NCBI GenBank assembly: GCA_020853105.1
Contig: JADYZM010000030.1
Coordinates: forward strand, 1 to 64,000
Length of the DNA stretch: 64,000 nt
Source: Flavobacteriales bacterium
Lineage (GTDB): Bacteria; Bacteroidota; Bacteroidia; Flavobacteriales_E; Vicingaceae
Direction: 5' to 3'
The translations under genes were made by a program, and so were the position numbers. The notes below the pieces were generated by a model. That model saw nothing but the letters and a program-made list of their open reading frames with translations, was not told the DNA's origin and searched no databases. Of this stretch, positions 1 to 64,000 are shown one piece after another (the first letter of the stretch is position 1; every line of letters starts with the position of its first letter).

Positions 1-158
1 AATACGGTAATGAATTTCTAAAATCTAAAGGGTTAGAAGGTTTACCAATTACCACAGAAGAGTGTAAATTCTGTCACACTGAACATATTAAACCTCACTG
101 GGAAGAAAGTATTTTAACAAAAGGTTATTTTATCTACGAAATGGAAAACTGCGATTGA
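1..158 (+). CDS. DUF2024 family protein (C-terminal part)
   Basis: The gene enters from outside the window; the frame begins at base 3 and ends with TGA at 156-158, giving 51 residues. The fragment has the DUF2024 ending as I recall it: a Y-G-x-E-x-L-K-S-K-G stretch, the E-C-K-F-C-H motif with two closely spaced cysteines, then G-Y-x-I-x-E-M-E and a Cys near the end. DUF2024 proteins are small (about 85-90 residues) and of unknown function, so slightly over half is visible. The next gene is convergent and its stop lies 3 bases away. The family call rests on remembered motifs only. Confidence 0.7.
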   Translation, partial: YGNEFLKSKGLEGLPITTEECKFCHTEHIKPHWEESILTKGYFIYEMENCD

Positions 159-161
159 ACA

Positions 162-1769
162 TCAATTTTTAAAAATATCATCAACACACAAAGGTCGTTG
201 AGAAATTTTCCAGTTAAATCCTTTCAGTTTCACATCTTTAGGTGATGGCTCTTTAATGGGATATAGAGTTGCCTCAGGGTCTTTGATAAAAGTCAACGAT
301 GAAAGCTGGTTGTTTTCAAGAAAAATAAGCATATTGTTTCCGTGGGCTTTATTCACTCCAATATATTTCCCTTCGTTATCTTTTCCATAATAAATGGTTT
401 CTGCATTTTCAACAACATCAATTTTATGAATTTTGTTATACGCAAAATATCCGACCATACTATCTCCTTTGATTTGGTTAAAGTGTTCAAAAAGTGAATC
501 GGCTTTAGAAATTACAAATGCATTTTGATTCAAATGAATGGTATGTATTTGCTTATTTTTCATTGTTAAATAAATAAAATCTGCTGTCATCTGGTTTTCT
601 TGCGACCAGATAATGGGTTCATTGTAGAAATGAATTGTTGAATCAGCAAATTTATACATCAGTGAATCCGATTTTCCTTGCATGTCGGATTTGTAAAATT
701 TCACACGATTATAGGCAAAAAGGGTTCTAATAGTATCTTTTCTGTTAAAAATGGAATCTTTAACTAAAAATTGAGATGATAATTTGAATGTATCTGCATG
801 TAGAAAAAGTGTGTCGTCATCAAAAAAACGGGTCATTAAAGCATTTTGGGTTATCATAACACTATCTATTTTTTGGAATACATGTATCAAGTTTCCTCCT
901 AAAATTATATTTTCAACAGTGTCGTGTATTGAACCGTTATTCATGATTTCTCCAAATCCAGAATTTTGGTTAAAATTCAAAGTATCTCCTTTTATTATTC
1001 TGCTATCCGTATAAAATCTTGCATTTTTATAAAATTTTGATGTATTGGCTTTTGTGTTGAACCAACCGTTTTCACAATAAATTGAATTTTCTTTGCTGTT
1101 TATCGTTGTTGGTCCATAAAAATAAGTGATTTTTGACGTGGAGTTATACTGCATGGTGTCGCAATGAATGGTGTAATCAGGGTTTACCAACACAACATCG
1201 TTTTTAAAGAAAAATGATTGGGAATCCGGGTAATAATACCCTTGTTTACTGTTAAGTGTATTGTTCTCTTTTTTACTGGTAATGTTACCTCCACCAAAGT
1301 AATACGCTACATTTTGTGTTCTATCGTAATCCAGAAAAGTGGTTGTCAAAACAATATCAGGGTTTATTAGTTTAATGTTTCCTCGAAGAATCGCTTTTTT
1401 TGTTGTTCCGTTGTAATTTAGCGAATCTCCAAAAAGTTGCAGCGAGTCTCCTTGAGTTATTCGAACACTTCCGAAAGCATCCATACTGTTTGATTCAGAA
1501 TAAAAATAAGCACTGTCGCAAAACATTAGTGCATTATCGTGCTTGAATTGAACATTACCAATCAATCGTTTGGCATTGTTCCCCAATGACTGGTCAAACT
1601 CCAATGTATTCGCATTTATAATTTCTATCTGACTGCTTTTTTGTGATTTTGCTTCAAAAATGAAGATGAAAATTGCAACAATATTCAATACGTACCTCAA
1701 CCCTACAAAAGAAAAACATCCTTTAAAGATTAAGGATGTTAAACTTAAATATTTGAAGAGCATTTTCAT
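162..1769 (-). CDS. OstA/LptA-like LPS transport protein
   Basis: 535 residues. After a hydrophobic N-terminus (export signal ending near A-K-S-Q, about residue 43) comes an OstA/LptA-type repeat of short beta strands, with phrases such as N-A-N-T-L-E-F-D, L-I-G-N-V-Q-F-K and A-I-L-R-G-N-I-K. This pattern marks the periplasmic bridge and N-terminal LptD modules that carry lipopolysaccharide to the outer membrane. It is longer than LptA (about 180 residues) and lacks the LptD barrel, as is usual for the Bacteroidota 'OstA-like' family. It is the last gene of a leftward run after purA (24-base gap). ATG codons at 1769 and 1763 are both possible. The exact role in LPS export is inferred. Confidence 0.8.
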   Translation of the reverse strand: MKMLFKYLSLTSLIFKGCFSFVGLRYVLNIVAIFIFIFEAKSQKSSQIEIINANTLEFDQSLGNNAKRLIGNVQFKHDNALMFCDSAYFYSESNSMDAFGSVRITQGDSLQLFGDSLNYNGTTKKAILRGNIKLINPDIVLTTTFLDYDRTQNVAYYFGGGNITSKKENNTLNSKQGYYYPDSQSFFFKNDVVLVNPDYTIHCDTMQYNSTSKITYFYGPTTINSKENSIYCENGWFNTKANTSKFYKNARFYTDSRIIKGDTLNFNQNSGFGEIMNNGSIHDTVENIILGGNLIHVFQKIDSVMITQNALMTRFFDDDTLFLHADTFKLSSQFLVKDSIFNRKDTIRTLFAYNRVKFYKSDMQGKSDSLMYKFADSTIHFYNEPIIWSQENQMTADFIYLTMKNKQIHTIHLNQNAFVISKADSLFEHFNQIKGDSMVGYFAYNKIHKIDVVENAETIYYGKDNEGKYIGVNKAHGNNMLIFLENNQLSSLTFIKDPEATLYPIKEPSPKDVKLKGFNWKISQRPLCVDDIFKN

Positions 1770-1793
1770 CTGACTCTTTTTCTTAACTAGAAA

Positions 1794-3074
1794 CTATGCA
1801 AAAACTTTATCGCGAACAATAGTTTGATTTCTATCCGGACCAACAGATACCATTGAAATTGGCACATTCAGTTCTTTTTCTAGATATTCAATATACTGAA
1901 TTAAATTGTTTGGCAATTCATCAATAGAATTTAGCTTTGTTAAATCTGTATTCCACCCTTTCAATTCGGTGTAAACAGGCTCTACCTTTTTAGATACAAT
2001 ATCAAATGGCATATAATCAATTAACTCTCCGTCAATTCTATAATGAGTGCATACTTTTATGCTGCTAAACGAGTCTAATACATCAGCTTTCATCATGATT
2101 AATTTGGTAACCCCGTTAATCATTATGGCATATTTCAAAGCAGGTAAATCAATCCAACCGCATCTGCGGGGACGACCGGTGGTTGCACCAAATTCATGTC
2201 CGGCTTTTCTAAGTTGTTCTCCAATTTCATTGTCTAATTCAGTTGGGAACGGACCTCCACCAACTCTGGTACAATAGGCTTTAAAAATACCAAAAACCTC
2301 TCCAATTTTATTTGGAGCAACTCCTAAACCCGTACAAGTTCCTGCTGTTGTTGTATTTGAAGATGTAACAAAGGGATACGAACCAAAATCTACGTCTAAA
2401 AGTGTTCCTTGTGCTCCTTCAGCCAATATGGATTTATTGTTTTGAATGGCTTTGTTTAAAAAATGCTCGCTATCAATAACTGGTAGTTTTTTTATTAGAT
2501 TTATTCCTTCAAAAAACGGAGATTCCAACTCTGACAAGTTATACTCAAAGTTGTAAAACTTCAACAATTGCTTGTGTTTTTCAACCAAAGCATCGTATTT
2601 CTGTCTGAAATTGTTTTCAAAAATATCTCCTACTCTCAATCCATTTCTACCGGTTTTATCCATATAGGTTGGACCTATTCCTTTAAGTGTTGAGCCAATT
2701 TTTTCCTTTCCTTTTGATGCCTCAGAAGCTGCATCTAACAAACGATGTGTTGGTAAAATCAAATGTGCTTTTTTAGAGATTGTTAGCCTATTGCTTACAT
2801 CGACTCCAAGTTTAATGAGAGCATCTATTTCTTTTTTTAAAATAACCGGGTCAATGACTACTCCATTCCCCACAACATTCATAACATTGTTTCTAAAAAT
2901 GCCTGAGGGAATTGTGTGTAAAACGTGTTTTATTCCATCAAATTCCAGTGTATGTCCCGCGTTCGGACCGCCTTGAAAACGTGCAATCACATTGTATTTG
3001 GGTGTTAATACATCAACAATTTTTCCTTTTCCTTCATCTCCCCACTGTAGCCCTAATAATACGTCAACTTTCAT
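1794..3074 (-). CDS. purA: adenylosuccinate synthase
   Basis: 426 residues, the normal family length. It converts IMP, aspartate and GTP to adenylosuccinate, the first committed step from IMP to AMP. The N-terminus has the GTP/IMP loop G-L-Q-W-G-D-E-G-K-G-K, followed by G-G-P-N-A-G-H-T, and later A-E-G-A-Q-G-T-L-L-D, T-T-A-G-T-C-T-G, T-T-G-R-P-R-R-C-G-W and S-V-G-P-D-R. It sits 9 bases downstream of the STAS gene and 24 upstream of the OstA-like gene, so is probably co-transcribed. PurA is inhibited by ppGpp in other bacteria; here the (p)ppGpp enzyme is encoded just upstream. Confidence 0.97.
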   Translation of the reverse strand: MKVDVLLGLQWGDEGKGKIVDVLTPKYNVIARFQGGPNAGHTLEFDGIKHVLHTIPSGIFRNNVMNVVGNGVVIDPVILKKEIDALIKLGVDVSNRLTISKKAHLILPTHRLLDAASEASKGKEKIGSTLKGIGPTYMDKTGRNGLRVGDIFENNFRQKYDALVEKHKQLLKFYNFEYNLSELESPFFEGINLIKKLPVIDSEHFLNKAIQNNKSILAEGAQGTLLDVDFGSYPFVTSSNTTTAGTCTGLGVAPNKIGEVFGIFKAYCTRVGGGPFPTELDNEIGEQLRKAGHEFGATTGRPRRCGWIDLPALKYAIMINGVTKLIMMKADVLDSFSSIKVCTHYRIDGELIDYMPFDIVSKKVEPVYTELKGWNTDLTKLNSIDELPNNLIQYIEYLEKELNVPISMVSVGPDRNQTIVRDKVFA

Positions 3075-3083
3075 TTCAATTAT

Positions 3084-3437
3084 TTATTTTGATTTTATTA
3101 ATTCTTCTTTTGCTTTTTCAATGGTCTTAACAATATTGAAAACACTATTTAATTTTGTTACTACCAATAGTTTATTGATTTTTTCGGGTACGTTGGCAAT
3201 CATAACGTCTCCTCCATTATTCCTAACCAAAGTTAATATTCGTATAAAAATATTTAATCCAGTACTGTTCAAATACTGCATCTGAGAAAGGTCAATAATA
3301 ACATTTTCGTATCCGTTGGAAAATTCGTTTTCTAACTCTTCTATCAGCCCTAGGGCTTGTTCTTTACTCAATAGATTTCCAATAAATTTTACTATTAGAA
3401 AATCATTATCTTTTTTTATATTGTAGCTAAAACTCAT
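3084..3437 (-). CDS. STAS-domain protein (anti-sigma factor antagonist-like)
   Basis: 117 residues forming a single STAS domain. The segment [16 protein letters not shown] holds the conserved D-L-S and the (N/D)-S-x-G loop, whose Ser is phosphorylated in SpoIIAA/RsbV-type antagonists. Such proteins bind anti-sigma kinases and release sigma factors, or act in partner-switching relays. No partner kinase or phosphatase is nearby. The start overlaps the end of fur by 11 bases and the stop is 9 bases before purA, so it is translationally packed into the fur-STAS-purA run. The partner is unknown. Confidence 0.85.
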
Positions 3438-3879
3438 TTTTGACTATTTTTTTTACACCATAAAAATTAAGTGAGTGATGCAATATTTTTACTCCAAACA
3501 TTTCTTCTAATGTAGCTTTAATTTGTTGAATTCTAGGGTCACAAAACTCTATTACTTCTCCATTGCTCAAAATAATGTGATCGTGTTGCTTTGAACCGAA
3601 TGAACATTCAAATTGGGCTATATTCCCACCAAATTGATGTTTTCTAACCAAATTTGCTGCAAGTAATAAGTCTATTGTGTTGTAAAGAGTTGCACGACTC
3701 ACTCTGTATTTTTTATTTTTCATTGTGATGTATAGTTCTTCTACATCAAAATGTTCATTGTTCGAATAAATTTCTTGGAGTATGGCGTATCTCTCGGGCG
3801 TTTTTCGGTGTCCGTGCTCTTCCAAATAGTCTGAAAAAATTTTTTTAACCTTTTCTTGTAATTCTTCTTTGTTACTCAT
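3427..3879 (-). CDS. Fur-family transcriptional regulator
   Basis: 150 residues. The N-terminal winged helix includes K-T-P-E-R-Y-A-I-L and [13 protein letters not shown]; the C-terminal metal-binding half includes H99-D100-H101 and G-E-V-I-E-F. Fur proteins repress metal-uptake or peroxide genes when loaded with Fe, Zn or Mn. The structural-zinc C-x-x-C that normally follows H-D-H is missing (L-S-N-G instead). Metal specificity (Fur, PerR or Zur) cannot be set from sequence. It lies 75 bases downstream of the (p)ppGpp gene and overlaps the STAS gene. Confidence 0.9.
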
Positions 3880-3954
3880 TGCTTTGAGTTAAAGAGTAAA
3901 ATTAACCATTTAGGGTTACGCTTTGCTAAATGTTAGTGTAATGTTGAAAAGTTG

Positions 3955-6165
3955 TTATTTATCCACACGTTCTACTCGGGTAACACCGTTTACTTTTTCT
4001 AGTTTTTTTATCAAATTTTTGAGGTGTTCCGTATCATGAACAAATACTGTTATCATTCCCTCGAAAATACCGTCATTGCTATCAAAACTTATTGAACGCA
4101 TATTCACTAGCAATTCATTAGAAATGATTTGCGTTATGGTATTCACAATTCCCACATCGTCAATTCCTAGAATTTTGATTGCTGCCAAAAATGCAATTTT
4201 TTGTTCATCAAGCCACCTTGCTTTAATAACTCTGTAGGCATAGTTGGAAAGTAGTTGAACAGCATTCGGGCATTTTGTTTTATGAATTTTTATTCCTTCG
4301 TTAACGGTTACAAAACCAAATACTTCGTCACCGGGAATAGGGTTACAGCAATGCGCCAACTGGTAATCTAACTTTTGCATGTTATCTCCAATAACCAACA
4401 TTTCGTTTGGTGAACTTTCTTTTTTGTCTTTCTTGGTTAATCGCTGCCCTAGATAGTTGGTAAAACGTGTTCGAATTGACCTTTTTGGGAGCAAAACTCC
4501 ATTTCTAATTTCAAAGGCTTTTAAGTGGTTTAAGTCTATTTCTTTTACAGCAATTCTGTAATACAAATCAGTGAGTGATGCAACTTTATAATACTTCTGG
4601 AGTTCTTTTAAACTGATATTTTGGTATTCAATTTTAAATCGATTAAATTCTTTTTCAAGTATTGATTTTCCGTCGTGGGCAAGTTCTTTTTTCTCTTCGT
4701 TTAAGAAAGCTTTGATTCGGGTTTTTGCTTTTTGGGTTTTTACAAAATTTAGCCAGTCTTCTTTGGGTTTTTGGTTTGCCGAAGTTAGAATTTCAACCTG
4801 ATCACCACTTTTTAGTTCGTAGCTGAGCGGAACGAGTTTGTTGTTGACCTTAGCTCCCAAACAGTTTACTCCCAATTCGGTATGAACAGCAAAAGCAAAA
4901 TCAAGAGCTGTAGCCGCTGATGGCAGATTTTTCATATCTCCGTTTGGTGTGAAAACATAAATTTCTTCGTCGTATAAATTGAGTTTAAAATCATCAATCA
5001 AATCAAGTGCATCTGCATTTTTATTTTCAAGCAATTCTCTGATTTGAGTGATCCACTTATCAAAACGACTTTCTTTATCTCCTTCTTTGTATTTCCAATG
5101 TGCCGCAAAACCTTTTTCTGCAATTTCATCCATTCTTTTGGTTCGAATTTGCACCTCCACCCACTTGCCTGTTGGACTCATAACTGTTGTGTGCAACGAT
5201 TCATATCCATTTGCTTTGGGTACAGAAATCCAATCTCTCAACCGATCAATGTTGGGCTGATAAAAATCGGTAACTATTGAATAGGCTCTCCAGCAATCTG
5301 TTTTTTCATTTTGAGGTTCAGAATCGAGTATAATCCTCAAGGCAAACAAATCATATACTTCTTCAAACGGAACTTGTTTTTTGTTCATTTTGTTCCATAT
5401 AGAAAAAATGGACTTCGGTCGTCCTTTTACTTCAAATTTTAATTGGTTTTCTTCAAGTGCCTTTTTTATTGGAATTGAAAACTGATTTATGAATCGGGTT
5501 CGAACTTCTTGTGTTTTTTCCAATTTGCTGGATATTTCTTCAAATGCTTCCGGCTCTTGAATTTTAAGTGATAAATCCTCCAGTTCAGTTTTCATTCCAT
5601 GCAGCCCTAAGCGGTGAGCCATAGGAGCATATAAAAACAGTGTCTCAGATGCGATTTTGAGTTGTTTATCTCTGCTCATAGAGCCGAGGGTTCTCATGTT
5701 ATGCAGTCTATCAGCAAGCTTTATTAAGATAACACGAACGTCTTCGGAGAGAGTTAAAAGAATTTTTTTAAAATTTTCTGCCTGAATGGAAACGTTAAAA
5801 TCAACAACATCTGAAATTTTGGTTAGCCCGTCAATTATTTGAGCTTCTTTTTTACCAAACATTCGTTCAATATCATCAAGGTTTAGCTCTGTATCTTCAA
5901 CAGTATCGTGGAGTAATGCACAAATGATTGATGTTGCTCCCAATCCAATCTCTTCTGTACAAATTCTTGCTACAGCAATCGGGTGATAAATATAAGGTTC
6001 TCCTGATTTTCTTCGAACATTTTTATGGGCTTCAAATGCAACATCAAAGGCTTTTTTGATTCTATCCAAGTTTTCAGGCGTTTTGTTGCAGTACTTTGCC
6101 GAATCAAGCATGGATTGAAAGGCTTGTTCAATCTCAATTTTTTCTTTTACTAAATCTATTTCCAT
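3955..6165 (-). CDS. bifunctional (p)ppGpp synthetase/hydrolase (RelA/SpoT)
   Basis: 736 residues with the usual Rsh order. The HD hydrolase domain has the catalytic H-D-T-V-E-D (residues 86-91). The synthetase domain has K-G-R-P-K-S, R-D-W-I-S-V-P-K-A-N-G-Y-E-S-L-H-T (ends near 326) and V-E-V-Q-I-R-T. Then come TGS (Y-V-F-T-P-N-G, about 390-450), a helical/zinc-finger region and a C-terminal ACT domain. Both active sites look intact, so it should make and degrade the alarmone. The open frame extends to 6249, but that would run into the thiolase coding region. ATG at 6165 (M-E-I-D-L-V-K) leaves a clean 35-base gap and is chosen. Confidence 0.95.
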   Translation of the reverse strand: MEIDLVKEKIEIEQAFQSMLDSAKYCNKTPENLDRIKKAFDVAFEAHKNVRRKSGEPYIYHPIAVARICTEEIGLGATSIICALLHDTVEDTELNLDDIERMFGKKEAQIIDGLTKISDVVDFNVSIQAENFKKILLTLSEDVRVILIKLADRLHNMRTLGSMSRDKQLKIASETLFLYAPMAHRLGLHGMKTELEDLSLKIQEPEAFEEISSKLEKTQEVRTRFINQFSIPIKKALEENQLKFEVKGRPKSIFSIWNKMNKKQVPFEEVYDLFALRIILDSEPQNEKTDCWRAYSIVTDFYQPNIDRLRDWISVPKANGYESLHTTVMSPTGKWVEVQIRTKRMDEIAEKGFAAHWKYKEGDKESRFDKWITQIRELLENKNADALDLIDDFKLNLYDEEIYVFTPNGDMKNLPSAATALDFAFAVHTELGVNCLGAKVNNKLVPLSYELKSGDQVEILTSANQKPKEDWLNFVKTQKAKTRIKAFLNEEKKELAHDGKSILEKEFNRFKIEYQNISLKELQKYYKVASLTDLYYRIAVKEIDLNHLKAFEIRNGVLLPKRSIRTRFTNYLGQRLTKKDKKESSPNEMLVIGDNMQKLDYQLAHCCNPIPGDEVFGFVTVNEGIKIHKTKCPNAVQLLSNYAYRVIKARWLDEQKIAFLAAIKILGIDDVGIVNTITQIISNELLVNMRSISFDSNDGIFEGMITVFVHDTEHLKNLIKKLEKVNGVTRVERVDK

Positions 6166-6200
6166 TGAAGTTATTAACTTATCAATATTTGTGGAAGCAA

Positions 6201-7409
6201 TTAAACTCTTTCTAAAATTGTGGCATATCCTTGTCCCACTCCAATACACAATGTTACTAACGCATATCTTTTACCAGTTCTTTGTAATTCAATAGCTGCA
6301 GTTTGAATTATCCTTGCCCCCGTCATACCAAGAGGATGACCTAAGGCAATTGCTCCTCCGTTTGGATTAATCCTAGTATCATCATCTTCAAGTCCCATTT
6401 TTCTGGTACATGCTAGGCTTTGGGCTGCAAATGCTTCATTAATCTCAATAATATCCATATCGTTTAATGATAGTCCTGCTCTTTTCAGGGTTTTTTCAGT
6501 TGCAATTACAGGTCCAATTCCCATTATTCGGGGTTCAACACCTGCTATTGCACTTGAAACAATTCTTGCTTTAGGTTTTAAATTGAATTTTGATATGGCT
6601 TCGCCAGATGCAACGAGCAAAGCAGCAGCACCATCATTTAATCCTGATGAATTTCCGGCTGTTACGCTCCCCCCCTCTTTTCTAAATGCTGGTTTTAGGT
6701 TTGATAGTATTTCTAGTGTTGTTGTTGGCTTAACAAACTCATCGTTTGAAAAAATTATTGCATCTCCTTTTCTTTGTGGCAATGAAACAGGAATAATTTC
6801 TTCAACAAATCTGCTATTTTTTTGAGCCAATGTAGCTTTCATTTGACTTTGATAAGCAAATTTGTCTTGGTCTTCTCTGCTGATTTTATACATATCAACC
6901 AAATTTTCCGCTGTTTGTCCCATTCCATCAACTCCATACAATTCTTTCATTTTTGGATTGATAAACCTCCAACCAAATGTAGAATCATGCATTTCTACAT
7001 CTGTTCCAAAAGGTTTCGATGATTTAGAGATAACCCAAGGTCCGCGTGTCATATTTTCTACACCACCGGCTATGAAAACCTCTCCTTCACTAAGTTTTAT
7101 GGCTCTTGAGGCATTGATAACAGCTGCCATACCTGATGAACACAATCTGTTAATAGTTTCTCCACCTACTTGCCATGGCAAACCCGCCAACAATCCAGCC
7201 ATACGGGCAACATTTCGATTGTCTTCTCCTGCCTGATTTGCACATCCAAGCAAAACGTCTTCTATTTCTTCTGCTATAATACTTGGGTTTCTTCTTATTA
7301 ATTCTTTAATCACGAGAGCAGCCAAATCATCTGTTCTAACAGTAGATAATGAACCGCCTAAATTTCCTATCGGTGTTCTAACACCGTCTATTATATATGC
7401 TTCTTTCAT
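6201..7409 (-). CDS. thiolase, 3-oxoadipyl-CoA/acetyl-CoA acyltransferase type
   Basis: 402 residues from ATG 7409; a TTG 27 bases further up is less likely. It belongs to the thiolase family, which cleaves 3-oxoacyl-CoA with CoA. The nucleophile is C90 in N-R-L-C-S-S-G-M-A; the catalytic His is in G-G-A-I-A-L-G-H-P-L-G-M-T-G and the second Cys in L-C-I-G-V-G-Q-G. The N-terminal R-T-P-I-G-N-L-G-G-S-L-S-T-V-R-T-D-D-L and G-C-A-N-Q-A-G-E-D-N-R-N-V-A-R-M resemble PcaF/PaaJ 3-oxoadipyl-CoA thiolases more than general FadA. PaaG-, PaaH- and PaaI-type genes lie about 50 kb away, which fits a phenylacetate or general beta-oxidation role. The substrate is not proven. Confidence 0.88.
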   Translation of the reverse strand: MKEAYIIDGVRTPIGNLGGSLSTVRTDDLAALVIKELIRRNPSIIAEEIEDVLLGCANQAGEDNRNVARMAGLLAGLPWQVGGETINRLCSSGMAAVINASRAIKLSEGEVFIAGGVENMTRGPWVISKSSKPFGTDVEMHDSTFGWRFINPKMKELYGVDGMGQTAENLVDMYKISREDQDKFAYQSQMKATLAQKNSRFVEEIIPVSLPQRKGDAIIFSNDEFVKPTTTLEILSNLKPAFRKEGGSVTAGNSSGLNDGAAALLVASGEAISKFNLKPKARIVSSAIAGVEPRIMGIGPVIATEKTLKRAGLSLNDMDIIEINEAFAAQSLACTRKMGLEDDDTRINPNGGAIALGHPLGMTGARIIQTAAIELQRTGKRYALVTLCIGVGQGYATILERV

Positions 7410-7480
7410 TTTATATTCGCTTTTGCTGATTAACAAGTCAGTAAAAGTAGTAATTTTTGCAGTGGATTTTATACGAAATT

Positions 7481-8560
7481 TCAGGTAAGCTCAAAAAATT
7501 CAACTACTTTTTGTTCACCATTTACAACAAGAGTGAGTTTGTGTTTTCCTTTATAATGTTTTCTTGTGGATAAATCAGCGAAACTATGAGATTTTGAGTA
7601 CTTTTTACTCGATTGAGCCTGAATTATAGACTCAGAAATTTTAAAAATTTTTGGTGATGTTTTTCCTATAGATTTTACATAGTGAATGATATATTCTAAA
7701 CGAATTGTTTTATTTGAATTACTTGTATTGGATAAACAAAATTCAAACTGAAAAGTATCTCCAATTTTTAATTTGCTTTTTGATAGCCTAAATTTATCAA
7801 TTTCAATATTTTCGGTATCTGATGTGTCAAAAATTGATAAAGCCTCTCGATTGCCTTTTTTGAGAAGTGTTCTGAGAGCATGTTTTACAATCCAGTTTGT
7901 GTTTTGTGATGAGCCATACCAATTCTTACACAATTTCAGGACTAATTCAGGATGATTTTTGCTAATGTCGTTCAGGTGATTTGCAACACTCTTTCTGACG
8001 TATAACGAATCGTCATTTTTTAAGTTTTCCAAAATTTCCAAACACAATTTTGGATTTTTAATAAATTCTGTGAGAGGCTTAGCCCATGGTAATTTAGGTC
8101 GTGAGCCTTCGCTCGCAAGTCTTCTAACATGATGATTATTGCTTTTACTCCATTCCTGTAGGGTTTTAAAGCTTTTTTGGGGATACTTTTCAATGAAAGG
8201 TCGTATGGCAAATTCGCTGGTTGAAAGAGGTGTTAAAAATTCCAATGCTTCCACTGAAATTTCATAATTAGCTAGTCCAAAGGTTTGAACAAAATCCGGA
8301 AAAACTAAACCTTGAAGTCCGGAAAATTTAGGTGCAATTAATTTAATTATACGAACTTGATTTTTAAAATCTGTTGGTAAAAACACATGAATTTGTTCAG
8401 CAATATACCTTATTCTCTCTTTTAGTGTTTTTTCGTTCCAATGGGGTGTTGGAAAAGATTTTTTGAATGTGTCCTTATCAAAACTTTTATAATTTTTTTT
8501 TAATTCATCTGCCAAAGAACTTATATATTCTTTTCCTAGAAAATCTTTAAGAGGCTGCAT
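7481..8560 (-). CDS. AlkC-type DNA alkylation repair glycosylase with C-terminal Ig-like domain
   Basis: 359 residues. Residues 1-245 are helical HEAT-like repeats of the AlkC/AlkD superfamily, with the signature R-R-L-A-S-E-G-S-R-P-K-L-P-W-A (146-160) and V-R-K-S-V-A-N-H-L-N-D (188-198). These enzymes excise 3-methyladenine-type lesions without flipping the base. Residues 252-359 (I-E-I-D-K-F-R-L-S..., ending V-V-E-F-F-E-L-T) are beta-rich and look like the Ig-like domain found on some AlkC proteins. The start is 22 bases after the M13 peptidase stop region, on the same strand, so the two may share a transcript. Confidence 0.85.
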   Translation of the reverse strand: MQPLKDFLGKEYISSLADELKKNYKSFDKDTFKKSFPTPHWNEKTLKERIRYIAEQIHVFLPTDFKNQVRIIKLIAPKFSGLQGLVFPDFVQTFGLANYEISVEALEFLTPLSTSEFAIRPFIEKYPQKSFKTLQEWSKSNNHHVRRLASEGSRPKLPWAKPLTEFIKNPKLCLEILENLKNDDSLYVRKSVANHLNDISKNHPELVLKLCKNWYGSSQNTNWIVKHALRTLLKKGNREALSIFDTSDTENIEIDKFRLSKSKLKIGDTFQFEFCLSNTSNSNKTIRLEYIIHYVKSIGKTSPKIFKISESIIQAQSSKKYSKSHSFADLSTRKHYKGKHKLTLVVNGEQKVVEFFELT

Positions 8561-8582
8561 TTAAAGTTCAAAAAAAATTTAA

Positions 8583-10634
8583 CTACCATATTTTTACCCG
8601 AGCACTGTCAGGCAAATACATTTTGCTGCCTTCTTTGCAACCAAAAGCTTCATCAAACTCATCTAAATTTGATAATGGACCGAGTACTCTATACTTTGTG
8701 GGTGAATGTGGGTCAACTTTAGCTAAGCGGATTGCCTCCTCGTTATTTATGTTTGCAGCCCATACCTGAGCCCATCCTAAAAAGAATCTTTGTTTGTAGG
8801 TAAACCCATCTATTGGTTTTGGCTCTTCTTTACCTTGGTATTGTTTTAACATGGCATAGTAAGAAAGTGTAATTCCGGCTAAGTCGGCAATATTTTCTCC
8901 TAAAGTTAATTTTCCATTTACGTAAATGCTGTCAACAACATGGAATGAATTGAATTGATCAACCAATTTTCCTGTTAAGTGTTCAAAATTTTTAATATCA
9001 GTTTCTGTCCACCAATTTTTAATGTTTCCATCTCCATCAAACTTACTGCCTTGGTCATCAAATCCATGAGAGAATTCATGACCAATAACACCTCCAATAC
9101 CTCCATAGTTTACTGCATCGTCAGCATCCGGATTAAAAAATGGGGGTTGTAAAATTCCGGCAGGAAATACAATCTCATTCATTGTTGGATTATAATATGC
9201 ATTTATGGTTTGTGGAGTCATTCCCCACTCGGTTTTATCAACCTTTTTACCATATTTTTGAGTCATTTCTGTGTTTTTAAACAATCTGGCATTAATGATA
9301 TTTTGAACAAATTTATCTTTGACTATATCCACAGATGAATAATCTTTCCATTTGTCCGGATAGCCAATTTTGTATGTGAATTTGTTTAATTTTTCGAGTG
9401 CTTTTATTTTTGTAGAATCTCCCATCCATGAGAGTTTTTGAACTCTTTCTTTAAATACTTCACTAATGTTGTGAATATAGCCCAATACTCTTTGTTTTTG
9501 TTCTTCCGGAAAATGTTTTTCAACAAATAATTTTCCTATTTGCTCACCCACACTGTGGTTCGAGTTTTCTATGGCTCTTTTCCATCGTGGCTTAACTTCT
9601 TTAACTCCTCTTAGAGTTGTTGAGTAAAATTTAAAGTTGTGAGCTTCAAAGTTGCTACTCAAATACGGTGAAAAATCATTCACCAAATGCCATTTCACGT
9701 AAGTTTTCCACTGTTCTATATTGTATTTTTTAAATAATTTATCCAGCGATTTAAAGAAATTGGGCTGACCAACAATCACTTCATTAACTGAATTGATTCC
9801 TACGGCTTTAAAAAAGGAGCTCCAATCTATAGCTGGCGAAATTTTTTTTAACTCATCTACTGACATTTTGTTATAGGTTGCAATTGGGTTTCTTCTTTCT
9901 ATTTTATTCATGGAAACCTTTGCCAAATCAGTTTCTATATCAACAACTGTTTGAGCAAAAAGCTTTGAATTTTCAGGTATTTCTTGGGTTAAGTTAAAAA
10001 GCCCTTCAATATGATTTTGATACTCTGTCAGTAAAGTTTTACCTTTTTCGTCTGTCGGAAAATAGTATTCACTGTCTGGCAAGCCCAAACCTCCCTGAAA
10101 CAAATACAAAGCATAATTTGTACTATTTTTTGCATCAACATGAATAAAATATCCAAAAATTGAATTAGAACCTCTTTGACTCAGATAACCCATAGTTTCT
10201 ACAAGCGACTGAATATTTTTTATTTCGGATAATTTATCAATCAACGGTTGAATTGGAGTTATTCCTAATTTATCAATAGTAGTTGAATCAAAAGCTGATT
10301 CATAAAAATCTCCAACTTGCTGACTTGGAGTTCCTTTTGCAGAATTTGAAGAAGCGGCATCTTCAATTATTTTTTTTATTTTTAAGTTATTTTCTTCACC
10401 CAAAACATTAAAACTTCCCCATCGTCCTTCGGTTTCAGGTATTGGATTGTTTTTTTGCCAATTTCCAATTGCAAACTGATAAAAGTTATCGCAAGCAATA
10501 GCAGTTGAATCAATATTTGCTAAGTCGAATGCAGGAATTGAGTCTTTTTTTGGCTCTGTTATTTGTTCATTATTACCACAACTAAAAAGTGATGTTACTG
10601 TTGTAAACAGAATAATTTTATTAAGATATTTCAT
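8583..10634 (-). CDS. M13-family zinc metallopeptidase lipoprotein (PepO/neprilysin-like)
   Basis: 683 residues. The N-terminus has a lipoprotein signal with lipobox L-F-S-C and Cys at 19, so the protein is probably membrane-anchored outside the cytoplasm. The zinc site is complete: H-E-F-S-H at 519-523 (catalytic Glu520) and the third ligand E580 in G-E-N-I-A-D-L-A-G. The upstream N-A-Y-Y-N-P-T strand is the substrate-binding element of M13 peptidases. The C-terminal C-K-E-G-S-K-M-Y and ending K-I-W are also typical. It probably degrades peptides in the envelope. The ECF sigma gene is divergent upstream. Confidence 0.95.
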   Translation of the reverse strand: MKYLNKIILFTTVTSLFSCGNNEQITEPKKDSIPAFDLANIDSTAIACDNFYQFAIGNWQKNNPIPETEGRWGSFNVLGEENNLKIKKIIEDAASSNSAKGTPSQQVGDFYESAFDSTTIDKLGITPIQPLIDKLSEIKNIQSLVETMGYLSQRGSNSIFGYFIHVDAKNSTNYALYLFQGGLGLPDSEYYFPTDEKGKTLLTEYQNHIEGLFNLTQEIPENSKLFAQTVVDIETDLAKVSMNKIERRNPIATYNKMSVDELKKISPAIDWSSFFKAVGINSVNEVIVGQPNFFKSLDKLFKKYNIEQWKTYVKWHLVNDFSPYLSSNFEAHNFKFYSTTLRGVKEVKPRWKRAIENSNHSVGEQIGKLFVEKHFPEEQKQRVLGYIHNISEVFKERVQKLSWMGDSTKIKALEKLNKFTYKIGYPDKWKDYSSVDIVKDKFVQNIINARLFKNTEMTQKYGKKVDKTEWGMTPQTINAYYNPTMNEIVFPAGILQPPFFNPDADDAVNYGGIGGVIGHEFSHGFDDQGSKFDGDGNIKNWWTETDIKNFEHLTGKLVDQFNSFHVVDSIYVNGKLTLGENIADLAGITLSYYAMLKQYQGKEEPKPIDGFTYKQRFFLGWAQVWAANINNEEAIRLAKVDPHSPTKYRVLGPLSNLDEFDEAFGCKEGSKMYLPDSARVKIW

Positions 10635-10756
10635 TTTAATAAATTTAGTAGAAACTCTAAAAGTACTTATTTTGTTTAATAAACATTTTTATTTTTATGG
10701 AAAATGAGAACAAAATTCATCTCAAATACAAATCATAAATTGATTATTTTTACTTG

Positions 10757-11341
10757 ATGTTATTTTTTAAGTCTAAAAATATTTCGAATTACTCTGACAA
10801 CGAGTTGATTACCGATTATAAAAAAAACGGAGATAAACAGGTTGTTGGAGAGTTGTTTGGCAGATACTCTCACTTGGTTTTTGGAGTTTGCATGAAATAT
10901 TTAAAAGACGAAGAGGAAAGTAAAGACGCAGTGCTTGAAATATTTGAACAACTGATGGACGATTTAAAGAGGTTTCAAATCAGCAATTTTAAATCGTGGT
11001 TGCATAGTGTTTGTAGAAATCATTGTTTAATGAAAATTCGTGAAGAACAAGTTCAGCTAAAAAAAATAAATGAGTATCAATATGTAACAGAATACGAAGG
11101 TGTTGTAGAGTATTCTTTTCAGAAGCACGAAAAACAAATCCAAGAAACCCAATTAACAGACTTAGAAAAAGCAATGATGGAATTGAAAGACGAACAGCGA
11201 ATTTGTATCGAACTTTTCTTTTTGAAAGAGAAATGTTATGAAGACGTAGCAAAAATAACAGGCTACACAATGAGCCAAGTGAAAAGTCATATACAAAACG
11301 GAAAGAGAAACTTAAGTATAAAATTAACTTCAAACAAATAA
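10757..11341 (+). CDS. ECF-type RNA polymerase sigma factor
   Basis: 194 residues from ATG 10757 (a TTG lies one codon before). Region 2 spans about residues 15-85, with L-F-G-R-Y-S-H-L-V-F-G-V-C and S-W-L-H-S-V-C-R-N-H. Region 4 lies at about 130-185, with E-L-F-F-L-K-E-K-C-Y-E-D-V-A-K-I-T-G-Y and V-K-S-H-I-Q-N-G-K-R-N-L as the helix-turn-helix. Next, 32 bases downstream, is a membrane protein with a zinc-type anti-sigma motif, so this is a sigma/anti-sigma pair responding to an envelope signal. No exact TAnnTTTG element is visible ahead of it. It may use its own sigma for autoregulation. Confidence 0.92.
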   Translation: MLFFKSKNISNYSDNELITDYKKNGDKQVVGELFGRYSHLVFGVCMKYLKDEEESKDAVLEIFEQLMDDLKRFQISNFKSWLHSVCRNHCLMKIREEQVQLKKINEYQYVTEYEGVVEYSFQKHEKQIQETQLTDLEKAMMELKDEQRICIELFFLKEKCYEDVAKITGYTMSQVKSHIQNGKRNLSIKLTSNK

Positions 11342-11373
11342 AAAACTAAACCGATGAACTGAATTTTAAAAAA

Positions 11374-12543
11374 ATGAAAAACTTACAGAACCATATATTT
11401 TCGGAAACTGCTTGCATCTCAAAAGAAACTTTGTTGAAATTCATTAATAAAACTCTTTCTCAGCAAGAGCTTCACACTGTACAAAAACACTTGATTGATT
11501 GTGAGTTTTGTAGTGAGGCTTTGGAGGGGGTAGAACATTGTAAAAATCCGGAAGTTTTTATAGAATTAGATCATCGGATTTCAAAAGTAAAAGATAGTTC
11601 TTCGAAATCGACTATAAAAATATTCATAGCGGCTGCATCAGTTTTGTTAGTAGCTACAGTTGGGTATTTAAGTATAAACAATTTTAAAAATGTTACTGAA
11701 AACCAAAAAATATTAGCAGTTGAACAAACCAAGAGTCAACAACCTGATGAAACTCCAATTCAGCAACCGTTTGAAACTCTGCAAAAAACACAAGAAAAAA
11801 TTATTGAACAAGTACCTAATTTTAGTGAGGGAGAAAAAATTACACAAAAAAATTCTGCTCGTACTGGTGATATTGACCCTTCTACCACAATTGCAGATGC
11901 CGAAGCTCCCGATTTAAAAATACAAGCAGTTTCGAAAACAGAAAGTAAAGAACATATAGCTACTGATTTGCAAGAAGAATTTTCGTATGCCAGTGAAACT
12001 GAAAGTTACTCTGATTCAGATAATTTATCTAAATCAGAAGGTGTAATGAAAGAAACTGATATTGAAGCTGAAGAGATTGTTTCAAAAAGCCCAACACGAA
12101 CTGTAATTCAGAGTCAACCCAACAAAACAAAGGCTTCAAAAAAAGAGTACTATTCTTCAGATGGTGATAAAAAAGAAGCCTCTGGAGTGAGTTTTTATAA
12201 AAATGCAGAAGAGAAAACAAAATTAGATGATGAAAGAGTATCTCCTCCTCCGGCAGCACCAGTAACTAACTCTACTGTTGAAGCATCTGATATTTCAACT
12301 CTGTTAGAACACGGAAAAAAATTATTCAAACAAAAAGATTACAACCGTGCAATAAATTATCTCGATAAAGTAATAGAAAACAAGCCTACAACTTCTGAAA
12401 CTCATGAAGCAAATTGGTATAAAGCACTTTGTTTAATTGAATTGAATAAAAAAAATGAAGCAAAAAAAATATTAGAAACATTAACTTGGATAAATACGCC
12501 ATTCAGCAAGCAAGCAGAAGAAAAGTTAATAGAATTAAAATAA
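11374..12543 (+). CDS. membrane anti-sigma factor-like protein with disordered linker and C-terminal TPR
   Basis: 389 residues. The N-terminal cytoplasmic part carries H-x3-C-x2-C (H-L-I-D-C-E-F-C, about 40-47), the zinc-binding anti-sigma signature. One TM helix follows at about 82-100 (I-F-I-A-A-A-S-V-L-L-V-A-T-V-G-Y). Next is a long polar, Glu/Ser/Lys-rich, probably disordered stretch (about 105-300). The last about 85 residues form a TPR-like pair (L-F-K-Q-K-D-Y-N-R-A-I-N-Y-L-D-K-V-I and A-L-C-L-I-E-L-N-K-K-N-E-A-K-K-I-L). It probably holds the adjacent ECF sigma factor at the membrane, with the periplasmic TPR as a possible sensor. The anti-sigma role is inferred from motif and position. 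Confidence 0.8.
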   Translation: MKNLQNHIFSETACISKETLLKFINKTLSQQELHTVQKHLIDCEFCSEALEGVEHCKNPEVFIELDHRISKVKDSSSKSTIKIFIAAASVLLVATVGYLSINNFKNVTENQKILAVEQTKSQQPDETPIQQPFETLQKTQEKIIEQVPNFSEGEKITQKNSARTGDIDPSTTIADAEAPDLKIQAVSKTESKEHIATDLQEEFSYASETESYSDSDNLSKSEGVMKETDIEAEEIVSKSPTRTVIQSQPNKTKASKKEYYSSDGDKKEASGVSFYKNAEEKTKLDDERVSPPPAAPVTNSTVEASDISTLLEHGKKLFKQKDYNRAINYLDKVIENKPTTSETHEANWYKALCLIELNKKNEAKKILETLTWINTPFSKQAEEKLIELK

Positions 12544-12547
12544 CATG

Positions 12548-13921
12548 TTAACTAAACAAAGAAGCAAAAACCTCGTCAACACGAGAAACAAAAACAACTT
12601 TTATTTTTTGAGATTTTTGATTTAGCCCTTTTTGGTTATATTTAGATACATAGATACTTTCAAATCCTAATTTTTCTGCCTCTGAGATGCGTTGGTCAAT
12701 CCTGCTAACCGGACGAATTTCTCCGCTTAAGCCTACCTCAGCAGCAAAACATACAGTAGTTGGAATATACACATCTTCGCTACTCGACAAAACGGCACTA
12801 ATTACAGCTAAGTCTATTGCCGGGTCATCTACTTTTATACCTCCAGCAATATTTAAAAAAACATCTTTTTGTGAAATTCTGAAACCACAGCGTTTTTCAA
12901 GCACTGCCAAAAGCATATTCAAGCGTTTGCTATCAAATCCGGTTGAAGAACGCTGTGGGTTACCGTAGGCAGCCGTGCTAACCAAAGCTTGAACTTCAAT
13001 CAAAATGGGGCGATTGCCTTCCATTGTGGCTGAAATCGCTGAACCACTAAGTTTTTCATCTTTATTACTGATTAATATTTCGGAAGGATTCTCTACTTCT
13101 TTCAAGCCCTCTACCTGCATTTCAAAAATTCCCAATTCATTTGTTGAACCAAATCTATTTTTAATAGAACGCAAAAGACGATATATATGATTTCTGTCTC
13201 CTTCAAACTGAAGCACAACATCAACCATGTGTTCCAAAATTTTAGGACCAGCAATGGTGCCGTCTTTGGTAATATGACCGACTAAAAATACAGGCGTGTG
13301 GGTTTCTTTGGCAAATTTCATCAACTCTGCGGTACATTCTCTAACCTGAGAAATACTTCCTGGAGAAGAATCAATATTTTTTGTGTGTAGTGTTTGAATA
13401 GAATCTATTACCAGCACATCGGGTTGCAATTCTTTTAAATGCTGAAAAATTGCCTGTGTTGAAGTTTCTGTTAAAATGTAACAATCCGGATTTTTATTTC
13501 CTATTCGTTCAGCTCGCATTTTGATTTGATGTTCACTTTCTTCACCTGAAACATACAGTGTTTTTTTGCCTTTTAGCCTCAATGCCATTTGAAGCATTAA
13601 AGTAGATTTTCCAATACCAGGGTCACCACCAAACAACACTAATGAGCCGGGAACCAATCCACTTCCCAAAACTCGATTCAATTCAGAACCCGGTAATTTA
13701 ATACGTGGAACATTTGCAAGTTCAATCTCCTCAATTAATTTTGGTTTACTGCTTTTCGTGATATTAAAAACAGTTCCAAAGTCAGATTTTTCAGGTTTTA
13801 CTACAATTTCTTCAGCAATCGTGTTCCATTGGTTACACGCATTGCATTTGCCTACCCATTTTGGGTATTGGGCGCCACAATTTTGACAGAAAAAAGCTGT
13901 TTTTATTCCTGATTTTGCCAC
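12548..13921 (-). CDS. radA: DNA repair protein RadA
   Basis: 457 residues, normal length. An N-terminal C4 zinc finger (C12, C15, C26, C29) is followed by the RecA-like ATPase with Walker A G-G-D-P-G-I-G-K-S at 98-106, the RadA-specific K-N-R-F-G motif near 245, and a C-terminal Lon-protease-like domain. RadA promotes branch migration in recombination. The start codon is GTG at 13921: an in-frame TAA lies just upstream and M-A-K-S-G-I-K-x-A-F-F-C-Q-N-C-G matches the family start. The stop lies 4 bases from that of the convergent anti-sigma gene, and radC is divergent. Confidence 0.96.
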   Translation of the reverse strand: MAKSGIKTAFFCQNCGAQYPKWVGKCNACNQWNTIAEEIVVKPEKSDFGTVFNITKSSKPKLIEEIELANVPRIKLPGSELNRVLGSGLVPGSLVLFGGDPGIGKSTLMLQMALRLKGKKTLYVSGEESEHQIKMRAERIGNKNPDCYILTETSTQAIFQHLKELQPDVLVIDSIQTLHTKNIDSSPGSISQVRECTAELMKFAKETHTPVFLVGHITKDGTIAGPKILEHMVDVVLQFEGDRNHIYRLLRSIKNRFGSTNELGIFEMQVEGLKEVENPSEILISNKDEKLSGSAISATMEGNRPILIEVQALVSTAAYGNPQRSSTGFDSKRLNMLLAVLEKRCGFRISQKDVFLNIAGGIKVDDPAIDLAVISAVLSSSEDVYIPTTVCFAAEVGLSGEIRPVSRIDQRISEAEKLGFESIYVSKYNQKGLNQKSQKIKVVFVSRVDEVFASLFS

Positions 13922-13938
13922 TTTTTAAATTTAAAAAG
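13921..13938. promoter_or_regulatory. 18-bp perfect palindrome between radA and radC
   Basis: The sequence CTTTTTAAATTTAAAAAG is its own reverse complement. It abuts the radA GTG codon and lies in the short divergent radA/radC spacer. It could be a repressor operator acting on both genes, or an AT-rich chance palindrome. No known LexA-type box is recognised. Confidence 0.35.
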
Positions 13939-13997
13939 CCAAGTTAGACAAAAACTAGAATTTTATGAATAAATCTACTTATTCTTATCTTTACCAA

Positions 13998-14690
13998 ATG
14001 CAACACCAAAAATTGAATATTAAAAACTGGGCTGAAGAAGACAGACCTCGAGAAAAATTACTTTTGAAAGGTAAAATCACTCTCTCAGATGCTGAATTAA
14101 TAGCCATTTTGATTGGTTCGGGAAACAAAGTAGAATCGGCAGTAGAATTATCAAAAAGAATATTGGCAAAAGTAAATAACGACCTGAATGAATTGGCAAA
14201 ACTCAATTTAACCAACCTTACACAATTTAACGGAATTGGTGAAGCAAAAGCAATAAGTATAATTGCTGCTATGGAACTCGGCAGACGCAGAAAGGAAAGC
14301 ATAGTAGATGAAAAAATAAAAATCACTTCCAGCAAATTATCTTTTGAAGCCGTTCGCGATGTACTAAGCGACCTGCCTCACGAAGAATTTTGGGTATTGT
14401 ATTTAAACCGAAAAAATGAAATAATTCAGCGTGAAAATATTAGTAAAGGTGGCATTGTTGGTACAATAGCTGATGGAAAAATAATATTTAAACATGCAAT
14501 CAATCATCTTGCATCATCTATAATTTTGTGTCACAATCACCCCAGCGGTAGTTTAAGTCCGAGTCAACAAGACATTCAACTTACTAAAAAAATAAAAGAA
14601 ATAGGAACTTTAATGGATACTCCTGTTATTGATCATATTATTGTGGGTAATAATAATTATTTTAGTTTTGCCGACGAAAACTTACTTTAA
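13998..14690 (+). CDS. radC: RadC/JAB-domain protein
   Basis: 230 residues from ATG 13998; an in-frame ATG at 13965 would add 11. The N-terminal helix-hairpin-helix part starts W-A-E-E-D-R-P-R-E-K-L-L-L-K-G, with G-I-G-E-A-K-A near residue 77. The C-terminal JAMM metal site is complete: H-N-H-P-S-G-S-L-S-P-S-Q-Q-D. RadC is widespread, and its once-proposed repair role is unproven. Start 13998 is favoured because family members begin close to the W-A-E-E-D motif and because TATCTTTA (13986-13993), close to the -7 consensus, sits 4 bases before it. The next gene starts at the base after the stop. Confidence 0.93.
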   Translation: MQHQKLNIKNWAEEDRPREKLLLKGKITLSDAELIAILIGSGNKVESAVELSKRILAKVNNDLNELAKLNLTNLTQFNGIGEAKAISIIAAMELGRRRKESIVDEKIKITSSKLSFEAVRDVLSDLPHEEFWVLYLNRKNEIIQRENISKGGIVGTIADGKIIFKHAINHLASSIILCHNHPSGSLSPSQQDIQLTKKIKEIGTLMDTPVIDHIIVGNNNYFSFADENLL

Positions 14691-15998
14691 ATGATTTTAG
14701 TTTATTCCCATAAATTAACAAACCGAGTAAGATATAGTTTTAAGCTTATTCTATCAGAAATTTTAGGTCTTGAAGTTGATTTTACAGATAACAAAGAAAA
14801 ATTTGTTGAAAGCGACCTCCCAAAAATCAATTATAGCCATATCAAAACCGAATCTGGTATTTTTATAAAACCTCATGGTCTTTTGTTCGAAAACGGAATA
14901 AAAGAACAAGAAATAGAAATTTTTGAATACAAAAACAACAAATGTTTCTTTAAAATTACAGGAGAATCCAATTTTCCATTTGATTTATTTGCCGCCAGCT
15001 TCTATTTAGTTACCCGATACGAAGAGTATTTACCACAAATTCGTGATCAATTTGACCGATTTACTGCCACTGAAAGTCTTGCTTATCAACAGAAATTCTT
15101 AAAAAAACCGCTGATAAATATCTGGGCAAACGAAATTGCCCAAAACATCAAACTCAAATATCCGGATATTAAATTTCCGGAAAAAACTTTCAGTTATATT
15201 TCTACTATTGATATTGACAATGCTTACGCATATAAAAACAAAGGTTTGTTAAGAATTGTAGCAGGTTTGTTAAAATCATTGGTAAAAGGCGACGATTTTT
15301 GGAAACGGATTAAAGTATTATTCAACGTATCAAAAGACCCATACGATACTTTCTCTCTTCAATTTGAAATTCATAAGAAATACAACATAAAACCCTTTTA
15401 TTTTTTCTTGTTGGGCGACTATGGATTTAACGACAAAAACATAAACGTTAAGAATAGAATATTTCAATCATTAATTAAATCTATTTCAGACTATTACCCC
15501 GTTGGGATTCACCCTTCCTATGCATCTAACAGCGATGTTGATATACTTACCAAAGAAATTAGCCGGTTAAAAAATATTGTTCACAAAGAAGTTTTGATGA
15601 GTCGTCAACATTTCTTAAAACTAACCTTACCGGAAACCTACCGAAACTTGGTTATTAATGATATAAAATACGATTATACCATGGGATATTCAGGTCAACC
15701 CGGTTTTCGAGCAAGTATTTGTACTCCTTTTTATTTTTATGACTTGGATTTGGAAGCTCCATCGCATCTGAAAATTTTTCCATTTGCAGTAATGGATGCC
15801 ACATTTAAGTACTATTTAAAATCGTCTCCTGAAGAAGCAAATACAGAAATCCAAGAACTTTTAGAAATTGTTAAATCTGTAAATGGAACTTTTATCAGTG
15901 TTTGGCACAACGAATCGCTATCCGACGAAGGGATTTGGGCAGGCTGGAGAAATGTTTACATTAATCTACTAGAGAAAGCAGCAAAAACCAATTTTTAA
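14691..15998 (+). CDS. polysaccharide deacetylase family protein
   Basis: 435 residues. The N-terminal about 130 residues resemble the Bacteroidota extension found before a NodB-like fold (F-D-L-F-A-A-S-F-Y-L-V-T-R-Y-E-E-Y-L near 100-117). The C-terminal half carries F-S-Y-I-S-T-I-D-I-D-N-A-Y-A-Y (metal-binding Asp pair) and Y-P-V-G-I-H-P-S-Y-A-S (His motif), ending near V-W-H-N-E. It probably removes N-acetyl groups from a cell-wall or surface polysaccharide. No signal peptide is visible, so it may act in the cytoplasm. It starts directly after the radC stop, probably in one transcript. Confidence 0.82.
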   Translation: MILVYSHKLTNRVRYSFKLILSEILGLEVDFTDNKEKFVESDLPKINYSHIKTESGIFIKPHGLLFENGIKEQEIEIFEYKNNKCFFKITGESNFPFDLFAASFYLVTRYEEYLPQIRDQFDRFTATESLAYQQKFLKKPLINIWANEIAQNIKLKYPDIKFPEKTFSYISTIDIDNAYAYKNKGLLRIVAGLLKSLVKGDDFWKRIKVLFNVSKDPYDTFSLQFEIHKKYNIKPFYFFLLGDYGFNDKNINVKNRIFQSLIKSISDYYPVGIHPSYASNSDVDILTKEISRLKNIVHKEVLMSRQHFLKLTLPETYRNLVINDIKYDYTMGYSGQPGFRASICTPFYFYDLDLEAPSHLKIFPFAVMDATFKYYLKSSPEEANTEIQELLEIVKSVNGTFISVWHNESLSDEGIWAGWRNVYINLLEKAAKTNF

Positions 15999-16046
15999 TT
16001 ATTGAATTTTTTATTTTTACACTATCACTAAACTAAAAACAAGCGC

Positions 16047-16697
16047 ATGGAAATCATTCACTTAGGTAAAACAAACTCGATTTTCAATCAGTTTATTGCT
16101 GAAATTAGAGACGAAAAAGTACAAAAAGATTCCATGAGATTCAGAAGAAATTGTGAACGTTTAGGAGAAATATTTGCTTACGAGATTAGTAAAAAACTGA
16201 ACTATGAAGATAGGGAGATTACCTCTCCTCTCGGAACTTCTATAATTCCATTGATTGACGAGCAACCGGTTTTATCAACTATTTTGAGAGCCGGACTTCC
16301 CCTTCACCAAGGACTGCTGAATTACTTTGACAGAGCTGACAATGCATTTATTTCTGCTTATCGCAAACACGACAAGAGTGGAAATTTTGAAATTGAACTA
16401 GAATATATTGCCAGCCCGGACATTGAAGATAAAACCTTAATTCTTTCAGACCCAATGTTAGCTTCGGGTGCTTCAATGGTTGTAACCTACAAGGCATTAC
16501 TCCGTAAAGGCACTCCAAAGAAATTACATGTTGTTGTATTAATTGCAAGCACTCAAGGTTTAGAATATATACAACGATTTCTACCAGTTAATTCAACCAT
16601 TTGGGTTGGTGCTATTGATGAAGAACTCACCGCACAATCCTATATTGTCCCTGGATTAGGTGATGCAGGCGATTTAGCCTTCGGCTCCAAAGAGTAA
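16047..16697 (+). CDS. upp: uracil phosphoribosyltransferase
   Basis: 216 residues, family length. It salvages uracil with PRPP to UMP. Key stretches are V-L-S-T-I-L-R-A-G-L-P-L-H-Q-G (about 75-90), the PRPP loop D-P-M-L-A-S-G-A-S-M (about 137-146), and the C-terminal uracil-binding Y-I-V-P-G-L-G-D-A-G-D-L-A-F-G. It follows the deacetylase gene after 48 bases and may have its own promoter in the AT-rich spacer, although no exact TAnnTTTG is present. It is related in function to the dihydroorotase-like gene at the window end, but is not linked to it. Confidence 0.96.
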   Translation: MEIIHLGKTNSIFNQFIAEIRDEKVQKDSMRFRRNCERLGEIFAYEISKKLNYEDREITSPLGTSIIPLIDEQPVLSTILRAGLPLHQGLLNYFDRADNAFISAYRKHDKSGNFEIELEYIASPDIEDKTLILSDPMLASGASMVVTYKALLRKGTPKKLHVVVLIASTQGLEYIQRFLPVNSTIWVGAIDEELTAQSYIVPGLGDAGDLAFGSKE

Positions 16698-16759
16698 TTT
16701 TTTATACCACATTCAAGTAGCTCAATTTATTGCATTTCTACATCAATCTCAATATTGAG

Positions 16760-16767
16760 TATCTTTG
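16760..16767 (+). promoter_or_regulatory. Bacteroidota -7 element TATCTTTG
   Basis: An exact TAnnTTTG lies 5 bases before the ATG at 16773. Transcription would begin at or next to the start codon, giving a leaderless mRNA. No convincing TTG -33 element is seen at the usual distance. Confidence 0.5.
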
Positions 16768-16772
16768 CAGGT

Positions 16773-17210
16773 ATGGAATCTATTATAGAAATACTAGTAT
16801 TATTACTCATCTCAGCAATCAAATTTATTTTTGCAGCAGGGTATCTGCTGGTTGAGAGAGAGCATCCATATTCTGAAGTATTCTTGATTTTACTATCCGG
16901 CGGCATCATTGGAACCTTCGTTTTTTACTATTTCAGCGAATGGACACACAAGCTTCTAAACCGTTTTTTTAAAATCAAAAAAAAATCAAAAATTTTTACT
17001 CACCAAAACAGGAAACTTGTGCAATTCAAATCAAAATATGGAATTATAGGAATTGCTTTATTAACACCCGTATTTTTTTCTATCCCTATTGGCTGTTTTA
17101 TTGCAGCTAAGTTTTATAAAAACAAAAAAAATACATTACCTGTTTTATTGCTTTCAGTATTATTTTGGTCGGCTGTTTTACCCCTCATCAAATTGTGTTG
17201 GCAACCGTAG
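16773..17210 (+). CDS. small multi-pass membrane protein (small multidrug export-like)
   Basis: 145 residues from ATG 16773 (M-E-S-I-I-E-I-L); an upstream in-frame ATG at 16755 would precede the -7 element and is rejected. Four hydrophobic segments are visible: I-L-V-L-L-L-I-S-A-I-K-F-I-F-A-A-G-Y, V-F-L-I-L-L-S-G-G-I-I-G-T-F, G-I-I-G-I-A-L-L-T-P-V-F-F-S-I-P, and V-L-L-L-S-V-L-F-W-S-A-V-L-P. A basic, Lys-rich loop lies in the middle. The layout, with the G-T-P/L-T-P-like turn, resembles the 'small multi-drug export' membrane family. Function is unknown. Confidence 0.65.
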   Translation: MESIIEILVLLLISAIKFIFAAGYLLVEREHPYSEVFLILLSGGIIGTFVFYYFSEWTHKLLNRFFKIKKKSKIFTHQNRKLVQFKSKYGIIGIALLTPVFFSIPIGCFIAAKFYKNKKNTLPVLLLSVLFWSAVLPLIKLCWQP

Positions 17211-17268
17211 AAAAGATAAAATTATTTTTTTACCTACTTTAGCTGTTTGAATTTTAGAACTCCATAAA

Positions 17269-17979
17269 ATGAAAAACGAGCAAGATATTCCTAAAATTTT
17301 AATCGTTGAAGACGAAGTTAGAGTTTTGCAGTTCATTAAACAAGGATTGGAAGAAAACGGTTTTGAAGTTGATTATGCTTATGATGGTGAATGTGGAAGA
17401 AAATTAGCCTTTTCTAAAAAATACGATTTGATAGTGTTAGATGTTATCATCCCTCAACTCAATGGATTAGAACTTTGCAAAAAAATTAGAGAAACCGATA
17501 AATCGATAAAAATCTTAATGCTAACAGCTTTGGGCACTTTAAATGACAAACTTGAAGGATTTGAAGCGGGCGTTGATGATTATTTGGTTAAACCCTTTGA
17601 TTTCCCTGAATTACTTGCTCGTGTTAAAGTTTTATTAAAAAGAGCCCCCGGTAATATCGAAGAAAATACCAGCTCAGACCATATTATTCGAGTGGCAGAT
17701 ATGGAATTAAACACCTACACAAAAAGAGTTAAAAGAGGTGGAAAAGAAATTCGCTTAACAGCTAAAGAATATGCTCTCTTGGAATTGTTGTGTATCAATA
17801 AAAACAGAGTATTAAGCAAAGTAGAAATTGCCGAAAAAATTTGGGATATAACTTTTGATACAGGTACAAATGTAATTGAAGTGTATATCAACTTTTTACG
17901 AAAAAAAATTGACCACGACTTTGAGTTAAAGTTACTACATACATTGGTAGGATTAGGATATACCATTAAAGACATTTAA
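17269..17979 (+). CDS. OmpR/PhoB-family response regulator
   Basis: 236 residues. The receiver domain (8-125) has the acidic pair V-E-D-E, phospho-acceptor D58 in L-D-V-I-I-P, the conserved Thr in M-L-T-A and Lys in Y-L-V-K-P-F. The C-terminal winged-helix (about 140-235) has L-T-A-K-E-Y-A-L-L-E-L-L and V-I-E-V-Y-I-N-F-L-R-K-K-I. It is translationally coupled to the kinase (1-base gap). Tandem 11-bp repeats of the kind bound by OmpR-family regulators occur directly after the kinase gene, so the downstream channel operon is its likely target. The signal is unknown. Confidence 0.95.
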   Translation: MKNEQDIPKILIVEDEVRVLQFIKQGLEENGFEVDYAYDGECGRKLAFSKKYDLIVLDVIIPQLNGLELCKKIRETDKSIKILMLTALGTLNDKLEGFEAGVDDYLVKPFDFPELLARVKVLLKRAPGNIEENTSSDHIIRVADMELNTYTKRVKRGGKEIRLTAKEYALLELLCINKNRVLSKVEIAEKIWDITFDTGTNVIEVYINFLRKKIDHDFELKLLHTLVGLGYTIKDI

Positions 17980-17980
17980 C

Positions 17981-19345
17981 ATGAAAATCAGAACTCGGTT
18001 TACCCTTTTGTTTTCCGTTATTGTTGGAGTAATACTCTTCTTTTTCTCATTTTCAATTTATTATCTATCCGAAAATTACAGACAAAACGATTTTCATTCG
18101 CGACTACACGACAGAGGAATAGTTAAACTCAAACTTTTTTTATCAGTTAAAGACAGTAATACCACCTTTTCAAACCCTGAAATCGATGACAATGAATTCC
18201 ACACAATTAACCAAGAAGCTTTTGCATTTTTTGACCACAACAGAATGTTGCTGTATCACGATAAAAACGCAACAATTCCCTCTCAAATAATTGTCTCAAA
18301 AATTACTTCTGAAAATCCGTATCTAAGCAATAAAAACAACATTGAAAGCATCGGATTTACCTATAATTTTAACAATAATAAATACTATGTGGTGTCTTCA
18401 GGGTATGATAAGCACGGAATGAGTTATATAGATAACCTGAAGCAAATTTTATTTTTTAGAGGATTTGTGTTGATGCTAGTAATTTTTATCAGCGGATGGC
18501 TTTATGCAGGCAGGTTCTTGAAGCCTATATCAAATATAGTTCAGCAAGCATCTAAAATCAATTACAGCAATATGTATCAACGCTTGAACTCAAGTAATTC
18601 AAACGATGAAATTGGTCAATTAACCACAACCTTTAATAAAATGTTGGAACGATTGGAAAAATCATTCAATGCCCAAAAAAGATTTGTTTCTAATGCTTCA
18701 CACGAGTTAAGAAATCCGTTAACAGCTATAAATGGGCAAATTGATGTTGCTTTGATGAAAGAAAGAGAAAACGAAGAATATAAAAAAGTGCTCCACACCA
18801 TTTCCAAAGACATTAAAAACATTCGAACCCTTATTAATAATTTACTCGAACTGGCTAATAATGACGAAGTTCTAATTCAGCATTTTGAAGACATAAGAAT
18901 TGATGAAATTCTTTGGGAAGTTAGAGAGGAGATTCTCAAAATAAACCCTGAATATTCTATTTCTATTCATTTTGAAAACCTGTTGGATAACGATAACTTC
19001 CTAATATGCAAAGGAGACAAAAAACTCCTTGAAACCGCTTTCTTAAATGTTATAGATAATGCCTGTAAATTTTCTGAAAACAAAACAGTTGAGGTTAAAA
19101 TTATTTCCACAAAATCAAATATAATATTACACTTTATAGACCAAGGAATTGGTATGCCCGATTCCTTTTTAAATCAAATTTTTGAACCCTTTGCTCGTGG
19201 TAGTAATACCATTGGAATTCAAGGCAACGGAATAGGTCTTTCATTGGTATATAGAATCATAAAACTACATTCGGGAAAGATTTTTATTCGTTCTCAAGTT
19301 GACAAAGGAACCGATGTTGAAATTGTTCTACCAAACATCAGTTAA
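17981..19345 (+). CDS. sensor histidine kinase
   Basis: 454 residues. TM1 is at about 8-28, followed by an extracytoplasmic sensor loop of about 130 residues (30-157), TM2 at about 158-178 and HAMP at 178-232 (R-F-L-K-P-I-S-N-I-V). HisKA has H241 in S-N-A-S-H-E-L-R-N-P-L. The ATPase domain has N-V-I-D-N-A-C-K-F-S (N box), D-Q-G-I-G-M-P (G1), F-E-P-F-A-R-G (F box) and G-N-G-I-G-L-S-L-V (G2). All catalytic motifs are intact. The periplasmic loop has no recognised ligand-binding domain. It is paired with the preceding regulator. Confidence 0.95.
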   Translation: MKIRTRFTLLFSVIVGVILFFFSFSIYYLSENYRQNDFHSRLHDRGIVKLKLFLSVKDSNTTFSNPEIDDNEFHTINQEAFAFFDHNRMLLYHDKNATIPSQIIVSKITSENPYLSNKNNIESIGFTYNFNNNKYYVVSSGYDKHGMSYIDNLKQILFFRGFVLMLVIFISGWLYAGRFLKPISNIVQQASKINYSNMYQRLNSSNSNDEIGQLTTTFNKMLERLEKSFNAQKRFVSNASHELRNPLTAINGQIDVALMKERENEEYKKVLHTISKDIKNIRTLINNLLELANNDEVLIQHFEDIRIDEILWEVREEILKINPEYSISIHFENLLDNDNFLICKGDKKLLETAFLNVIDNACKFSENKTVEVKIISTKSNIILHFIDQGIGMPDSFLNQIFEPFARGSNTIGIQGNGIGLSLVYRIIKLHSGKIFIRSQVDKGTDVEIVLPNIS

Positions 19346-19367
19346 TTTTAAGTTCATTTTAATTTCA
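19346..19367 (+). promoter_or_regulatory. tandem 11-bp direct repeat, probable OmpR-family operator
   Basis: TTTTAAGTTCA (19346-19356) is followed without a gap by TTTTAATTTCA (19357-19367); 10 of 11 positions are the same. Head-to-tail 11-bp repeats are the classic site for a dimer of PhoB/OmpR-type regulators. The pair lies immediately after the kinase stop codon and upstream of the TDT channel operon. Binding by the neighbouring regulator is inferred. Confidence 0.55.
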
Positions 19368-19407
19368 ACGACAATTTCGATTAATTAGTCGTTAAAATTT
19401 TAATTTT

Positions 19408-19440
19408 TTTTAAGTTCAAATTAACTGTGTTTTAAGTCTT
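19408..19440 (+). promoter_or_regulatory. second operator cluster next to the channel promoter
   Basis: TTTTAAGTTCA recurs exactly at 19408-19418, and TTTTAAGTCTT follows at 19430-19440, two 11-bp steps later. A weak -7-like AAACTTTG lies at 19448-19455, so the last box sits where a -33 element would be, as expected for an activator replacing it. The ATG of the channel gene is at 19473. Confidence 0.5.
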
Positions 19441-19472
19441 CATAAGAAAACTTTGTATTGTCAGATTTTCTT

Positions 19473-20552
19473 ATGAAAGAATCAATTTTATATCAAATCA
19501 TAAACGAGCAAAAATTAGCAATAGCAAAACTATTTCCAAGCTATTTTGCCCTAACAATGGCAACAGGAATAGTTTCTATGGCAGCATTTTTAGTTGGAAT
19601 TCCGTTTGTTGGAGAAAGTCTTTTCTACTTAAATATAATCTTTTACATTATTCTTTGGATTCTAATCATATTTAGACTTTTCCTATACCCTAACAATTTA
19701 TTTGCTGACATTTCTGACCACTCAACAGGACCTGGATTCCTGACTATGGTTGCCGGAACAAATGTACTCGGAAGTCAATTTATTATTATAAACCACAATT
19801 ATCTGGTTGCAGAGTTGATGTTTTATCTTGGAATAGCATTATGGATAATTTTAATTTATTCCTTTTTTATTATTATCACCGTTAAACGTGGAAAACCTTC
19901 TCTTGAAAAAGGCATCAATGGTATTTGGTTATTAATGGTTGTGGCAACTCAATCCATTTCAATTTTAGGCACACAACTGGTAAACCACCTTCCTTTTCCT
20001 AAAGAATTAATACTTTTTTTATCACTGGTTTTGTTTTTGTTCGGCTGCTTGCTCTACATCATTATTATTACTTTAATCTTTTACAGACTAACTTTTTTCG
20101 AGCTCCGAGCTGAAGAGTTTGCCCCTCCTTATTGGATAAATATGGGAGCAGTTGCCATAGTTACTTTATCAGGCTCTGTTTTAATGCTGAATGCAGAACA
20201 TTGGGATTTTCTAAATTCGCTACTCCCCTTTTTAAAAGCATTCACTTTAATGTTCTGGGCAACAGGTACTTGGTGGATTCCACTTATTATAGTGCTTGGT
20301 GCATGGAGGCACTTCTATCAACTTATCCTTATTTCTTATCATCCACAATATTGGGGAATGGTTTTCCCTCTGGGAATGTACACTGTTTGCACACTGCGAT
20401 TATCACAAATAACCGGACTCAGTTTTCTTAAAAATATTCCTGACTTTACGGTTTATGTTGCCTTGTTTGCTTGGGTTGTTACCTTTTCAGGACTAATCTA
20501 TAAGATTATTGGAAACAGCATCAAAAATTTAAAAATAATTAATTATAAATAA
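19473..20552 (+). CDS. TDT/SLAC1-family transporter (tellurite resistance/dicarboxylate/anion channel type)
   Basis: 359 residues from ATG 19473; a TTG five codons earlier is not preferred. About ten TM helices fill the protein, starting with [18 protein letters not shown], the conserved opening of the TDT family (TehA, Mae1, Ssu1, SLAC1). Another family feature is [16 protein letters not shown]. These proteins move small anions such as malate, sulfite, nitrate or chloride. The substrate cannot be read from sequence. It heads a three-gene unit behind a two-component system and its probable operator repeats. Confidence 0.85.
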
Positions 20553-20568
20553 CTTAAATTGATTAACT

Positions 20569-21072
20569 ATGAAAACAACAGATGTTACCATCGAAACTCC
20601 ACTAACACCAAAAGAGTTGTTCGATAAACTACGATCAATGACGATCACAAATTTTTCTCAACTTCATGAAGTTCCAAGTGCTGATTATTACGGAGAAGTT
20701 GACAATTTTTCTTTTGACATTATGAATGTTCACTACGGACCCATGAGTTCAGTGCCTTCAATACAAGGTGAAATTGAAGAAGGGATAAACAAAACCACTA
20801 TCAATATTAAAATGGATATTGAACGTCATTATAAATTAGCTCGAAATATGTATTATAGCACACTATTTCCGATTGGAGCTATTGTGTTACTACTAAGTTT
20901 TCTTGTGTTGGGAGGAACGGATTATCAACTACATGGATTTATTTTTTCTGGTTCTTTTATGGCTTGTGCCGTACTTGTTGTAATCCTTACAAAAACCTCT
21001 CTATTAACCACTAAACGCAGAGAACTTAAAAATTTTGCAGCAAAAATTAATGGAATTATTAAAATCAACTAA
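20569..21072 (+). CDS. hypothetical protein with two central TM helices
   Basis: 167 residues, not recognised. An N-terminal about 95-residue soluble part (M-K-T-T-D-V-T-I-E-T-P-L-T-P-K-E-L-F-D-K-L, ending I-E-R-H-Y-K-L-A-R) is followed by two closely spaced TM helices (Y-S-T-L-F-P-I-G-A-I-V-L-L-L-S-F-L-V-L and G-F-I-F-S-G-S-F-M-A-C-A-V-L-V-V-I-L) and a short basic tail. Both ends would be on the same, probably cytoplasmic, side. It lies 16 bases after the TDT channel and 12 before the Cys-cluster sensor. It may be an accessory or coupling subunit of the channel, which is inference from position only. Confidence 0.75.
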   Translation: MKTTDVTIETPLTPKELFDKLRSMTITNFSQLHEVPSADYYGEVDNFSFDIMNVHYGPMSSVPSIQGEIEEGINKTTINIKMDIERHYKLARNMYYSTLFPIGAIVLLLSFLVLGGTDYQLHGFIFSGSFMACAVLVVILTKTSLLTTKRRELKNFAAKINGIIKIN

Positions 21073-21084
21073 TCCCTACTTACC

Positions 21085-21510
21085 ATGAAAACTCAAAACT
21101 GCAAATTCTGTGAAAACTCCTGTATTTTTAATGGAATTGACACTACACAATGGCTTCAAAATACTAACTTTAAAAGTGGTGAAACAATTTTTACGGAAGA
21201 TGATTCTGTAAATGGTTTGTATGTAATGAAAAAAGGTTCTGCCAGAGAATTTTCTTCTGTAGATTTAGTATTAAACGAATCTACATCTCAAATTTCAAAC
21301 GGTGATATTTTTGGACATATTGATTATAGAGGCGAAAAACACATAAGAAGTGCCGTGGCAATAGAAAATTCAGAAATTTGCTTATTTACAAAAGAAAAAT
21401 TGTATGATTTATGTTTAAGCTACACAAACTTATCTCTAAAACTTATCAAATTTTTTGCTGCTGAACTAAGCAAATCTGACCAACGAACCAAAGTAAAATA
21501 TAAAGCATAG
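21085..21510 (+). CDS. cyclic-nucleotide-binding-fold (CRP/FNR-like) protein lacking a DNA-binding domain
   Basis: 141 residues. The N-terminus holds a Cys cluster C6-x2-C9-x3-C13, then a cupin-like effector domain: F-K-S-G-E-T-I-F-T-E-D-D-S-V-N-G-L-Y-V (28-47), M-K-K-G-S-A-R, I-S-N-G-D-I-F-G and a helix ending the domain. FNR/CRP regulators are about 220-240 residues with a C-terminal winged helix; here the protein stops after the dimerisation helix (L-K-L-I-K-F-F-A-A-E-L-S-K-S-D), with no HTH. Further cysteines are C99 and C110. It may be a redox or ligand sensor acting on the channel rather than on DNA. No frameshifted HTH follows, because the convergent gene begins 1 base on. Confidence 0.8.
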   Translation: MKTQNCKFCENSCIFNGIDTTQWLQNTNFKSGETIFTEDDSVNGLYVMKKGSAREFSSVDLVLNESTSQISNGDIFGHIDYRGEKHIRSAVAIENSEICLFTKEKLYDLCLSYTNLSLKLIKFFAAELSKSDQRTKVKYKA

Positions 21511-21511
21511 C

Positions 21512-24115
21512 TTATTCTTTTACTATTTTAATTAAAGAATTTTCAACTTCCAAGAAGTAAATACCGGTTGACAAAAATTCAGTTGGAATTTCTGATTTTA
21601 ACTCTCTGATTTTTTCAACGTAAACAATTTTTCCTGAAATATCTTTTATTTGTATAGTTTGATTGATTAAAGAATTATTTACTTCAACAATAACCTTGTT
21701 AGAAAACGGATTAGGGTATATTTTCATACCATCAGAAATCTCATTATTCAGCCCTGTTGGAAAATCTACATTCACCAGTTGAGAATCTAAAACAGAAATA
21801 TTATTTACACTATCAATTACCAATGAAAAAATCTTTCCTGCCGGAGTTCCTTCAAACCGAATGTCATTTGCCGGATTTTGCCCTACTGTTACTGTTTCCA
21901 CTCCGGTTCTAGATTTATATACTTTTATATCATCAACCTGAAAAATACAATTTCCGCTTCTAAGTGAAATTTGATTTCCAATCGTTAGTGGAGTGCTATC
22001 AGTCCAAGATTCAATAAAAATATCATTTACAAAAACATCTATTTTTCCGTTTGATTTATCGTAAACAATCTTTGCATCATACCATGTAGAAGCAGAAAAA
22101 CTAAACGGAACATCTTTTGTGAGGCTAAACACATTATTGGTTACCTCATAAAATTGAAGCTTTGAATTGTCTTGCCTAAACCAAACAAAATAAGAGTTTC
22201 CTCTCTCCGACTGATTGGCGTCATCACACATAAAATGAAATCCGGCTCTCCTGTTTCCTGCTGTTCCAGAAATGTTAAATTTAAAATTATACAAGAACTT
22301 AGATTGATTGTTTTGATTACAATCAGTAAACAAGTTGCTATTCCCAATATTTTGGTCGGTTTGATTAAGAATTCCTGAATTTACACTCCAAGTGCCTGCA
22401 AAAGATGTCCAAAATGAAGGTAGTGTGTTCGTAAATTCATCATTGAAAAAACCATTTTGAGTATTTGAAAACCAATCTGTTCCGTCAAAATCAGCTATCT
22501 GATAAAATTGGTGTTTAACACCACTTCCTCCAATATTATCTGTGTCTGTAAATGTTGCTATAAAATCATTAGTTACAGGGTTTGCTATGCTTCCAACTGT
22601 TGTTGTGGGTTTAATAGTATCTTGAAAACATTGATATGTTGCAACAAAACCAGGCTTTGTTGTTGCATTATCAGAGGTAAACCGAAAAGTTATTGCTCCA
22701 GTAGATGAATTAAAAACCGGAGGTATTGTTGTTCCTGTAAATGGACTTCCTGTTATCTGAGGGGAAGCAATTGACTGTCCATCATAGATATATAAAAAAT
22801 CATAGTTGTTTTCTACATCAAACGATGAAAAGCTAAGCTGAATTGAACTTGCTCCAGTTGGAGCTAATGTCCATGTATAATTCTCGTTGTTGTAATAATT
22901 CTTTGAAGGACCTCCAAAATCATGAACTGTACCGCTACATGGTTTTGAATAACAATCAGTCATATAACCTCCTATTCCATTCCATAGTTCAGAATAGCCG
23001 TCGTCATATCCCAACGCCCATATTCCCATACCGGCAATACCGGTGTTATTGATATGTTCCAGCCGTTTATAAAAGTTATCTTCCAAACTTATAAAACATT
23101 GTTTTGTGTTTCCATCATTGAACACATATATATCAGAAAAACTACTTGCTTCTTGTTGATGATTGGCAGTTGAATAATATCCGGAAACATTATCTTTCAC
23201 AACTTTATATGTTTTTGAAACTCCATTTGCTGTAGTGCTGGAAGGGATACTTGTAGAGCTTGTTGGCCACTCTCTACCATAATATGGAAGTCCCAATATT
23301 AATTTATTTTTAGGACAACCCGCATTCAAATAATAGGTTATTGATTTGGATAAGTTAAAATCATAAGAAGAGCCAAATTGATATAAAGGGTCATTGGGTC
23401 CGGCTGTTGCACTTCCAGACCAATAATAATCATAACCCATTATAATAAATTTATCAACTGCACTTCCCATTATTGAAAAATCAAAAACATTACCCCAATC
23501 TACAGCATACAGCACTGTGCTAACATCTGACCCCGGGATTGCAGAGTGAAATTGAGTAGCGAGGTTAACCATGAAATTTGCAAAATTTGTTTTTTGTGCT
23601 GCAGGAAGTCCTTCAAAATCAACATTAACACCATGAGCACCTCTTGATTGAATCAAATTTATCAAATTGGTAATGAGCGTTTGCTGTGCTGTTGAGCTTG
23701 CAAAAAAAGTATTGTGGTCTGAAAAAAGAGTAACACAAAGCGTTACTTTAGTTGTCCCACTGGCTAAAGCAGCATTTACAGCTGCACTAGTAGCCCAACC
23801 GTGTGTATCATTTGCATTTCCGGTTGACGCATCAACCTCATAACTAAAAAATGAAAAATGACTCAGTAAATTCCAATCGTAATTTTGATACACATTTCCA
23901 ACCCAATAGGGATGCCAGCCATACACCACTTTGTTCAAATTGCAGGTAGCTTTTTGTGTGCTTGCTTTTACAGAAGCTTTGGTTATTTGTTCGTAGTATT
24001 CCGCATTCGAGTTGCCTAAACTGTTGTAAAATTCAAGCTGTTCTTGATGTATAGACTTTTGTGAAAATGAATGAATAGATGAAACAGCAAATAAAAAAGA
24101 AAGAAAAAACTTCAT
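21512..24115 (-). CDS. secreted GH18-type glycoside hydrolase with CUB domain and T9SS sorting domain
   Basis: 867 residues from ATG 24115 (M-K-F-F-L-S-F-L); a TTG at 24127 is less likely. A signal peptide is followed by a GH18 TIM barrel (about 60-395) with the catalytic strand H-G-V-N-V-D-F-E-G, whose acid is about E168. The first Asp of the usual DxxDxDxE is replaced by His. A CUB-like domain (about 405-500, with F-D-V-E-N-N-Y-D-F-L-Y-I-Y-D-G), a beta-rich LamG-like region (about 565-740) and a C-terminal type A T9SS sorting domain (I-Y-P-N-P-F-S-N-K-V, ending I-V-K-E) follow. It probably acts on chitin or other GlcNAc polymers, on or off the cell surface. Confidence 0.88.
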   Translation of the reverse strand: MKFFLSFLFAVSSIHSFSQKSIHQEQLEFYNSLGNSNAEYYEQITKASVKASTQKATCNLNKVVYGWHPYWVGNVYQNYDWNLLSHFSFFSYEVDASTGNANDTHGWATSAAVNAALASGTTKVTLCVTLFSDHNTFFASSTAQQTLITNLINLIQSRGAHGVNVDFEGLPAAQKTNFANFMVNLATQFHSAIPGSDVSTVLYAVDWGNVFDFSIMGSAVDKFIIMGYDYYWSGSATAGPNDPLYQFGSSYDFNLSKSITYYLNAGCPKNKLILGLPYYGREWPTSSTSIPSSTTANGVSKTYKVVKDNVSGYYSTANHQQEASSFSDIYVFNDGNTKQCFISLEDNFYKRLEHINNTGIAGMGIWALGYDDGYSELWNGIGGYMTDCYSKPCSGTVHDFGGPSKNYYNNENYTWTLAPTGASSIQLSFSSFDVENNYDFLYIYDGQSIASPQITGSPFTGTTIPPVFNSSTGAITFRFTSDNATTKPGFVATYQCFQDTIKPTTTVGSIANPVTNDFIATFTDTDNIGGSGVKHQFYQIADFDGTDWFSNTQNGFFNDEFTNTLPSFWTSFAGTWSVNSGILNQTDQNIGNSNLFTDCNQNNQSKFLYNFKFNISGTAGNRRAGFHFMCDDANQSERGNSYFVWFRQDNSKLQFYEVTNNVFSLTKDVPFSFSASTWYDAKIVYDKSNGKIDVFVNDIFIESWTDSTPLTIGNQISLRSGNCIFQVDDIKVYKSRTGVETVTVGQNPANDIRFEGTPAGKIFSLVIDSVNNISVLDSQLVNVDFPTGLNNEISDGMKIYPNPFSNKVIVEVNNSLINQTIQIKDISGKIVYVEKIRELKSEIPTEFLSTGIYFLEVENSLIKIVKE

Positions 24116-24232
24116 GATTTTTAACAATTTAAAGCTAATTTACTATAAAAACTTAACATTATGTTTAAATTTCTAATGGTGATATTTTTTAAAATAATTA
24201 TACACTACTTCAATTTAGCTTTTAAGTAATAC

Positions 24233-24240
24233 TAAATTTG
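24233..24240 (+). promoter_or_regulatory. -7 element TAAATTTG ahead of gpmI
   Basis: An exact TAnnTTTG, 22 bases before the ATG at 24263. The -33 region is only a weak TTT. Likely promoter of the gpmI-peptidase-lipoprotein run. Confidence 0.5.
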
Positions 24241-24262
24241 TATTCCAAAAAATGTTTTAAAC

Positions 24263-25783
24263 ATGAGTTCAAAAAAAGTAGCACTATTAATTCTCGACGG
24301 TTGGGGTTGTGGAAATAAATCAAAATCTGATGCAATTTTTAATGCAAACACTCCATTTTATGACAGTTGCCTACAAAAATATCCTCACTCATTTCTGAAA
24401 ACTTTTGGTGAATTTGTCGGGCTACCGGACGGGCAGATGGGAAATTCAGAAGTGGGACACCTAAACATAGGTGCCGGAAGGGTTGTATATCAAGATTTTG
24501 CAAAAATCAACAAAGCTGTTCAAGAAAATACCATAGCTCAAAATCAAACTCTTATTTCAGCTTTTGAATATGCAAATAAAAACAATGTAGCTGTTCATTT
24601 TATAGGATTAGTTTCTGACGGCGGAATCCACTCACATCAAAATCATCTTTACAAACTTTGTGAATTGGCAAATAAGTACTCAATCCAAAATTCTTTTATT
24701 CATGCTTTTACTGACGGGAGAGATTGCGACCCAAAAAGTGGTAGCGATTTTATAGATATTTTAGAATCCAAAATTCAAAACACAAATTGTCGGTTGGCAT
24801 CTGTTATCGGTCGCTATTATGCTATGGACAGAGATAACCGTTGGGAACGAGTTAAAATTGCTTATGATTTGTTGGTACACGGAATTGGAGAACAAACTCA
24901 AAATTTCTCTGAAAGCATGAAACTATCCTATCAGAACAACATTACCGATGAATTTATCAAACCCTTAGTGAAAATTGATTCTAAAAATCTACCTATTGGA
25001 AAAATTAAACCCAATGATGTTGTTATTGCCTTTAATTTTAGAACCGACCGATGTAGAGAGATAACTATAGCACTCACCCAAAAAGATATTTACGAACATA
25101 ATATGACTACGCTACCGTTATATTATGTAACCATGACCAATTACGACAAGACATTTAAAAATATTCATGTTTTATATGATAAAGACAACTTAACCAATAC
25201 CTTAGGAGAAATCCTGGAAAAAAACAAAAAAACTCAAATTCGTATTGCAGAAACTGAAAAGTATCCACATGTTACCTTCTTTTTCTCCGGTGGAAGGGAA
25301 AAGCCTTTTGAAAATGAAAAAAGAATTTTAATAAACTCACCCAAAGTGGCAACCTATGATCTTCAACCGGAAATGAGTGCCGAAGGTGTAACATCTGCAA
25401 TTTTATCAGAAATTGAAAAAGAAGAAACCGATTTTATTTGCCTCAACTTTGCAAACCCGGATATGGTAGGACACACCGGAGTTTACGAAGCTATCATTAA
25501 AGCTGTCGAAAAAGTTGATAGCTGCACTGAACGTATCGTAAAAACAGGTTTAAAATACGGATATTCATTCATTATAATTGCTGACCATGGAAATGCCGAC
25601 TTTGCTATAAATGACGATGGCACACCTAACACTGCTCATTCAACAAATTTGGTTCCTTGTATTTTGATAGATAGCAAGTATTCAGCAGTTAAAGACGGAA
25701 AATTAGCCGATATTGCACCTACAATTCTCAATCTTATGGAAATAGAATTACCAACAGAAATGGACGGTAATAGTTTAATTTAA
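24263..25783 (+). CDS. gpmI: 2,3-bisphosphoglycerate-independent phosphoglycerate mutase
   Basis: 506 residues, normal for the family. It interconverts 3- and 2-phosphoglycerate in glycolysis and gluconeogenesis using two Mn ions. The start L-L-I-L-D-G-W-G carries the first metal Asp; the phosphoserine is S62 in M-G-N-S-E-V-G-H-L-N-I-G-A-G-R. Other motifs are D-G-R-D-C-D-P-K-S-G, G-R-Y-Y-A-M-D-R-D-N-R-W-E-R, N-F-R-T-D-R, N-F-A-N-P-D-M-V-G-H-T-G, A-D-H-G-N-A-D and A-H-S-T-N-L-V-P. It is followed after 12 bases by the M20 peptidase. Confidence 0.97.
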   Translation: MSSKKVALLILDGWGCGNKSKSDAIFNANTPFYDSCLQKYPHSFLKTFGEFVGLPDGQMGNSEVGHLNIGAGRVVYQDFAKINKAVQENTIAQNQTLISAFEYANKNNVAVHFIGLVSDGGIHSHQNHLYKLCELANKYSIQNSFIHAFTDGRDCDPKSGSDFIDILESKIQNTNCRLASVIGRYYAMDRDNRWERVKIAYDLLVHGIGEQTQNFSESMKLSYQNNITDEFIKPLVKIDSKNLPIGKIKPNDVVIAFNFRTDRCREITIALTQKDIYEHNMTTLPLYYVTMTNYDKTFKNIHVLYDKDNLTNTLGEILEKNKKTQIRIAETEKYPHVTFFFSGGREKPFENEKRILINSPKVATYDLQPEMSAEGVTSAILSEIEKEETDFICLNFANPDMVGHTGVYEAIIKAVEKVDSCTERIVKTGLKYGYSFIIIADHGNADFAINDDGTPNTAHSTNLVPCILIDSKYSAVKDGKLADIAPTILNLMEIELPTEMDGNSLI

Positions 25784-25795
25784 CACTATAAAAAA

Positions 25796-27178
25796 ATGGA
25801 ATATATAAAAAATTATATAACACAAAACAAAGATAGATTTATTGAAGAATTAATTGAATTGTTAAAAATCCCTTCGATTAGTGCAGACTCTGCATACAAA
25901 GAACAAACTTTTAAAACAGCCGATGAAGTAAAAAAAAGATTAATTGAAGCTGGAGCAGACAAGGTTGAAATTTGTCAAACTGATGGCTATCCGGTTGTGT
26001 ATGGCGAAAAAATAATTGACACAAACAAACCTACAGTTTTAGTTTATGGGCATTATGACGTTCAACCTGCAGATCCTATTAACTTATGGGAAAGCCCACC
26101 TTTTGAACCTATAATCAAAAAAACTACAATCCACCCGGAGGGAGCCATTTTTGCTCGTGGAGCTTGTGATGATAAGGGTCAATTTTACATGCACGTTAAG
26201 GCTTTTGAACTAATGATGAAAACCAATACATTGCCTTGTAACATTAAGTTTATGATTGAAGGCGAAGAAGAAATTGGTTCAGAAAACTTAGGAACTTTCG
26301 TAAAGCAAAATAAAGTTAAACTCAAAGCTGACGTAATATTAATTTCTGACACAGGAATCATTGCTAACGACGTCCCATCTATCACAACAGGGTTAAGAGG
26401 ATTAAGCTATTTAGAGGTAGAAGTTATAGGCCCAAACCGTGATTTACATTCAGGTTTATATGGAGGAGCTGTTGCAAATCCTATCAATATACTAACAAAG
26501 ATGATTGCATCTTTAACAGATGAAAACAACCACATAACAATCCCTGGATTTTATGACAAAGTTGTAAATCTGTCAGATGCAGAAAGACAAGAGATGGCGA
26601 AAGCCCCAATTACCGATAAAAATTATCTAGAATCATTAAATATTGCTGCTGTTCATGGAGAAAAAGGTTATACAAGTTTAGAGCGTGTTTCAATTCGTCC
26701 AACATTAGATGTAAATGGAATTTGGGGCGGTTATATTGGAGAAGGAGCCAAAACTGTTCTTCCATCAAAAGCTTATGCAAAAATTTCAATGCGTTTGGTG
26801 CCCCACCAAATTTCTGATGAAATCACTGAATTGTTTTCCAAACATTTTGAAAGCATTGCTCCAAAATCGGTGAAAGTTAAAGTTACCCCACATCATGGAG
26901 GTGCTCCTTATGTTACTCCAACAGATTTTAACGGTTATATTGCTGCAAAAAAAGCAATGGAGACAACTTACGGAAAAACCCCTATTCCAGTCAGAAGCGG
27001 CGGAAGTATTCCAATTGTAGCTTTATTTGAAAAAGAATTAGGACTAAAATCGGTATTGATGGGATTTGGCTTGGATTCCGATGCAATTCACTCACCTAAT
27101 GAACATTACGGAATTTTTAACTTTCTCAAAGGAATTGAAACTATTCCGTTGTTTTTTAACTATTACTCAGAAAAATAA
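25796..27178 (+). CDS. M20-family dipeptidase/zinc peptidase
   Basis: 460 residues. Two-zinc amidohydrolase fold: V-L-V-Y-G-H-Y-D-V-Q-P (first His and catalytic Asp), A-R-G-A-C-D-D-K-G-Q (bridging Asp), I-E-G-E-E-E-I-G-S (catalytic Glu and zinc Glu), L-I-S-D-T-G, and a C-terminal S-P-N-E-H-Y-G. The central lid domain starts near G-L-R-G-L-S-Y-L-E-V-E-V and includes R-D-L-H-S-G-L-Y-G-G. It resembles carnosinase-like cytosolic dipeptidases of Bacteroidota. No signal peptide. The next gene starts at the base following its stop. Confidence 0.93.
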   Translation: MEYIKNYITQNKDRFIEELIELLKIPSISADSAYKEQTFKTADEVKKRLIEAGADKVEICQTDGYPVVYGEKIIDTNKPTVLVYGHYDVQPADPINLWESPPFEPIIKKTTIHPEGAIFARGACDDKGQFYMHVKAFELMMKTNTLPCNIKFMIEGEEEIGSENLGTFVKQNKVKLKADVILISDTGIIANDVPSITTGLRGLSYLEVEVIGPNRDLHSGLYGGAVANPINILTKMIASLTDENNHITIPGFYDKVVNLSDAERQEMAKAPITDKNYLESLNIAAVHGEKGYTSLERVSIRPTLDVNGIWGGYIGEGAKTVLPSKAYAKISMRLVPHQISDEITELFSKHFESIAPKSVKVKVTPHHGGAPYVTPTDFNGYIAAKKAMETTYGKTPIPVRSGGSIPIVALFEKELGLKSVLMGFGLDSDAIHSPNEHYGIFNFLKGIETIPLFFNYYSEK

Positions 27179-27637
27179 ATGCTTAAACACTTTTGGCATA
27201 TATCAATCGGACTTGTGATACTTTTCTTAACTTCATGTATAAAATATGAAGATGTAATTGTAAAAGATGTAACTCAGGTAAGTGTAAATAGCTTTACCGC
27301 AAATAAAATTGAACTCACAGCTACCATCAGAGTTGAAAATCCAAATAATTTTAAGATAAATATTGTTGATTCTGATTTTGTGCTTTATGCCAATTCCAAT
27401 AAAATAGGAAAAGCAAAACTCAAAAATTCGGTTGAACTTCCAAAAAACTCAGATATGGAGCATCAATTCAAGATTTCAACCACTATTGATGAAATGCTTG
27501 GAAGTGCTGTGCCTGTTGTATTAGAAGCATTATTATCCCGGCGTGTTGATATTCGAATAAATGGTGGTGTGAAAGCTCAAGCAAAATGGTTAAGCAAAAC
27601 AGTTCCTGTAGAGTTTAGTAAATCAGTTAATCTGTAA
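27179..27637 (+). CDS. LEA type 2 (LEA14-like) lipoprotein
   Basis: 152 residues. The signal peptide ends in a lipobox, L-T-S-C at 17-20, so the protein should be lipidated. The rest is one beta-sandwich of the LEA_2/WHy type, with A-T-I-R-V-E-N-P-N-N-F-K-I-N-I-V (typical 'N-P-N' turn) and K-N-S-V-E-L-P-K-N-S. Bacterial members are linked to stress tolerance but are poorly understood. The ATG directly follows the peptidase TAA, so translation is probably coupled. It is the last gene of the gpmI run. Confidence 0.8.
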   Translation: MLKHFWHISIGLVILFLTSCIKYEDVIVKDVTQVSVNSFTANKIELTATIRVENPNNFKINIVDSDFVLYANSNKIGKAKLKNSVELPKNSDMEHQFKISTTIDEMLGSAVPVVLEALLSRRVDIRINGGVKAQAKWLSKTVPVEFSKSVNL

Positions 27638-27657
27638 ACTGAAATACCGAATAATTC

Positions 27658-27686
27658 TTGAGTTATCTAAAAGAATTATACATTTG
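27658..27686 (+). promoter_or_regulatory. promoter TTG-N18-TACATTTG
   Basis: A TTG at 27658-27660 and an exact -7 element TACATTTG at 27679-27686, 18 bases apart, match the Bacteroidota promoter form. It would leave an about 80-base leader before the RemB-like gene that starts at 27775. Confidence 0.6.
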
Positions 27687-27774
27687 CTTCGAATGAAATA
27701 AAACAACTCTTTGAATTGCTTTTTCGTATGAATTTATGGACAACCATCTTCAGGAGTTTTGAAAATCACTTGAA

Positions 27775-29331
27775 TTGAATGTAAAAGCACAATATTTTTT
27801 TTGTTTTTGGTTGATTTTAACCTCAACTCATCATGCTTTTTCGCAACAACAAAACAGCACCTTAAATCGAGAGTTTAATTTAATCCAAACAAAAGTTTAT
27901 AACGAGTTTGGCACATCTGTACACACTTCATTTCAGCCTATAATCCAATCTCATGTTGTTTCTTCATCTCAGCTCAATTGGCTTTCTGAGTCAGAAAAAA
28001 TTATTTATAATTCTTCGCTTCAAAAACATACACCAAAACCAAAATCAGCATTAAAATGGTTAAACCAATCTTTTCTGTATCAACATTTTCTTGTTGTAGA
28101 TACCGGAAACTTTTATCTAACCATCGACCCGCTTTTAAATTTAGAATATGGAAAAGATGCTGAGGACAAAAGAACAAATATTGACAATATTTACACCAAC
28201 ACCAGAGGACTAATGATTAGTGGAAATATCGGTAAGAATTTCTCTTTTCGATCTTCTTTATATGAAAATCAGTCTTTTTCACCGGCTTATATCTCTGATT
28301 TTGTTAATTCCTATGGAGTTATGCCGGGGCAAGGTAGGGTTAAAAAATTCAAACAAACAGGATTTGATTATGCGTATTCTTCAGCATACATCTCATACTC
28401 GCCAACTGCTTATTTGAATTTTCAAATAGGCAACGACAAACATTTTATTGGTGATGGTTATCGTTCTTTATTGCTTTCCGATGTCTCTACAAATTATCCA
28501 TTTATCAGGGCAACAGCTTTATTTTTAAAGAGAAAAATTCAATACAATAAATTACATGCAGAATTAACCAATCTGGAACGTCGCGATAAAGGTTCTGTTC
28601 CTGAGGCTCTTTTTAAAAGAAAAACAATGTCAGTACATTTTGTCAATTGGACTGCAACAAACTGGTTAAACATTGGTTTATTTGAATCAACAGTATGGCA
28701 AACAGAAGATTCATCGGGCACTTTACCATTCAATTTTATGCAACTCAATCCAATACCTTTTGTCAATACTCTCAAAACCGGTTTTAATAATACTCATCAC
28801 TCTAGTGTTGGACTAAATGTAAAAATTAAACTGCCTTTCAAAACTGTTCTCTACCACCAAACTGTATATGACGGTAGCACAGATGATACAAGAATTGGAA
28901 TTCAAGGCGGACTATCTTATTACGGTATAAAAAATTTAACTCTCCAAAGTGAATTTAATACAATGTCGCCAGATGTTTATGAAAGCAACAACAATAATTA
29001 CCAAGGATATAATCATTATAATCAGCCCCTGGCTCATTTGTATGGAAATAATTTTAACGAACTAATTGGTATTGTAAATTATAAATACAAACGATTGTTT
29101 TCTCAAGCAAAACTTAACTTCGCTGAATACACCGAAAACATTAGTAAACAAAATACTCAAGCCGTTATTATCCAGGCTCATTTGGGTTATTTAATCAATC
29201 CCTCTTATAATTTAGCAATAATAGTTGGTGCAACCAATAGAACAGAAAGAATTAATAACTCAACTGACAAAACAAATTACATTTATGTTTCTTTGCTAAC
29301 CAATTTAAGAAATTTATACACCGATTTTTAA
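27775..29331 (+). CDS. RemB/Wzi-like outer-membrane beta-barrel protein (paralogue 1)
   Basis: 518 residues. The only start giving a signal peptide (F-F-C-F-W-L-I-L-T-S-T-H-H-A-F-S-Q) is a TTG at 27775; an in-frame TGA at 27760-27762 excludes an upstream ATG. The barrel part shows alternating aromatic strands and the motif [21 protein letters not shown], and later H-Y-N-Q-P-L-A-H-x2-G-N-N-F-N-E. These occur in the gliding protein RemB and capsule-assembly Wzi-like proteins. The WecA-type transferase follows after 9 bases and a paralogue after that, suggesting surface polysaccharide handling or gliding adhesion. Confidence 0.75.
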   Translation: MNVKAQYFFCFWLILTSTHHAFSQQQNSTLNREFNLIQTKVYNEFGTSVHTSFQPIIQSHVVSSSQLNWLSESEKIIYNSSLQKHTPKPKSALKWLNQSFLYQHFLVVDTGNFYLTIDPLLNLEYGKDAEDKRTNIDNIYTNTRGLMISGNIGKNFSFRSSLYENQSFSPAYISDFVNSYGVMPGQGRVKKFKQTGFDYAYSSAYISYSPTAYLNFQIGNDKHFIGDGYRSLLLSDVSTNYPFIRATALFLKRKIQYNKLHAELTNLERRDKGSVPEALFKRKTMSVHFVNWTATNWLNIGLFESTVWQTEDSSGTLPFNFMQLNPIPFVNTLKTGFNNTHHSSVGLNVKIKLPFKTVLYHQTVYDGSTDDTRIGIQGGLSYYGIKNLTLQSEFNTMSPDVYESNNNNYQGYNHYNQPLAHLYGNNFNELIGIVNYKYKRLFSQAKLNFAEYTENISKQNTQAVIIQAHLGYLINPSYNLAIIVGATNRTERINNSTDKTNYIYVSLLTNLRNLYTDF

Positions 29332-29340
29332 TAAATTATT

Positions 29341-30390
29341 ATGGATATTTTATTGCTGCCTTTTATAACCTCTCTGATTATCGTATTATTGGCTACTCCA
29401 TCATTTATAACAGTTGCCATTAAAAAAAGATTATTTGATGAGCCAACTGAAGAAAGAAAAATACATAACCGAATAGTCCCATTAATGGGTGGATTAATGA
29501 TTTTTGCTGGAACTGTTTTTTCGTTTCTACTTTGGTTTCCAATTGATGAAATGGGTATTGTAAAATACATTACTCCTTCTCTATTGTTAATGCTTTTTGT
29601 CGGTATGAAAGATGATATAATTGGAACATCACCAACTAAAAAGTTGGCAGCCCATTTGATTGTTGCATTTATAATGGTTTTTATGGCAGGAATTAAACTG
29701 ACAAGCCTTCACGGACTTTTTGGTATTCGTGAAATACCCGAATGGACAGGAGTTTCTTTATCCATTTTTACATATATAGTTATTATCAATGCATTTAATT
29801 TAATAGACGGTGTTGACGGTTTGGCAGGTGGAATTGGTCTGATTGCTTCAACACTGTTTGGCTTATGGTTTTATTTTGCCGGGGATTTAGTTTATGCAGT
29901 ACTTTCTTTTGCTTTATCGGGTGGTTTGTTGGGTTTCTTACGTTTTAATTTTAATCCTGCAAAAATTTTTATGGGTGATTCCGGTTCTTTAACAATTGGA
30001 TTTTTATTTTCAGTACTGGCTATAGAAATGATAGAGTTTGATGCTACAAGACCCCTACCGGATATTATTTCAACTATTTCAAAGCCAATATTAGCTATGT
30101 CCATTTTGGTATATCCATTGATTGATACAATTCGAGTGTTTGCTCTTCGAACTCTAAAAGGTGTTTCACCATTTACAGCAGATAGAAACCACTTGCATCA
30201 CAAATTATTAGATTTAGGACTTTCGCATCGCAAAACAGTGTTTGTGATTTATTTCTTTAATCTCCTGATTGTTGGAGTAAGCATATTTGCACAAAAATTT
30301 GACCCTAGCTATTCATTTGTAGTAATAATTTCATTAGTTATTATCTTAATTGAAATACCGGATTTTATCATCAAATTCAGGAAAAAATAA
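29341..30390 (+). CDS. MraY/WecA-family undecaprenyl-phosphate sugar-1-phosphate transferase
   Basis: 349 residues with about ten TM helices. Family motifs are in place: K-D-D-I-I-G (DDxxG, Mg site), I-N-A-F-N-L-I-D-G-V-D-G-L-A-G-G, F-M-G-D-S-G-S and the cytoplasmic D-R-N-H-L-H-H-K-L-L (HxH of the WecA branch, rather than MraY). It probably loads GlcNAc-1-phosphate or a related sugar onto undecaprenyl phosphate, starting an O-antigen, capsule or exopolysaccharide unit. It lies between two RemB/Wzi-like barrels, and its stop may overlap the true start of the second. Confidence 0.9.
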   Translation: MDILLLPFITSLIIVLLATPSFITVAIKKRLFDEPTEERKIHNRIVPLMGGLMIFAGTVFSFLLWFPIDEMGIVKYITPSLLLMLFVGMKDDIIGTSPTKKLAAHLIVAFIMVFMAGIKLTSLHGLFGIREIPEWTGVSLSIFTYIVIINAFNLIDGVDGLAGGIGLIASTLFGLWFYFAGDLVYAVLSFALSGGLLGFLRFNFNPAKIFMGDSGSLTIGFLFSVLAIEMIEFDATRPLPDIISTISKPILAMSILVYPLIDTIRVFALRTLKGVSPFTADRNHLHHKLLDLGLSHRKTVFVIYFFNLLIVGVSIFAQKFDPSYSFVVIISLVIILIEIPDFIIKFRKK

Positions 30391-30416
30391 GAACAAAGCA
30401 TTACATATCAGTTATA

Positions 30417-31988
30417 ATGTTGAGCTTATTTGCTCAAATTGGATACAACCAAAACTACTCTATTCCAATTAACAGAAGTATTGAGTCATTTTTTATTCAA
30501 CAACTCGACACATCGAGTCAATTTCATAGTGGGATTAAACCTTTTTTCAAAGAAGAAGCCCATAAAATTATTAATACCGATTCACTAGTTAATAGTTTTT
30601 CAATTTCAACAAATAGTTCTTTGCTTGACCAAATCTTAAATAAAAATTTGATTGATATAAAAAAAGAAAAATTTTCTTTTGAAATAAATCCTATATTAAA
30701 TTCCGGCGGAGGTTTAGAAAAGCTTCCTTCTAGAAAAGTAGGAATATCAGAAATTGCTTTTGGAATGGGTATTAAGGTGTCTTTCCAAAAAAAATGGACT
30801 GGAGAGTTTGATTTCTTAGCTGACAACTCACAATATCCATTACATATTGATTATTTGTTAAAACAGCAATTTGCAGGTCAAGGATACGGTTACACAAAAA
30901 ATCAACAAGCTATGTATTTTCAAGGTAATATCTCCTTTAAAGCCGATGAAGTTTTTACATTTCAAGCCGGAGTTGGTAAAAATTTTATTGGCGACGGTTA
31001 TCGCTCTTTATTTTTATCCGATTACTCAAACAGTTATCCCTACTTTAAAGCTACTGCAACAATTTGGAAAATTAAATACACTGCTTTATATACTAATTTT
31101 CAGGACATCAGATACGGAAGCGGCAGTTATTCAGATTTTAGACATAAATTTTCAACCATTCATCATCTGAGTCTTAATGCTACTAAATGGTTAAACTTAA
31201 GTTTTTTTGAAAGCATTGTTTTTGAAGCTCAAGAAGGGAGTTTTTATAGAGGCTTTGATTTGAGCTACCTCAATCCGGTAATTTTTCAACGCCCGGTGGA
31301 ATATCATCAGGGATCTGCTGATAATGCTCTTCTTGGAGGTGGGTTTAAAATAAAAATTAAAAAAAATAATATTCTTTATAGTCAATTGCTTTTAGATGAA
31401 TTTTTACTTTCTGAAATTAGAGCAAACAAAGGTTGGTGGGCAAATAAATACGGGTATCAATTTGGAATAAAGTTTTATGATTTTGCGAGTATTAAACATT
31501 TAAAATTACAAGCTGAATACAATGTTGTTAGACCATTTACTTATAGCTACTTTGAAGAGCCTAGCAGAATGAATACGCTTCAAAACTATGGACACTACAA
31601 TCTACCGCTTGCCCATCCGCTGGGAGCTAATTTTACTGAAATTGTAGGTATTGTTTCATATTATAAAAATCGGTGGTTGATTGAATTTACAAATACTTTT
31701 GCTACAGTTGGTTTAGACACAAATACAACCTCAAGCATAGGACAAAACATATACCTACCATACAATCTCAGAGAAAAAGAATATGGATACCAAACTAGTG
31801 GAGGATTAAAAACCACTATCGTGAATAATTCTTTAAAAGTTTCCTTCCTTTTGAATCCAAAAATGAAAACTATCCTTTCTTTGGAAATAAATAATAGAAG
31901 TTATAAAAATAATCACTCTTCTTTTTCAAGTAATTGGATTACAATCGGATTAAAAACCGCATTGTTCAATCGTTATTTTGATATTTAA
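30417..31988 (+). CDS. RemB/Wzi-like outer-membrane beta-barrel protein (paralogue 2)
   Basis: 523 residues from the first ATG, 30417. It shares with paralogue 1 the motif [21 protein letters not shown] and the later [17 protein letters not shown]. From the ATG only M-L-S-L-F-A-Q remains of a signal peptide. Reading upstream in frame gives [16 protein letters not shown], a good signal, with an ATA codon at 30387-30389 overlapping the preceding TAA stop. The true start may therefore be 30387. The 3' end overlaps the convergent SLC13 gene by 4 bases. Confidence 0.75.
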
Positions 31989-33775
31989 AATGGATAGAAA
32001 ATAGGAATAAACACAGTAGCTATAATCCAGAAAAGAATATTTAAAAGAGTTCCAACTCTTATAAAATCCATGAATTTGTAATTCCCTGCACTATATACCA
32101 TGGCATTACATTGATAGCCAATGGGTGTCATAAAACTAGCAGAAGCAGCAAATGTAATTGCCATTAAAAACGGCGTAGAATCCAGTTTCATACTCTCTGC
32201 AGTAGCAATTGCAATTGGTGCTAATAATGCAGCGGTAGCATTGTTTGACATAACTTCAGTTATCAAGGATGTAACTAAATATAATCCAGAAATAATAGCC
32301 ACCGGACCCCACCCTCCCATATTACCAACAATAATTTCAGCAGTTAACTTGTCAAGTCCTGAATTTTTCATTGCAACACCTATTGTTAAAGAACCAACCA
32401 TTAAAAACACAATTTTCCAGTTTATAGCATCATAGATTTCCTTCATGTTTAAACTCTTCAACAATACCAACAAAACAACACCGGATATAGTTCCTGCCAT
32501 TATATCTAAAATATTGAAAGCTGCAAGACCAATGATACTTAACATTACTAAGATTACAATAAAAAATTTCTTACGGTCAAAATCAAGTAATGAGCTTTCT
32601 GATATTAAAATAAATGGACTATTTTGTTCTGCTTCCAATCTTTTTAGCTCTTTTACAAAGTGGTTTTTTACCTCAGCCAAAATAACATCTCCAGCCCTCA
32701 TTTTCACACTATATAAATTTTCATGAACTACCTCATCTCTATGTTGAATTGCAAACGGTACAGCTCTAAATCTTCTACGAAAGTCAACTTCTTTTAGTGT
32801 TTTGTCTTCCAATTCCGAATTTGAAGTAATAATCATTTCAACCAGAGTAGTGTGCTTTCTTTTTACATCTTCCCCACCAATTTTGAAAGTTGAGTCCACC
32901 ATAATTTTTGCTCTGTCCTTGAGTAATTTTATTTTTTCAACATCGCATCTCACCTTCAATACGTCATTAGCATGTAAAACAAAATCTCCAGCGGGTAAAT
33001 GATAAGATGTTTCGCCTCTCCTAACTTCAATTACGTCCATTTCTATTTCTTTCACTAAGGCACAATCCATGATAGATTTTCCAACTGAATCAGAATTCTC
33101 CAGTAACTCAATTTCAGATAGATAATTTCTCATTCCAAACTTTGTATTCAAATCCTCAATTTTTCTAGATGGCAACAAGCGAACACCAACAAAAACGACA
33201 TATAAAATACCGGCAATCAAAAACACCACTCCCATTGGAGCCATATCAAACATAGCGAATGGTTTCAATCCTTCTTTTTCGGCAATTCCACTTACCAGTA
33301 TATTTGTTGAAGTACCTATAAGTGTACAGGTTCCACCAAAAATAGTTGCAAAAGACAATGGGATAAGCATCTTTGTAGGACTTTGCCCTGATGCTTGTGC
33401 TATTTGTAAAACTACAGGAATAAAAATTGCTACAACAGGCGTATTGTTGATAAAAGCAGATATAAAAGCCACTACTACCATCATTAAACTTAAACCCAAT
33501 GTAAAATTGGTTCTGAAAAGATTTGATAATCGGTGAGTGAAAAACTGTAAAGCCCCTGTTTTTAATATCGCTGCACTTAAAACAAACATAAAAGCAACAG
33601 TAATTGTAGCTTTATTGCTAAATCCTTCAATGCTTTGTTCAGGGGTTATTACCCCAAAAATCACCAAGGAAGCAATAAGAATAAGGGCAACCAAGTCAAT
33701 TGAAAGCAACTCAGTGATAAAAAGAATTACAGCTCCTGTAATTATAATCAATGTGATTATTGCGTCAGCAGTCAT
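31985..33775 (-). CDS. SLC13/DASS-family permease with two RCK_C (TrkA-C) domains
   Basis: 596 residues. N-terminal TM block (about 1-205), with [11 protein letters not shown] and [11 protein letters not shown]; two cytoplasmic TrkA-C domains (about 205-390), with [23 protein letters not shown] and the similar [16 protein letters not shown]; then a second TM block with [14 protein letters not shown]. This is the SLC13-like layout used for sodium-coupled anion (sulfate, dicarboxylate) uptake, with the RCK domains regulatory. Substrate not assignable. The start abuts the stop of the small membrane gene upstream. Confidence 0.9.
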
Positions 33776-34063
33776 TTAGTTAAAAAAATAATAAACTAAT
33801 CCTATCAACACAATGAAATACAACAAAACTCTTGTGTTTGCACTTCTGGTTTTAGACTTTCTGTTATTGGATAGCCAATTATGATGTAAAGAGGTTTGAT
33901 AAGAGCCTGAATTTTTTCCTTCTCTTTCAAATTTTATTTCTTTAGAAATTCTATCGTACCGCTCATTCATTTTTTCTTTTTGCTCATTGTAATAACGAGG
34001 CTCATAATAAAATTGATGAGGTTTCTTGGTTTTAAAAAATGAAGGAATCTTTAACTGAAGCAT
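33776..34063 (-). CDS. small tail-anchored membrane protein, hypothetical
   Basis: 95 residues from ATG 34063 (M-L-Q-L-K-I-P-S-F-F). The open frame extends to 34120, but a -7 element at 34081-34088 on this strand places transcription start inside it, so the shorter form is chosen. A polar, basic, Tyr- and Arg-rich body (H-Q-F-Y-Y-E-P-R-Y-Y-N-E-Q) is followed by one C-terminal TM helix (V-L-L-Y-F-I-V-L-I-G-L-V-Y-Y-F-F). The stop directly precedes the ATG of the SLC13 permease. Function unknown. Confidence 0.65.
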   Translation of the reverse strand: MLQLKIPSFFKTKKPHQFYYEPRYYNEQKEKMNERYDRISKEIKFEREGKNSGSYQTSLHHNWLSNNRKSKTRSANTRVLLYFIVLIGLVYYFFN

Positions 34064-34080
34064 GTTTTCAATCGTTTGAA

Positions 34081-34088
34081 CAAATATA
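34081..34088 (-). promoter_or_regulatory. -7 element TATATTTG for the leftward membrane gene
   Basis: CAAATATA on the + strand reads TATATTTG on the minus strand, 17 bases before the ATG at 34063. It probably drives the small membrane gene and the SLC13 permease. Confidence 0.45.
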
Positions 34089-34136
34089 CAACAAAATGCT
34101 CCAAATTTTATTTGTTTCAATTGGGGTAATTAAACT

Positions 34137-34144
34137 TAATTTTG
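34137..34144 (+). promoter_or_regulatory. -7 element TAATTTTG, probably leaderless
   Basis: An exact TAnnTTTG just 3 bases before the ATG at 34148. It lies opposite the leftward promoter in the same 84-base divergent spacer. Confidence 0.45.
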
Positions 34145-34147
34145 AAA

Positions 34148-34663
34148 ATGGTTTGGAACGAAATTCTACAAGGTAATTATTCAAAACAAACAAAAGATTT
34201 TGTGATAGAATATCTAATTTCTAATCCACATGAAATTAAAAACTTGTTTAATTATTTAACACATAAAAACCAACACATAGGCAATTACGCCGGTTGGATA
34301 ATTTCCTATTTAGCTGAATACAACAACAAATTAATTCAGCCGCATATTAGCATTTTAGTAAAAGTTTTTGACACAAAAGACAATAATCCGGCTCTCATTC
34401 GTAATACATTTCGAACTTTACAGTTTTTAAATATCCCAAAGCAACACGATGGCTTGATTCTTTCAAAAGGATTTGAGAGTTTAAATAACAGCAACAGTGC
34501 AGTTGCTATAAAAGTTTTTGCAATGACAGTTATTTATAATTTATCCTTAAAATATCCGGAAATTCAATCTGAATTAAAATTATCTTTAGAAAATCAATTT
34601 GAACAACAAAGTGCAGGATTCAAAAGTCGAGCACTAAAAATTTTAAAAAAAATAAAAAAATGA
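34148..34663 (+). CDS. HEAT-like helical protein, hypothetical
   Basis: 171 residues from ATG 34148 (M-V-W-N-E-I-L-Q-G); the frame opens at a TTG two codons earlier. The protein is all helical, with repeated units such as Y-A-G-W-I-I-S-Y-L-A-E-Y, L-I-R-N-T-F-R-T-L-Q-F-L and S-A-V-A-I-K-V-F-A-M-T-V-I-Y-N-L, consistent with ARM/HEAT repeats, which usually bind proteins. No catalytic motif. Its TGA overlaps the ATG of bshA (ATGA), so translation is coupled; a role alongside bacillithiol synthesis is possible but unproven. Confidence 0.75.
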   Translation: MVWNEILQGNYSKQTKDFVIEYLISNPHEIKNLFNYLTHKNQHIGNYAGWIISYLAEYNNKLIQPHISILVKVFDTKDNNPALIRNTFRTLQFLNIPKQHDGLILSKGFESLNNSNSAVAIKVFAMTVIYNLSLKYPEIQSELKLSLENQFEQQSAGFKSRALKILKKIKK

Positions 34664-35793
34664 ATATAGGAATAGTGTGTTACCCAACATTTGGCGGAAG
34701 TGGTGTTGTTGCAACTGAATTAGGAAAAGCATTGGCTTTTAAAGGGCATAAAGTACATTTTATTTCATACCAACAACCGGTAAAATTGGACTTATTTTCC
34801 GAAAATATATTTTATCATGAAGTGAAAGTTTCTGAATATCCACTCTTTGATTATCAACCCTATGAATTGGTATTAACAAGTAAACTGGTTGATGTTGTTC
34901 GGTTTGAAAAATTAGACTTGTTGCATGTTCATTATGCTATACCCCATGCATCAGCTGCGTATATGGCACAAAAAATACTGGCTAGCAAAGGAATAAATAT
35001 TCCTTTTATTACAACGCTACATGGAACAGATATTACACTCTTGGGAAAAGACGCATCTTTTGAGCCTGTCATTACTTTTACTATTAATGAGAGCAATGCA
35101 GTTACTGCAGTTTCAGAAAGCTTAAAAAAAGATACATATCGCCATTTTAGAATAAACAGAGATATCGAAGTAATTCCAAATTTCATTTGTTTTAATGAGT
35201 ATAAAAAAATTAAAAATACTGAAGCCTTAAAAAAATCCTTTGCTCCAAATGGGGAAAAATTATTGGTTCATGTTTCCAATTTCAGACCAGTAAAACGAGT
35301 GTTTGATGTTGTTAAAATATTTGATATCATTAGAAAACAAATTCCTGTAAAATTACTTATGGTTGGAGATGGCCCGGAGCGTCATAGTATTGAAGAACTT
35401 TGTAGAGAACTTAATGCTTGCGATTCAATTAAATTCTTAGGAAAAGTTCGAGACACAGAAAGAATTTTATCAATCTCTGATTTATTCTTACTCACCTCAG
35501 AATCTGAAAGTTTTGGGTTGGCTGCATTAGAAGCTATGGCGGCAAAAGTCCCTGTAATCAGTACAAATACCGGTGGTATTCCTGAGGTTAATATTCATGG
35601 AGTTTCAGGATTTCTGAGTAATGTCGGCGATGTTGACGATATGGCAAAAAATGCGTTGACTTTGTTAAAGGACGAAAATTTGTTTAAGAAATTTCAAAAA
35701 AATGCATTCCAACAAGCTCAAACATTTAATATCTTTAAAGTACTTCCAAAATATGAAGAATTGTATGAATCTTTATTGAAACAGAAAATTTAG
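34660..35793 (+). CDS. bshA: N-acetyl-alpha-D-glucosaminyl L-malate synthase
   Basis: 377 residues. GT4 glycosyltransferase that joins UDP-GlcNAc and L-malate, the first step of bacillithiol. The N-terminus G-I-V-C-Y-P-T-F-G-G-S-G-V-V-A-T-E-L-G is the BshA hallmark, with H-V-H-Y-A-I-P-H-A-S-A-A-Y and T-T-L-H-G-T-D-I-T-L-L-G following. The donor half has V-S-N-F-R-P-V-K-R (about 205-213) and the E-x7-E-type S-E-S-E-S-F-G-L-A-A-L-E-A-M-A. The 4-base overlap with the HEAT-like gene suggests one transcript. bshB and bshC are not in the window. Confidence 0.95.
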   Translation: MNIGIVCYPTFGGSGVVATELGKALAFKGHKVHFISYQQPVKLDLFSENIFYHEVKVSEYPLFDYQPYELVLTSKLVDVVRFEKLDLLHVHYAIPHASAAYMAQKILASKGINIPFITTLHGTDITLLGKDASFEPVITFTINESNAVTAVSESLKKDTYRHFRINRDIEVIPNFICFNEYKKIKNTEALKKSFAPNGEKLLVHVSNFRPVKRVFDVVKIFDIIRKQIPVKLLMVGDGPERHSIEELCRELNACDSIKFLGKVRDTERILSISDLFLLTSESESFGLAALEAMAAKVPVISTNTGGIPEVNIHGVSGFLSNVGDVDDMAKNALTLLKDENLFKKFQKNAFQQAQTFNIFKVLPKYEELYESLLKQKI

Positions 35794-35796
35794 AAC

Positions 35797-37572
35797 TTAC
35801 ATTTTTAGAGGCATTTCTATACCCATCAAATTCATTCCTGATTTAATTATTTTTCCAACATTTTCGGAAAGAGCTAATCTAAACTCCAACTTTGATTTAT
35901 TCTCTTCTCTGAGTATTTCAATAGTTTGGTAGAAATTATTAAATTCTTTTACCAATTCAAAAATATAGTTACAGAGTATAGCAGGACTATAATTAACTCC
36001 CGCTTCTTTTATCACTGAAGGATATTCATTCATCAATTTGATTAAATTGATTTCCTTTTCGTTGGATTGAACTGTTGAAATTTTAGCTATGTAATTCAGT
36101 TTTTTTCCTTTTTCTAAAAGTGATTGAATTCTTGCATATGTATATTGAATAAAAGGACCTGTGTTTCCATTCAAATCGATGGATTCTTTTGGGTCAAATA
36201 CCATTCCTTTTTTGGGGTCAACTTTTAGCAAATAGTATTTAAGTCCGCTCAACCCAATCATTTTATACAAATTTTCTTTTTCAGTTTCGCTTAAATTTTC
36301 AACATGACCTCGTTCTTGAGTCGAAGTTTTTGCATCTTGAATTATGCTACACATCAAATCATCAGCATCAACCACTGTTCCTTCTCTTGATTTCATTTTT
36401 CCCTCTGGCAACTCAATCATTCCGTAAGATAAATGATAGCATCCTTCTGCCCAATTATACCCCATCTTTTTTAATAAAGTAAATAACACTTTAAAATGAT
36501 GATTTTGTTCATTTCCTACTGTATATATCAACCCATTCAAACTTGGGTGTTTTTTGTATCGCTCAATTGCTGTCCCTATGTCTTGTGTAATATAAACCGA
36601 AGTCCCATCAGCTCTTAACAAGAGTTTATCATCCATTTTATCGTCTTTCAAACTACACCATATTGAACCATCTTCTTTCTGATAAAAGATTTTATTTTTT
36701 AATCCCTGTTCTACATAATTTTTCCCGAGTAAATAGGTATCAGATTCGTAGTATATTTCGTCAAAATCTACTCCCATCGTTTTATAAGTTACGTCAAAGC
36801 CTTCATAAACCCAACTGTTCATTGTTTTCCATAAGCTTACAATATTCTCATCTCCACTTTCCCATTTTTGTAACATAATTTGAGCCTCTTTAAAGATGGG
36901 AGCTTCTTTTTCAGCAGTTTCTTTATCCATACCCTTTTCAACCAATTCGTTTATTTCCTTTTTATAGGCTTTATCAAACTCTACATAATATTTTCCAACA
37001 AAATGATCTCCTTTCATTTCGGTTGATACCGGTGTTTCTGAGTTCCCATATTTTTGCCAAGCAAGCATACTCTTGCAAATATGAATTCCTCTATCATTAA
37101 TTACTTGAGTTTTATAAACGGTATGTCCATTTGCTTTTAAAATATTTGCTACAGAATATCCTAAAAAGATATTTCTTAAATGCCCTAAATGCAATGGTTT
37201 ATTCGTATTTGGAGAAGCATATTCAACCATAAATACTTTGCCTGAATCAGAAAAAGTTCCAAAATTGCTGTCCTGAGATATTTTATTTAAAACAGAAAAC
37301 CAATGGTTTGAATTTATTGTAAGATTTAAAAATCCTTTAACAACGTTATAATTTTCAACATCTTCAACTGAATTTACAAGAAAATTTCCAATTTCTGTAG
37401 CTGTTTGTTCCGGTGATTTTTTTGAAATTTGTAAAAACGGAAAAACCACAAGTGTTAAATCACCAACAAATTCTTTTTTAGTTTTTTGAAGTTGAACTAA
37501 CTTACTATCTATACTATGATGATAAAGCAACTGAATTGCTTCAACTGTTTTATCAACTATTATTTGTTCCAT
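35797..37572 (-). CDS. argS: arginine--tRNA ligase
   Basis: 591 residues, family length. Class I synthetase: the HIGH motif is H-L-G-H at 128-131, after A-S-P-N-T-N-K-P-L, and the KMSK position is replaced by K-S-R-E-G-T as is usual for ArgRS. The N-terminal additional domain and the C-terminal DALR anticodon domain (Y-A-R-I-Q-S-L-L-E, ending near residue 591) are present. It lies 42 bases downstream of the arginase gene on the same strand, linking arginine charging with its breakdown. Confidence 0.97.
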   Translation of the reverse strand: MEQIIVDKTVEAIQLLYHHSIDSKLVQLQKTKKEFVGDLTLVVFPFLQISKKSPEQTATEIGNFLVNSVEDVENYNVVKGFLNLTINSNHWFSVLNKISQDSNFGTFSDSGKVFMVEYASPNTNKPLHLGHLRNIFLGYSVANILKANGHTVYKTQVINDRGIHICKSMLAWQKYGNSETPVSTEMKGDHFVGKYYVEFDKAYKKEINELVEKGMDKETAEKEAPIFKEAQIMLQKWESGDENIVSLWKTMNSWVYEGFDVTYKTMGVDFDEIYYESDTYLLGKNYVEQGLKNKIFYQKEDGSIWCSLKDDKMDDKLLLRADGTSVYITQDIGTAIERYKKHPSLNGLIYTVGNEQNHHFKVLFTLLKKMGYNWAEGCYHLSYGMIELPEGKMKSREGTVVDADDLMCSIIQDAKTSTQERGHVENLSETEKENLYKMIGLSGLKYYLLKVDPKKGMVFDPKESIDLNGNTGPFIQYTYARIQSLLEKGKKLNYIAKISTVQSNEKEINLIKLMNEYPSVIKEAGVNYSPAILCNYIFELVKEFNNFYQTIEILREENKSKLEFRLALSENVGKIIKSGMNLMGIEMPLKM

Positions 37573-37614
37573 AATTGTTTTTAATTTTCTTTTTGTAATC
37601 CAATTGTATTTAGG

Positions 37615-38559
37615 TTAAATAAGTTTGGTTACATCATTTATAATATCAAAAGCAGCTTCAGCCATAGCATTTCCCCTATTATCTAAACAAGGGTTAACTT
37701 CCACTATTTCTAAACATGCTAATTTTCTAGATGAAATTATTCCCTTTATTATTTGTTTAATTTCAACTTGGTCAAAACCCTTTGAAACAGGAGTTCCTGT
37801 TCCTTTAGATATTAAATCACAATCCATACTGTCCACATCAAATGAAATATAGATATAATCAACATTCTTTAACTTTTCAACAGCTTCAGAAACACAAATT
37901 TCCAATCCTCTAAACCTTACTTCTTCAACTTTATAATTTTTTATCTTATGCTTGATAATATTAATATCTTCTTGTTCTTCAGTGTCTCTGACTCCAAAAT
38001 AAACCAAATCACTGTGCAAAATTTTTGGTTGTATTCCACCAATATTTTTGATTGCTTCCCAATTCTCAAAAGTTGTTGCTGTAACCGAATTTCGTTTGCA
38101 GTCCATATTATCATCGCCTAATGCAGCAGCCAATGGCATACCATGAACATTGCCTGAAGGTGTTGTATAGGGAGAGTGCATATCCGCATGCGCATCAATC
38201 CAAACTACTCCAATTCTTTTATCAGGGTAAGTGCATTTTAATCCACTAATAGTGCCTAAAGCTGAGGAATGATCACCCGATAGTATTAGTGGAAATTTTT
38301 CTTCCTTTAAAGTTTCCATTACATAATTACATAGATTCTCACATACTTCTCTCACCTTGCCAATACGAAGTGCATAAGGGGTGTATTGCTTTTCATAAAC
38401 AGCTTCATTTGAGGTTGGCACATCAACATAACTATGCTGATTAAAGAAATCACTACCGGCATTAATTGCAGCAATTTCTATTGCATCAATACCTAAATCA
38501 GAACCTCGTGTGCCGGCACCAATATCAGACCGATTCTTAATAATTTTAATCTCTTTCAT
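37615..38559 (-). CDS. arginase
   Basis: 314 residues from ATG 38559; the frame opens at a TTG ten codons earlier. Ureohydrolase fold with the binuclear Mn ligands: G-D-H-S (about 98), W-I-D-A-H-A-D-M-H-S (about 125-133) and S-F-D-V-D-S-M-D. The stretch N-V-H-G-M-P-L-A-A and G-T-G-T-P-V-S-K-G fit arginase rather than agmatinase. It hydrolyses arginine to ornithine and urea. It is followed by argS, and faces a divergent arginine decarboxylase 81 bases away, so three arginine users are clustered. Confidence 0.9.
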   Translation of the reverse strand: MKEIKIIKNRSDIGAGTRGSDLGIDAIEIAAINAGSDFFNQHSYVDVPTSNEAVYEKQYTPYALRIGKVREVCENLCNYVMETLKEEKFPLILSGDHSSALGTISGLKCTYPDKRIGVVWIDAHADMHSPYTTPSGNVHGMPLAAALGDDNMDCKRNSVTATTFENWEAIKNIGGIQPKILHSDLVYFGVRDTEEQEDINIIKHKIKNYKVEEVRFRGLEICVSEAVEKLKNVDYIYISFDVDSMDCDLISKGTGTPVSKGFDQVEIKQIIKGIISSRKLACLEIVEVNPCLDNRGNAMAEAAFDIINDVTKLI

Positions 38560-38603
38560 AGTTATTTTATTCAAAAAATTAATATCCAAGTTAATTACTT
38601 TGT

Positions 38604-38611
38604 TACTTTTG
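38604..38611 (+). promoter_or_regulatory. -7 element TACTTTTG ahead of the arginine decarboxylase gene
   Basis: An exact TAnnTTTG, 29 bases before ATG 38641, inside the divergent arginase/decarboxylase spacer. No matching element was found for the arginase direction. Confidence 0.45.
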
Positions 38612-38640
38612 CAACAATGTAACTCAATTCAATTGAAATC

Positions 38641-40041
38641 ATGAAAAACAAATATCAAGATTTAATAGAACAAACTTTTTTCTTTCCTCAAGAAGGATAC
38701 GAAGTTATCGAAAATGAACTGTATTTCAATAAAATTCCTTTAATGGATATAATAAAACAATACGGAACACCATTAAAATTAACTTATTTACCCAAGATTT
38801 CAGAGCAAATCAATAAAGCCAAAACAATGTTTAAAGTTGCAATGGCTAAAACAAATTATGACGGAACTTATACCTATTGTTATTGCACAAAAAGTTCACA
38901 CTTTTCATTCATCTTAGAAGAAGTTTTAAAAAATGATGCTCATATCGAAACATCATCTGCTTATGATATTGAAATTATCAAACAATTGTATTCCGAAAAG
39001 AAATTAACCAAAAATAATTATATAATCAGTAATGGTTTCAAAAGAGAGCCCTATTTAGAAGGCATCACCCAGTTGATGAAAAATGGCTTTAACATTATTC
39101 CCATTTTAGACAACAAAAGTGAGCTGGATTATTACATTAAAAATGTTAAAAGTACATTAGACATTAATATTGGAATCAGAATTGCTTCAGAAGAAGAACC
39201 TTCTTTTCAGTTCTATACTTCTAGGCTAGGTATAAGACACAAAGATATTAAGGAGTTTTATAAGACTAAGATCAAACCACAAAAGAACATTAAACTTAAA
39301 ATGCTCCATTTTTTCATCAATACAGGAATTAGAGATACTGCATACTATTGGTCTGAATTGTTAAAAGCTCTTAATGTATATTGTGAACTTAAAACGGTAT
39401 GCCCAGAACTTGAAGCGTTGAATATTGGAGGTGGTTTGCCTTTCAAAAACTCACTGGGCTTTGAATTTCAATACGAATATACTATAGAAGAGGTTGTTGC
39501 TCAAATCAAAGAATATTGCAATGGAAGAGGCGTTAAAGAACCTAACATTTTTACTGAATTTGGCTCATTTACAGTTGCAGAAAGTGGTGTAAATATTTAT
39601 TCCATTATTGATGTGAAAGAGCAAAACGATACAGAAATGTGGTATATGATTGATAACTCTTTTATTACAACATTACCTGATGCATGGGCTATAAATCAAA
39701 GATATATTTTGTTAGCCATAAACCATTGGAACAACGATTTTAAAAGAGTTAACCTTGGGGGAATGACTTGTGACAGTCTTGATTATTATAATTCAGAAGC
39801 CCATATCAGTCAAATTTTCTTACCAAAAACAGATAATACATCAACAGACCCTTTATATATTGCTTTTTTTAACACCGGTGCTTATCAAGAATCATTGAGT
39901 GGATATGGTGGAATTAAGCACTGTTTGATTCCTTCTCCAAAACATGTTGTTGTAGATATTGATGAAAATGGAGACTACACCACTAAACTTTTTAGTAAAG
40001 AACAAAGTGCAAAATCAATGCTAAAAATACTGGGTTATTAG
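38641..40041 (+). CDS. speA: arginine decarboxylase (PLP fold III, Bacteroidota type)
   Basis: 466 residues, shorter than the about 650-residue E. coli SpeA. Alanine-racemase-like barrel: PLP Lys is probably K84 in Y-C-Y-C-T-K-S-S-H, and the PLP phosphate loop is L-N-I-G-G-G-L-P-F. The second domain has F-T-E-F-G-S-F-T-V-A-E-S-G, C-D-S-L-D near the substrate site and F-F-N-T-G-A-Y-Q-E-S-L-S-G. It should convert arginine to agmatine for polyamines. The divergent arginase supports arginine as the substrate. The short form is known in this phylum; the substrate is nonetheless inferred. Confidence 0.85.
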   Translation: MKNKYQDLIEQTFFFPQEGYEVIENELYFNKIPLMDIIKQYGTPLKLTYLPKISEQINKAKTMFKVAMAKTNYDGTYTYCYCTKSSHFSFILEEVLKNDAHIETSSAYDIEIIKQLYSEKKLTKNNYIISNGFKREPYLEGITQLMKNGFNIIPILDNKSELDYYIKNVKSTLDINIGIRIASEEEPSFQFYTSRLGIRHKDIKEFYKTKIKPQKNIKLKMLHFFINTGIRDTAYYWSELLKALNVYCELKTVCPELEALNIGGGLPFKNSLGFEFQYEYTIEEVVAQIKEYCNGRGVKEPNIFTEFGSFTVAESGVNIYSIIDVKEQNDTEMWYMIDNSFITTLPDAWAINQRYILLAINHWNNDFKRVNLGGMTCDSLDYYNSEAHISQIFLPKTDNTSTDPLYIAFFNTGAYQESLSGYGGIKHCLIPSPKHVVVDIDENGDYTTKLFSKEQSAKSMLKILGY

Positions 40042-40105
40042 TCGATAAATACTATTTATTTAGCTTCAAAATAAATACATTTATCTCTTTTTCATAAAAG
40101 ATTTA

Positions 40106-40113
40106 TACATTTG
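40106..40113 (+). promoter_or_regulatory. -7 element TACATTTG, probably leaderless
   Basis: Exact TAnnTTTG, 6 bases before ATG 40120. The extended form TACATTTGTGCTT is the same as at 61428-61440. Confidence 0.55.
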
Positions 40114-40119
40114 TGCTTC

Positions 40120-40830
40120 ATGCAAAAAAAAATGAGATTTAATAATCTAACCAAGTTATTTGTTTTTATTTTCATTTCGCTTGTTATTTCAAGTTGTGGT
40201 GATGGTGTAAGCAATAAAACTGAAGGTGTAATTGAATATAAAGTTTCTTATCCAAAAATGGAAAAAGACAACTTTATGCGTGATTTTATGCCAGAAAAAA
40301 TGATTGTGAAATTTAAAGATAATACCTACACCAATAATTTGAGTGCAGGTATGGGAATGTTTAAATCAAGTTTTATTTGCAGCAAAGAGAATAATGAGTA
40401 TATACAGTTGGTTAAATTGCTTAACAAACAGTATGCAATGAAATTGAATAAAGATGAGATTGCAAAATCAATGGCAAGCAAGCCAAAATATACCATTGAG
40501 TTTACCAATGAAGTTAAAGAAATATTGGGATTTCATTGTACAAAAGCAATTGTAAATATGAATAACGAAGCACAAGATGCTTTTACTGTTTTTTATACAG
40601 AGAATTTAAATATTGAAAACCCAAATTGGTGTAATGAATTTGTTGACATCCCTGGGGTTATGCTTGAATATCAGTATGAAAAATATGGCGTTTGTATGAG
40701 ATTCACTGCCGACAAAATTGAATATTCAAAAATAAATGACGAAGAATTTCAAATTCCAAATGGATACAAACTAATTTCAGAGCCAGAAATGGACAAAGAA
40801 ATGAAGGAAATTTTTGATAGTTTCAACTGA
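40120..40830 (+). CDS. lipoprotein, hypothetical (DUF4412-like)
   Basis: 236 residues from ATG 40120. A signal peptide ends in a lipobox, V-I-S-S-C at about 25-29. The mature part begins E-G-V-I-E-Y-K-V-S-Y-P and is beta-rich, with I-V-K-F-K-D-N-T-Y and F-H-C-T-K-A-I-V-N-M, resembling the DUF4412/GLPGLI-like group of Bacteroidota envelope proteins. Two Cys in the mature part (F-I-C-S-K and F-H-C-T-K) may pair. No function known. It is a single gene between the arginine decarboxylase and ftsK, each with its own -7 element. Confidence 0.7.
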   Translation: MQKKMRFNNLTKLFVFIFISLVISSCGDGVSNKTEGVIEYKVSYPKMEKDNFMRDFMPEKMIVKFKDNTYTNNLSAGMGMFKSSFICSKENNEYIQLVKLLNKQYAMKLNKDEIAKSMASKPKYTIEFTNEVKEILGFHCTKAIVNMNNEAQDAFTVFYTENLNIENPNWCNEFVDIPGVMLEYQYEKYGVCMRFTADKIEYSKINDEEFQIPNGYKLISEPEMDKEMKEIFDSFN

Positions 40831-40909
40831 TTTCATTTTTCCAATTTTTATTCACAACTTGTTGTTACTTTATTAAAACAATTGTAAAAGTTTACTTGTT
40901 TTGATTTAT

Positions 40910-40917
40910 ATACCTTT
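40910..40917 (+). promoter_or_regulatory. -7 element TACCTTTG ahead of ftsK
   Basis: Exact TAnnTTTG, 24 bases before ATG 40942, with a TTT at 40890-40892 as a possible weak -33 element. Likely drives ftsK-lolA. Confidence 0.5.
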
Positions 40918-40941
40918 GATTGATAAAGTATTTTTAATTAG

Positions 40942-43443
40942 ATGGTAAAAAATCAATTCAAAACAACTCCAAACAAAGAATCAGAGATAGCTGAAGTAAA
41001 AAATTCAACATCTGAAAAAAGACCTTCAGGAGAAACTATTTTTAAAAAATTTATACATTTAATCAAAGGAGAAAAAACTAAAAATATAGTTGGATTGTTC
41101 CTTTTGATTTTTTCAGTTTTTATTACCGTTTCATTCATTTCCTATTTCTTCACTTGGAAAATTGATCAAGACAAACTTGGTGATTCATGGTATAACATAC
41201 TCTTTAATACAAACATTATCACTGAAAATTGGATGGGAAAAATGGGGGCATTATTATCTCATCAATTCATTTTTAGCGGGTTTGGAATCTCCTCATTTAT
41301 TATAGCATTTGTTTTGTTTATTGTTGGCATTAAGCTATTTTTTAAAACTGAAGTCATTTCAACAAGAAAACTATTTTTTCATTCCCTATTTTTTATCGTT
41401 TGGTTTTCGGTTTGCCTATCATTTGTTCTTAATAAAATTCCTATTTTGGGTGGAGCATTTGGTTACCAATCAAACATTTGGTTGAGCAGTGTAATTGGTA
41501 ATATCGGCGTTGGTTTAATCTTACTTTTTTCTATAATAAGTTATTTGATAGTTAATTATAATTTTTCATTTGCATCTATCTCCAAGAAAAATAACCAATC
41601 AGTTGATGATATTACCCAAAACAACAAAGAAACAATCTACCCTGAAAAAATTTATCAAAAATCAGAAGAAAATTCATTTACAGAAAATAGGATTATACAT
41701 AAAGTTGAGAATGAGATGAATTTGGAAAATGATAATTCAAATACGGTTGTTGAAAGCACTATTGAGGATAAACAAAGTGAAGTAATTTTAGATTTGTCTG
41801 TAACCGAAAAAATTGAAGAAAATAAGGAGACTATTGATGAAGACATAACTTTTGTAGTTGAGAAAACAGAAGTGAAAGAAGAAATTTTATCTGAATCTGA
41901 GATAAACCAGAAAGTCGCTGATTTTGGTGAATACGACCCAACTTTAGACCTCTCATCATACCAACTACCACCATTAGAATTATTAAAAGATTTTGGAAAT
42001 TCTCAAAAAACAGTAACATCGGAGGAACTAGAAGCTAATAAAAATAGAATTTTAGAAACCCTTCAAAACTATAGCATTAAAATCAATTCAATAAAAGCCA
42101 CTATAGGACCAACTGTTACTTTATATGAAATTGTTCCCGAGGCTGGAGTACGTATTTCAAAAATCAAAAATTTGGAAGACGACATTGCTCTAAGTTTGGC
42201 TGCTTTAGGAATTCGTATAATCGCTCCAATTCCTGGAAAAGGAACCATAGGAATTGAGGTTCCTAATCAAAACCCGGAAATCGTTTCAATGAGAACAGTT
42301 ATAGCATCTGATAAATTTCAAAATGCAAAAATGGAATTGCCCATTGTTATGGGAAAAACAATTACTAATGAAACATTTGTTTTTGATTTAACTAAAATGC
42401 CACACTTACTTATGGCTGGAGCAACCGGTCAAGGTAAATCTGTTGGATTAAATGCCGTTTTAACATCATTACTATATAAAAAACACCCATCTCAACTCAA
42501 ATTTGTATTGGTTGATCCGAAAAAAGTTGAACTTACTTTATACAATAAAATTGAACGTCATTTTTTAGCGAAATTACCTGATACTGAAGATGCAATTATA
42601 ACTGATAATCAAAAAGTTATAAATACTCTTAACTCATTGTGTATAGAAATGGAACAGCGATACGAACTGTTAAAAGATGCAATGGTGAGAAACATAGTTG
42701 AATACAACAGCAAATTTGTTGAACGAAAATTAAATCCTAACGATGGACATAAATTTTTGCCTTATATTGTTTTAGTTATTGATGAGTTTGCAGATTTGAT
42801 TATGACTGCTGGTAAAGAAGTTGAAACTCCAATAGCAAGGTTAGCACAATTAGCCAGAGCCATTGGAATACATTTGATAATAGCAACCCAGCGTCCATCT
42901 GCAAATATTATCACAGGAATAATCAAGGCTAATTTTCCCGGAAGAATTGCTTTTAGAGTAACCTCAGGAATTGATTCAAGAACAATACTAGATTCAAGCG
43001 GTGCAGATCAATTAATTGGAAAAGGCGATATGCTTATTTCACAAGGTAATACTTTGGTTCGTGTTCAATGTGCTTTTGTAGATACACCTGAAGTAGAACA
43101 AATTTGTGAATTTATTGGAAATCAGAGGGGTTATCCTGAAGTATTTACCTTACCTGAATGTGTAGGGGAATCTTCAACAGGTGGTTCAGGAACTTTTGAT
43201 GATGACGATAAAGATGCATTATTTGATGAAGCCGCACGAATTATTGTATCAAGCCAACAAGGTTCAGCTTCATTATTACAAAGAAAACTCAAAATCGGGT
43301 ACAATAGAGCTGGAAGATTAATAGACCAAATGGAACAAGCAAAAATTATTGGTCCATTTGAGGGCAGCAAAGCCAGACAAGTTAATATTACTGATATGGC
43401 GAATTTGGAACAGTTTTTGTCAGAAATGAAGAACAACAAATAA
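40942..43443 (+). CDS. ftsK: DNA translocase FtsK/SpoIIIE
   Basis: 833 residues. N-terminal membrane domain with about four TM helices (about 48-215), an acidic linker (215-360), then the motor: V-T-L-Y-E-I-V-P-E-A-G-V-R-I-S-K-I (alpha domain), Walker A G-A-T-G-Q-G-K-S (about 493-500), Walker B V-L-V-I-D-E-F-A-D-L and A-T-Q-R-P-S-A-N-I-I-T-G. The C-terminal winged-helix gamma domain (about 760-825) includes L-Q-R-K-L-K-I-G-Y-N-R-A-G-R. It pumps DNA at the septum for chromosome dimer resolution. lolA follows after 10 bases. Confidence 0.96.
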   Translation: MVKNQFKTTPNKESEIAEVKNSTSEKRPSGETIFKKFIHLIKGEKTKNIVGLFLLIFSVFITVSFISYFFTWKIDQDKLGDSWYNILFNTNIITENWMGKMGALLSHQFIFSGFGISSFIIAFVLFIVGIKLFFKTEVISTRKLFFHSLFFIVWFSVCLSFVLNKIPILGGAFGYQSNIWLSSVIGNIGVGLILLFSIISYLIVNYNFSFASISKKNNQSVDDITQNNKETIYPEKIYQKSEENSFTENRIIHKVENEMNLENDNSNTVVESTIEDKQSEVILDLSVTEKIEENKETIDEDITFVVEKTEVKEEILSESEINQKVADFGEYDPTLDLSSYQLPPLELLKDFGNSQKTVTSEELEANKNRILETLQNYSIKINSIKATIGPTVTLYEIVPEAGVRISKIKNLEDDIALSLAALGIRIIAPIPGKGTIGIEVPNQNPEIVSMRTVIASDKFQNAKMELPIVMGKTITNETFVFDLTKMPHLLMAGATGQGKSVGLNAVLTSLLYKKHPSQLKFVLVDPKKVELTLYNKIERHFLAKLPDTEDAIITDNQKVINTLNSLCIEMEQRYELLKDAMVRNIVEYNSKFVERKLNPNDGHKFLPYIVLVIDEFADLIMTAGKEVETPIARLAQLARAIGIHLIIATQRPSANIITGIIKANFPGRIAFRVTSGIDSRTILDSSGADQLIGKGDMLISQGNTLVRVQCAFVDTPEVEQICEFIGNQRGYPEVFTLPECVGESSTGGSGTFDDDDKDALFDEAARIIVSSQQGSASLLQRKLKIGYNRAGRLIDQMEQAKIIGPFEGSKARQVNITDMANLEQFLSEMKNNK

Positions 43444-43453
43444 TTTATTTAAA

Positions 43454-44095
43454 ATGAAAAAAGTAATTCTGTTAATCATTGTATCAATTTTTACAATACA
43501 AACACAAGCTCAAGAAGATTTAAAAGCAAAGCAAATATTAGATAAACTAAGCTCTAAAACTAAAGCATATACTTCAATAAAAGCAACATTTCAATTGATT
43601 ATAAGCAGTAAAAAAGACGGACTTAATGAAACACAAGATGGTTCTATTCAAATTAAAGGTAATAAATACAATTTAGGAATAAAAGGACAAGAAATTCTCT
43701 CTGACGGGAAAACAGTTTGGACTTATATTAAAGAATCTGATGAAGTTCATATCAATTCCATAGGATCTGATGAAAGTGATGGAACATTAAGTCCAAACAA
43801 GTTATTTACCTTATATGAAACAGGGTTTAAATATAAATATGTTGAGGAAAAAAACAATATTCACACCATCAATTTGTATCCTAAAGATGCCAATTCAAAA
43901 GCATTTCACCGAATTACCCTATTTATTGATAAGCTAAAAGAAGAAATCAAAGAAGTTAAAGTATTTGGTAAAGATGGCAGTGAAACTACATATAGAATTA
44001 AAACTTTTATAACAAATTCTCCTCTTGCTGACGCTTTGTTTGTGTTTGATAAATCAAAACATCCAAAAGTAGAAGTTATTGATTTAAGAGAATAA
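43454..44095 (+). CDS. lolA: outer-membrane lipoprotein carrier protein LolA
   Basis: 213 residues. A signal peptide (M-K-K-V-I-L-L-I-I-V-S-I-F-T-I-Q-T-Q-A-Q) is followed by the LolA half-barrel: A-K-Q-I-L-D-K-L-S-S-K-T-K-A-Y-T-S-I-K-A-T-F, then G-S-I-Q-I-K-G-N-K-Y-N-L and D-G-K-T-V-W-T-Y. It ferries lipoproteins through the periplasm to the outer membrane. The ftsK-lolA order is also common in other bacteria. The gene is ended by a strong hairpin 17 bases downstream. Confidence 0.92.
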   Translation: MKKVILLIIVSIFTIQTQAQEDLKAKQILDKLSSKTKAYTSIKATFQLIISSKKDGLNETQDGSIQIKGNKYNLGIKGQEILSDGKTVWTYIKESDEVHINSIGSDESDGTLSPNKLFTLYETGFKYKYVEEKNNIHTINLYPKDANSKAFHRITLFIDKLKEEIKEVKVFGKDGSETTYRIKTFITNSPLADALFVFDKSKHPKVEVIDLRE

Positions 44096-44112
44096 ATTTT
44101 TACATCTAATAA

Positions 44113-44154
44113 AAAGGAAAGAGGTAATCATAAAAATGATTACCTCTTTCCTTT
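44113..44154. terminator. bidirectional intrinsic terminator
   Basis: A perfect 19-bp inverted repeat (44113-44131 with 44136-44154) encloses a 4-base AAAA loop. The left arm is AAAGGAAAGAGGTAATCAT. It lies between lolA (+) and the PKD protein gene (-), which converge here, so it can end both transcripts. It is the only strong hairpin of this kind found in the window. Confidence 0.9.
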
Positions 44155-44174
44155 CTTAACTAAACAACAATATT

Positions 44175-47100
44175 CTATTTAATAAGAGTTACTTTTCCGA
44201 TGTAGTCGTGCCATTCATCAAACACATCTTTCACTCTAATTTTATAAACATACACATCAGTAGGTACAATATTTCCATTGTATTTTCCGTCCCAAGATTG
44301 GTCTAACCCAATTTCATCGTAAATTTTAATTCCCCATCTGTCAAAAATCATCACATGCAGTTCTTTTAACCCATATCCATCAACGTAGAAAAAGTCGTTA
44401 GTAAAGTCGCCATCTGGTGAAAATGCATTTGGAATCCAAATTGCGTAAATAGGTTTAATATCAATATATTTCTGTGTAGTATCTCTACAACCATATACGT
44501 TTTCAATTGCAAGAGTAACTAAATAGAAACCTGTATCAGCAAACTCATGAATCGGGTTTTGAACATTTGTAGTAAATCCATCGCCCATATCCCAAGACCA
44601 TTGAGAGGCGATAATTGAATGATCAGTAAACGTAAGTTCCTTATCCACAATAGAAGCTTCATCATTTGGCCAATACATGAAACTAGCCATAGGTATTGGG
44701 AAAGAATGAATGTAGTTAGGTTTGGTTAATGTGGTTTTACAACCAAACTGTGAAGTAGCTGTAAGTGTTATATCATAGTTTCTTACACTACTATTAGAAG
44801 GATTTAAGAAACAATTTGACGGATTTTGATTCACATTATCAGGAATATTGTCTCCATTAAAGTCCCAAGCCCACTGGGTTATTGCTCCTGATGAAATTGT
44901 TGAATTATCTGTAAACGTAACACAAACTGGAGCACAACCTTCAGTTATGTTTGGAGAAAAATCGACAACTGGCAATGGTTGAACTGTTACAGTCTTCGTA
45001 ATAGTATCAATACAATTGTGGCTAGTTGTTACAATTAATGTTGCTTGGAAAGTTCCTTCTGTTGAATAGGTATGAGTAGGATTTTGAATAGTGCTTGACG
45101 AACCATCAGCAAAATCCCAAGACCATGCAACATTTGTATTGGTTGTGTATAGATTTGAAACTGTTGATTTGTCTTCAAACTGTGTTACGTTGTGTAAACA
45201 AACAGTTGTTGGAATAAAATCAACAACGGGCAATGGCCATACTTCAATTCCATTTTTAATAATGGTGTCTTTACAATTGTTGTTTGTGGTTACGATTAAT
45301 TGAACATTATATAATCCTTCAGCAGTATAACTTTGGGTTGGGTTAGTAGTTGTTGAAGTTTGTCCATTACCAAAATTCCAATCCCAGTTGGTAATTGTTC
45401 CTGAAGTTACAGTTGATGTATTAGCAAACACAACATCGTCTTCAAAACAAGCATTGGTATAATTGAAGTTTGCATCAGGCATTGGAAAAATAGTTACTTG
45501 TTTTATAATTGTGTCTTTACACCCGCTTGATGTTGATACAACTAAACGAATGTCATAAGTTCCATCAGCGGCATACAAATTAGAAGGATTTTGGGTTGTG
45601 TTATCAACTGAGCCATCGTTTGTAAAATCCCACTGCCATTGATTAATTGTGCCCCCATTTCCGGTAGAAACATCAGTAAATGGAGCATAAGCATTTAAAC
45701 ACACATTTGTTACATTAAAATCAGCAGTCGGTTTTGGGTCAACTGTTATTGGAACAATAATATTATGTGTACAACCACTATCTGAGGTTACAGTTAAACT
45801 AACATTAAATGTTCCGGCAGTTGCATAAATATATGTGGGGCTGGTTGCTGAGCTTGTTCCTGAACCATCTCCAAAATCCCAAGCATATTGTGAAATTGAG
45901 CCTGTTGAAATAGTTGAGTTATTAACGAAAGAGGTTGTATATTCCAAACAAGCATTTGCAGCAGTAAAGCTTGCTACAGGGATTGGGTCAACAACAACTG
46001 TTACAGTAATTGAATCTTTACATCCCAAGGCACTAGTAACGAAAAGTTCAGTTTGATATGAACCAGCCGATGGAAAGCTGAAAGTTGGGCTTTGTGTTGA
46101 ATTATCAATTGACCCATTACCATCAAAATCCCATTGCCAAGTGTTTATGTTTGTTGTTCCACCATTGTCGCTGGAAGTATTTGTGAAAGTAGTTGCTGTG
46201 CCATAACACTCAGTAGTGTGAGTATAGCTAGCAATTGGGTTTTCAGAAACTGTAACGATTAATGTTGTATCGTGAGTACAACCAAAGTTATCAGTAACTT
46301 GTAAGTTGACATTGTGAGTTCCTGAAGTTGGTAGAACTACAGATGGACTTTGTGTTGTATTATCTACACTACCGTTATTTTGAAAATCCCATTCCCATTG
46401 GTTAATAGGATTACTTCCAGGAGTAGATGAATCAGTGAATGTGGTAGCTTTAGTCAAACAAGCTACGTTGGTAGTGAAATTAGATACAGGATTTGCATAA
46501 ACTGTTACGTTTGTATTGTAGTTATTGATACAACCGCTATCAGAAGTAACAGTTAAAGTAGCATTAAAAGTTCCTGATGTTGCATAAGTATGAGTTGGAG
46601 ATTGTGTTGATGCAGTTCCGGCATCACCAAAAGCCCACGCCCAATTAGTTATTGAACCTGATGAAACAGATGAGTTGTCACTAAAAGTTGTTGGAGTGCC
46701 TAAGCATTCAATAGATGGTGTGAAGTCAGCTACAGGTATAGGATTCACCGTAACAACTCTTGTTATTGAGTCTTTACAACCATTTGTATTTGACACAAGA
46801 AGCTCAACTGTATAATTTCCGGCTGATGAATATCCATTGGTTGGGTTTTGAGTAGTATTGTCAACACTTCCATTATTTGTGAAATCCCATGCCCATTGGG
46901 TTATTGCTCCTGCATTTGCAACAGACTGATCAGTAAAGCCTGAAGTTGTACCAAAACATACATTAGTAAAGGTAAACGCAGCAGTTGGTTTTGGAGTTAC
47001 AGTAACATTTATTGTTGTATCATGAGTACACGTATTTGGATCAGTAACTGTTAGTGTAACTGGGAAAGTACCAGAAGAAGCAAAAGTATAATTTGGACTT

Positions 47101-49286
47101 TGAGTTGAATTATCAGTTGTAGTATTGTTATCAAAATCCCATGCCCATTGATTTATTGGAACAGAGCCGTTTGTAGAAGTATTGGTAAATGTTGTAGCGG
47201 AATTGATACAAGCATTGTTAGTGGTGAAGCTAGCAATAGGATTAGCAAATACATCAACAGTAGTTGTATAAGATGCTGTACAGTTATTGTTTGTTGTTAC
47301 TGTTAGTTTAATAGTTTTTGTTCCTGATGTAGTATAGGTATTTGTAGGAGTTTGAGTTGTATTATCAGTGGTTCCGTTATTATCAAAATCCCATGCCCAA
47401 CCGGTAATACTTCCTGAACTAACTGAAGAAGTGTTATTAAATGTTGTTGTGTTACCTAAACACTGATTGGTTGCGGTAAAGTTTGCGGTTGGATTTGGAT
47501 GTACTATTACGTTAATAGTTGTATCATCAGGGCAAGAGCCGCTTGTTGATACTGTTAATTTAACAGGAAATGTTCCGGCTGTAGAGAAAGTATAAGTTGG
47601 GTTTTGAGTTGTGTTATCAACTGTCCCATCGTTATTAAAATCCCAACCCCAAGTATTTGCACCTCCAGTAGAGTTATTTGTAAAACTAGTTGCTAAACCT
47701 TGACAAACAGGAGTAGTTGAAAAAGACGCAGTAGTACCGGAAGTAACCACGACATTTTGTGTTAATGTGTCTTCACAGCCGTTGTTAAAAACAGTTAGAA
47801 GAACTGTATAGTTTCCTGCTGAAGGATAGGTGTATGTTGCATTTGTTGTTGTAGCATCTACAGTACCATCGTTTTGAAAATCCCATTGAACACTATCAAT
47901 TGACGAAGTTCCAACTACATACGATGTATTATTAAAGTTAATAGGAGTTCCTGCACAAACCGATGCAGGAGTAGCGGTAAATTGTGCTACAGGATAATCA
48001 GGTGAGCCTGTAATATCGGCAGTAAGCGTTAATCCACAAGCTGCTCCAGTAACAGGTGTTAAAAACACTTCATAGTGACCAGGTACATTTGTGGTAATGG
48101 ATTGTGTGGTTTGTCCGCCTGGTGTCCATGCATAGCTAGAAGCACCGGCTGGAGCTGTTAAAGTAACAGGTTGCCCACCACATATAACCGTTTGACTAGG
48201 TATAATTTGTAATGGGTCACAATTTGCATCGATATATGCATAACCATAGTGACCGCCTTGAGAACAATCTCCTACAGTAAATTCTATGGTAACATTTTGA
48301 CCAATATATGTTTGCAGTGGAGCAAATGCTGAACGCCAATTCGAATACATTCCACCCGAATAAGTGGTAAAATCCGGGTCGTTACTGGTAGCAACAACTT
48401 CATAAGCACCACAATTAATATTTGCACCTCCTTGGTCAAACATTCTTACGCTGAAATAGGGTTGCTCAATATTTGAATGTCCTGCATCGTTTAACACAAC
48501 AGCATAGTGATATGAGAATGCAGCAGAACCAGCATCAACTAGAAATGTTTGGCGAATTCTAGCAGCACCGTTTCCTGTTCCAGTGCCATCACCCAACATT
48601 ATTGAAGTAGCTCCTCCGTTAGGATTAACTCTTGGAAAACCACCAATTGCGTCATTTCCTCCGGTCATAATAACATGGTTTGGAGAAGCACCACAAGTTG
48701 ATGTTCCAGATTGTGTAAAACTATAGGGTGCCGAGGGTGAGCCTGGAACAGTACCTGTTATTACTTCCCAGCCACTGCAATTGCCTGTTTCAAAGTCTGC
48801 ATTGTTGCAAGGTTGTCCAGGCCCATAAGTTTCATCGGGGTTAATGGGTGGTGTTAATTTAAAAATATCAACATTTTGTGCTTCAGTTTCATATTTGTGT
48901 GCCCTTGCGTTAGGATTTTTTTCTATAAACTCATTAAAATCTCTTGCTATGTCGGCAATGATATTTATAGATTTAGAAAATGCAACTTGGTGAGAAAGCT
49001 GAGTATATTTTGATAGTTCTTTTTTAATCAAAGGCTTATAAACTTGCTCATATCTTTCATTAAAGAAGTGCTCTAATTCGTGGTTATCAATCTCTTTAAC
49101 CAGTCCAGTTTTTCGAATTTGACGAATAAAAAATTCTTTAACCTCAACATTAAGTTTTTCGTCAGTTAAAAACTCATTAACATTATAAATCTTGTTGTTT
49201 TCTTTTTTCGTTTCGGTTTGCGAAAAAGTTTGATTTGTTAGCATTAGCAACAAAACAACTACAAAGTTTTTAAGTAAATATTTCAT
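44175..49286 (-). CDS. giant PKD-repeat surface protein with type B T9SS (gliding motility-associated) C-terminal domain
   Basis: 1703 residues from ATG 49286 (M-K-Y-L-L-K-N-F-V-V-V); the open frame runs 48 codons further up without a plausible start. A signal peptide ends near T-F-S-Q. A helical region and a jelly-roll-like domain (about 150-340) are followed by an Ig-like unit, 14 PKD domains of about 82 residues (about 455-1605), and a C-terminal domain with W-I-P-N-A-F-S-P-D-G-D, F-D-R-W-G and D-V-Y-V-Y-K-I-R-V, the type B sorting signal. Thirteen PKD units have a Cys pair, and nine carry a D-x-N-x-D-G-x-x-D-like loop. It is probably a secreted, surface-attached adhesin. Confidence 0.92.
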   Translation of the reverse strand: MKYLLKNFVVVLLLMLTNQTFSQTETKKENNKIYNVNEFLTDEKLNVEVKEFFIRQIRKTGLVKEIDNHELEHFFNERYEQVYKPLIKKELSKYTQLSHQVAFSKSINIIADIARDFNEFIEKNPNARAHKYETEAQNVDIFKLTPPINPDETYGPGQPCNNADFETGNCSGWEVITGTVPGSPSAPYSFTQSGTSTCGASPNHVIMTGGNDAIGGFPRVNPNGGATSIMLGDGTGTGNGAARIRQTFLVDAGSAAFSYHYAVVLNDAGHSNIEQPYFSVRMFDQGGANINCGAYEVVATSNDPDFTTYSGGMYSNWRSAFAPLQTYIGQNVTIEFTVGDCSQGGHYGYAYIDANCDPLQIIPSQTVICGGQPVTLTAPAGASSYAWTPGGQTTQSITTNVPGHYEVFLTPVTGAACGLTLTADITGSPDYPVAQFTATPASVCAGTPINFNNTSYVVGTSSIDSVQWDFQNDGTVDATTTNATYTYPSAGNYTVLLTVFNNGCEDTLTQNVVVTSGTTASFSTTPVCQGLATSFTNNSTGGANTWGWDFNNDGTVDNTTQNPTYTFSTAGTFPVKLTVSTSGSCPDDTTINVIVHPNPTANFTATNQCLGNTTTFNNTSSVSSGSITGWAWDFDNNGTTDNTTQTPTNTYTTSGTKTIKLTVTTNNNCTASYTTTVDVFANPIASFTTNNACINSATTFTNTSTNGSVPINQWAWDFDNNTTTDNSTQSPNYTFASSGTFPVTLTVTDPNTCTHDTTINVTVTPKPTAAFTFTNVCFGTTSGFTDQSVANAGAITQWAWDFTNNGSVDNTTQNPTNGYSSAGNYTVELLVSNTNGCKDSITRVVTVNPIPVADFTPSIECLGTPTTFSDNSSVSSGSITNWAWAFGDAGTASTQSPTHTYATSGTFNATLTVTSDSGCINNYNTNVTVYANPVSNFTTNVACLTKATTFTDSSTPGSNPINQWEWDFQNNGSVDNTTQSPSVVLPTSGTHNVNLQVTDNFGCTHDTTLIVTVSENPIASYTHTTECYGTATTFTNTSSDNGGTTNINTWQWDFDGNGSIDNSTQSPTFSFPSAGSYQTELFVTSALGCKDSITVTVVVDPIPVASFTAANACLEYTTSFVNNSTISTGSISQYAWDFGDGSGTSSATSPTYIYATAGTFNVSLTVTSDSGCTHNIIVPITVDPKPTADFNVTNVCLNAYAPFTDVSTGNGGTINQWQWDFTNDGSVDNTTQNPSNLYAADGTYDIRLVVSTSSGCKDTIIKQVTIFPMPDANFNYTNACFEDDVVFANTSTVTSGTITNWDWNFGNGQTSTTTNPTQSYTAEGLYNVQLIVTTNNNCKDTIIKNGIEVWPLPVVDFIPTTVCLHNVTQFEDKSTVSNLYTTNTNVAWSWDFADGSSSTIQNPTHTYSTEGTFQATLIVTTSHNCIDTITKTVTVQPLPVVDFSPNITEGCAPVCVTFTDNSTISSGAITQWAWDFNGDNIPDNVNQNPSNCFLNPSNSSVRNYDITLTATSQFGCKTTLTKPNYIHSFPIPMASFMYWPNDEASIVDKELTFTDHSIIASQWSWDMGDGFTTNVQNPIHEFADTGFYLVTLAIENVYGCRDTTQKYIDIKPIYAIWIPNAFSPDGDFTNDFFYVDGYGLKELHVMIFDRWGIKIYDEIGLDQSWDGKYNGNIVPTDVYVYKIRVKDVFDEWHDYIGKVTLIK

Positions 49287-49502
49287 AACAAGTAGGTTAA
49301 AATGGTAAATAAAAATAAACAATTTCTTCGATTCCAACAAAATCAAAGACGAACAATACATAAATAGGCTGCCTTTGTTGATAAAAAAATTAATTTTTGT
49401 TTGAATTGTTATATTTTTAACAACAATCATTTTTATTAAACAATACTATTATCGTTTAACTCTTTTTATGAAATTAAATAATTCGGATATTAAGAAAAAG
49501 GT

Positions 49503-50510
49503 TTATTTGAGGAATGTGTCTTTAGGTAACATCAACTTATCAAATGTGTGGAACTGAATATAAATAAGAGATTCATTATTTAGATATCCATACATTCTGT
49601 CAATATCATAAGGAAAAGGATTGCCTTGATCGTCGACTGTTTTTCTATAATTATTCATGTGAAATGCCATGATATTTTTTGATTTTCCATAGATATCTTG
49701 AATTTCAATTTTAAAATATGGGTTAAGTTTCAAAATAGAATCTTTTTGCTCTTGTTTTAATTCGTCAAGAACTACCATTTCGTAATACACATTATCGTAC
49801 ATTTCAAGATACTGTTTAACTCTGTCTTCATTAAAATTTTGAATATTTTTGTTTTCACTGTCAAGCAAACTTAGTTTGCCTTCAATATTTTGAATAGAGA
49901 AAGATTCGTTTGGTTTTTCAAAAAAAGTAACTGTCAGTTTTTTAATTTCGTTTGGATTGTATTTAAATATTTCTGCATCTCTCCATTGCAAGGGATTAGC
50001 AAAAAAGCGTGTAGTTAAATAGCCTGAAAATCCGGGTATATGTGTTACAAAGGGTATGGAAGACTTCTTGCCATTATTTTCAAGTAGCATGTAAGTTCCT
50101 AAATTATCTTGTGTGTTTCCCCCTATGTAATACACTTTGTTAGGTTTTTCACTACCCATATAGATTTCAACTTTAGTTGCTTGTGTTGCCATGTCACGAA
50201 CTACATTGTTATGCGCTGCTTTTGCAACAGGATATTTTATGGCAATACGATAGAATGTATTCATTAAAACATCAATACTTTCAGGTCTGGCTTTTCTGTC
50301 GCCGTCAACTTTCCAAAAACTTTTATCACGAGTTAGCGTTACTTTTTCCCCTTTTGCATCGGCAATAAAAATTTTATTGATTTTTGCTGTATCCTCAATT
50401 GCAAAGTCTTTTAATTCACCTAACGTGTTGTTACTTTTGGTAAAATAAAAATAGGTTGCTGCACAAGCCAATACTATAAGTAGTATAATTAAAAATTTGT
50501 TGCCTTTCAT
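49503..50510 (-). CDS. DUF4340 domain-containing protein
   Basis: 335 residues. One N-terminal TM helix (F-L-I-I-L-L-I-V-L-A-C-A-A-T-Y-F-Y) is followed by the DUF4340 body: F-A-I-E-D-T-A-K-I-N-K-I-F-I-A-D, V-T-L-T-R-D-K-S-F-W-K-V-D-G (typical) and N-T-F-Y-R-I-A-I-K-Y-P-V. DUF4340 proteins commonly sit next to GldF/GldG-type ABC transporters, as here (18 bases after gldG). It is probably an envelope partner of that transporter. No enzymatic motif is seen. Confidence 0.88.
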   Translation of the reverse strand: MKGNKFLIILLIVLACAATYFYFTKSNNTLGELKDFAIEDTAKINKIFIADAKGEKVTLTRDKSFWKVDGDRKARPESIDVLMNTFYRIAIKYPVAKAAHNNVVRDMATQATKVEIYMGSEKPNKVYYIGGNTQDNLGTYMLLENNGKKSSIPFVTHIPGFSGYLTTRFFANPLQWRDAEIFKYNPNEIKKLTVTFFEKPNESFSIQNIEGKLSLLDSENKNIQNFNEDRVKQYLEMYDNVYYEMVVLDELKQEQKDSILKLNPYFKIEIQDIYGKSKNIMAFHMNNYRKTVDDQGNPFPYDIDRMYGYLNNESLIYIQFHTFDKLMLPKDTFLK

Positions 50511-50527
50511 TGATGTTCTTAATAAAT

Positions 50528-52270
50528 CTATTCGTTTGAATATTTTCGCTTTCTATATACAAAATGGAAAATTCCAAAGAGTAGAATTAACCCAATTGGT
50601 AATACTGTATTGATAGCTTGCCATTTTGTTTTTTCATTTTTCAGAATGTTTTTATCCATCAATCTGATGGTTAATTTTTTTGAACGAACTCCCATTAAAC
50701 CTGTATCATCACAAAGATAATTGACTACATTCAACAGAAAATCATCATTTCCGAATTGTTGGTTTGTGAATCTATCATAACCCAATTGATAATATTGGTC
50801 TGTTTTTGTATTTACATAATTTTTAGCAATATCACCATCGGCAATAACAACCATTTGGTTAAAATCACTTTTTTCTTTAAAGCTTATTTCATTGCTATTC
50901 TGAATTTCCAAAGGAACTCTGTTTTTGAAAACCGACTCAAATTTTCCTTCCAATAGTACGGCAGCAACCTGAATACCTGAATTAAATTGAGATTGGTCTG
51001 GCTCTAATCTGAGTAGCCCAAGACTAACACGGGTTGGAGTGTTGCTTACTTTAGTATAAATAGAAGATTTAAGCAATCCTGTTTTTTGTATTTCAGGTTT
51101 TGAAATAGTATCAATCGTGCTAACAAATTCAGCTCTAACAGCATTCAAATTATTTACGATTGGGTGAGAATTGGCTTGAGTTAAAAGAGGAAAAAAATAC
51201 CAGGGAAACAATTGTGTTTTAGGTTGATTTCCAATTCTTCCTGTTACTACCGGAATCGGTGCAGATTGCATATCCATTATTAAATTGGAATTCAATCGTA
51301 CGCCGTAAGTAAACAACATGTCATCTAGATTCAAATCTTGTGCAACAGCCATTGTTACATCTGAATTTTGAAGGCTATCCATGGTTGCAAATACTGGGTC
51401 AACAAGCCAAACCACTTTACCCCCATACATAACATATTGATCAATTACAAATTTGTCTTTTTCAGAAAAGTGCTGTGTTGGTTTTGCAATTATAATTGTG
51501 TTGTATTTTGGATATACTTTATATGCTTTTAGGCTATCAACCATAACTCTTTCGGTGAGGCTGTGAAGTTCTTCATTAAGTGAAATTCTATCAACAATAT
51601 AATATTCTGATAGCATGGTTGCTAAAGAGGCTGTTTCAACTTTATTTAACTCTCCGTGTCCTTCGATTAGAGCTACTTTTGGCACATTTGTTACTACAAG
51701 ATTTCGTATTGCATTTGCCACTTCGTATTCCAATGCTTCAATGGAGCTGTTCAGCATAATATCACCCGAAACTCCCATCTGACTTTTGAGAAGTTGAACC
51801 GGAATATTTTTTCCACGGTATGTAAAAATTGCTCCGGGCCAAATTATTTTATTTGACATTCCATTATCTTCTTTCACATTCAAGTCGGTTGGTCTGAGTC
51901 CTTCTTTAAATAGTTGACGATAGATATCTTCTTTTATTTTTTCATCGGAGCTTTCTGACGGATTAATAAATTCGTATTCAATGTTTCCATTGGAATAAGC
52001 TCTAAACTCATCTAACATCTCCTTTGTTTCATCTCTCAATCGTTTGAAACCGGCTGGAAACTCTCCTTCCAGATACACTTTGACGTAAATAATATCTTTG
52101 AGATCTTGTGTTAACTTTTTGCTATTTTCAGAAAGAGTATATCGTTTTTCGGAAGTCAAATCAAACCTTTCAAATGCAAAAGAACCAATGTAATTTGTAA
52201 CAAACACAATCAATACACCTACGAGTAAGGTTGTTAAATCTTTCTTTTTATTGCTTTTATTCGTTACCAT
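50528..52270 (-). CDS. gldG: gliding motility-associated ABC transporter component GldG
   Basis: 580 residues. A cytoplasmic Lys-rich start and TM1 (L-L-V-G-V-L-I-V-F-V-T-N-Y-I) precede F-D-L-T-S-E-K-R-Y-T-L-S-E-N-S-K-K-L, the GldG opening. A large periplasmic part includes E-Y-E-F-I-N-P, V-A-L-I-E-G-H-G-E-L and V-V-W-L-V-D-P-V. A C-terminal TM helix (V-L-P-I-G-L-I-L-L-F-G-I-F-H-F-V-Y) follows. It overlaps gldF by 7 bases and precedes a DUF4340 gene. GldA, the ATPase of this complex, is not in the window. The complex supports gliding in some flavobacteria. Confidence 0.93.
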   Translation of the reverse strand: MVTNKSNKKKDLTTLLVGVLIVFVTNYIGSFAFERFDLTSEKRYTLSENSKKLTQDLKDIIYVKVYLEGEFPAGFKRLRDETKEMLDEFRAYSNGNIEYEFINPSESSDEKIKEDIYRQLFKEGLRPTDLNVKEDNGMSNKIIWPGAIFTYRGKNIPVQLLKSQMGVSGDIMLNSSIEALEYEVANAIRNLVVTNVPKVALIEGHGELNKVETASLATMLSEYYIVDRISLNEELHSLTERVMVDSLKAYKVYPKYNTIIIAKPTQHFSEKDKFVIDQYVMYGGKVVWLVDPVFATMDSLQNSDVTMAVAQDLNLDDMLFTYGVRLNSNLIMDMQSAPIPVVTGRIGNQPKTQLFPWYFFPLLTQANSHPIVNNLNAVRAEFVSTIDTISKPEIQKTGLLKSSIYTKVSNTPTRVSLGLLRLEPDQSQFNSGIQVAAVLLEGKFESVFKNRVPLEIQNSNEISFKEKSDFNQMVVIADGDIAKNYVNTKTDQYYQLGYDRFTNQQFGNDDFLLNVVNYLCDDTGLMGVRSKKLTIRLMDKNILKNEKTKWQAINTVLPIGLILLFGIFHFVYRKRKYSNE

Positions 52271-52995
52271 TTTCGGCTACTTAACACCGTTTTTGTGAGT
52301 AATAAAAATAGAAAAATGACACCCAAGAAATAAATCACATCTCGTGTATCAATTACGCCCCTGCTCATTGAAAGATTATGTGCATTTATTCCTAAGTTAA
52401 TGATTAAATCATCAATTTTTTCAAACATTTTTAACGAGCTAATAGACTCGAAGCCCACATAAACAAAGAAACTAAGAAAAACACCAACAATAAAGGATAC
52501 AATTTGATTGTTGGAAATTGCACTTGAAAATAAGCCAATAGATACAAAAACACTACCTAAAAACAACAAACCAAAATAAGAGCCTAAAGTACCTCCAACA
52601 TCAATATTTCCAGTTGGGGCACCCAGTTGATAGACAGAATAAAAATAAACCAAAGTGGGTAAAACCGAGAAAAAAACCAGCAAAAATCCGGCTAAATATT
52701 TAGCAAATACAATTTGAAAATCAGTAAGCGGTTTTGTAAGCAACAATTCAATTGTTCCTGTTCTGCTTTCTTCTGAAAAAAGTCGCATAGTAATCGCAGG
52801 AATTAAAAAAATAAATACCCAAGGTGAAATATAAAACAAAGAGTCAAGACTAGAGTAGCCGGAATCAAGAATATTTGTATCTCCCGGGAAAATCCATAAA
52901 AAAAGCCCAATGGTAGTTAAAAAAATAGCAATAACAATATAACCTATCAACGACCCTAAAAAACTATGTATTTCTTTATAAATGAGTGAAATCAT
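52264..52995 (-). CDS. gldF: gliding motility-associated ABC transporter permease GldF
   Basis: 243 residues from ATG 52995 (M-I-S-L-I-Y-K-E-I-H-S-F-L-G-S-L-I-G-Y). An upstream in-frame ATG at 53028 lies before the -7 element (53017-53024), so the shorter form is chosen. ABC-2 permease with about six TM helices; the conserved part is L-F-S-E-E-S-R-T-G-T-I-E-L-L-L-T-K-P, and F-L-W-I-F-P-G-D-T-N is GldF-like. It works with GldA and GldG. First gene of the leftward gldF-gldG-DUF4340 run. Confidence 0.93.
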   Translation of the reverse strand: MISLIYKEIHSFLGSLIGYIVIAIFLTTIGLFLWIFPGDTNILDSGYSSLDSLFYISPWVFIFLIPAITMRLFSEESRTGTIELLLTKPLTDFQIVFAKYLAGFLLVFFSVLPTLVYFYSVYQLGAPTGNIDVGGTLGSYFGLLFLGSVFVSIGLFSSAISNNQIVSFIVGVFLSFFVYVGFESISSLKMFEKIDDLIINLGINAHNLSMSRGVIDTRDVIYFLGVIFLFLLLTKTVLSSRKW

Positions 52996-53016
52996 TTGAG
53001 CTATTTTAAGCGATTT

Positions 53017-53024
53017 CAAAAGTA
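53017..53024 (-). promoter_or_regulatory. -7 element TACTTTTG ahead of gldF
   Basis: CAAAAGTA on the + strand reads TACTTTTG on the minus strand, 21 bases before the gldF ATG at 52995. No clear -33 element. Confidence 0.4.
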
Positions 53025-53188
53025 CCATTTTTTGTATTGGAGAACATTGCTTCTTTTACTAAAGTTTAGAATTCTAACAATTTTTAACTTTTTTGAAATA
53101 CTTTTGCATACTTTTTAAATAGTATTTAATTGATTTACAATATACTTAAAAAAGAAAGTTGATATAATTTAACATTTTTTTAAATATT

Positions 53189-53196
53189 TAAATTTG
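53189..53196 (+). promoter_or_regulatory. -7 element TAAATTTG ahead of aspartate kinase
   Basis: Exact TAnnTTTG, 29 bases before ATG 53226, in a very AT-rich region; the -33 element is unclear. Confidence 0.4.
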
Positions 53197-53225
53197 CTTT
53201 ATTAATTTCGCAAAAAAATCAAATT

Positions 53226-54536
53226 ATGTTGGTGTTAAAATTTGGAGGAACGTCAGTAGGCTCTCCAGAAAGAATTAAAGCTTTAAAAAATCTGGTAATA
53301 GATAATAACTCAAAAATTGTAGTGTTATCAGCTATGTCAGGTACTACAAATGCATTGGTTGAAATTGCAAACTGTTTTTATAAAAAAAAAGACGCAGAAG
53401 CATTTCAACAAATTGCTGATTTGGAGAAAAAATACGTAGAAACAATTCAAGAATTATTTGTCAACCCAACTCATTTTAAGCAATCACTTGATTTTATAAC
53501 CTGTCAGTTTAATTATTTAAAGTCGTTTTCATCAAATACATTTGGAAATAGTGAAGAAAAGGCAATATTGGCACAAGGTGAACTTTTATCAACAACTTTG
53601 TTTTCGAATTATTTAAATGAAACAGGCATAAATTGTGTTTTGTTGCCAGCACTGAATTTCATGAGGATAACAGAAAATGAAGAACCGGATACTAATTTCA
53701 TCAAAGAAAATTTAACAAAAGAACTTGCTCAGCACAACAATTGCAAGCTTTTTATTACTCAAGGCTATATTTGTAGAAATTCATTTGGGGAAATTGACAA
53801 TTTAAAAAGAGGGGGAAGCGACTATAGTGCTTCATTGATTGGAGCCGCTGTAAATGCTGAAGAAATTCAAATTTGGACAGATATTGACGGCATGCATAAC
53901 AACGACCCTAGAATTGTTGATAATACAAAGCCAATAGCTCAGTTGTCGTTTGATGAAGCTGCAGAATTAGCATATTTTGGTGCAAAAATTTTACATCCTT
54001 CAAGTGTTTTACCAGCAAAAACAAATAATATTCCTGTACGTCTTAAAAACACAATGCAACCGGAAGCTAAAGGAACATTAATCAGCACACATTCGAGCGG
54101 AAAAGGAATTAAAGCAATTGCCGCTAAAGACAATATTACAGCAATAAAAATTAAATCAGGCAGAATGCTCTTGGCATACGGATTTTTAAGAAAAGTTTTT
54201 GAAATATTTGAGGCATACAAAACACCAATTGACATGATAACAACTTCTGAAGTGGCAGTGTCTGTAACAATTGATGAAACAAAATATTTGAATGAAATTA
54301 TCGATGAACTTAAAAATTACGGAATAGTAGAAATAGACAAAGATTTAAGCATAATCTGTGTTGTTGGAGATTTTATTGCTGAAAGTAAAGGATATGCACT
54401 AAAAATATTTGATGCTTTACAAAATATTCCAATTCGAATGATTTCGTATGGCGGGAGTATGCACAATGTATCTATGTTGGTTAATACTTCTGATAAAAAA
54501 GAAGCCTTAATTTCTCTAAATAATAAATTGTTTTAA
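53226..54536 (+). CDS. lysC: aspartate kinase
   Basis: 436 residues. The first enzyme of the aspartate pathway, phosphorylating aspartate. The N-terminal K-F-G-G-T-S-V-G-S, then V-V-L-S-A-M-S-G-T-T-N-A-L, L-K-R-G-G-S-D-Y-S-A-S-L-I-G-A and W-T-D-I-D-G-M-H-N-N-D-P-R form the kinase domain (to about 285). Two C-terminal ACT units (about 295-436, with I-K-I-K-S-G-R-M and T-T-S-E-V-A-V-S-V) probably give amino-acid feedback. Diaminopimelate decarboxylase begins at the base after its stop, which suggests lysine feedback, although threonine is possible. Confidence 0.94.
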   Translation: MLVLKFGGTSVGSPERIKALKNLVIDNNSKIVVLSAMSGTTNALVEIANCFYKKKDAEAFQQIADLEKKYVETIQELFVNPTHFKQSLDFITCQFNYLKSFSSNTFGNSEEKAILAQGELLSTTLFSNYLNETGINCVLLPALNFMRITENEEPDTNFIKENLTKELAQHNNCKLFITQGYICRNSFGEIDNLKRGGSDYSASLIGAAVNAEEIQIWTDIDGMHNNDPRIVDNTKPIAQLSFDEAAELAYFGAKILHPSSVLPAKTNNIPVRLKNTMQPEAKGTLISTHSSGKGIKAIAAKDNITAIKIKSGRMLLAYGFLRKVFEIFEAYKTPIDMITTSEVAVSVTIDETKYLNEIIDELKNYGIVEIDKDLSIICVVGDFIAESKGYALKIFDALQNIPIRMISYGGSMHNVSMLVNTSDKKEALISLNNKLF

Positions 54537-55685
54537 ATGATTTCTCAGTACCACATAGAAAAATACAAGGAATATAAAACTCCTTTTTATCATTACGATA
54601 TCGAATTATTAGAGAAAACGTTGGAAAAAGTAACTGCAAAAGCCTCTGAACTTGGATATGTTGTACATTATGCTTTAAAAGCAAACGTAAATGATACTGT
54701 ATTAAGAACAATTCAAAAATTTGGATTAGGTGCTGATTGTGTGAGTGGAAATGAAATTAAAAAGGCATTGGAGCATGGATTTGAAAGTTCAACAATTGTA
54801 TTTGCAGGTGTTGGAAAAACTGATGAAGAGATTGAAAATGCCCTTTTAAATGATATTTTCTGTTTTAATTGTGAATCACTACAAGAAATTCAAGTCATTA
54901 ATCAATTTGCAAAAAAGCAGAATAAAACTGCCAGAATAGCTATTCGAATAAACCCCAACATCAACGCAAAAACCCACCACTATATTACCACAGGGCTTGA
55001 AGAAAATAAATTCGGAATAAATATGTGGGAAATGGAAAATGTGTTGGAGCAAATAAAAGAAGCCAAACACATAGAATTGATTGGATTGCACTTTCATATT
55101 GGTTCTCAAATTACAGATATGAAAATTTTCAGAAGTCTGTGTTTGAGAATAAACGAGATACAACAATGGTTTAATCACCGGAATATTAATATAAAACATA
55201 TTAATGTTGGTGGCGGACTAGGAATTGATTATACAAATCCAAATAAAAATCCAATACCCGACTTTGATAACTATTTTAGTCAGTTTCAAAAATTTTTAAC
55301 ATTATTTCCAAACCAACAACTACACTTTGAGTTGGGAAGGGCAATAGTTGCCCAATGTGGTAATTTAATTTCAAAAGTTTTATACATTAAAAATGGAATA
55401 AATACCAATTTTATGATAATAGATGCTGGTATGACAGAGCTTTTACGCCCTGCATTGTATCAGGCATCACATAAAATAGAGAACATAACCAACAATTCTA
55501 AAGAAACTGAGCGTTATGATGTAGTTGGTCCTATTTGTGAATCTTCAGATTGCTTTGCAAAAGCATTGATACTTCCGAAAACAGAAAGGGGTGATTTGAT
55601 AGCTATTCGTTCTGCCGGAGCTTATGGAGAAGTGATGGCAAATAACTATAATCTGAGAAATACAATAAAGAGTTTTGTTTTTTAG
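54537..55685 (+). CDS. lysA: diaminopimelate decarboxylase
   Basis: 382 residues. PLP fold III enzyme making lysine from meso-diaminopimelate. K48 in H-Y-A-L-K-A-N binds PLP. Other motifs are A-D-C-V-S-G-N-E-I, G-L-H-F-H-I-G-S-Q-I, I-N-V-G-G-G-L-G-I-D-Y, F-E-L-G-R-A-I-V, M-T-E-L-L-R-P-A-L-Y and C-E-S-S-D-C-F. It abuts lysC with no gap, consistent with one lysine transcript. The convergent PaaI-type gene ends 12 bases away with no hairpin between them. Confidence 0.95.
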   Translation: MISQYHIEKYKEYKTPFYHYDIELLEKTLEKVTAKASELGYVVHYALKANVNDTVLRTIQKFGLGADCVSGNEIKKALEHGFESSTIVFAGVGKTDEEIENALLNDIFCFNCESLQEIQVINQFAKKQNKTARIAIRINPNINAKTHHYITTGLEENKFGINMWEMENVLEQIKEAKHIELIGLHFHIGSQITDMKIFRSLCLRINEIQQWFNHRNINIKHINVGGGLGIDYTNPNKNPIPDFDNYFSQFQKFLTLFPNQQLHFELGRAIVAQCGNLISKVLYIKNGINTNFMIIDAGMTELLRPALYQASHKIENITNNSKETERYDVVGPICESSDCFAKALILPKTERGDLIAIRSAGAYGEVMANNYNLRNTIKSFVF

Positions 55686-55697
55686 AATGTGAAAAAA

Positions 55698-56096
55698 TTA
55701 CCATTCTTTTGATGTTCTGTAAACCGTTCCTTTAAACAAAGCAACAGTATCATTATTCTGATTAGTAACTTTTATTAGATAAATTCCGGTTTTATTTGTT
55801 AAACTTTCTTCTTTTGCTTCTGCAAAAATTGTTTCACCAACTTTAACAGCATTAGGAAAAGAAATAGAACAATCAAGAGCTACACATTTTTTTCCGTGAG
55901 TGTTTGATGCAAAAGCCAGTGCACTATCAGCAAAAGAAAAAGTTATTCCACCATGCGCAATTCCAAATCCATTACACATTTCTGGTCGAACCAACATTTT
56001 TAATTTGCAATGTCCTTTTCCTGATTCAAGAACCTCAATGCCCATCCAATTTGAAAAAGCATCTGATTCAAGCATTCTGTCTATTATTTGGCTCAT
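55698..56096 (-). CDS. paaI: PaaI-type hotdog thioesterase
   Basis: 132 residues, single hotdog fold. The segment M-C-N-G-F-G-I-A-H-G-G-I-T-F-S-F-A-D-S-A-L-A-F carries the family H-G-G and catalytic Asp. It hydrolyses (hydroxy)phenylacetyl-CoA-type thioesters, protecting the CoA pool when intermediates stall. ATG 56096 overlaps the TGA of the PaaH-type gene by 4 bases. Gene order and motifs fit the phenylacetate set, but generic acyl-CoA thioesterase activity is possible. Confidence 0.85.
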   Translation of the reverse strand: MSQIIDRMLESDAFSNWMGIEVLESGKGHCKLKMLVRPEMCNGFGIAHGGITFSFADSALAFASNTHGKKCVALDCSISFPNAVKVGETIFAEAKEESLTNKTGIYLIKVTNQNNDTVALFKGTVYRTSKEW

Positions 56097-57274
56097 GAAT
56101 AAAAAGTTTTTTTGTTTTTAACCATTCTTCTTAATAAAGCGCTTGGACGATAGCGGTCATCACCATATTCAGAAAATAGTTGTTCAAGTTTTGATAGAAC
56201 ATTTTCCAATCCAAGCTCATCAGCCCAAGCCAATAATCCTTTTGGATAGTTCACTCCTTTGGTCATTGCCAAATCAATATCTTCTTTGCTAGCAATATTG
56301 AGAAACAAAGCGTCAATAGCCTCATTGATTAACAGAACCAAAATTCGGTTACATATTTCGTTGCCTAATTTTTCATCTTTGTTGGGTTGTGGTTGAATAA
56401 CTCCATCAGCATAATTATAATAACCCCTCCCCGTTTTTCTACCTAACCATCCTGCTTCTGCATGTCGTTTTTGAGTAAATGAAGGTTTGAATCTCGGATC
56501 AAAATAAAAGGATGAAAATACTGTTTCTGTAACTGTATAATTTATATCGTTTCCTATATAATCCATCAATGTAAATGGTCCCATTTTAAATCCACCGATT
56601 TGAGTCATTGCCCAGTCGATAGTTGCAAAATCAGCAACTCCTTCTTCATAAATTTTCAAGGCTTCGCCATAAAAGGGTCTGGCAACACGATTCACAATAA
56701 AACCAGGTGTGTCTTTAGTTAAAACGCTTATTTTTCCCCAACTGTCTATACAAGATTTTGATAAAGTAACAGTATTTTCTGAAGTTTGTATAGCAGGAAT
56801 AATCTCCACCAGTGGCATTAAAGGAGCCGGATTAAAAAAATGAATTCCTATGACTCTTTCAGAATTTTTACATGCCGAAGCAATTGATGCAATTGATAGA
56901 GAAGAGGTGTTGCTGGCTAAAATACATGTTTCTTTAACCAATCCTTCTAGTTGCGAAAATACTTTTCTTTTTATGTCGATATTTTCAACAATTGCCTCTA
57001 TAACTATATCACACTCTGATAAAACTTGAATATTCTTGGAAAATGTAATTCGATTTAAAATAGTATTTGCAGTTGTTTGGTCTATTTTTGACTTTTCAAC
57101 TAATTTAGCTACAATATTTTTAAGATTTGAAGAGGCTTTGTTCAATGCTTCTTCATTCAAGTCAACCAAAAAAGTTTGGTGCTTGTGCATAGCAGCAATT
57201 TGTACTATACCTGTACCCATAGATCCGGCACCTAAAACCCCTATTTTCAATTCAGCTACAGAAACTGTATTCAT
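56093..57274 (-). CDS. paaH: 3-hydroxyacyl-CoA dehydrogenase, PaaH type
   Basis: 393 residues. NAD-binding Rossmann domain with G-V-L-G-A-G-S-M-G-T-G-I (13-24), then A-S-N-T-S-S-L-S-I (catalytic Ser), G-I-H-F-F-N-P-A-P-L-M-P-L-V-E-I (catalytic His and Glu), and D-T-P-G-F-I-V-N-R-V-A-R-P-F. A C-terminal extra helical domain (about 300-393, with G-V-N-Y-P-K-G-L-L-A-W and D-D-R-Y-R-P-S) is of the PaaH/3-hydroxybutyryl-CoA dehydrogenase type. It oxidises 3-hydroxyacyl-CoA with NAD. 2 bases after the PaaG-type gene. Confidence 0.9.
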   Translation of the reverse strand: MNTVSVAELKIGVLGAGSMGTGIVQIAAMHKHQTFLVDLNEEALNKASSNLKNIVAKLVEKSKIDQTTANTILNRITFSKNIQVLSECDIVIEAIVENIDIKRKVFSQLEGLVKETCILASNTSSLSIASIASACKNSERVIGIHFFNPAPLMPLVEIIPAIQTSENTVTLSKSCIDSWGKISVLTKDTPGFIVNRVARPFYGEALKIYEEGVADFATIDWAMTQIGGFKMGPFTLMDYIGNDINYTVTETVFSSFYFDPRFKPSFTQKRHAEAGWLGRKTGRGYYNYADGVIQPQPNKDEKLGNEICNRILVLLINEAIDALFLNIASKEDIDLAMTKGVNYPKGLLAWADELGLENVLSKLEQLFSEYGDDRYRPSALLRRMVKNKKTFYS

Positions 57275-57276
57275 AT

Positions 57277-58053
57277 TTATTCGCCTTTAAAAATGGGTTG
57301 TCTTTTTTCTAAAAATGCACGAACACCTTCGTTATAATCGTAAGTATTTCCGGCAAGAGTTTGCAAATCACCCTCTAAATCGAGTTGACCAGATAATGTA
57401 TTATTAAAAGATTCATTCAACAGTCTTTTTGTTAAGCCAATCCCTTTTGTTGGCATTTTGGCTAAAGTTGCAGCAATTTTCATTGCTTCCGATTGTAGGT
57501 CTTCATCGGAAACAGATTTATAAATCATACCCATTTTTTCAGCATCATCAGCCGATACTTTTTCACCTAAAAACATAAGTGCAGCAGCTTTTTGTAAGCC
57601 TATCAATCTGGGTAATGTATAAGTTCCGCCACTATCTGGAATCAACCCTATTTTACTAAAAGCCTGAATGAAAGAGGCTGATTTTGCAGCAAGAGTAATA
57701 TCACAAGCAAGTGCAATATTTGCTCCTGCACCGGCAGCAACACCATTCACAGCACAAATAATAGGTTTTTCAATTTTTCTAAATCGTAAAATGATAGGAT
57801 TATAATGCTCTTCAACAATTTTTGAAAGTGAGGTTTGGTTTGGATCTATGGCTTCGGCTAAATCCTGACCAGCACAAAAGGCTTTTCCTTCTCCGGTTAT
57901 TAATATTGCTCTAACTAAACTATTTTTTTCACAAGCATCTAAAGAAAGTTGGAAATCCAAAGCCATTTCTCTGACAAAGCTATTGAATTTTTCGGGTCTG
58001 TTAAGAGTAATTATTCCAACACCATTTTCAACTTTTAGGTTTATAAAACTCAT
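57277..58053 (-). CDS. paaG: enoyl-CoA hydratase/isomerase, PaaG type
   Basis: 258 residues, crotonase fold. The oxyanion hole strands are A-F-C-A-G-Q-D-L-A-E-A (58-68) and N-G-V-A-A-G-A-G-A-N-I-A-L (103-115). The catalytic position D140 in L-I-P-D-S-G-G-T is the PaaG-type Asp, where ordinary hydratases have Glu. PaaG isomerises the ring epoxide of phenylacetyl-CoA to the oxepin. The ring epoxidase (PaaABCE) is not in the window, so a more general isomerase role is also possible. Confidence 0.87.
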   Translation of the reverse strand: MSFINLKVENGVGIITLNRPEKFNSFVREMALDFQLSLDACEKNSLVRAILITGEGKAFCAGQDLAEAIDPNQTSLSKIVEEHYNPIILRFRKIEKPIICAVNGVAAGAGANIALACDITLAAKSASFIQAFSKIGLIPDSGGTYTLPRLIGLQKAAALMFLGEKVSADDAEKMGMIYKSVSDEDLQSEAMKIAATLAKMPTKGIGLTKRLLNESFNNTLSGQLDLEGDLQTLAGNTYDYNEGVRAFLEKRQPIFKGE

Positions 58054-58080
58054 AGGGCAATTTGATTTTTTATAGTTTGT

Positions 58081-59565
58081 TTATTTTAATCTGTTTGATT
58101 TCCATTTTGAACGTTCTACTGATAATTCAACAGATTGAGTAGGATTTTTAACGTTTTCAGAATGAATTTTTGCCGCAAAAAGTGCTGCTATTTCTTGTAA
58201 TTCGTCGTCTTTCTCGATTAATACCTCAGGTGTAAAATATTTTCCGACAAAATGGGTGTCAAAATTTCCACTGACAAATGCTTCATGTTCTAAGGTAAAT
58301 TTGCAAAACGAAAGAGTGGTTTCAACGCCACTGATTTTATAATCTACAATAGCTCTAATCATTCTTTTTCTTGCTTCTTCTCTGTCTTTTCCGTGTGTTA
58401 TTAACTTTGAAATCATTGGGTCGTAGTAAATAGGAATATCCATTCCTTCTTCAAATCCGTCGTCAACCCGAATTCCCATTCCTTCCGGTCTTTTATACGT
58501 GTTTAACCTTCCAATATCCGGTAAAAAATTATTGGTTGGATCTTCGGCATATACTCTAATTTCAAAACTGTGTCCTTGAATTTTCAGTTCTTCTTGGGTG
58601 AAACTTAATTTCTCACCACGAGCAATGTTTATTTGCTCTTTTACCAAATCTTTTCCTGTTATCATCTCAGTAACCGGGTGTTCAACCTGCAATCGGGTAT
58701 TCATTTCGAGAAAATAGAAATCTTTGTTATTTTCCAAAAGAAATTCAACTGTTCCTGCACCTACATAGTTACAGGCTTTGGCAACATTAACAGCACATTC
58801 ACCCATTGCTTTTCTAATTTCAGGAGTAAGTACAGAAGAAGGAGCTTCTTCAATTACTTTTTGGTGGCGTCGCTGTATTGAACATTCTCTTTCAAACAAA
58901 TATACAATATTGCCGTGTTTGTCAGCCATAACCTGAATTTCAATATGTCGAGGTGAGCCAACGTATTTTTCAATAAAAACAGACCCATCACCAAAAGAGG
59001 ATTGAGCTTCGCTAACCGCTCTGTTCATTTGTTCTTCAAACTCTTCTACTTTTTCGACAACTCTCATGCCTTTCCCACCACCTCCGGCTGAAGCTTTTAT
59101 TAAAATAGGAAATCCGATGTTTAGAGCAATCTGTTTTGCTTCATTAATGTCTTTTATGGCTTCATCTGTTCCCGGAACCATTGGAATATTGTATTTTTTT
59201 ACTGCTGCTTTTGCAGCTAGTTTGCTACCCATTAATTCCATAGCCTCTGGCGATGGTCCTATAAAGTTAATACCGGCTTCAGTAATTTTTCTTGTAGCTT
59301 CAGCATTTTCAGATAAAAATCCGTAGCCCGGATGAAGTCCGTCAACATTAAGTTCTTTACAAATTTCAATGATTTTATCTACTTTCAAATACGACTGATT
59401 GGATGGCGGTGGACCAATACAAACGGCTTCATCAGCATATCTAACAAATGGAGCATTTCTATCGGCTTCTGAGAAAATGGCAACTGTTTTAACCCCCATT
59501 TCTTTACACGTCTTCATCACTCGAAGTGCTATTTCCCCCCTATTTGCTACAAGAATTTTTTTCAT
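58081..59565 (-). CDS. biotin carboxylase subunit of an acyl-CoA carboxylase
   Basis: 494 residues, slightly longer than typical AccC (about 450). ATP-grasp biotin carboxylase: A-N-R-G-E-I-A-L-R-V, H-P-G-Y-G-F-L-S-E-N, K-A-S-A-G-G-G-G-K-G-M (ATP loop), E-C-S-I-Q-R-R-H-Q-K and F-L-E-M-N-T-R-L-Q-V-E-H-P-V-T-E. There is no biotin-carrier domain (no M-K-M), so it acts with separate carrier and carboxyltransferase subunits. It is located 27 bases ahead of PaaG-type and related genes, so acyl-CoA metabolism (acetyl- or propionyl-CoA carboxylase) is likely. The substrate is unresolved. Confidence 0.9.
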   Translation of the reverse strand: MKKILVANRGEIALRVMKTCKEMGVKTVAIFSEADRNAPFVRYADEAVCIGPPPSNQSYLKVDKIIEICKELNVDGLHPGYGFLSENAEATRKITEAGINFIGPSPEAMELMGSKLAAKAAVKKYNIPMVPGTDEAIKDINEAKQIALNIGFPILIKASAGGGGKGMRVVEKVEEFEEQMNRAVSEAQSSFGDGSVFIEKYVGSPRHIEIQVMADKHGNIVYLFERECSIQRRHQKVIEEAPSSVLTPEIRKAMGECAVNVAKACNYVGAGTVEFLLENNKDFYFLEMNTRLQVEHPVTEMITGKDLVKEQINIARGEKLSFTQEELKIQGHSFEIRVYAEDPTNNFLPDIGRLNTYKRPEGMGIRVDDGFEEGMDIPIYYDPMISKLITHGKDREEARKRMIRAIVDYKISGVETTLSFCKFTLEHEAFVSGNFDTHFVGKYFTPEVLIEKDDELQEIAALFAAKIHSENVKNPTQSVELSVERSKWKSNRLK

Positions 59566-59708
59566 AAATTTAACAGTATTTCAAGGGCTTAAAAGTAAGA
59601 AAAGTGGTTGATTTTTCCATTTACACAAATAAAAATCAGAAAAAACAAATTATGATTGTACTGAGTATTTTGTGTTTAAATTTTGTATTTGTTGAAAAGC
59701 ATTACAGT

Positions 59709-59735
59709 TTGTTCTAAAAAAATAGATTTACTTTG
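59709..59735 (+). promoter_or_regulatory. promoter TTG-N16-TTACTTTG
   Basis: TTG at 59709-59711 and TTACTTTG at 59728-59735 (one mismatch to TAnnTTTG). The -7 element is followed by TGCTT, as at 40106 and 61428. It precedes the glycosyltransferase gene by 22 bases. Confidence 0.4.
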
Positions 59736-59757
59736 TGCTTAGATATCAACTTTTTTT

Positions 59758-61263
59758 ATGCTCGAAAAAATCAAATATTATTGGGAATATAAACCACTTA
59801 CCTTTATCGTTGCAGCAGGTATATTCATACGCTTGATTGCAGTGATTTTTTCGAAAGGTTACGGCATGCAAGACGACCATTTTTTAGTTATAGAACCTGC
59901 TGAGAGCTGGGTGCAAGGGCTTGACCAAAATAATTGGCTCAATACGAGTACAGAGTCTGTTCCTTCAGGTCATAGTTTTTTCTATGTTGGATTACACTAT
60001 TTGTTTTTAAACTTTTTAGATTGGTTAAACGTAACCGATGCTCAGATTAAAATGTATTTGGTTCGTTTGATTCATGGAGCATTATCGTTAATAACCATTG
60101 TTTACGGATATAAAATCGCTGAAAAAATTTCAAATCAGAAAACTGCTAAAACGGTAGGATTATTACTTTCAGTATTGTGGTTTTTACCTTGGCTAAGCGT
60201 TCATAATATGGTTGAATATGTGTGTGTACCTCCTTTAATTTACACGACATGGCTTTTTGTGAAACACTCACCTGAGCCTACCCTAAAAATTGTTATTTTG
60301 GGTGCTTTTATTGCTGGATTAGCTGTGGGTATTCGATATCAAACCATCTTTTTTTTATTCGGGTTTGGATTGGCATTTTTACTCAAAAAACAATTTGCTT
60401 CTGCATTTATTTTTGGTCTTGTTTCGTTTGGCTCATTTTTTTTAACCCAAATTTCAGATTTGTTTATTTGGGGAAGACCTTTTGCTGAATTGGGTGAATA
60501 CATTAATTACAACATGGCAAATTCAACCAGCTATTACAATCAACCATTTTATACCTATTTGTTAACCTTGGCTGGAATGTTTGGACCAATCGGATTATTC
60601 TTATTGTTTGGTTATTTCAAAAACTGGAAAAAAAATGCTTTTGTTTTTATTCCTTCAGTAGCTTTTTTTCTTTTTCATAGCTATTTTCCCAATAAACAAG
60701 AGCGATTTATCGCTCCTATGATTCCCTTTTTCATTATTTTGGGATACTTGGGTTGGATAGAATTTAAGAATCAATCTAAGTTTTGGGCTAAATATATTAA
60801 ATTTTATCGAGGAATTTGGGTATTTTTTTGGATAGTAAACAGTGTTCTCTTACTTGCTATTTCTACAGCCTACACCAAAAAAAGCAGAGTTGAAACCATG
60901 ACCTTCTTAGCCAAACAAAAGGATATGACTAATTACATTTGGGATTGCTCTCACAAAGATGATATTTTGATTCCACCAAGATTTTATTCTGAACGTTGGG
61001 ATAAGTATATCTGCTTGTTATCAACAGTTGATAAAGAGATGTGTTTACGAAATACAAACTACATTCCTGCAAATTATATTGTTTTCGTTGAAGATGAAAA
61101 TCTTGAGCAAAGGAAGGCGGATTTATTGAAGTTTTATCCCAAAATTGAACTTCTAAAAACTGTTGAAGCCGGTTATTTAGACCTAATTTTACATAAAATG
61201 AACCCCAACAACAATAAATTTGAACGTTTTCATATTTATAAGATTATTGAGTCGAATTTGTAG
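59758..61263 (+). CDS. GT22 (Alg9/PIG-B-like) multi-pass membrane glycosyltransferase
   Basis: 501 residues with about ten TM helices. Near the N-terminus it has I-R-L-I-A-V-I-F-S-K-G-Y-G-M-Q-D-D-H-F, matching the GT-C fold's first-loop acidic pair (D-D), and P-S-G-H-S-F-F-Y. The stretch Y-F-P-N-K-Q-E-R-F-I-A-P-M-I-P resembles the H-K-E-x-R-F-(I/L)-x-P signature of Alg9/GPI mannosyltransferases. These use lipid-linked sugars on the outer side of a membrane. The acceptor is unknown. The gene stands alone with its own promoter; the next gene is 179 bases away. Confidence 0.75.
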   Translation: MLEKIKYYWEYKPLTFIVAAGIFIRLIAVIFSKGYGMQDDHFLVIEPAESWVQGLDQNNWLNTSTESVPSGHSFFYVGLHYLFLNFLDWLNVTDAQIKMYLVRLIHGALSLITIVYGYKIAEKISNQKTAKTVGLLLSVLWFLPWLSVHNMVEYVCVPPLIYTTWLFVKHSPEPTLKIVILGAFIAGLAVGIRYQTIFFLFGFGLAFLLKKQFASAFIFGLVSFGSFFLTQISDLFIWGRPFAELGEYINYNMANSTSYYNQPFYTYLLTLAGMFGPIGLFLLFGYFKNWKKNAFVFIPSVAFFLFHSYFPNKQERFIAPMIPFFIILGYLGWIEFKNQSKFWAKYIKFYRGIWVFFWIVNSVLLLAISTAYTKKSRVETMTFLAKQKDMTNYIWDCSHKDDILIPPRFYSERWDKYICLLSTVDKEMCLRNTNYIPANYIVFVEDENLEQRKADLLKFYPKIELLKTVEAGYLDLILHKMNPNNNKFERFHIYKIIESNL

Positions 61264-61408
61264 CAATTTTGAGCTGTAGAGATAAACTTCTGTTAAGATT
61301 AATCCTGTCAAAATCAAAAAAACAAGCTATCCAAAATATTCAGTAAAAAAAATTAATCATTAGCTTTTGATTAAATGAATTATCTGAGTAATTATCATAA
61401 CTTCATCG

Positions 61409-61435
61409 TTGAAAATGAATCTTTTCATACATTTG
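61409..61435 (+). promoter_or_regulatory. promoter TTG-N16-TACATTTG, probably leaderless
   Basis: TTG at 61409-61411 and TACATTTG at 61428-61435, 7 bases before ATG 61443. Transcription would start very near the start codon. Likely drives the BatA-type gene and the dihydroorotase-like gene. Confidence 0.55.
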
Positions 61436-61442
61436 TGCTTTA

Positions 61443-63467
61443 ATGAAATTTGTATATCCAGAATTTTTATTTGCCCTATTCGCCGTAGCGATACCAATCA
61501 TCATTCATTTATTTAATTTCAGAAAGTATAAAAAAATCTATTTCTCTAATGTTAGCTTTTTGCATGAAGTTAAAAAGGAAAGTCAATCAAAATCAAAACT
61601 CAAACACCTGCTTATTTTATGTTCCAGAATTTTAGCTGTTGCTTTTATGGTTTTTGCATTTGCTCAACCGTTTATTCCTTCAACAATAAAGAGTAATGGC
61701 AATACAAATACAGTTGGTATCTATATTGATAATTCATACAGTATGGAAAGTACCGGAGAGTATGGTTCGCTACTGACAGAGGCAAAAACAAAAGCAATTG
61801 AACTGGTTAAGTCTTACGGCAAAACAGATAAATTTGTTATCTGCGAAAACAGTTTTTCAGCCGGCAGTCAACGAAAACTAACATCAGAGGAGGCAATATC
61901 TAAAATTGAACAAATTGAAATATCGACTGAAACCAGGTTTCTTTCTGAAGTTTATTCAAGAATTAACGAAACTCTAAATGGTACTGAATCTGAGAACAAC
62001 TCGATTCATATTTTATCCGATTTCCAGAAAACCACATCAGATATTGAAAAAATTAATTCTGATACTTCTATTCAAACTTATTTTTTTCTGATACAATCCG
62101 AGGCAAGGAATAATCTATATGTTGATTCCTGTTGGTTTGAAAACCCTACACACCTCTTTTTACAGCAAGAAAACTTATTTGTCCGTATTAAAAATAACTC
62201 TAACCAAGATTTAGAAAATATTCCTGTTAAGCTTTTTATAAACGATAAATTAGTGGCTCCTTCTAATTTTTCAGTAAAAGCAAACGACCATGTAGAAATT
62301 ACAATTCATTACAAAAATCAAGAAAAAGGAATTCAAAACGGTAAAATCGAATTACAAGATTCACCGGTAACTTTAGATGATATTTTTTATTTTTCCTATT
62401 CAATAACAGGATATCTCAAGGTTTTAGAAATTACTGAAAAGGACACATTTCCGCAGATTAGAGCAATTTACAACACCGACAGTATTTTTCAATTCAGTAC
62501 CTCTTTGGTTGATCAGATTGACTATTCCAGTTTATCCAATTATAATTTGATTGTCCTAAATCAACTCAAACAAATCTCATCTGGTTTGGCTTCAACATTA
62601 AAAAATTTTATTGAAAATGGTGGAACTCTCACCATAATACCCGCTTATGAAGTTGACTTTGTTTCGTATAACAGTTTTTTTTCTCAATTGTCAATGTGTC
62701 AATTCACAGGAATTGACACCAACAAAATAAAAATTAGCGAAATCAATTACAAACACCCCTTATATTCGTCTGTGTTTGAGGGTAAGCCCAAAGAAGATAT
62801 TAATTTACCTACTATTAACACATATTACACCTCATCAAACAGCATATCAACATATAAAAATCCGGTACTTTCTTTAAAAAACAGTAATTCCATTTTAACA
62901 GATTACAAAATCAAAAATGGAACTGTATATGTATTGAGCACCAGTCTTGATGAAAAAGCCGGAAACTTTACCAAACACGCCCTCTTTGTTCCTACATTTT
63001 TCAATATGGCATTGTTAAGCCAAACTATCAATCCCCTGTTTTACACAATTGGCAAACAAGAGGTTTTATCATTAAAATCAGTGGGAAACGATGGAACCAT
63101 TAAAATTACCAAACCCAACTTTGAGTTCATTCCTCAAACCAAAAAAGATTTAGATAAAACTATTGTTTTTGTTACTCAAGGTATTACTCTAGCTGGAAAT
63201 TATATATTATCTGAAAACACAATACAATCAGGATTGTCCTATAATTATAATCGTTTGGAGTCTGATTTAACAGTATTTTCTAACGAAGAACTAAGTGATT
63301 TAGCAAAAAACTCAGGCTTTAATGCACATTTAGTTGAATCGCACGAAAATTCAATTAACCATGCTCTTGAAGAACTAAAAAATGGAAAAAGGTTTTGGAA
63401 AATATGTATTATTTTAGCTTTGTTTTTTCTGGCAGTAGAAATTGCTCTTATTAAACATTTTAAATAA
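61443..63467 (+). CDS. BatA-type membrane protein with VWA domain
   Basis: 674 residues. The N-terminal BatA unit (about 1-80) begins Y-P-E-F-L-F-A-L-F-A-V-A-I-P-I-I-I-H-L-F-N-F-R, with a second TM at 55-75 (L-L-I-L-C-S-R-I-L-A-V-A-F-M-V-F-A-F-A-Q-P). The VWA domain follows with MIDAS D-N-S-Y-S (96-100). A long extracytoplasmic part and a C-terminal TM helix (I-C-I-I-L-A-L-F-F-L-A-V-E-I-A-L-I) complete it. The family is linked to aerotolerance and MoxR/Bat complexes, but no MoxR or other Bat gene is here. The dihydroorotase-like gene starts 7 bases after its stop. Confidence 0.88.
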   Translation: MKFVYPEFLFALFAVAIPIIIHLFNFRKYKKIYFSNVSFLHEVKKESQSKSKLKHLLILCSRILAVAFMVFAFAQPFIPSTIKSNGNTNTVGIYIDNSYSMESTGEYGSLLTEAKTKAIELVKSYGKTDKFVICENSFSAGSQRKLTSEEAISKIEQIEISTETRFLSEVYSRINETLNGTESENNSIHILSDFQKTTSDIEKINSDTSIQTYFFLIQSEARNNLYVDSCWFENPTHLFLQQENLFVRIKNNSNQDLENIPVKLFINDKLVAPSNFSVKANDHVEITIHYKNQEKGIQNGKIELQDSPVTLDDIFYFSYSITGYLKVLEITEKDTFPQIRAIYNTDSIFQFSTSLVDQIDYSSLSNYNLIVLNQLKQISSGLASTLKNFIENGGTLTIIPAYEVDFVSYNSFFSQLSMCQFTGIDTNKIKISEINYKHPLYSSVFEGKPKEDINLPTINTYYTSSNSISTYKNPVLSLKNSNSILTDYKIKNGTVYVLSTSLDEKAGNFTKHALFVPTFFNMALLSQTINPLFYTIGKQEVLSLKSVGNDGTIKITKPNFEFIPQTKKDLDKTIVFVTQGITLAGNYILSENTIQSGLSYNYNRLESDLTVFSNEELSDLAKNSGFNAHLVESHENSINHALEELKNGKRFWKICIILALFFLAVEIALIKHFK

Positions 63468-63474
63468 AAAAATT

Positions 63475-64000
63475 ATGAATGTACTAATTAAATCTGCAAC
63501 AATAGTTGATGAAAACTCAGTGTTTAACGGAAAAAAGGTTGATATTTTAATTGAAAGAGGAATCATAAAAAAAATTGCCCCTTCAATAAAAAACACAGCA
63601 AAAACTACAGAAATTAAAACCTCTGATTTACATGTTTCCATTGGTTGGTTTGATTTAAGGGCAAATTTTTGTGATCCTGGTTTTGAATACAAAGAAGATT
63701 TAAAATCCGGTTTAAAGGCTGCCTCTAAAGGAGGATTTACCGGTGTTTTGGTGATGCCTACAACCCACCCTACAATTGACTCCAAATCTGGGGTTGAATA
63801 TATCCTAAATAAAACCAAAAACAATATTGTTTCTGCATATCCAGCTGGTGCACTTACAGTTAAATGTGAAGGAAACGACATGTCAGAAATGTATGATATG
63901 CACTTAGCAGGAGCTGTTGCATTTACCGACAACAAAAAATCAATTAAAAACCCAGGCATATTAACCAGAGCCATGTTGTACAACCAAAGTTTTAACGGGC
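63475..64000 (+). CDS. dihydroorotase-like amidohydrolase (N-terminal part, runs off the window)
   Basis: 175 residues are visible from ATG 63475, with no stop before the end of the window. The start V-L-I-K-S-A-T-I-V-D-E-N-S and D-I-L-I-E-R-G-I-I-K-K-I fit PyrC-type dihydroorotases (class I). The metal-binding D-x-H-x-H is replaced: D60-L-R62-A-N64, so both His ligands are absent. D-P-G-F-E-Y-K-E-D, K-G-G-F-T-G-V-L-V-M-P and A-G-A-V-A-F-T-D keep the fold. I recall flavobacterial 'dihydroorotases' with a similarly altered site. It may be non-catalytic, or another enzyme could serve. It is co-oriented with the BatA gene, 7 bases downstream. Confidence 0.8.
   Translation, partial: MNVLIKSATIVDENSVFNGKKVDILIERGIIKKIAPSIKNTAKTTEIKTSDLHVSIGWFDLRANFCDPGFEYKEDLKSGLKAASKGGFTGVLVMPTTHPTIDSKSGVEYILNKTKNNIVSAYPAGALTVKCEGNDMSEMYDMHLAGAVAFTDNKKSIKNPGILTRAMLYNQSFNG

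Follow-up and report, generated by a model that had tools for sequence, protein, structure and literature searches.

The closest described counterparts of the operator reported here are bound by response regulators of the OmpR family. The activator CiaR of Streptococcus pneumoniae, a member of this family, recognizes the box NTTAAG-N5-TTTAAG (PMC3091779), the box of PmrA/BasR is CTTAAG-N5-xTTAAT (PMC3973317), and the core site of AgrR, which is of the CusR/CopR/CzcR type, is an inverted ATTACA repeat (PMC7380067). From the Bacteroidota, no classical OmpR-type two-component operator with this motif was found in searches of open-access literature, and operators of this class seem to be little described in the phylum. 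The locus studied here lies in the window, that is, the whole stretch of 64,000 nucleotides that was analysed (Flavobacteriales bacterium, GenBank assembly GCA_020853105.1, contig JADYZM010000030.1). It carries almost the same 11-bp direct repeat as the CiaR sites, likewise adjoining a promoter, and the CiaR recognition helix VVEVYVSKVRKKL aligns with IEVYINFLRKKI of the window regulator. CiaR, however, has Lys at the specificity position and, in its Firmicutes promoters, a pair of boxes ahead of the -10 TATAAT, whereas the window system has Phe at that position, four boxes plus a distal pair, a Bacteroidota -7 element and a different regulon. The window operator probably resembles a CiaR-type operator in its working; the likeness is one of site pattern and need not reflect orthology. 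PmrA/BasR shares with it the TTAA core, the 11-bp head-to-tail half-sites and the OmpR family, and differs in having two half-sites, a regulon for antimicrobial-peptide resistance and enterobacterial promoters. Compared with the inverted ATTACA of AgrR, the window has direct TTAAG repeats, and the target is an anion channel. The elements of the locus are the following.

17269–17979, + strand: OmpR/PhoB-family response regulator (PF00072 and PF00486 above gathering score)
17981–19345, + strand: sensor histidine kinase (HAMP, HisKA and HATPase by domain search)
19346–19367, + strand: distal pair of 11-bp boxes, TTTTAAGTTCA (19346–19356) and TTTTAATTTCA (19357–19367), starting at the first base after the kinase stop codon
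19398–19408, + strand: box1, with TTAAT at 19400–19404, 10 bp before box2
19408–19418, + strand: box2, TTTTAAGTTCA, TTAA invariant in 16/16 loci
19419–19429, + strand: box3, AATTAACTGTG, exactly 11 bp after box2, [T/C/A]TAA[C/G] in 16/16 loci
19430–19440, + strand: box4, TTTTAAGTCTT, promoter-proximal, 11 bp after box3
19439–19450, + strand: left arm of an inverted repeat, TTCATAAGAAAA, a perfect 12-bp repeat with 19466–19477 (RNA fold z -3.1)
19448–19455, + strand: -7 element AAACTTTG (Bacteroidota consensus TAnnTTTG), at a fixed distance to box4
19466–19477, + strand: right arm of the inverted repeat, TTTTCTTATGAA, containing the start codon ATG 19473–19475
19473–20552, + strand: SLAC1/TDT-family anion channel gene, the putative target (PF03595, E 5e-49)
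20569–21072, + strand: 167-aa protein without Pfam family, a conserved gene after the channel gene
21085–21510, + strand: 141-aa cNMP-binding-domain protein (PF00027), a conserved operon member

The first-pass annotation had read 11-bp repeats in this region, the last of them before a weak -7-like motif, as an operator for the adjacent OmpR-family regulator. The repeats at 19346, 19357, 19408 and 19430 and the motif at 19448–19455 are all where it had placed them; its array was incomplete, as box3 (19419–19429) and box1 (TTAAT, 19400) had been overlooked, and once box3 is counted, 19408–19440 consists of three contiguous 11-bp boxes. Could such repeats arise by chance where intergenic DNA is as AT-rich as here (about 20% GC)? 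The single box would fit this explanation, because the exact 11-mer TTTTAAGTTCA is no commoner in the genome than its reversed control (19 copies vs 16), and on its own it is uninformative as a genome-wide marker. The arrangement is another matter: TTAAB-N6-TTAAB-N6-TTAAG occurs once in the window vs 0.03 times on average after shuffling of the window, and the tandem order is not due to chance.

Moreover, the array is conserved. Orthologous Bacteroidota loci, mostly from metagenome assemblies, were found with the channel protein and have the gene order regulator, kinase, channel, 167-aa protein; 16 of them including the window were aligned, among which two pairs are near-duplicates. Their kinase-channel gap reads TTAA[TG]-10/11-TTAA[GT]-11-[TCA]TAA[CG]-11-box4, and the steps from box1 to box4 are 10, 11 and 11 bp. 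At box1, -32/-33 from box4, TTAA[GT] is found in 16/16 loci; box4 reads TTAAG in 12/16, and a TTTG-like -7 motif follows 19–20 bp on in 16/16. Compared with a CiaR-type operator, the 11-bp period agrees, whereas the last base of box3 is C or G ([TCA]TAA[CG]), so that a perfect TTAAG pair is rarely adjacent. Two loci with 58–64% GC in the intergenic DNA still keep the TAA cores. The period of 11 bp is best or joint best in 15/16 intergenic regions (the exception, L060, favours 10 bp, which is the step from box1 to box2), the summed score is 206 at 11 bp and no higher than 177 at any of the other periods between 7 and 16, and the observed score of a locus was matched in only 0–4 of 300 shuffles. 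The repeats are thus head-to-tail and direct with one-turn spacing, as in the OmpR/PhoB family, and they are kept upstream of the orthologous channels, on which the first-pass annotation had made its reading depend. Chance is contradicted by the fixed 10/11/11/19–20 geometry in 16 loci, GC-rich relatives included, by the period and shuffle tests and by a recognition code that held in held-out loci (see below), and its probability is practically negligible.

The distal pair, too, is conserved. In the window its TTAA cores are about 84–85 and 73–74 bp upstream of box4. In the interval from -140 to -36, 14/15 loci have an 11-bp pair (0.15 in shuffles), and 11/15 have one at -86 to -83 from box4 (0.01 in shuffles); many loci have an additional pair near -115 or -125, one helical turn apart. 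Since the DNA between the distal pair and the proximal boxes has no conservation visible by eye, helical phase may be what is kept in the distal-proximal relation. The two sites may cooperate. From 19356 to 19404, between the two box clusters and overlapping the distal boxes, there is also an inverted repeat followed by a T-run, which has a more stable predicted fold than most shuffled versions (z -2.6) and is possibly a weak terminator of the kinase gene; a scan for intrinsic terminators of this gene between the two clusters found none. Upstream of the regulator gene itself, no arrays suggesting autoregulation were seen in the orthologues.

The -7 element of the window has the TTTG, while the TA of the consensus reads AA, and an E. 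coli-type sigma-70 promoter scan gave no match on the + strand. In F. psychrophilum, TAnnTTTG is located from -12 to -5 (PMC9723704), and transcription would therefore start 5 nt after TTTG, near 19460. The last box had been assigned to the -33 position; it is promoter-proximal indeed, and the figure is approximate, for box4 spans about -30 to -20 if the start is 5 nt after TTTG. A protein bound there could block polymerase, so the operator might repress, with the regulator over box4 keeping RNA polymerase out until the signal derepresses the channel. The constant distance to TTTG fits activation instead, and so does the fact that the window has no TTTG at -33; TTTAAG is similarly placed before the -10 in CiaR-activated promoters (PMC3091779), so that repression appears improbable. 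We consider it very probable that this is an activator operator of the OmpR/CiaR type. Phosphorylated regulator dimers would bind the 11-bp boxes with their TTAA core head-to-tail, filling boxes 1–4 next to a sigma-A promoter as well as the distal pair, which lies some five turns of the helix further up, and would activate the SLAC1/TDT channel operon.

The product of 17269–17979 has both a receiver domain and a winged-helix Trans_reg_C domain, as expected of the OmpR/PhoB family. Its best NCBIfam model is TIGR01387 (CusR/CopR/CzcR) with 236.8 bits, below the curated cut-off of 279.2, and membership of this heavy-metal regulator family was rejected on this score; the kinase scored 185.3 bits against TIGR01386 (cut-off 292.55). 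The recognition helix is TNVIEVYINFLRKKI and has Phe at the position of PhoB Arg201, according to an alignment with what we take to be the sequence of the PhoB C-terminal domain. The numbering fits Thr194, Val197, Arg201 and Arg219 of PhoB, in which Arg201 contacts a base (PMC3973317). Across the phylum, regulators that are 44–58% identical to that of the window and have other targets often show the same arrays directly after the kinase gene. At least three boxes at 11 bp were found in 10/50 of these paralogous loci and in none at periods 7–10 and 12–16 (0.01 in shuffles). In a set of 128 loci, 29 had at least three boxes, and in 18/29 the distance from the beginning of the last core to TTTG was exactly 19 bp. 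In 67/128, the 220 bp downstream of the kinase gene contained no tandem pair. The architecture is thus common in the paralogues, not universal. Pairs such as L172, L177, L179 and L181 precede, with the same arrays, various other genes.

The boxes of the paralogues read TTTAA or TCTAA, and in the first set of loci T went with Phe, and C with Tyr, at the position of PhoB Arg201. This code was tested on 80 held-out loci from genomes unused before, counting the loci that have arrays: the Phe loci were T-only in 6/6 (C in 0/19 boxes), the Tyr loci had C in 27/27 (57/77 boxes), and the Lys loci were T-only in 2/2. When 65 loci were pooled, C occurred in 42/42 Tyr loci vs 1/23 non-Tyr loci, where kinship between loci inflates the p-values. 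On a tree built with the residue at the specificity position masked, the residue label switches 8 times, at least 4 of them on supported branches, and there the box agrees in 4/4 independent pairs. CiaR, which has Lys and binds TTTAAG (PMC3091779), agrees with the code as well. These data support the prediction of one box base from one regulator residue (Phe for TTTAA, Tyr for TCTAA), and such covariation links the boxes with the adjacent regulator. Together with the array, the code would make the targets of many such regulators predictable from sequence.

The array could in principle be bound by another regulator, and the operon encodes a candidate, the Crp-like protein of 21085–21510. This protein is reduced to its cNMP-binding domain, with no DNA-binding domain detected, and is kept in the operon. 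The box base, in contrast, tracks the recognition-helix residue of the adjacent regulator across the 65 loci, and the presence of the site tracks the two-component system in 46 genomes: in this family scan, sites with E < 1e-6 were found in exactly the 6 genomes with an orthologous kinase and in 0/40 others. Binding by another regulator is accordingly very improbable. A further 65 channel loci have no two-component system beside them; of these, the site was found in L058 only (E 2.6e-11, untrained) and in 0/64 others. In the L058 genome, the kinase is encoded on a different contig, and this locus, with no kinase gene upstream, has distal boxes too, at -117/-106 and -86.

Furthermore, a sequence model built from 16 sites was run on the window genome. 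Apart from the window site (E 4.5e-9, a training member), the only strong match was C6:15417-15478 (E 1.8e-6, untrained), and the next had E 0.14. The second site precedes a gene of the formate/nitrite transporter family (FNT); its cores are located at -32/-22/-11/0, and its -7 motif reads TTCG. In the relatives searched that have FNT, the gene is inside the channel cluster in 4/4, and wherever the locus was read completely it immediately follows the Crp-like gene. Thus, the FNT gene, located apart in the window genome, appears to have its own copy of the operator, and since it is set apart here and within the channel cluster in relatives, the regulon is supported by two routes. Weak matches of the model in G002:C87, G009:C14 and G015:C64 had no clear target. 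Considering the conserved spacing, the co-occurrence with the two-component system, the FNT site and the held-out covariation, the first-pass attribution is well supported, and we are highly confident that 19346–19440 is the operator of the adjacent regulator, which would activate the SLAC1/TDT channel operon and control the FNT channel in trans. That TDT and FNT, two families of anion channels, would share a regulator offers a handle on the signal.

In addition, we found an inverted repeat around the promoter and the start codon that the first-pass annotation does not mention. With most of the -7 element inside, it runs from the final bases of box4 to the first codons of the channel gene, whose start codon is most likely ATG 19473 rather than the earlier TTG 19458. 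In phage T4, leader hairpins of gene e, soc, 49 and I-TevI hide the start in long upstream transcripts, and a promoter near the left arm gives a translatable short mRNA (PMC3014915). Bacteroidota lack Shine-Dalgarno sequences, and structure at the start region tunes translation in this phylum (PMC6847099). In the window, opening the start region is predicted to cost 13.5 kcal/mol with the left arm, 5.1 without it and 4.6 ± 1.0 with the left arm shuffled. The arm sequences differ in relatives and still pair. Native arm pairs beat exchanged pairs (permutation p about 1e-4 or less, inflated by kinship of the pooled loci), and opening costs more with the native than with a shuffled left arm (Fisher p 3e-6, likewise inflated by kinship; p < 0.05 in 8/16 loci), compared with 4.6% of 87 control gene starts at p < 0.05. 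The hairpin is absent or weak in L049, L054, L060 and FNT, and weaker in the paralogous systems (5/27 at p < 0.05, Fisher 3e-4, with starts chosen automatically), for which we propose no such hairpin; part of the signal could come from kinship of the loci and shared first codons.

Because pairing is retained above chance despite sequence change, it is suggested that read-through mRNA is not translated. The mRNA begun 5 nt after TTTG would be without the left arm and have its start codon free, while mRNA read through from the regulator-kinase genes would carry the left arm, pair the start codon and stay silent. We put this reading a little below an even chance. Instead of forming an RNA gate, the repeat may serve as an operator element in the DNA or simply result from conservation of the first codons, as its arms reach into the -7 element and these codons and ATGTCA-type starts recur in related loci; however, the arm sequences vary between lineages while pairing persists, unlike a protein site, and the control gene starts have no such pairing, which leaves this alternative a real possibility with somewhat less than half of our belief. 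If the hairpin works as proposed, it would be a bacterial two-component counterpart of the T4 read-through block, with the difference that T4 uses phage late promoters and the window a two-component-controlled bacterial promoter with a hairpin that is predicted only.

We tentatively assume, as a conjecture that may well fail, a Bacteroidota-wide module of CusR/CopR-like regulators with four-box arrays 19 bp before TTTG and the Phe/Tyr-T/C code. In its channel operons, a hairpin around the start codon would also enclose the regulated promoter and confine translation to mRNA begun at this promoter, and the signal would probably be connected with the small monovalent anions of TDT and FNT. The channel scores 167.7 bits against PF03595 (gathering score 27.9), which places it in the SLAC1/TDT family, and falls under the cut-off of TIGR00816; no sequence-related solved structure was found for the TDT protein. 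A second regulator, 81% identical to that of the window, is encoded at the end of a 4.7-kb contig (G000:C26:35-739, L126) in an assembly from which its kinase is absent, and could be a true paralogue or come from a contaminating contig. The 167-aa protein (20569–21072), which matches no Pfam or NCBIfam model, follows the channel in most orthologous loci and is often duplicated.
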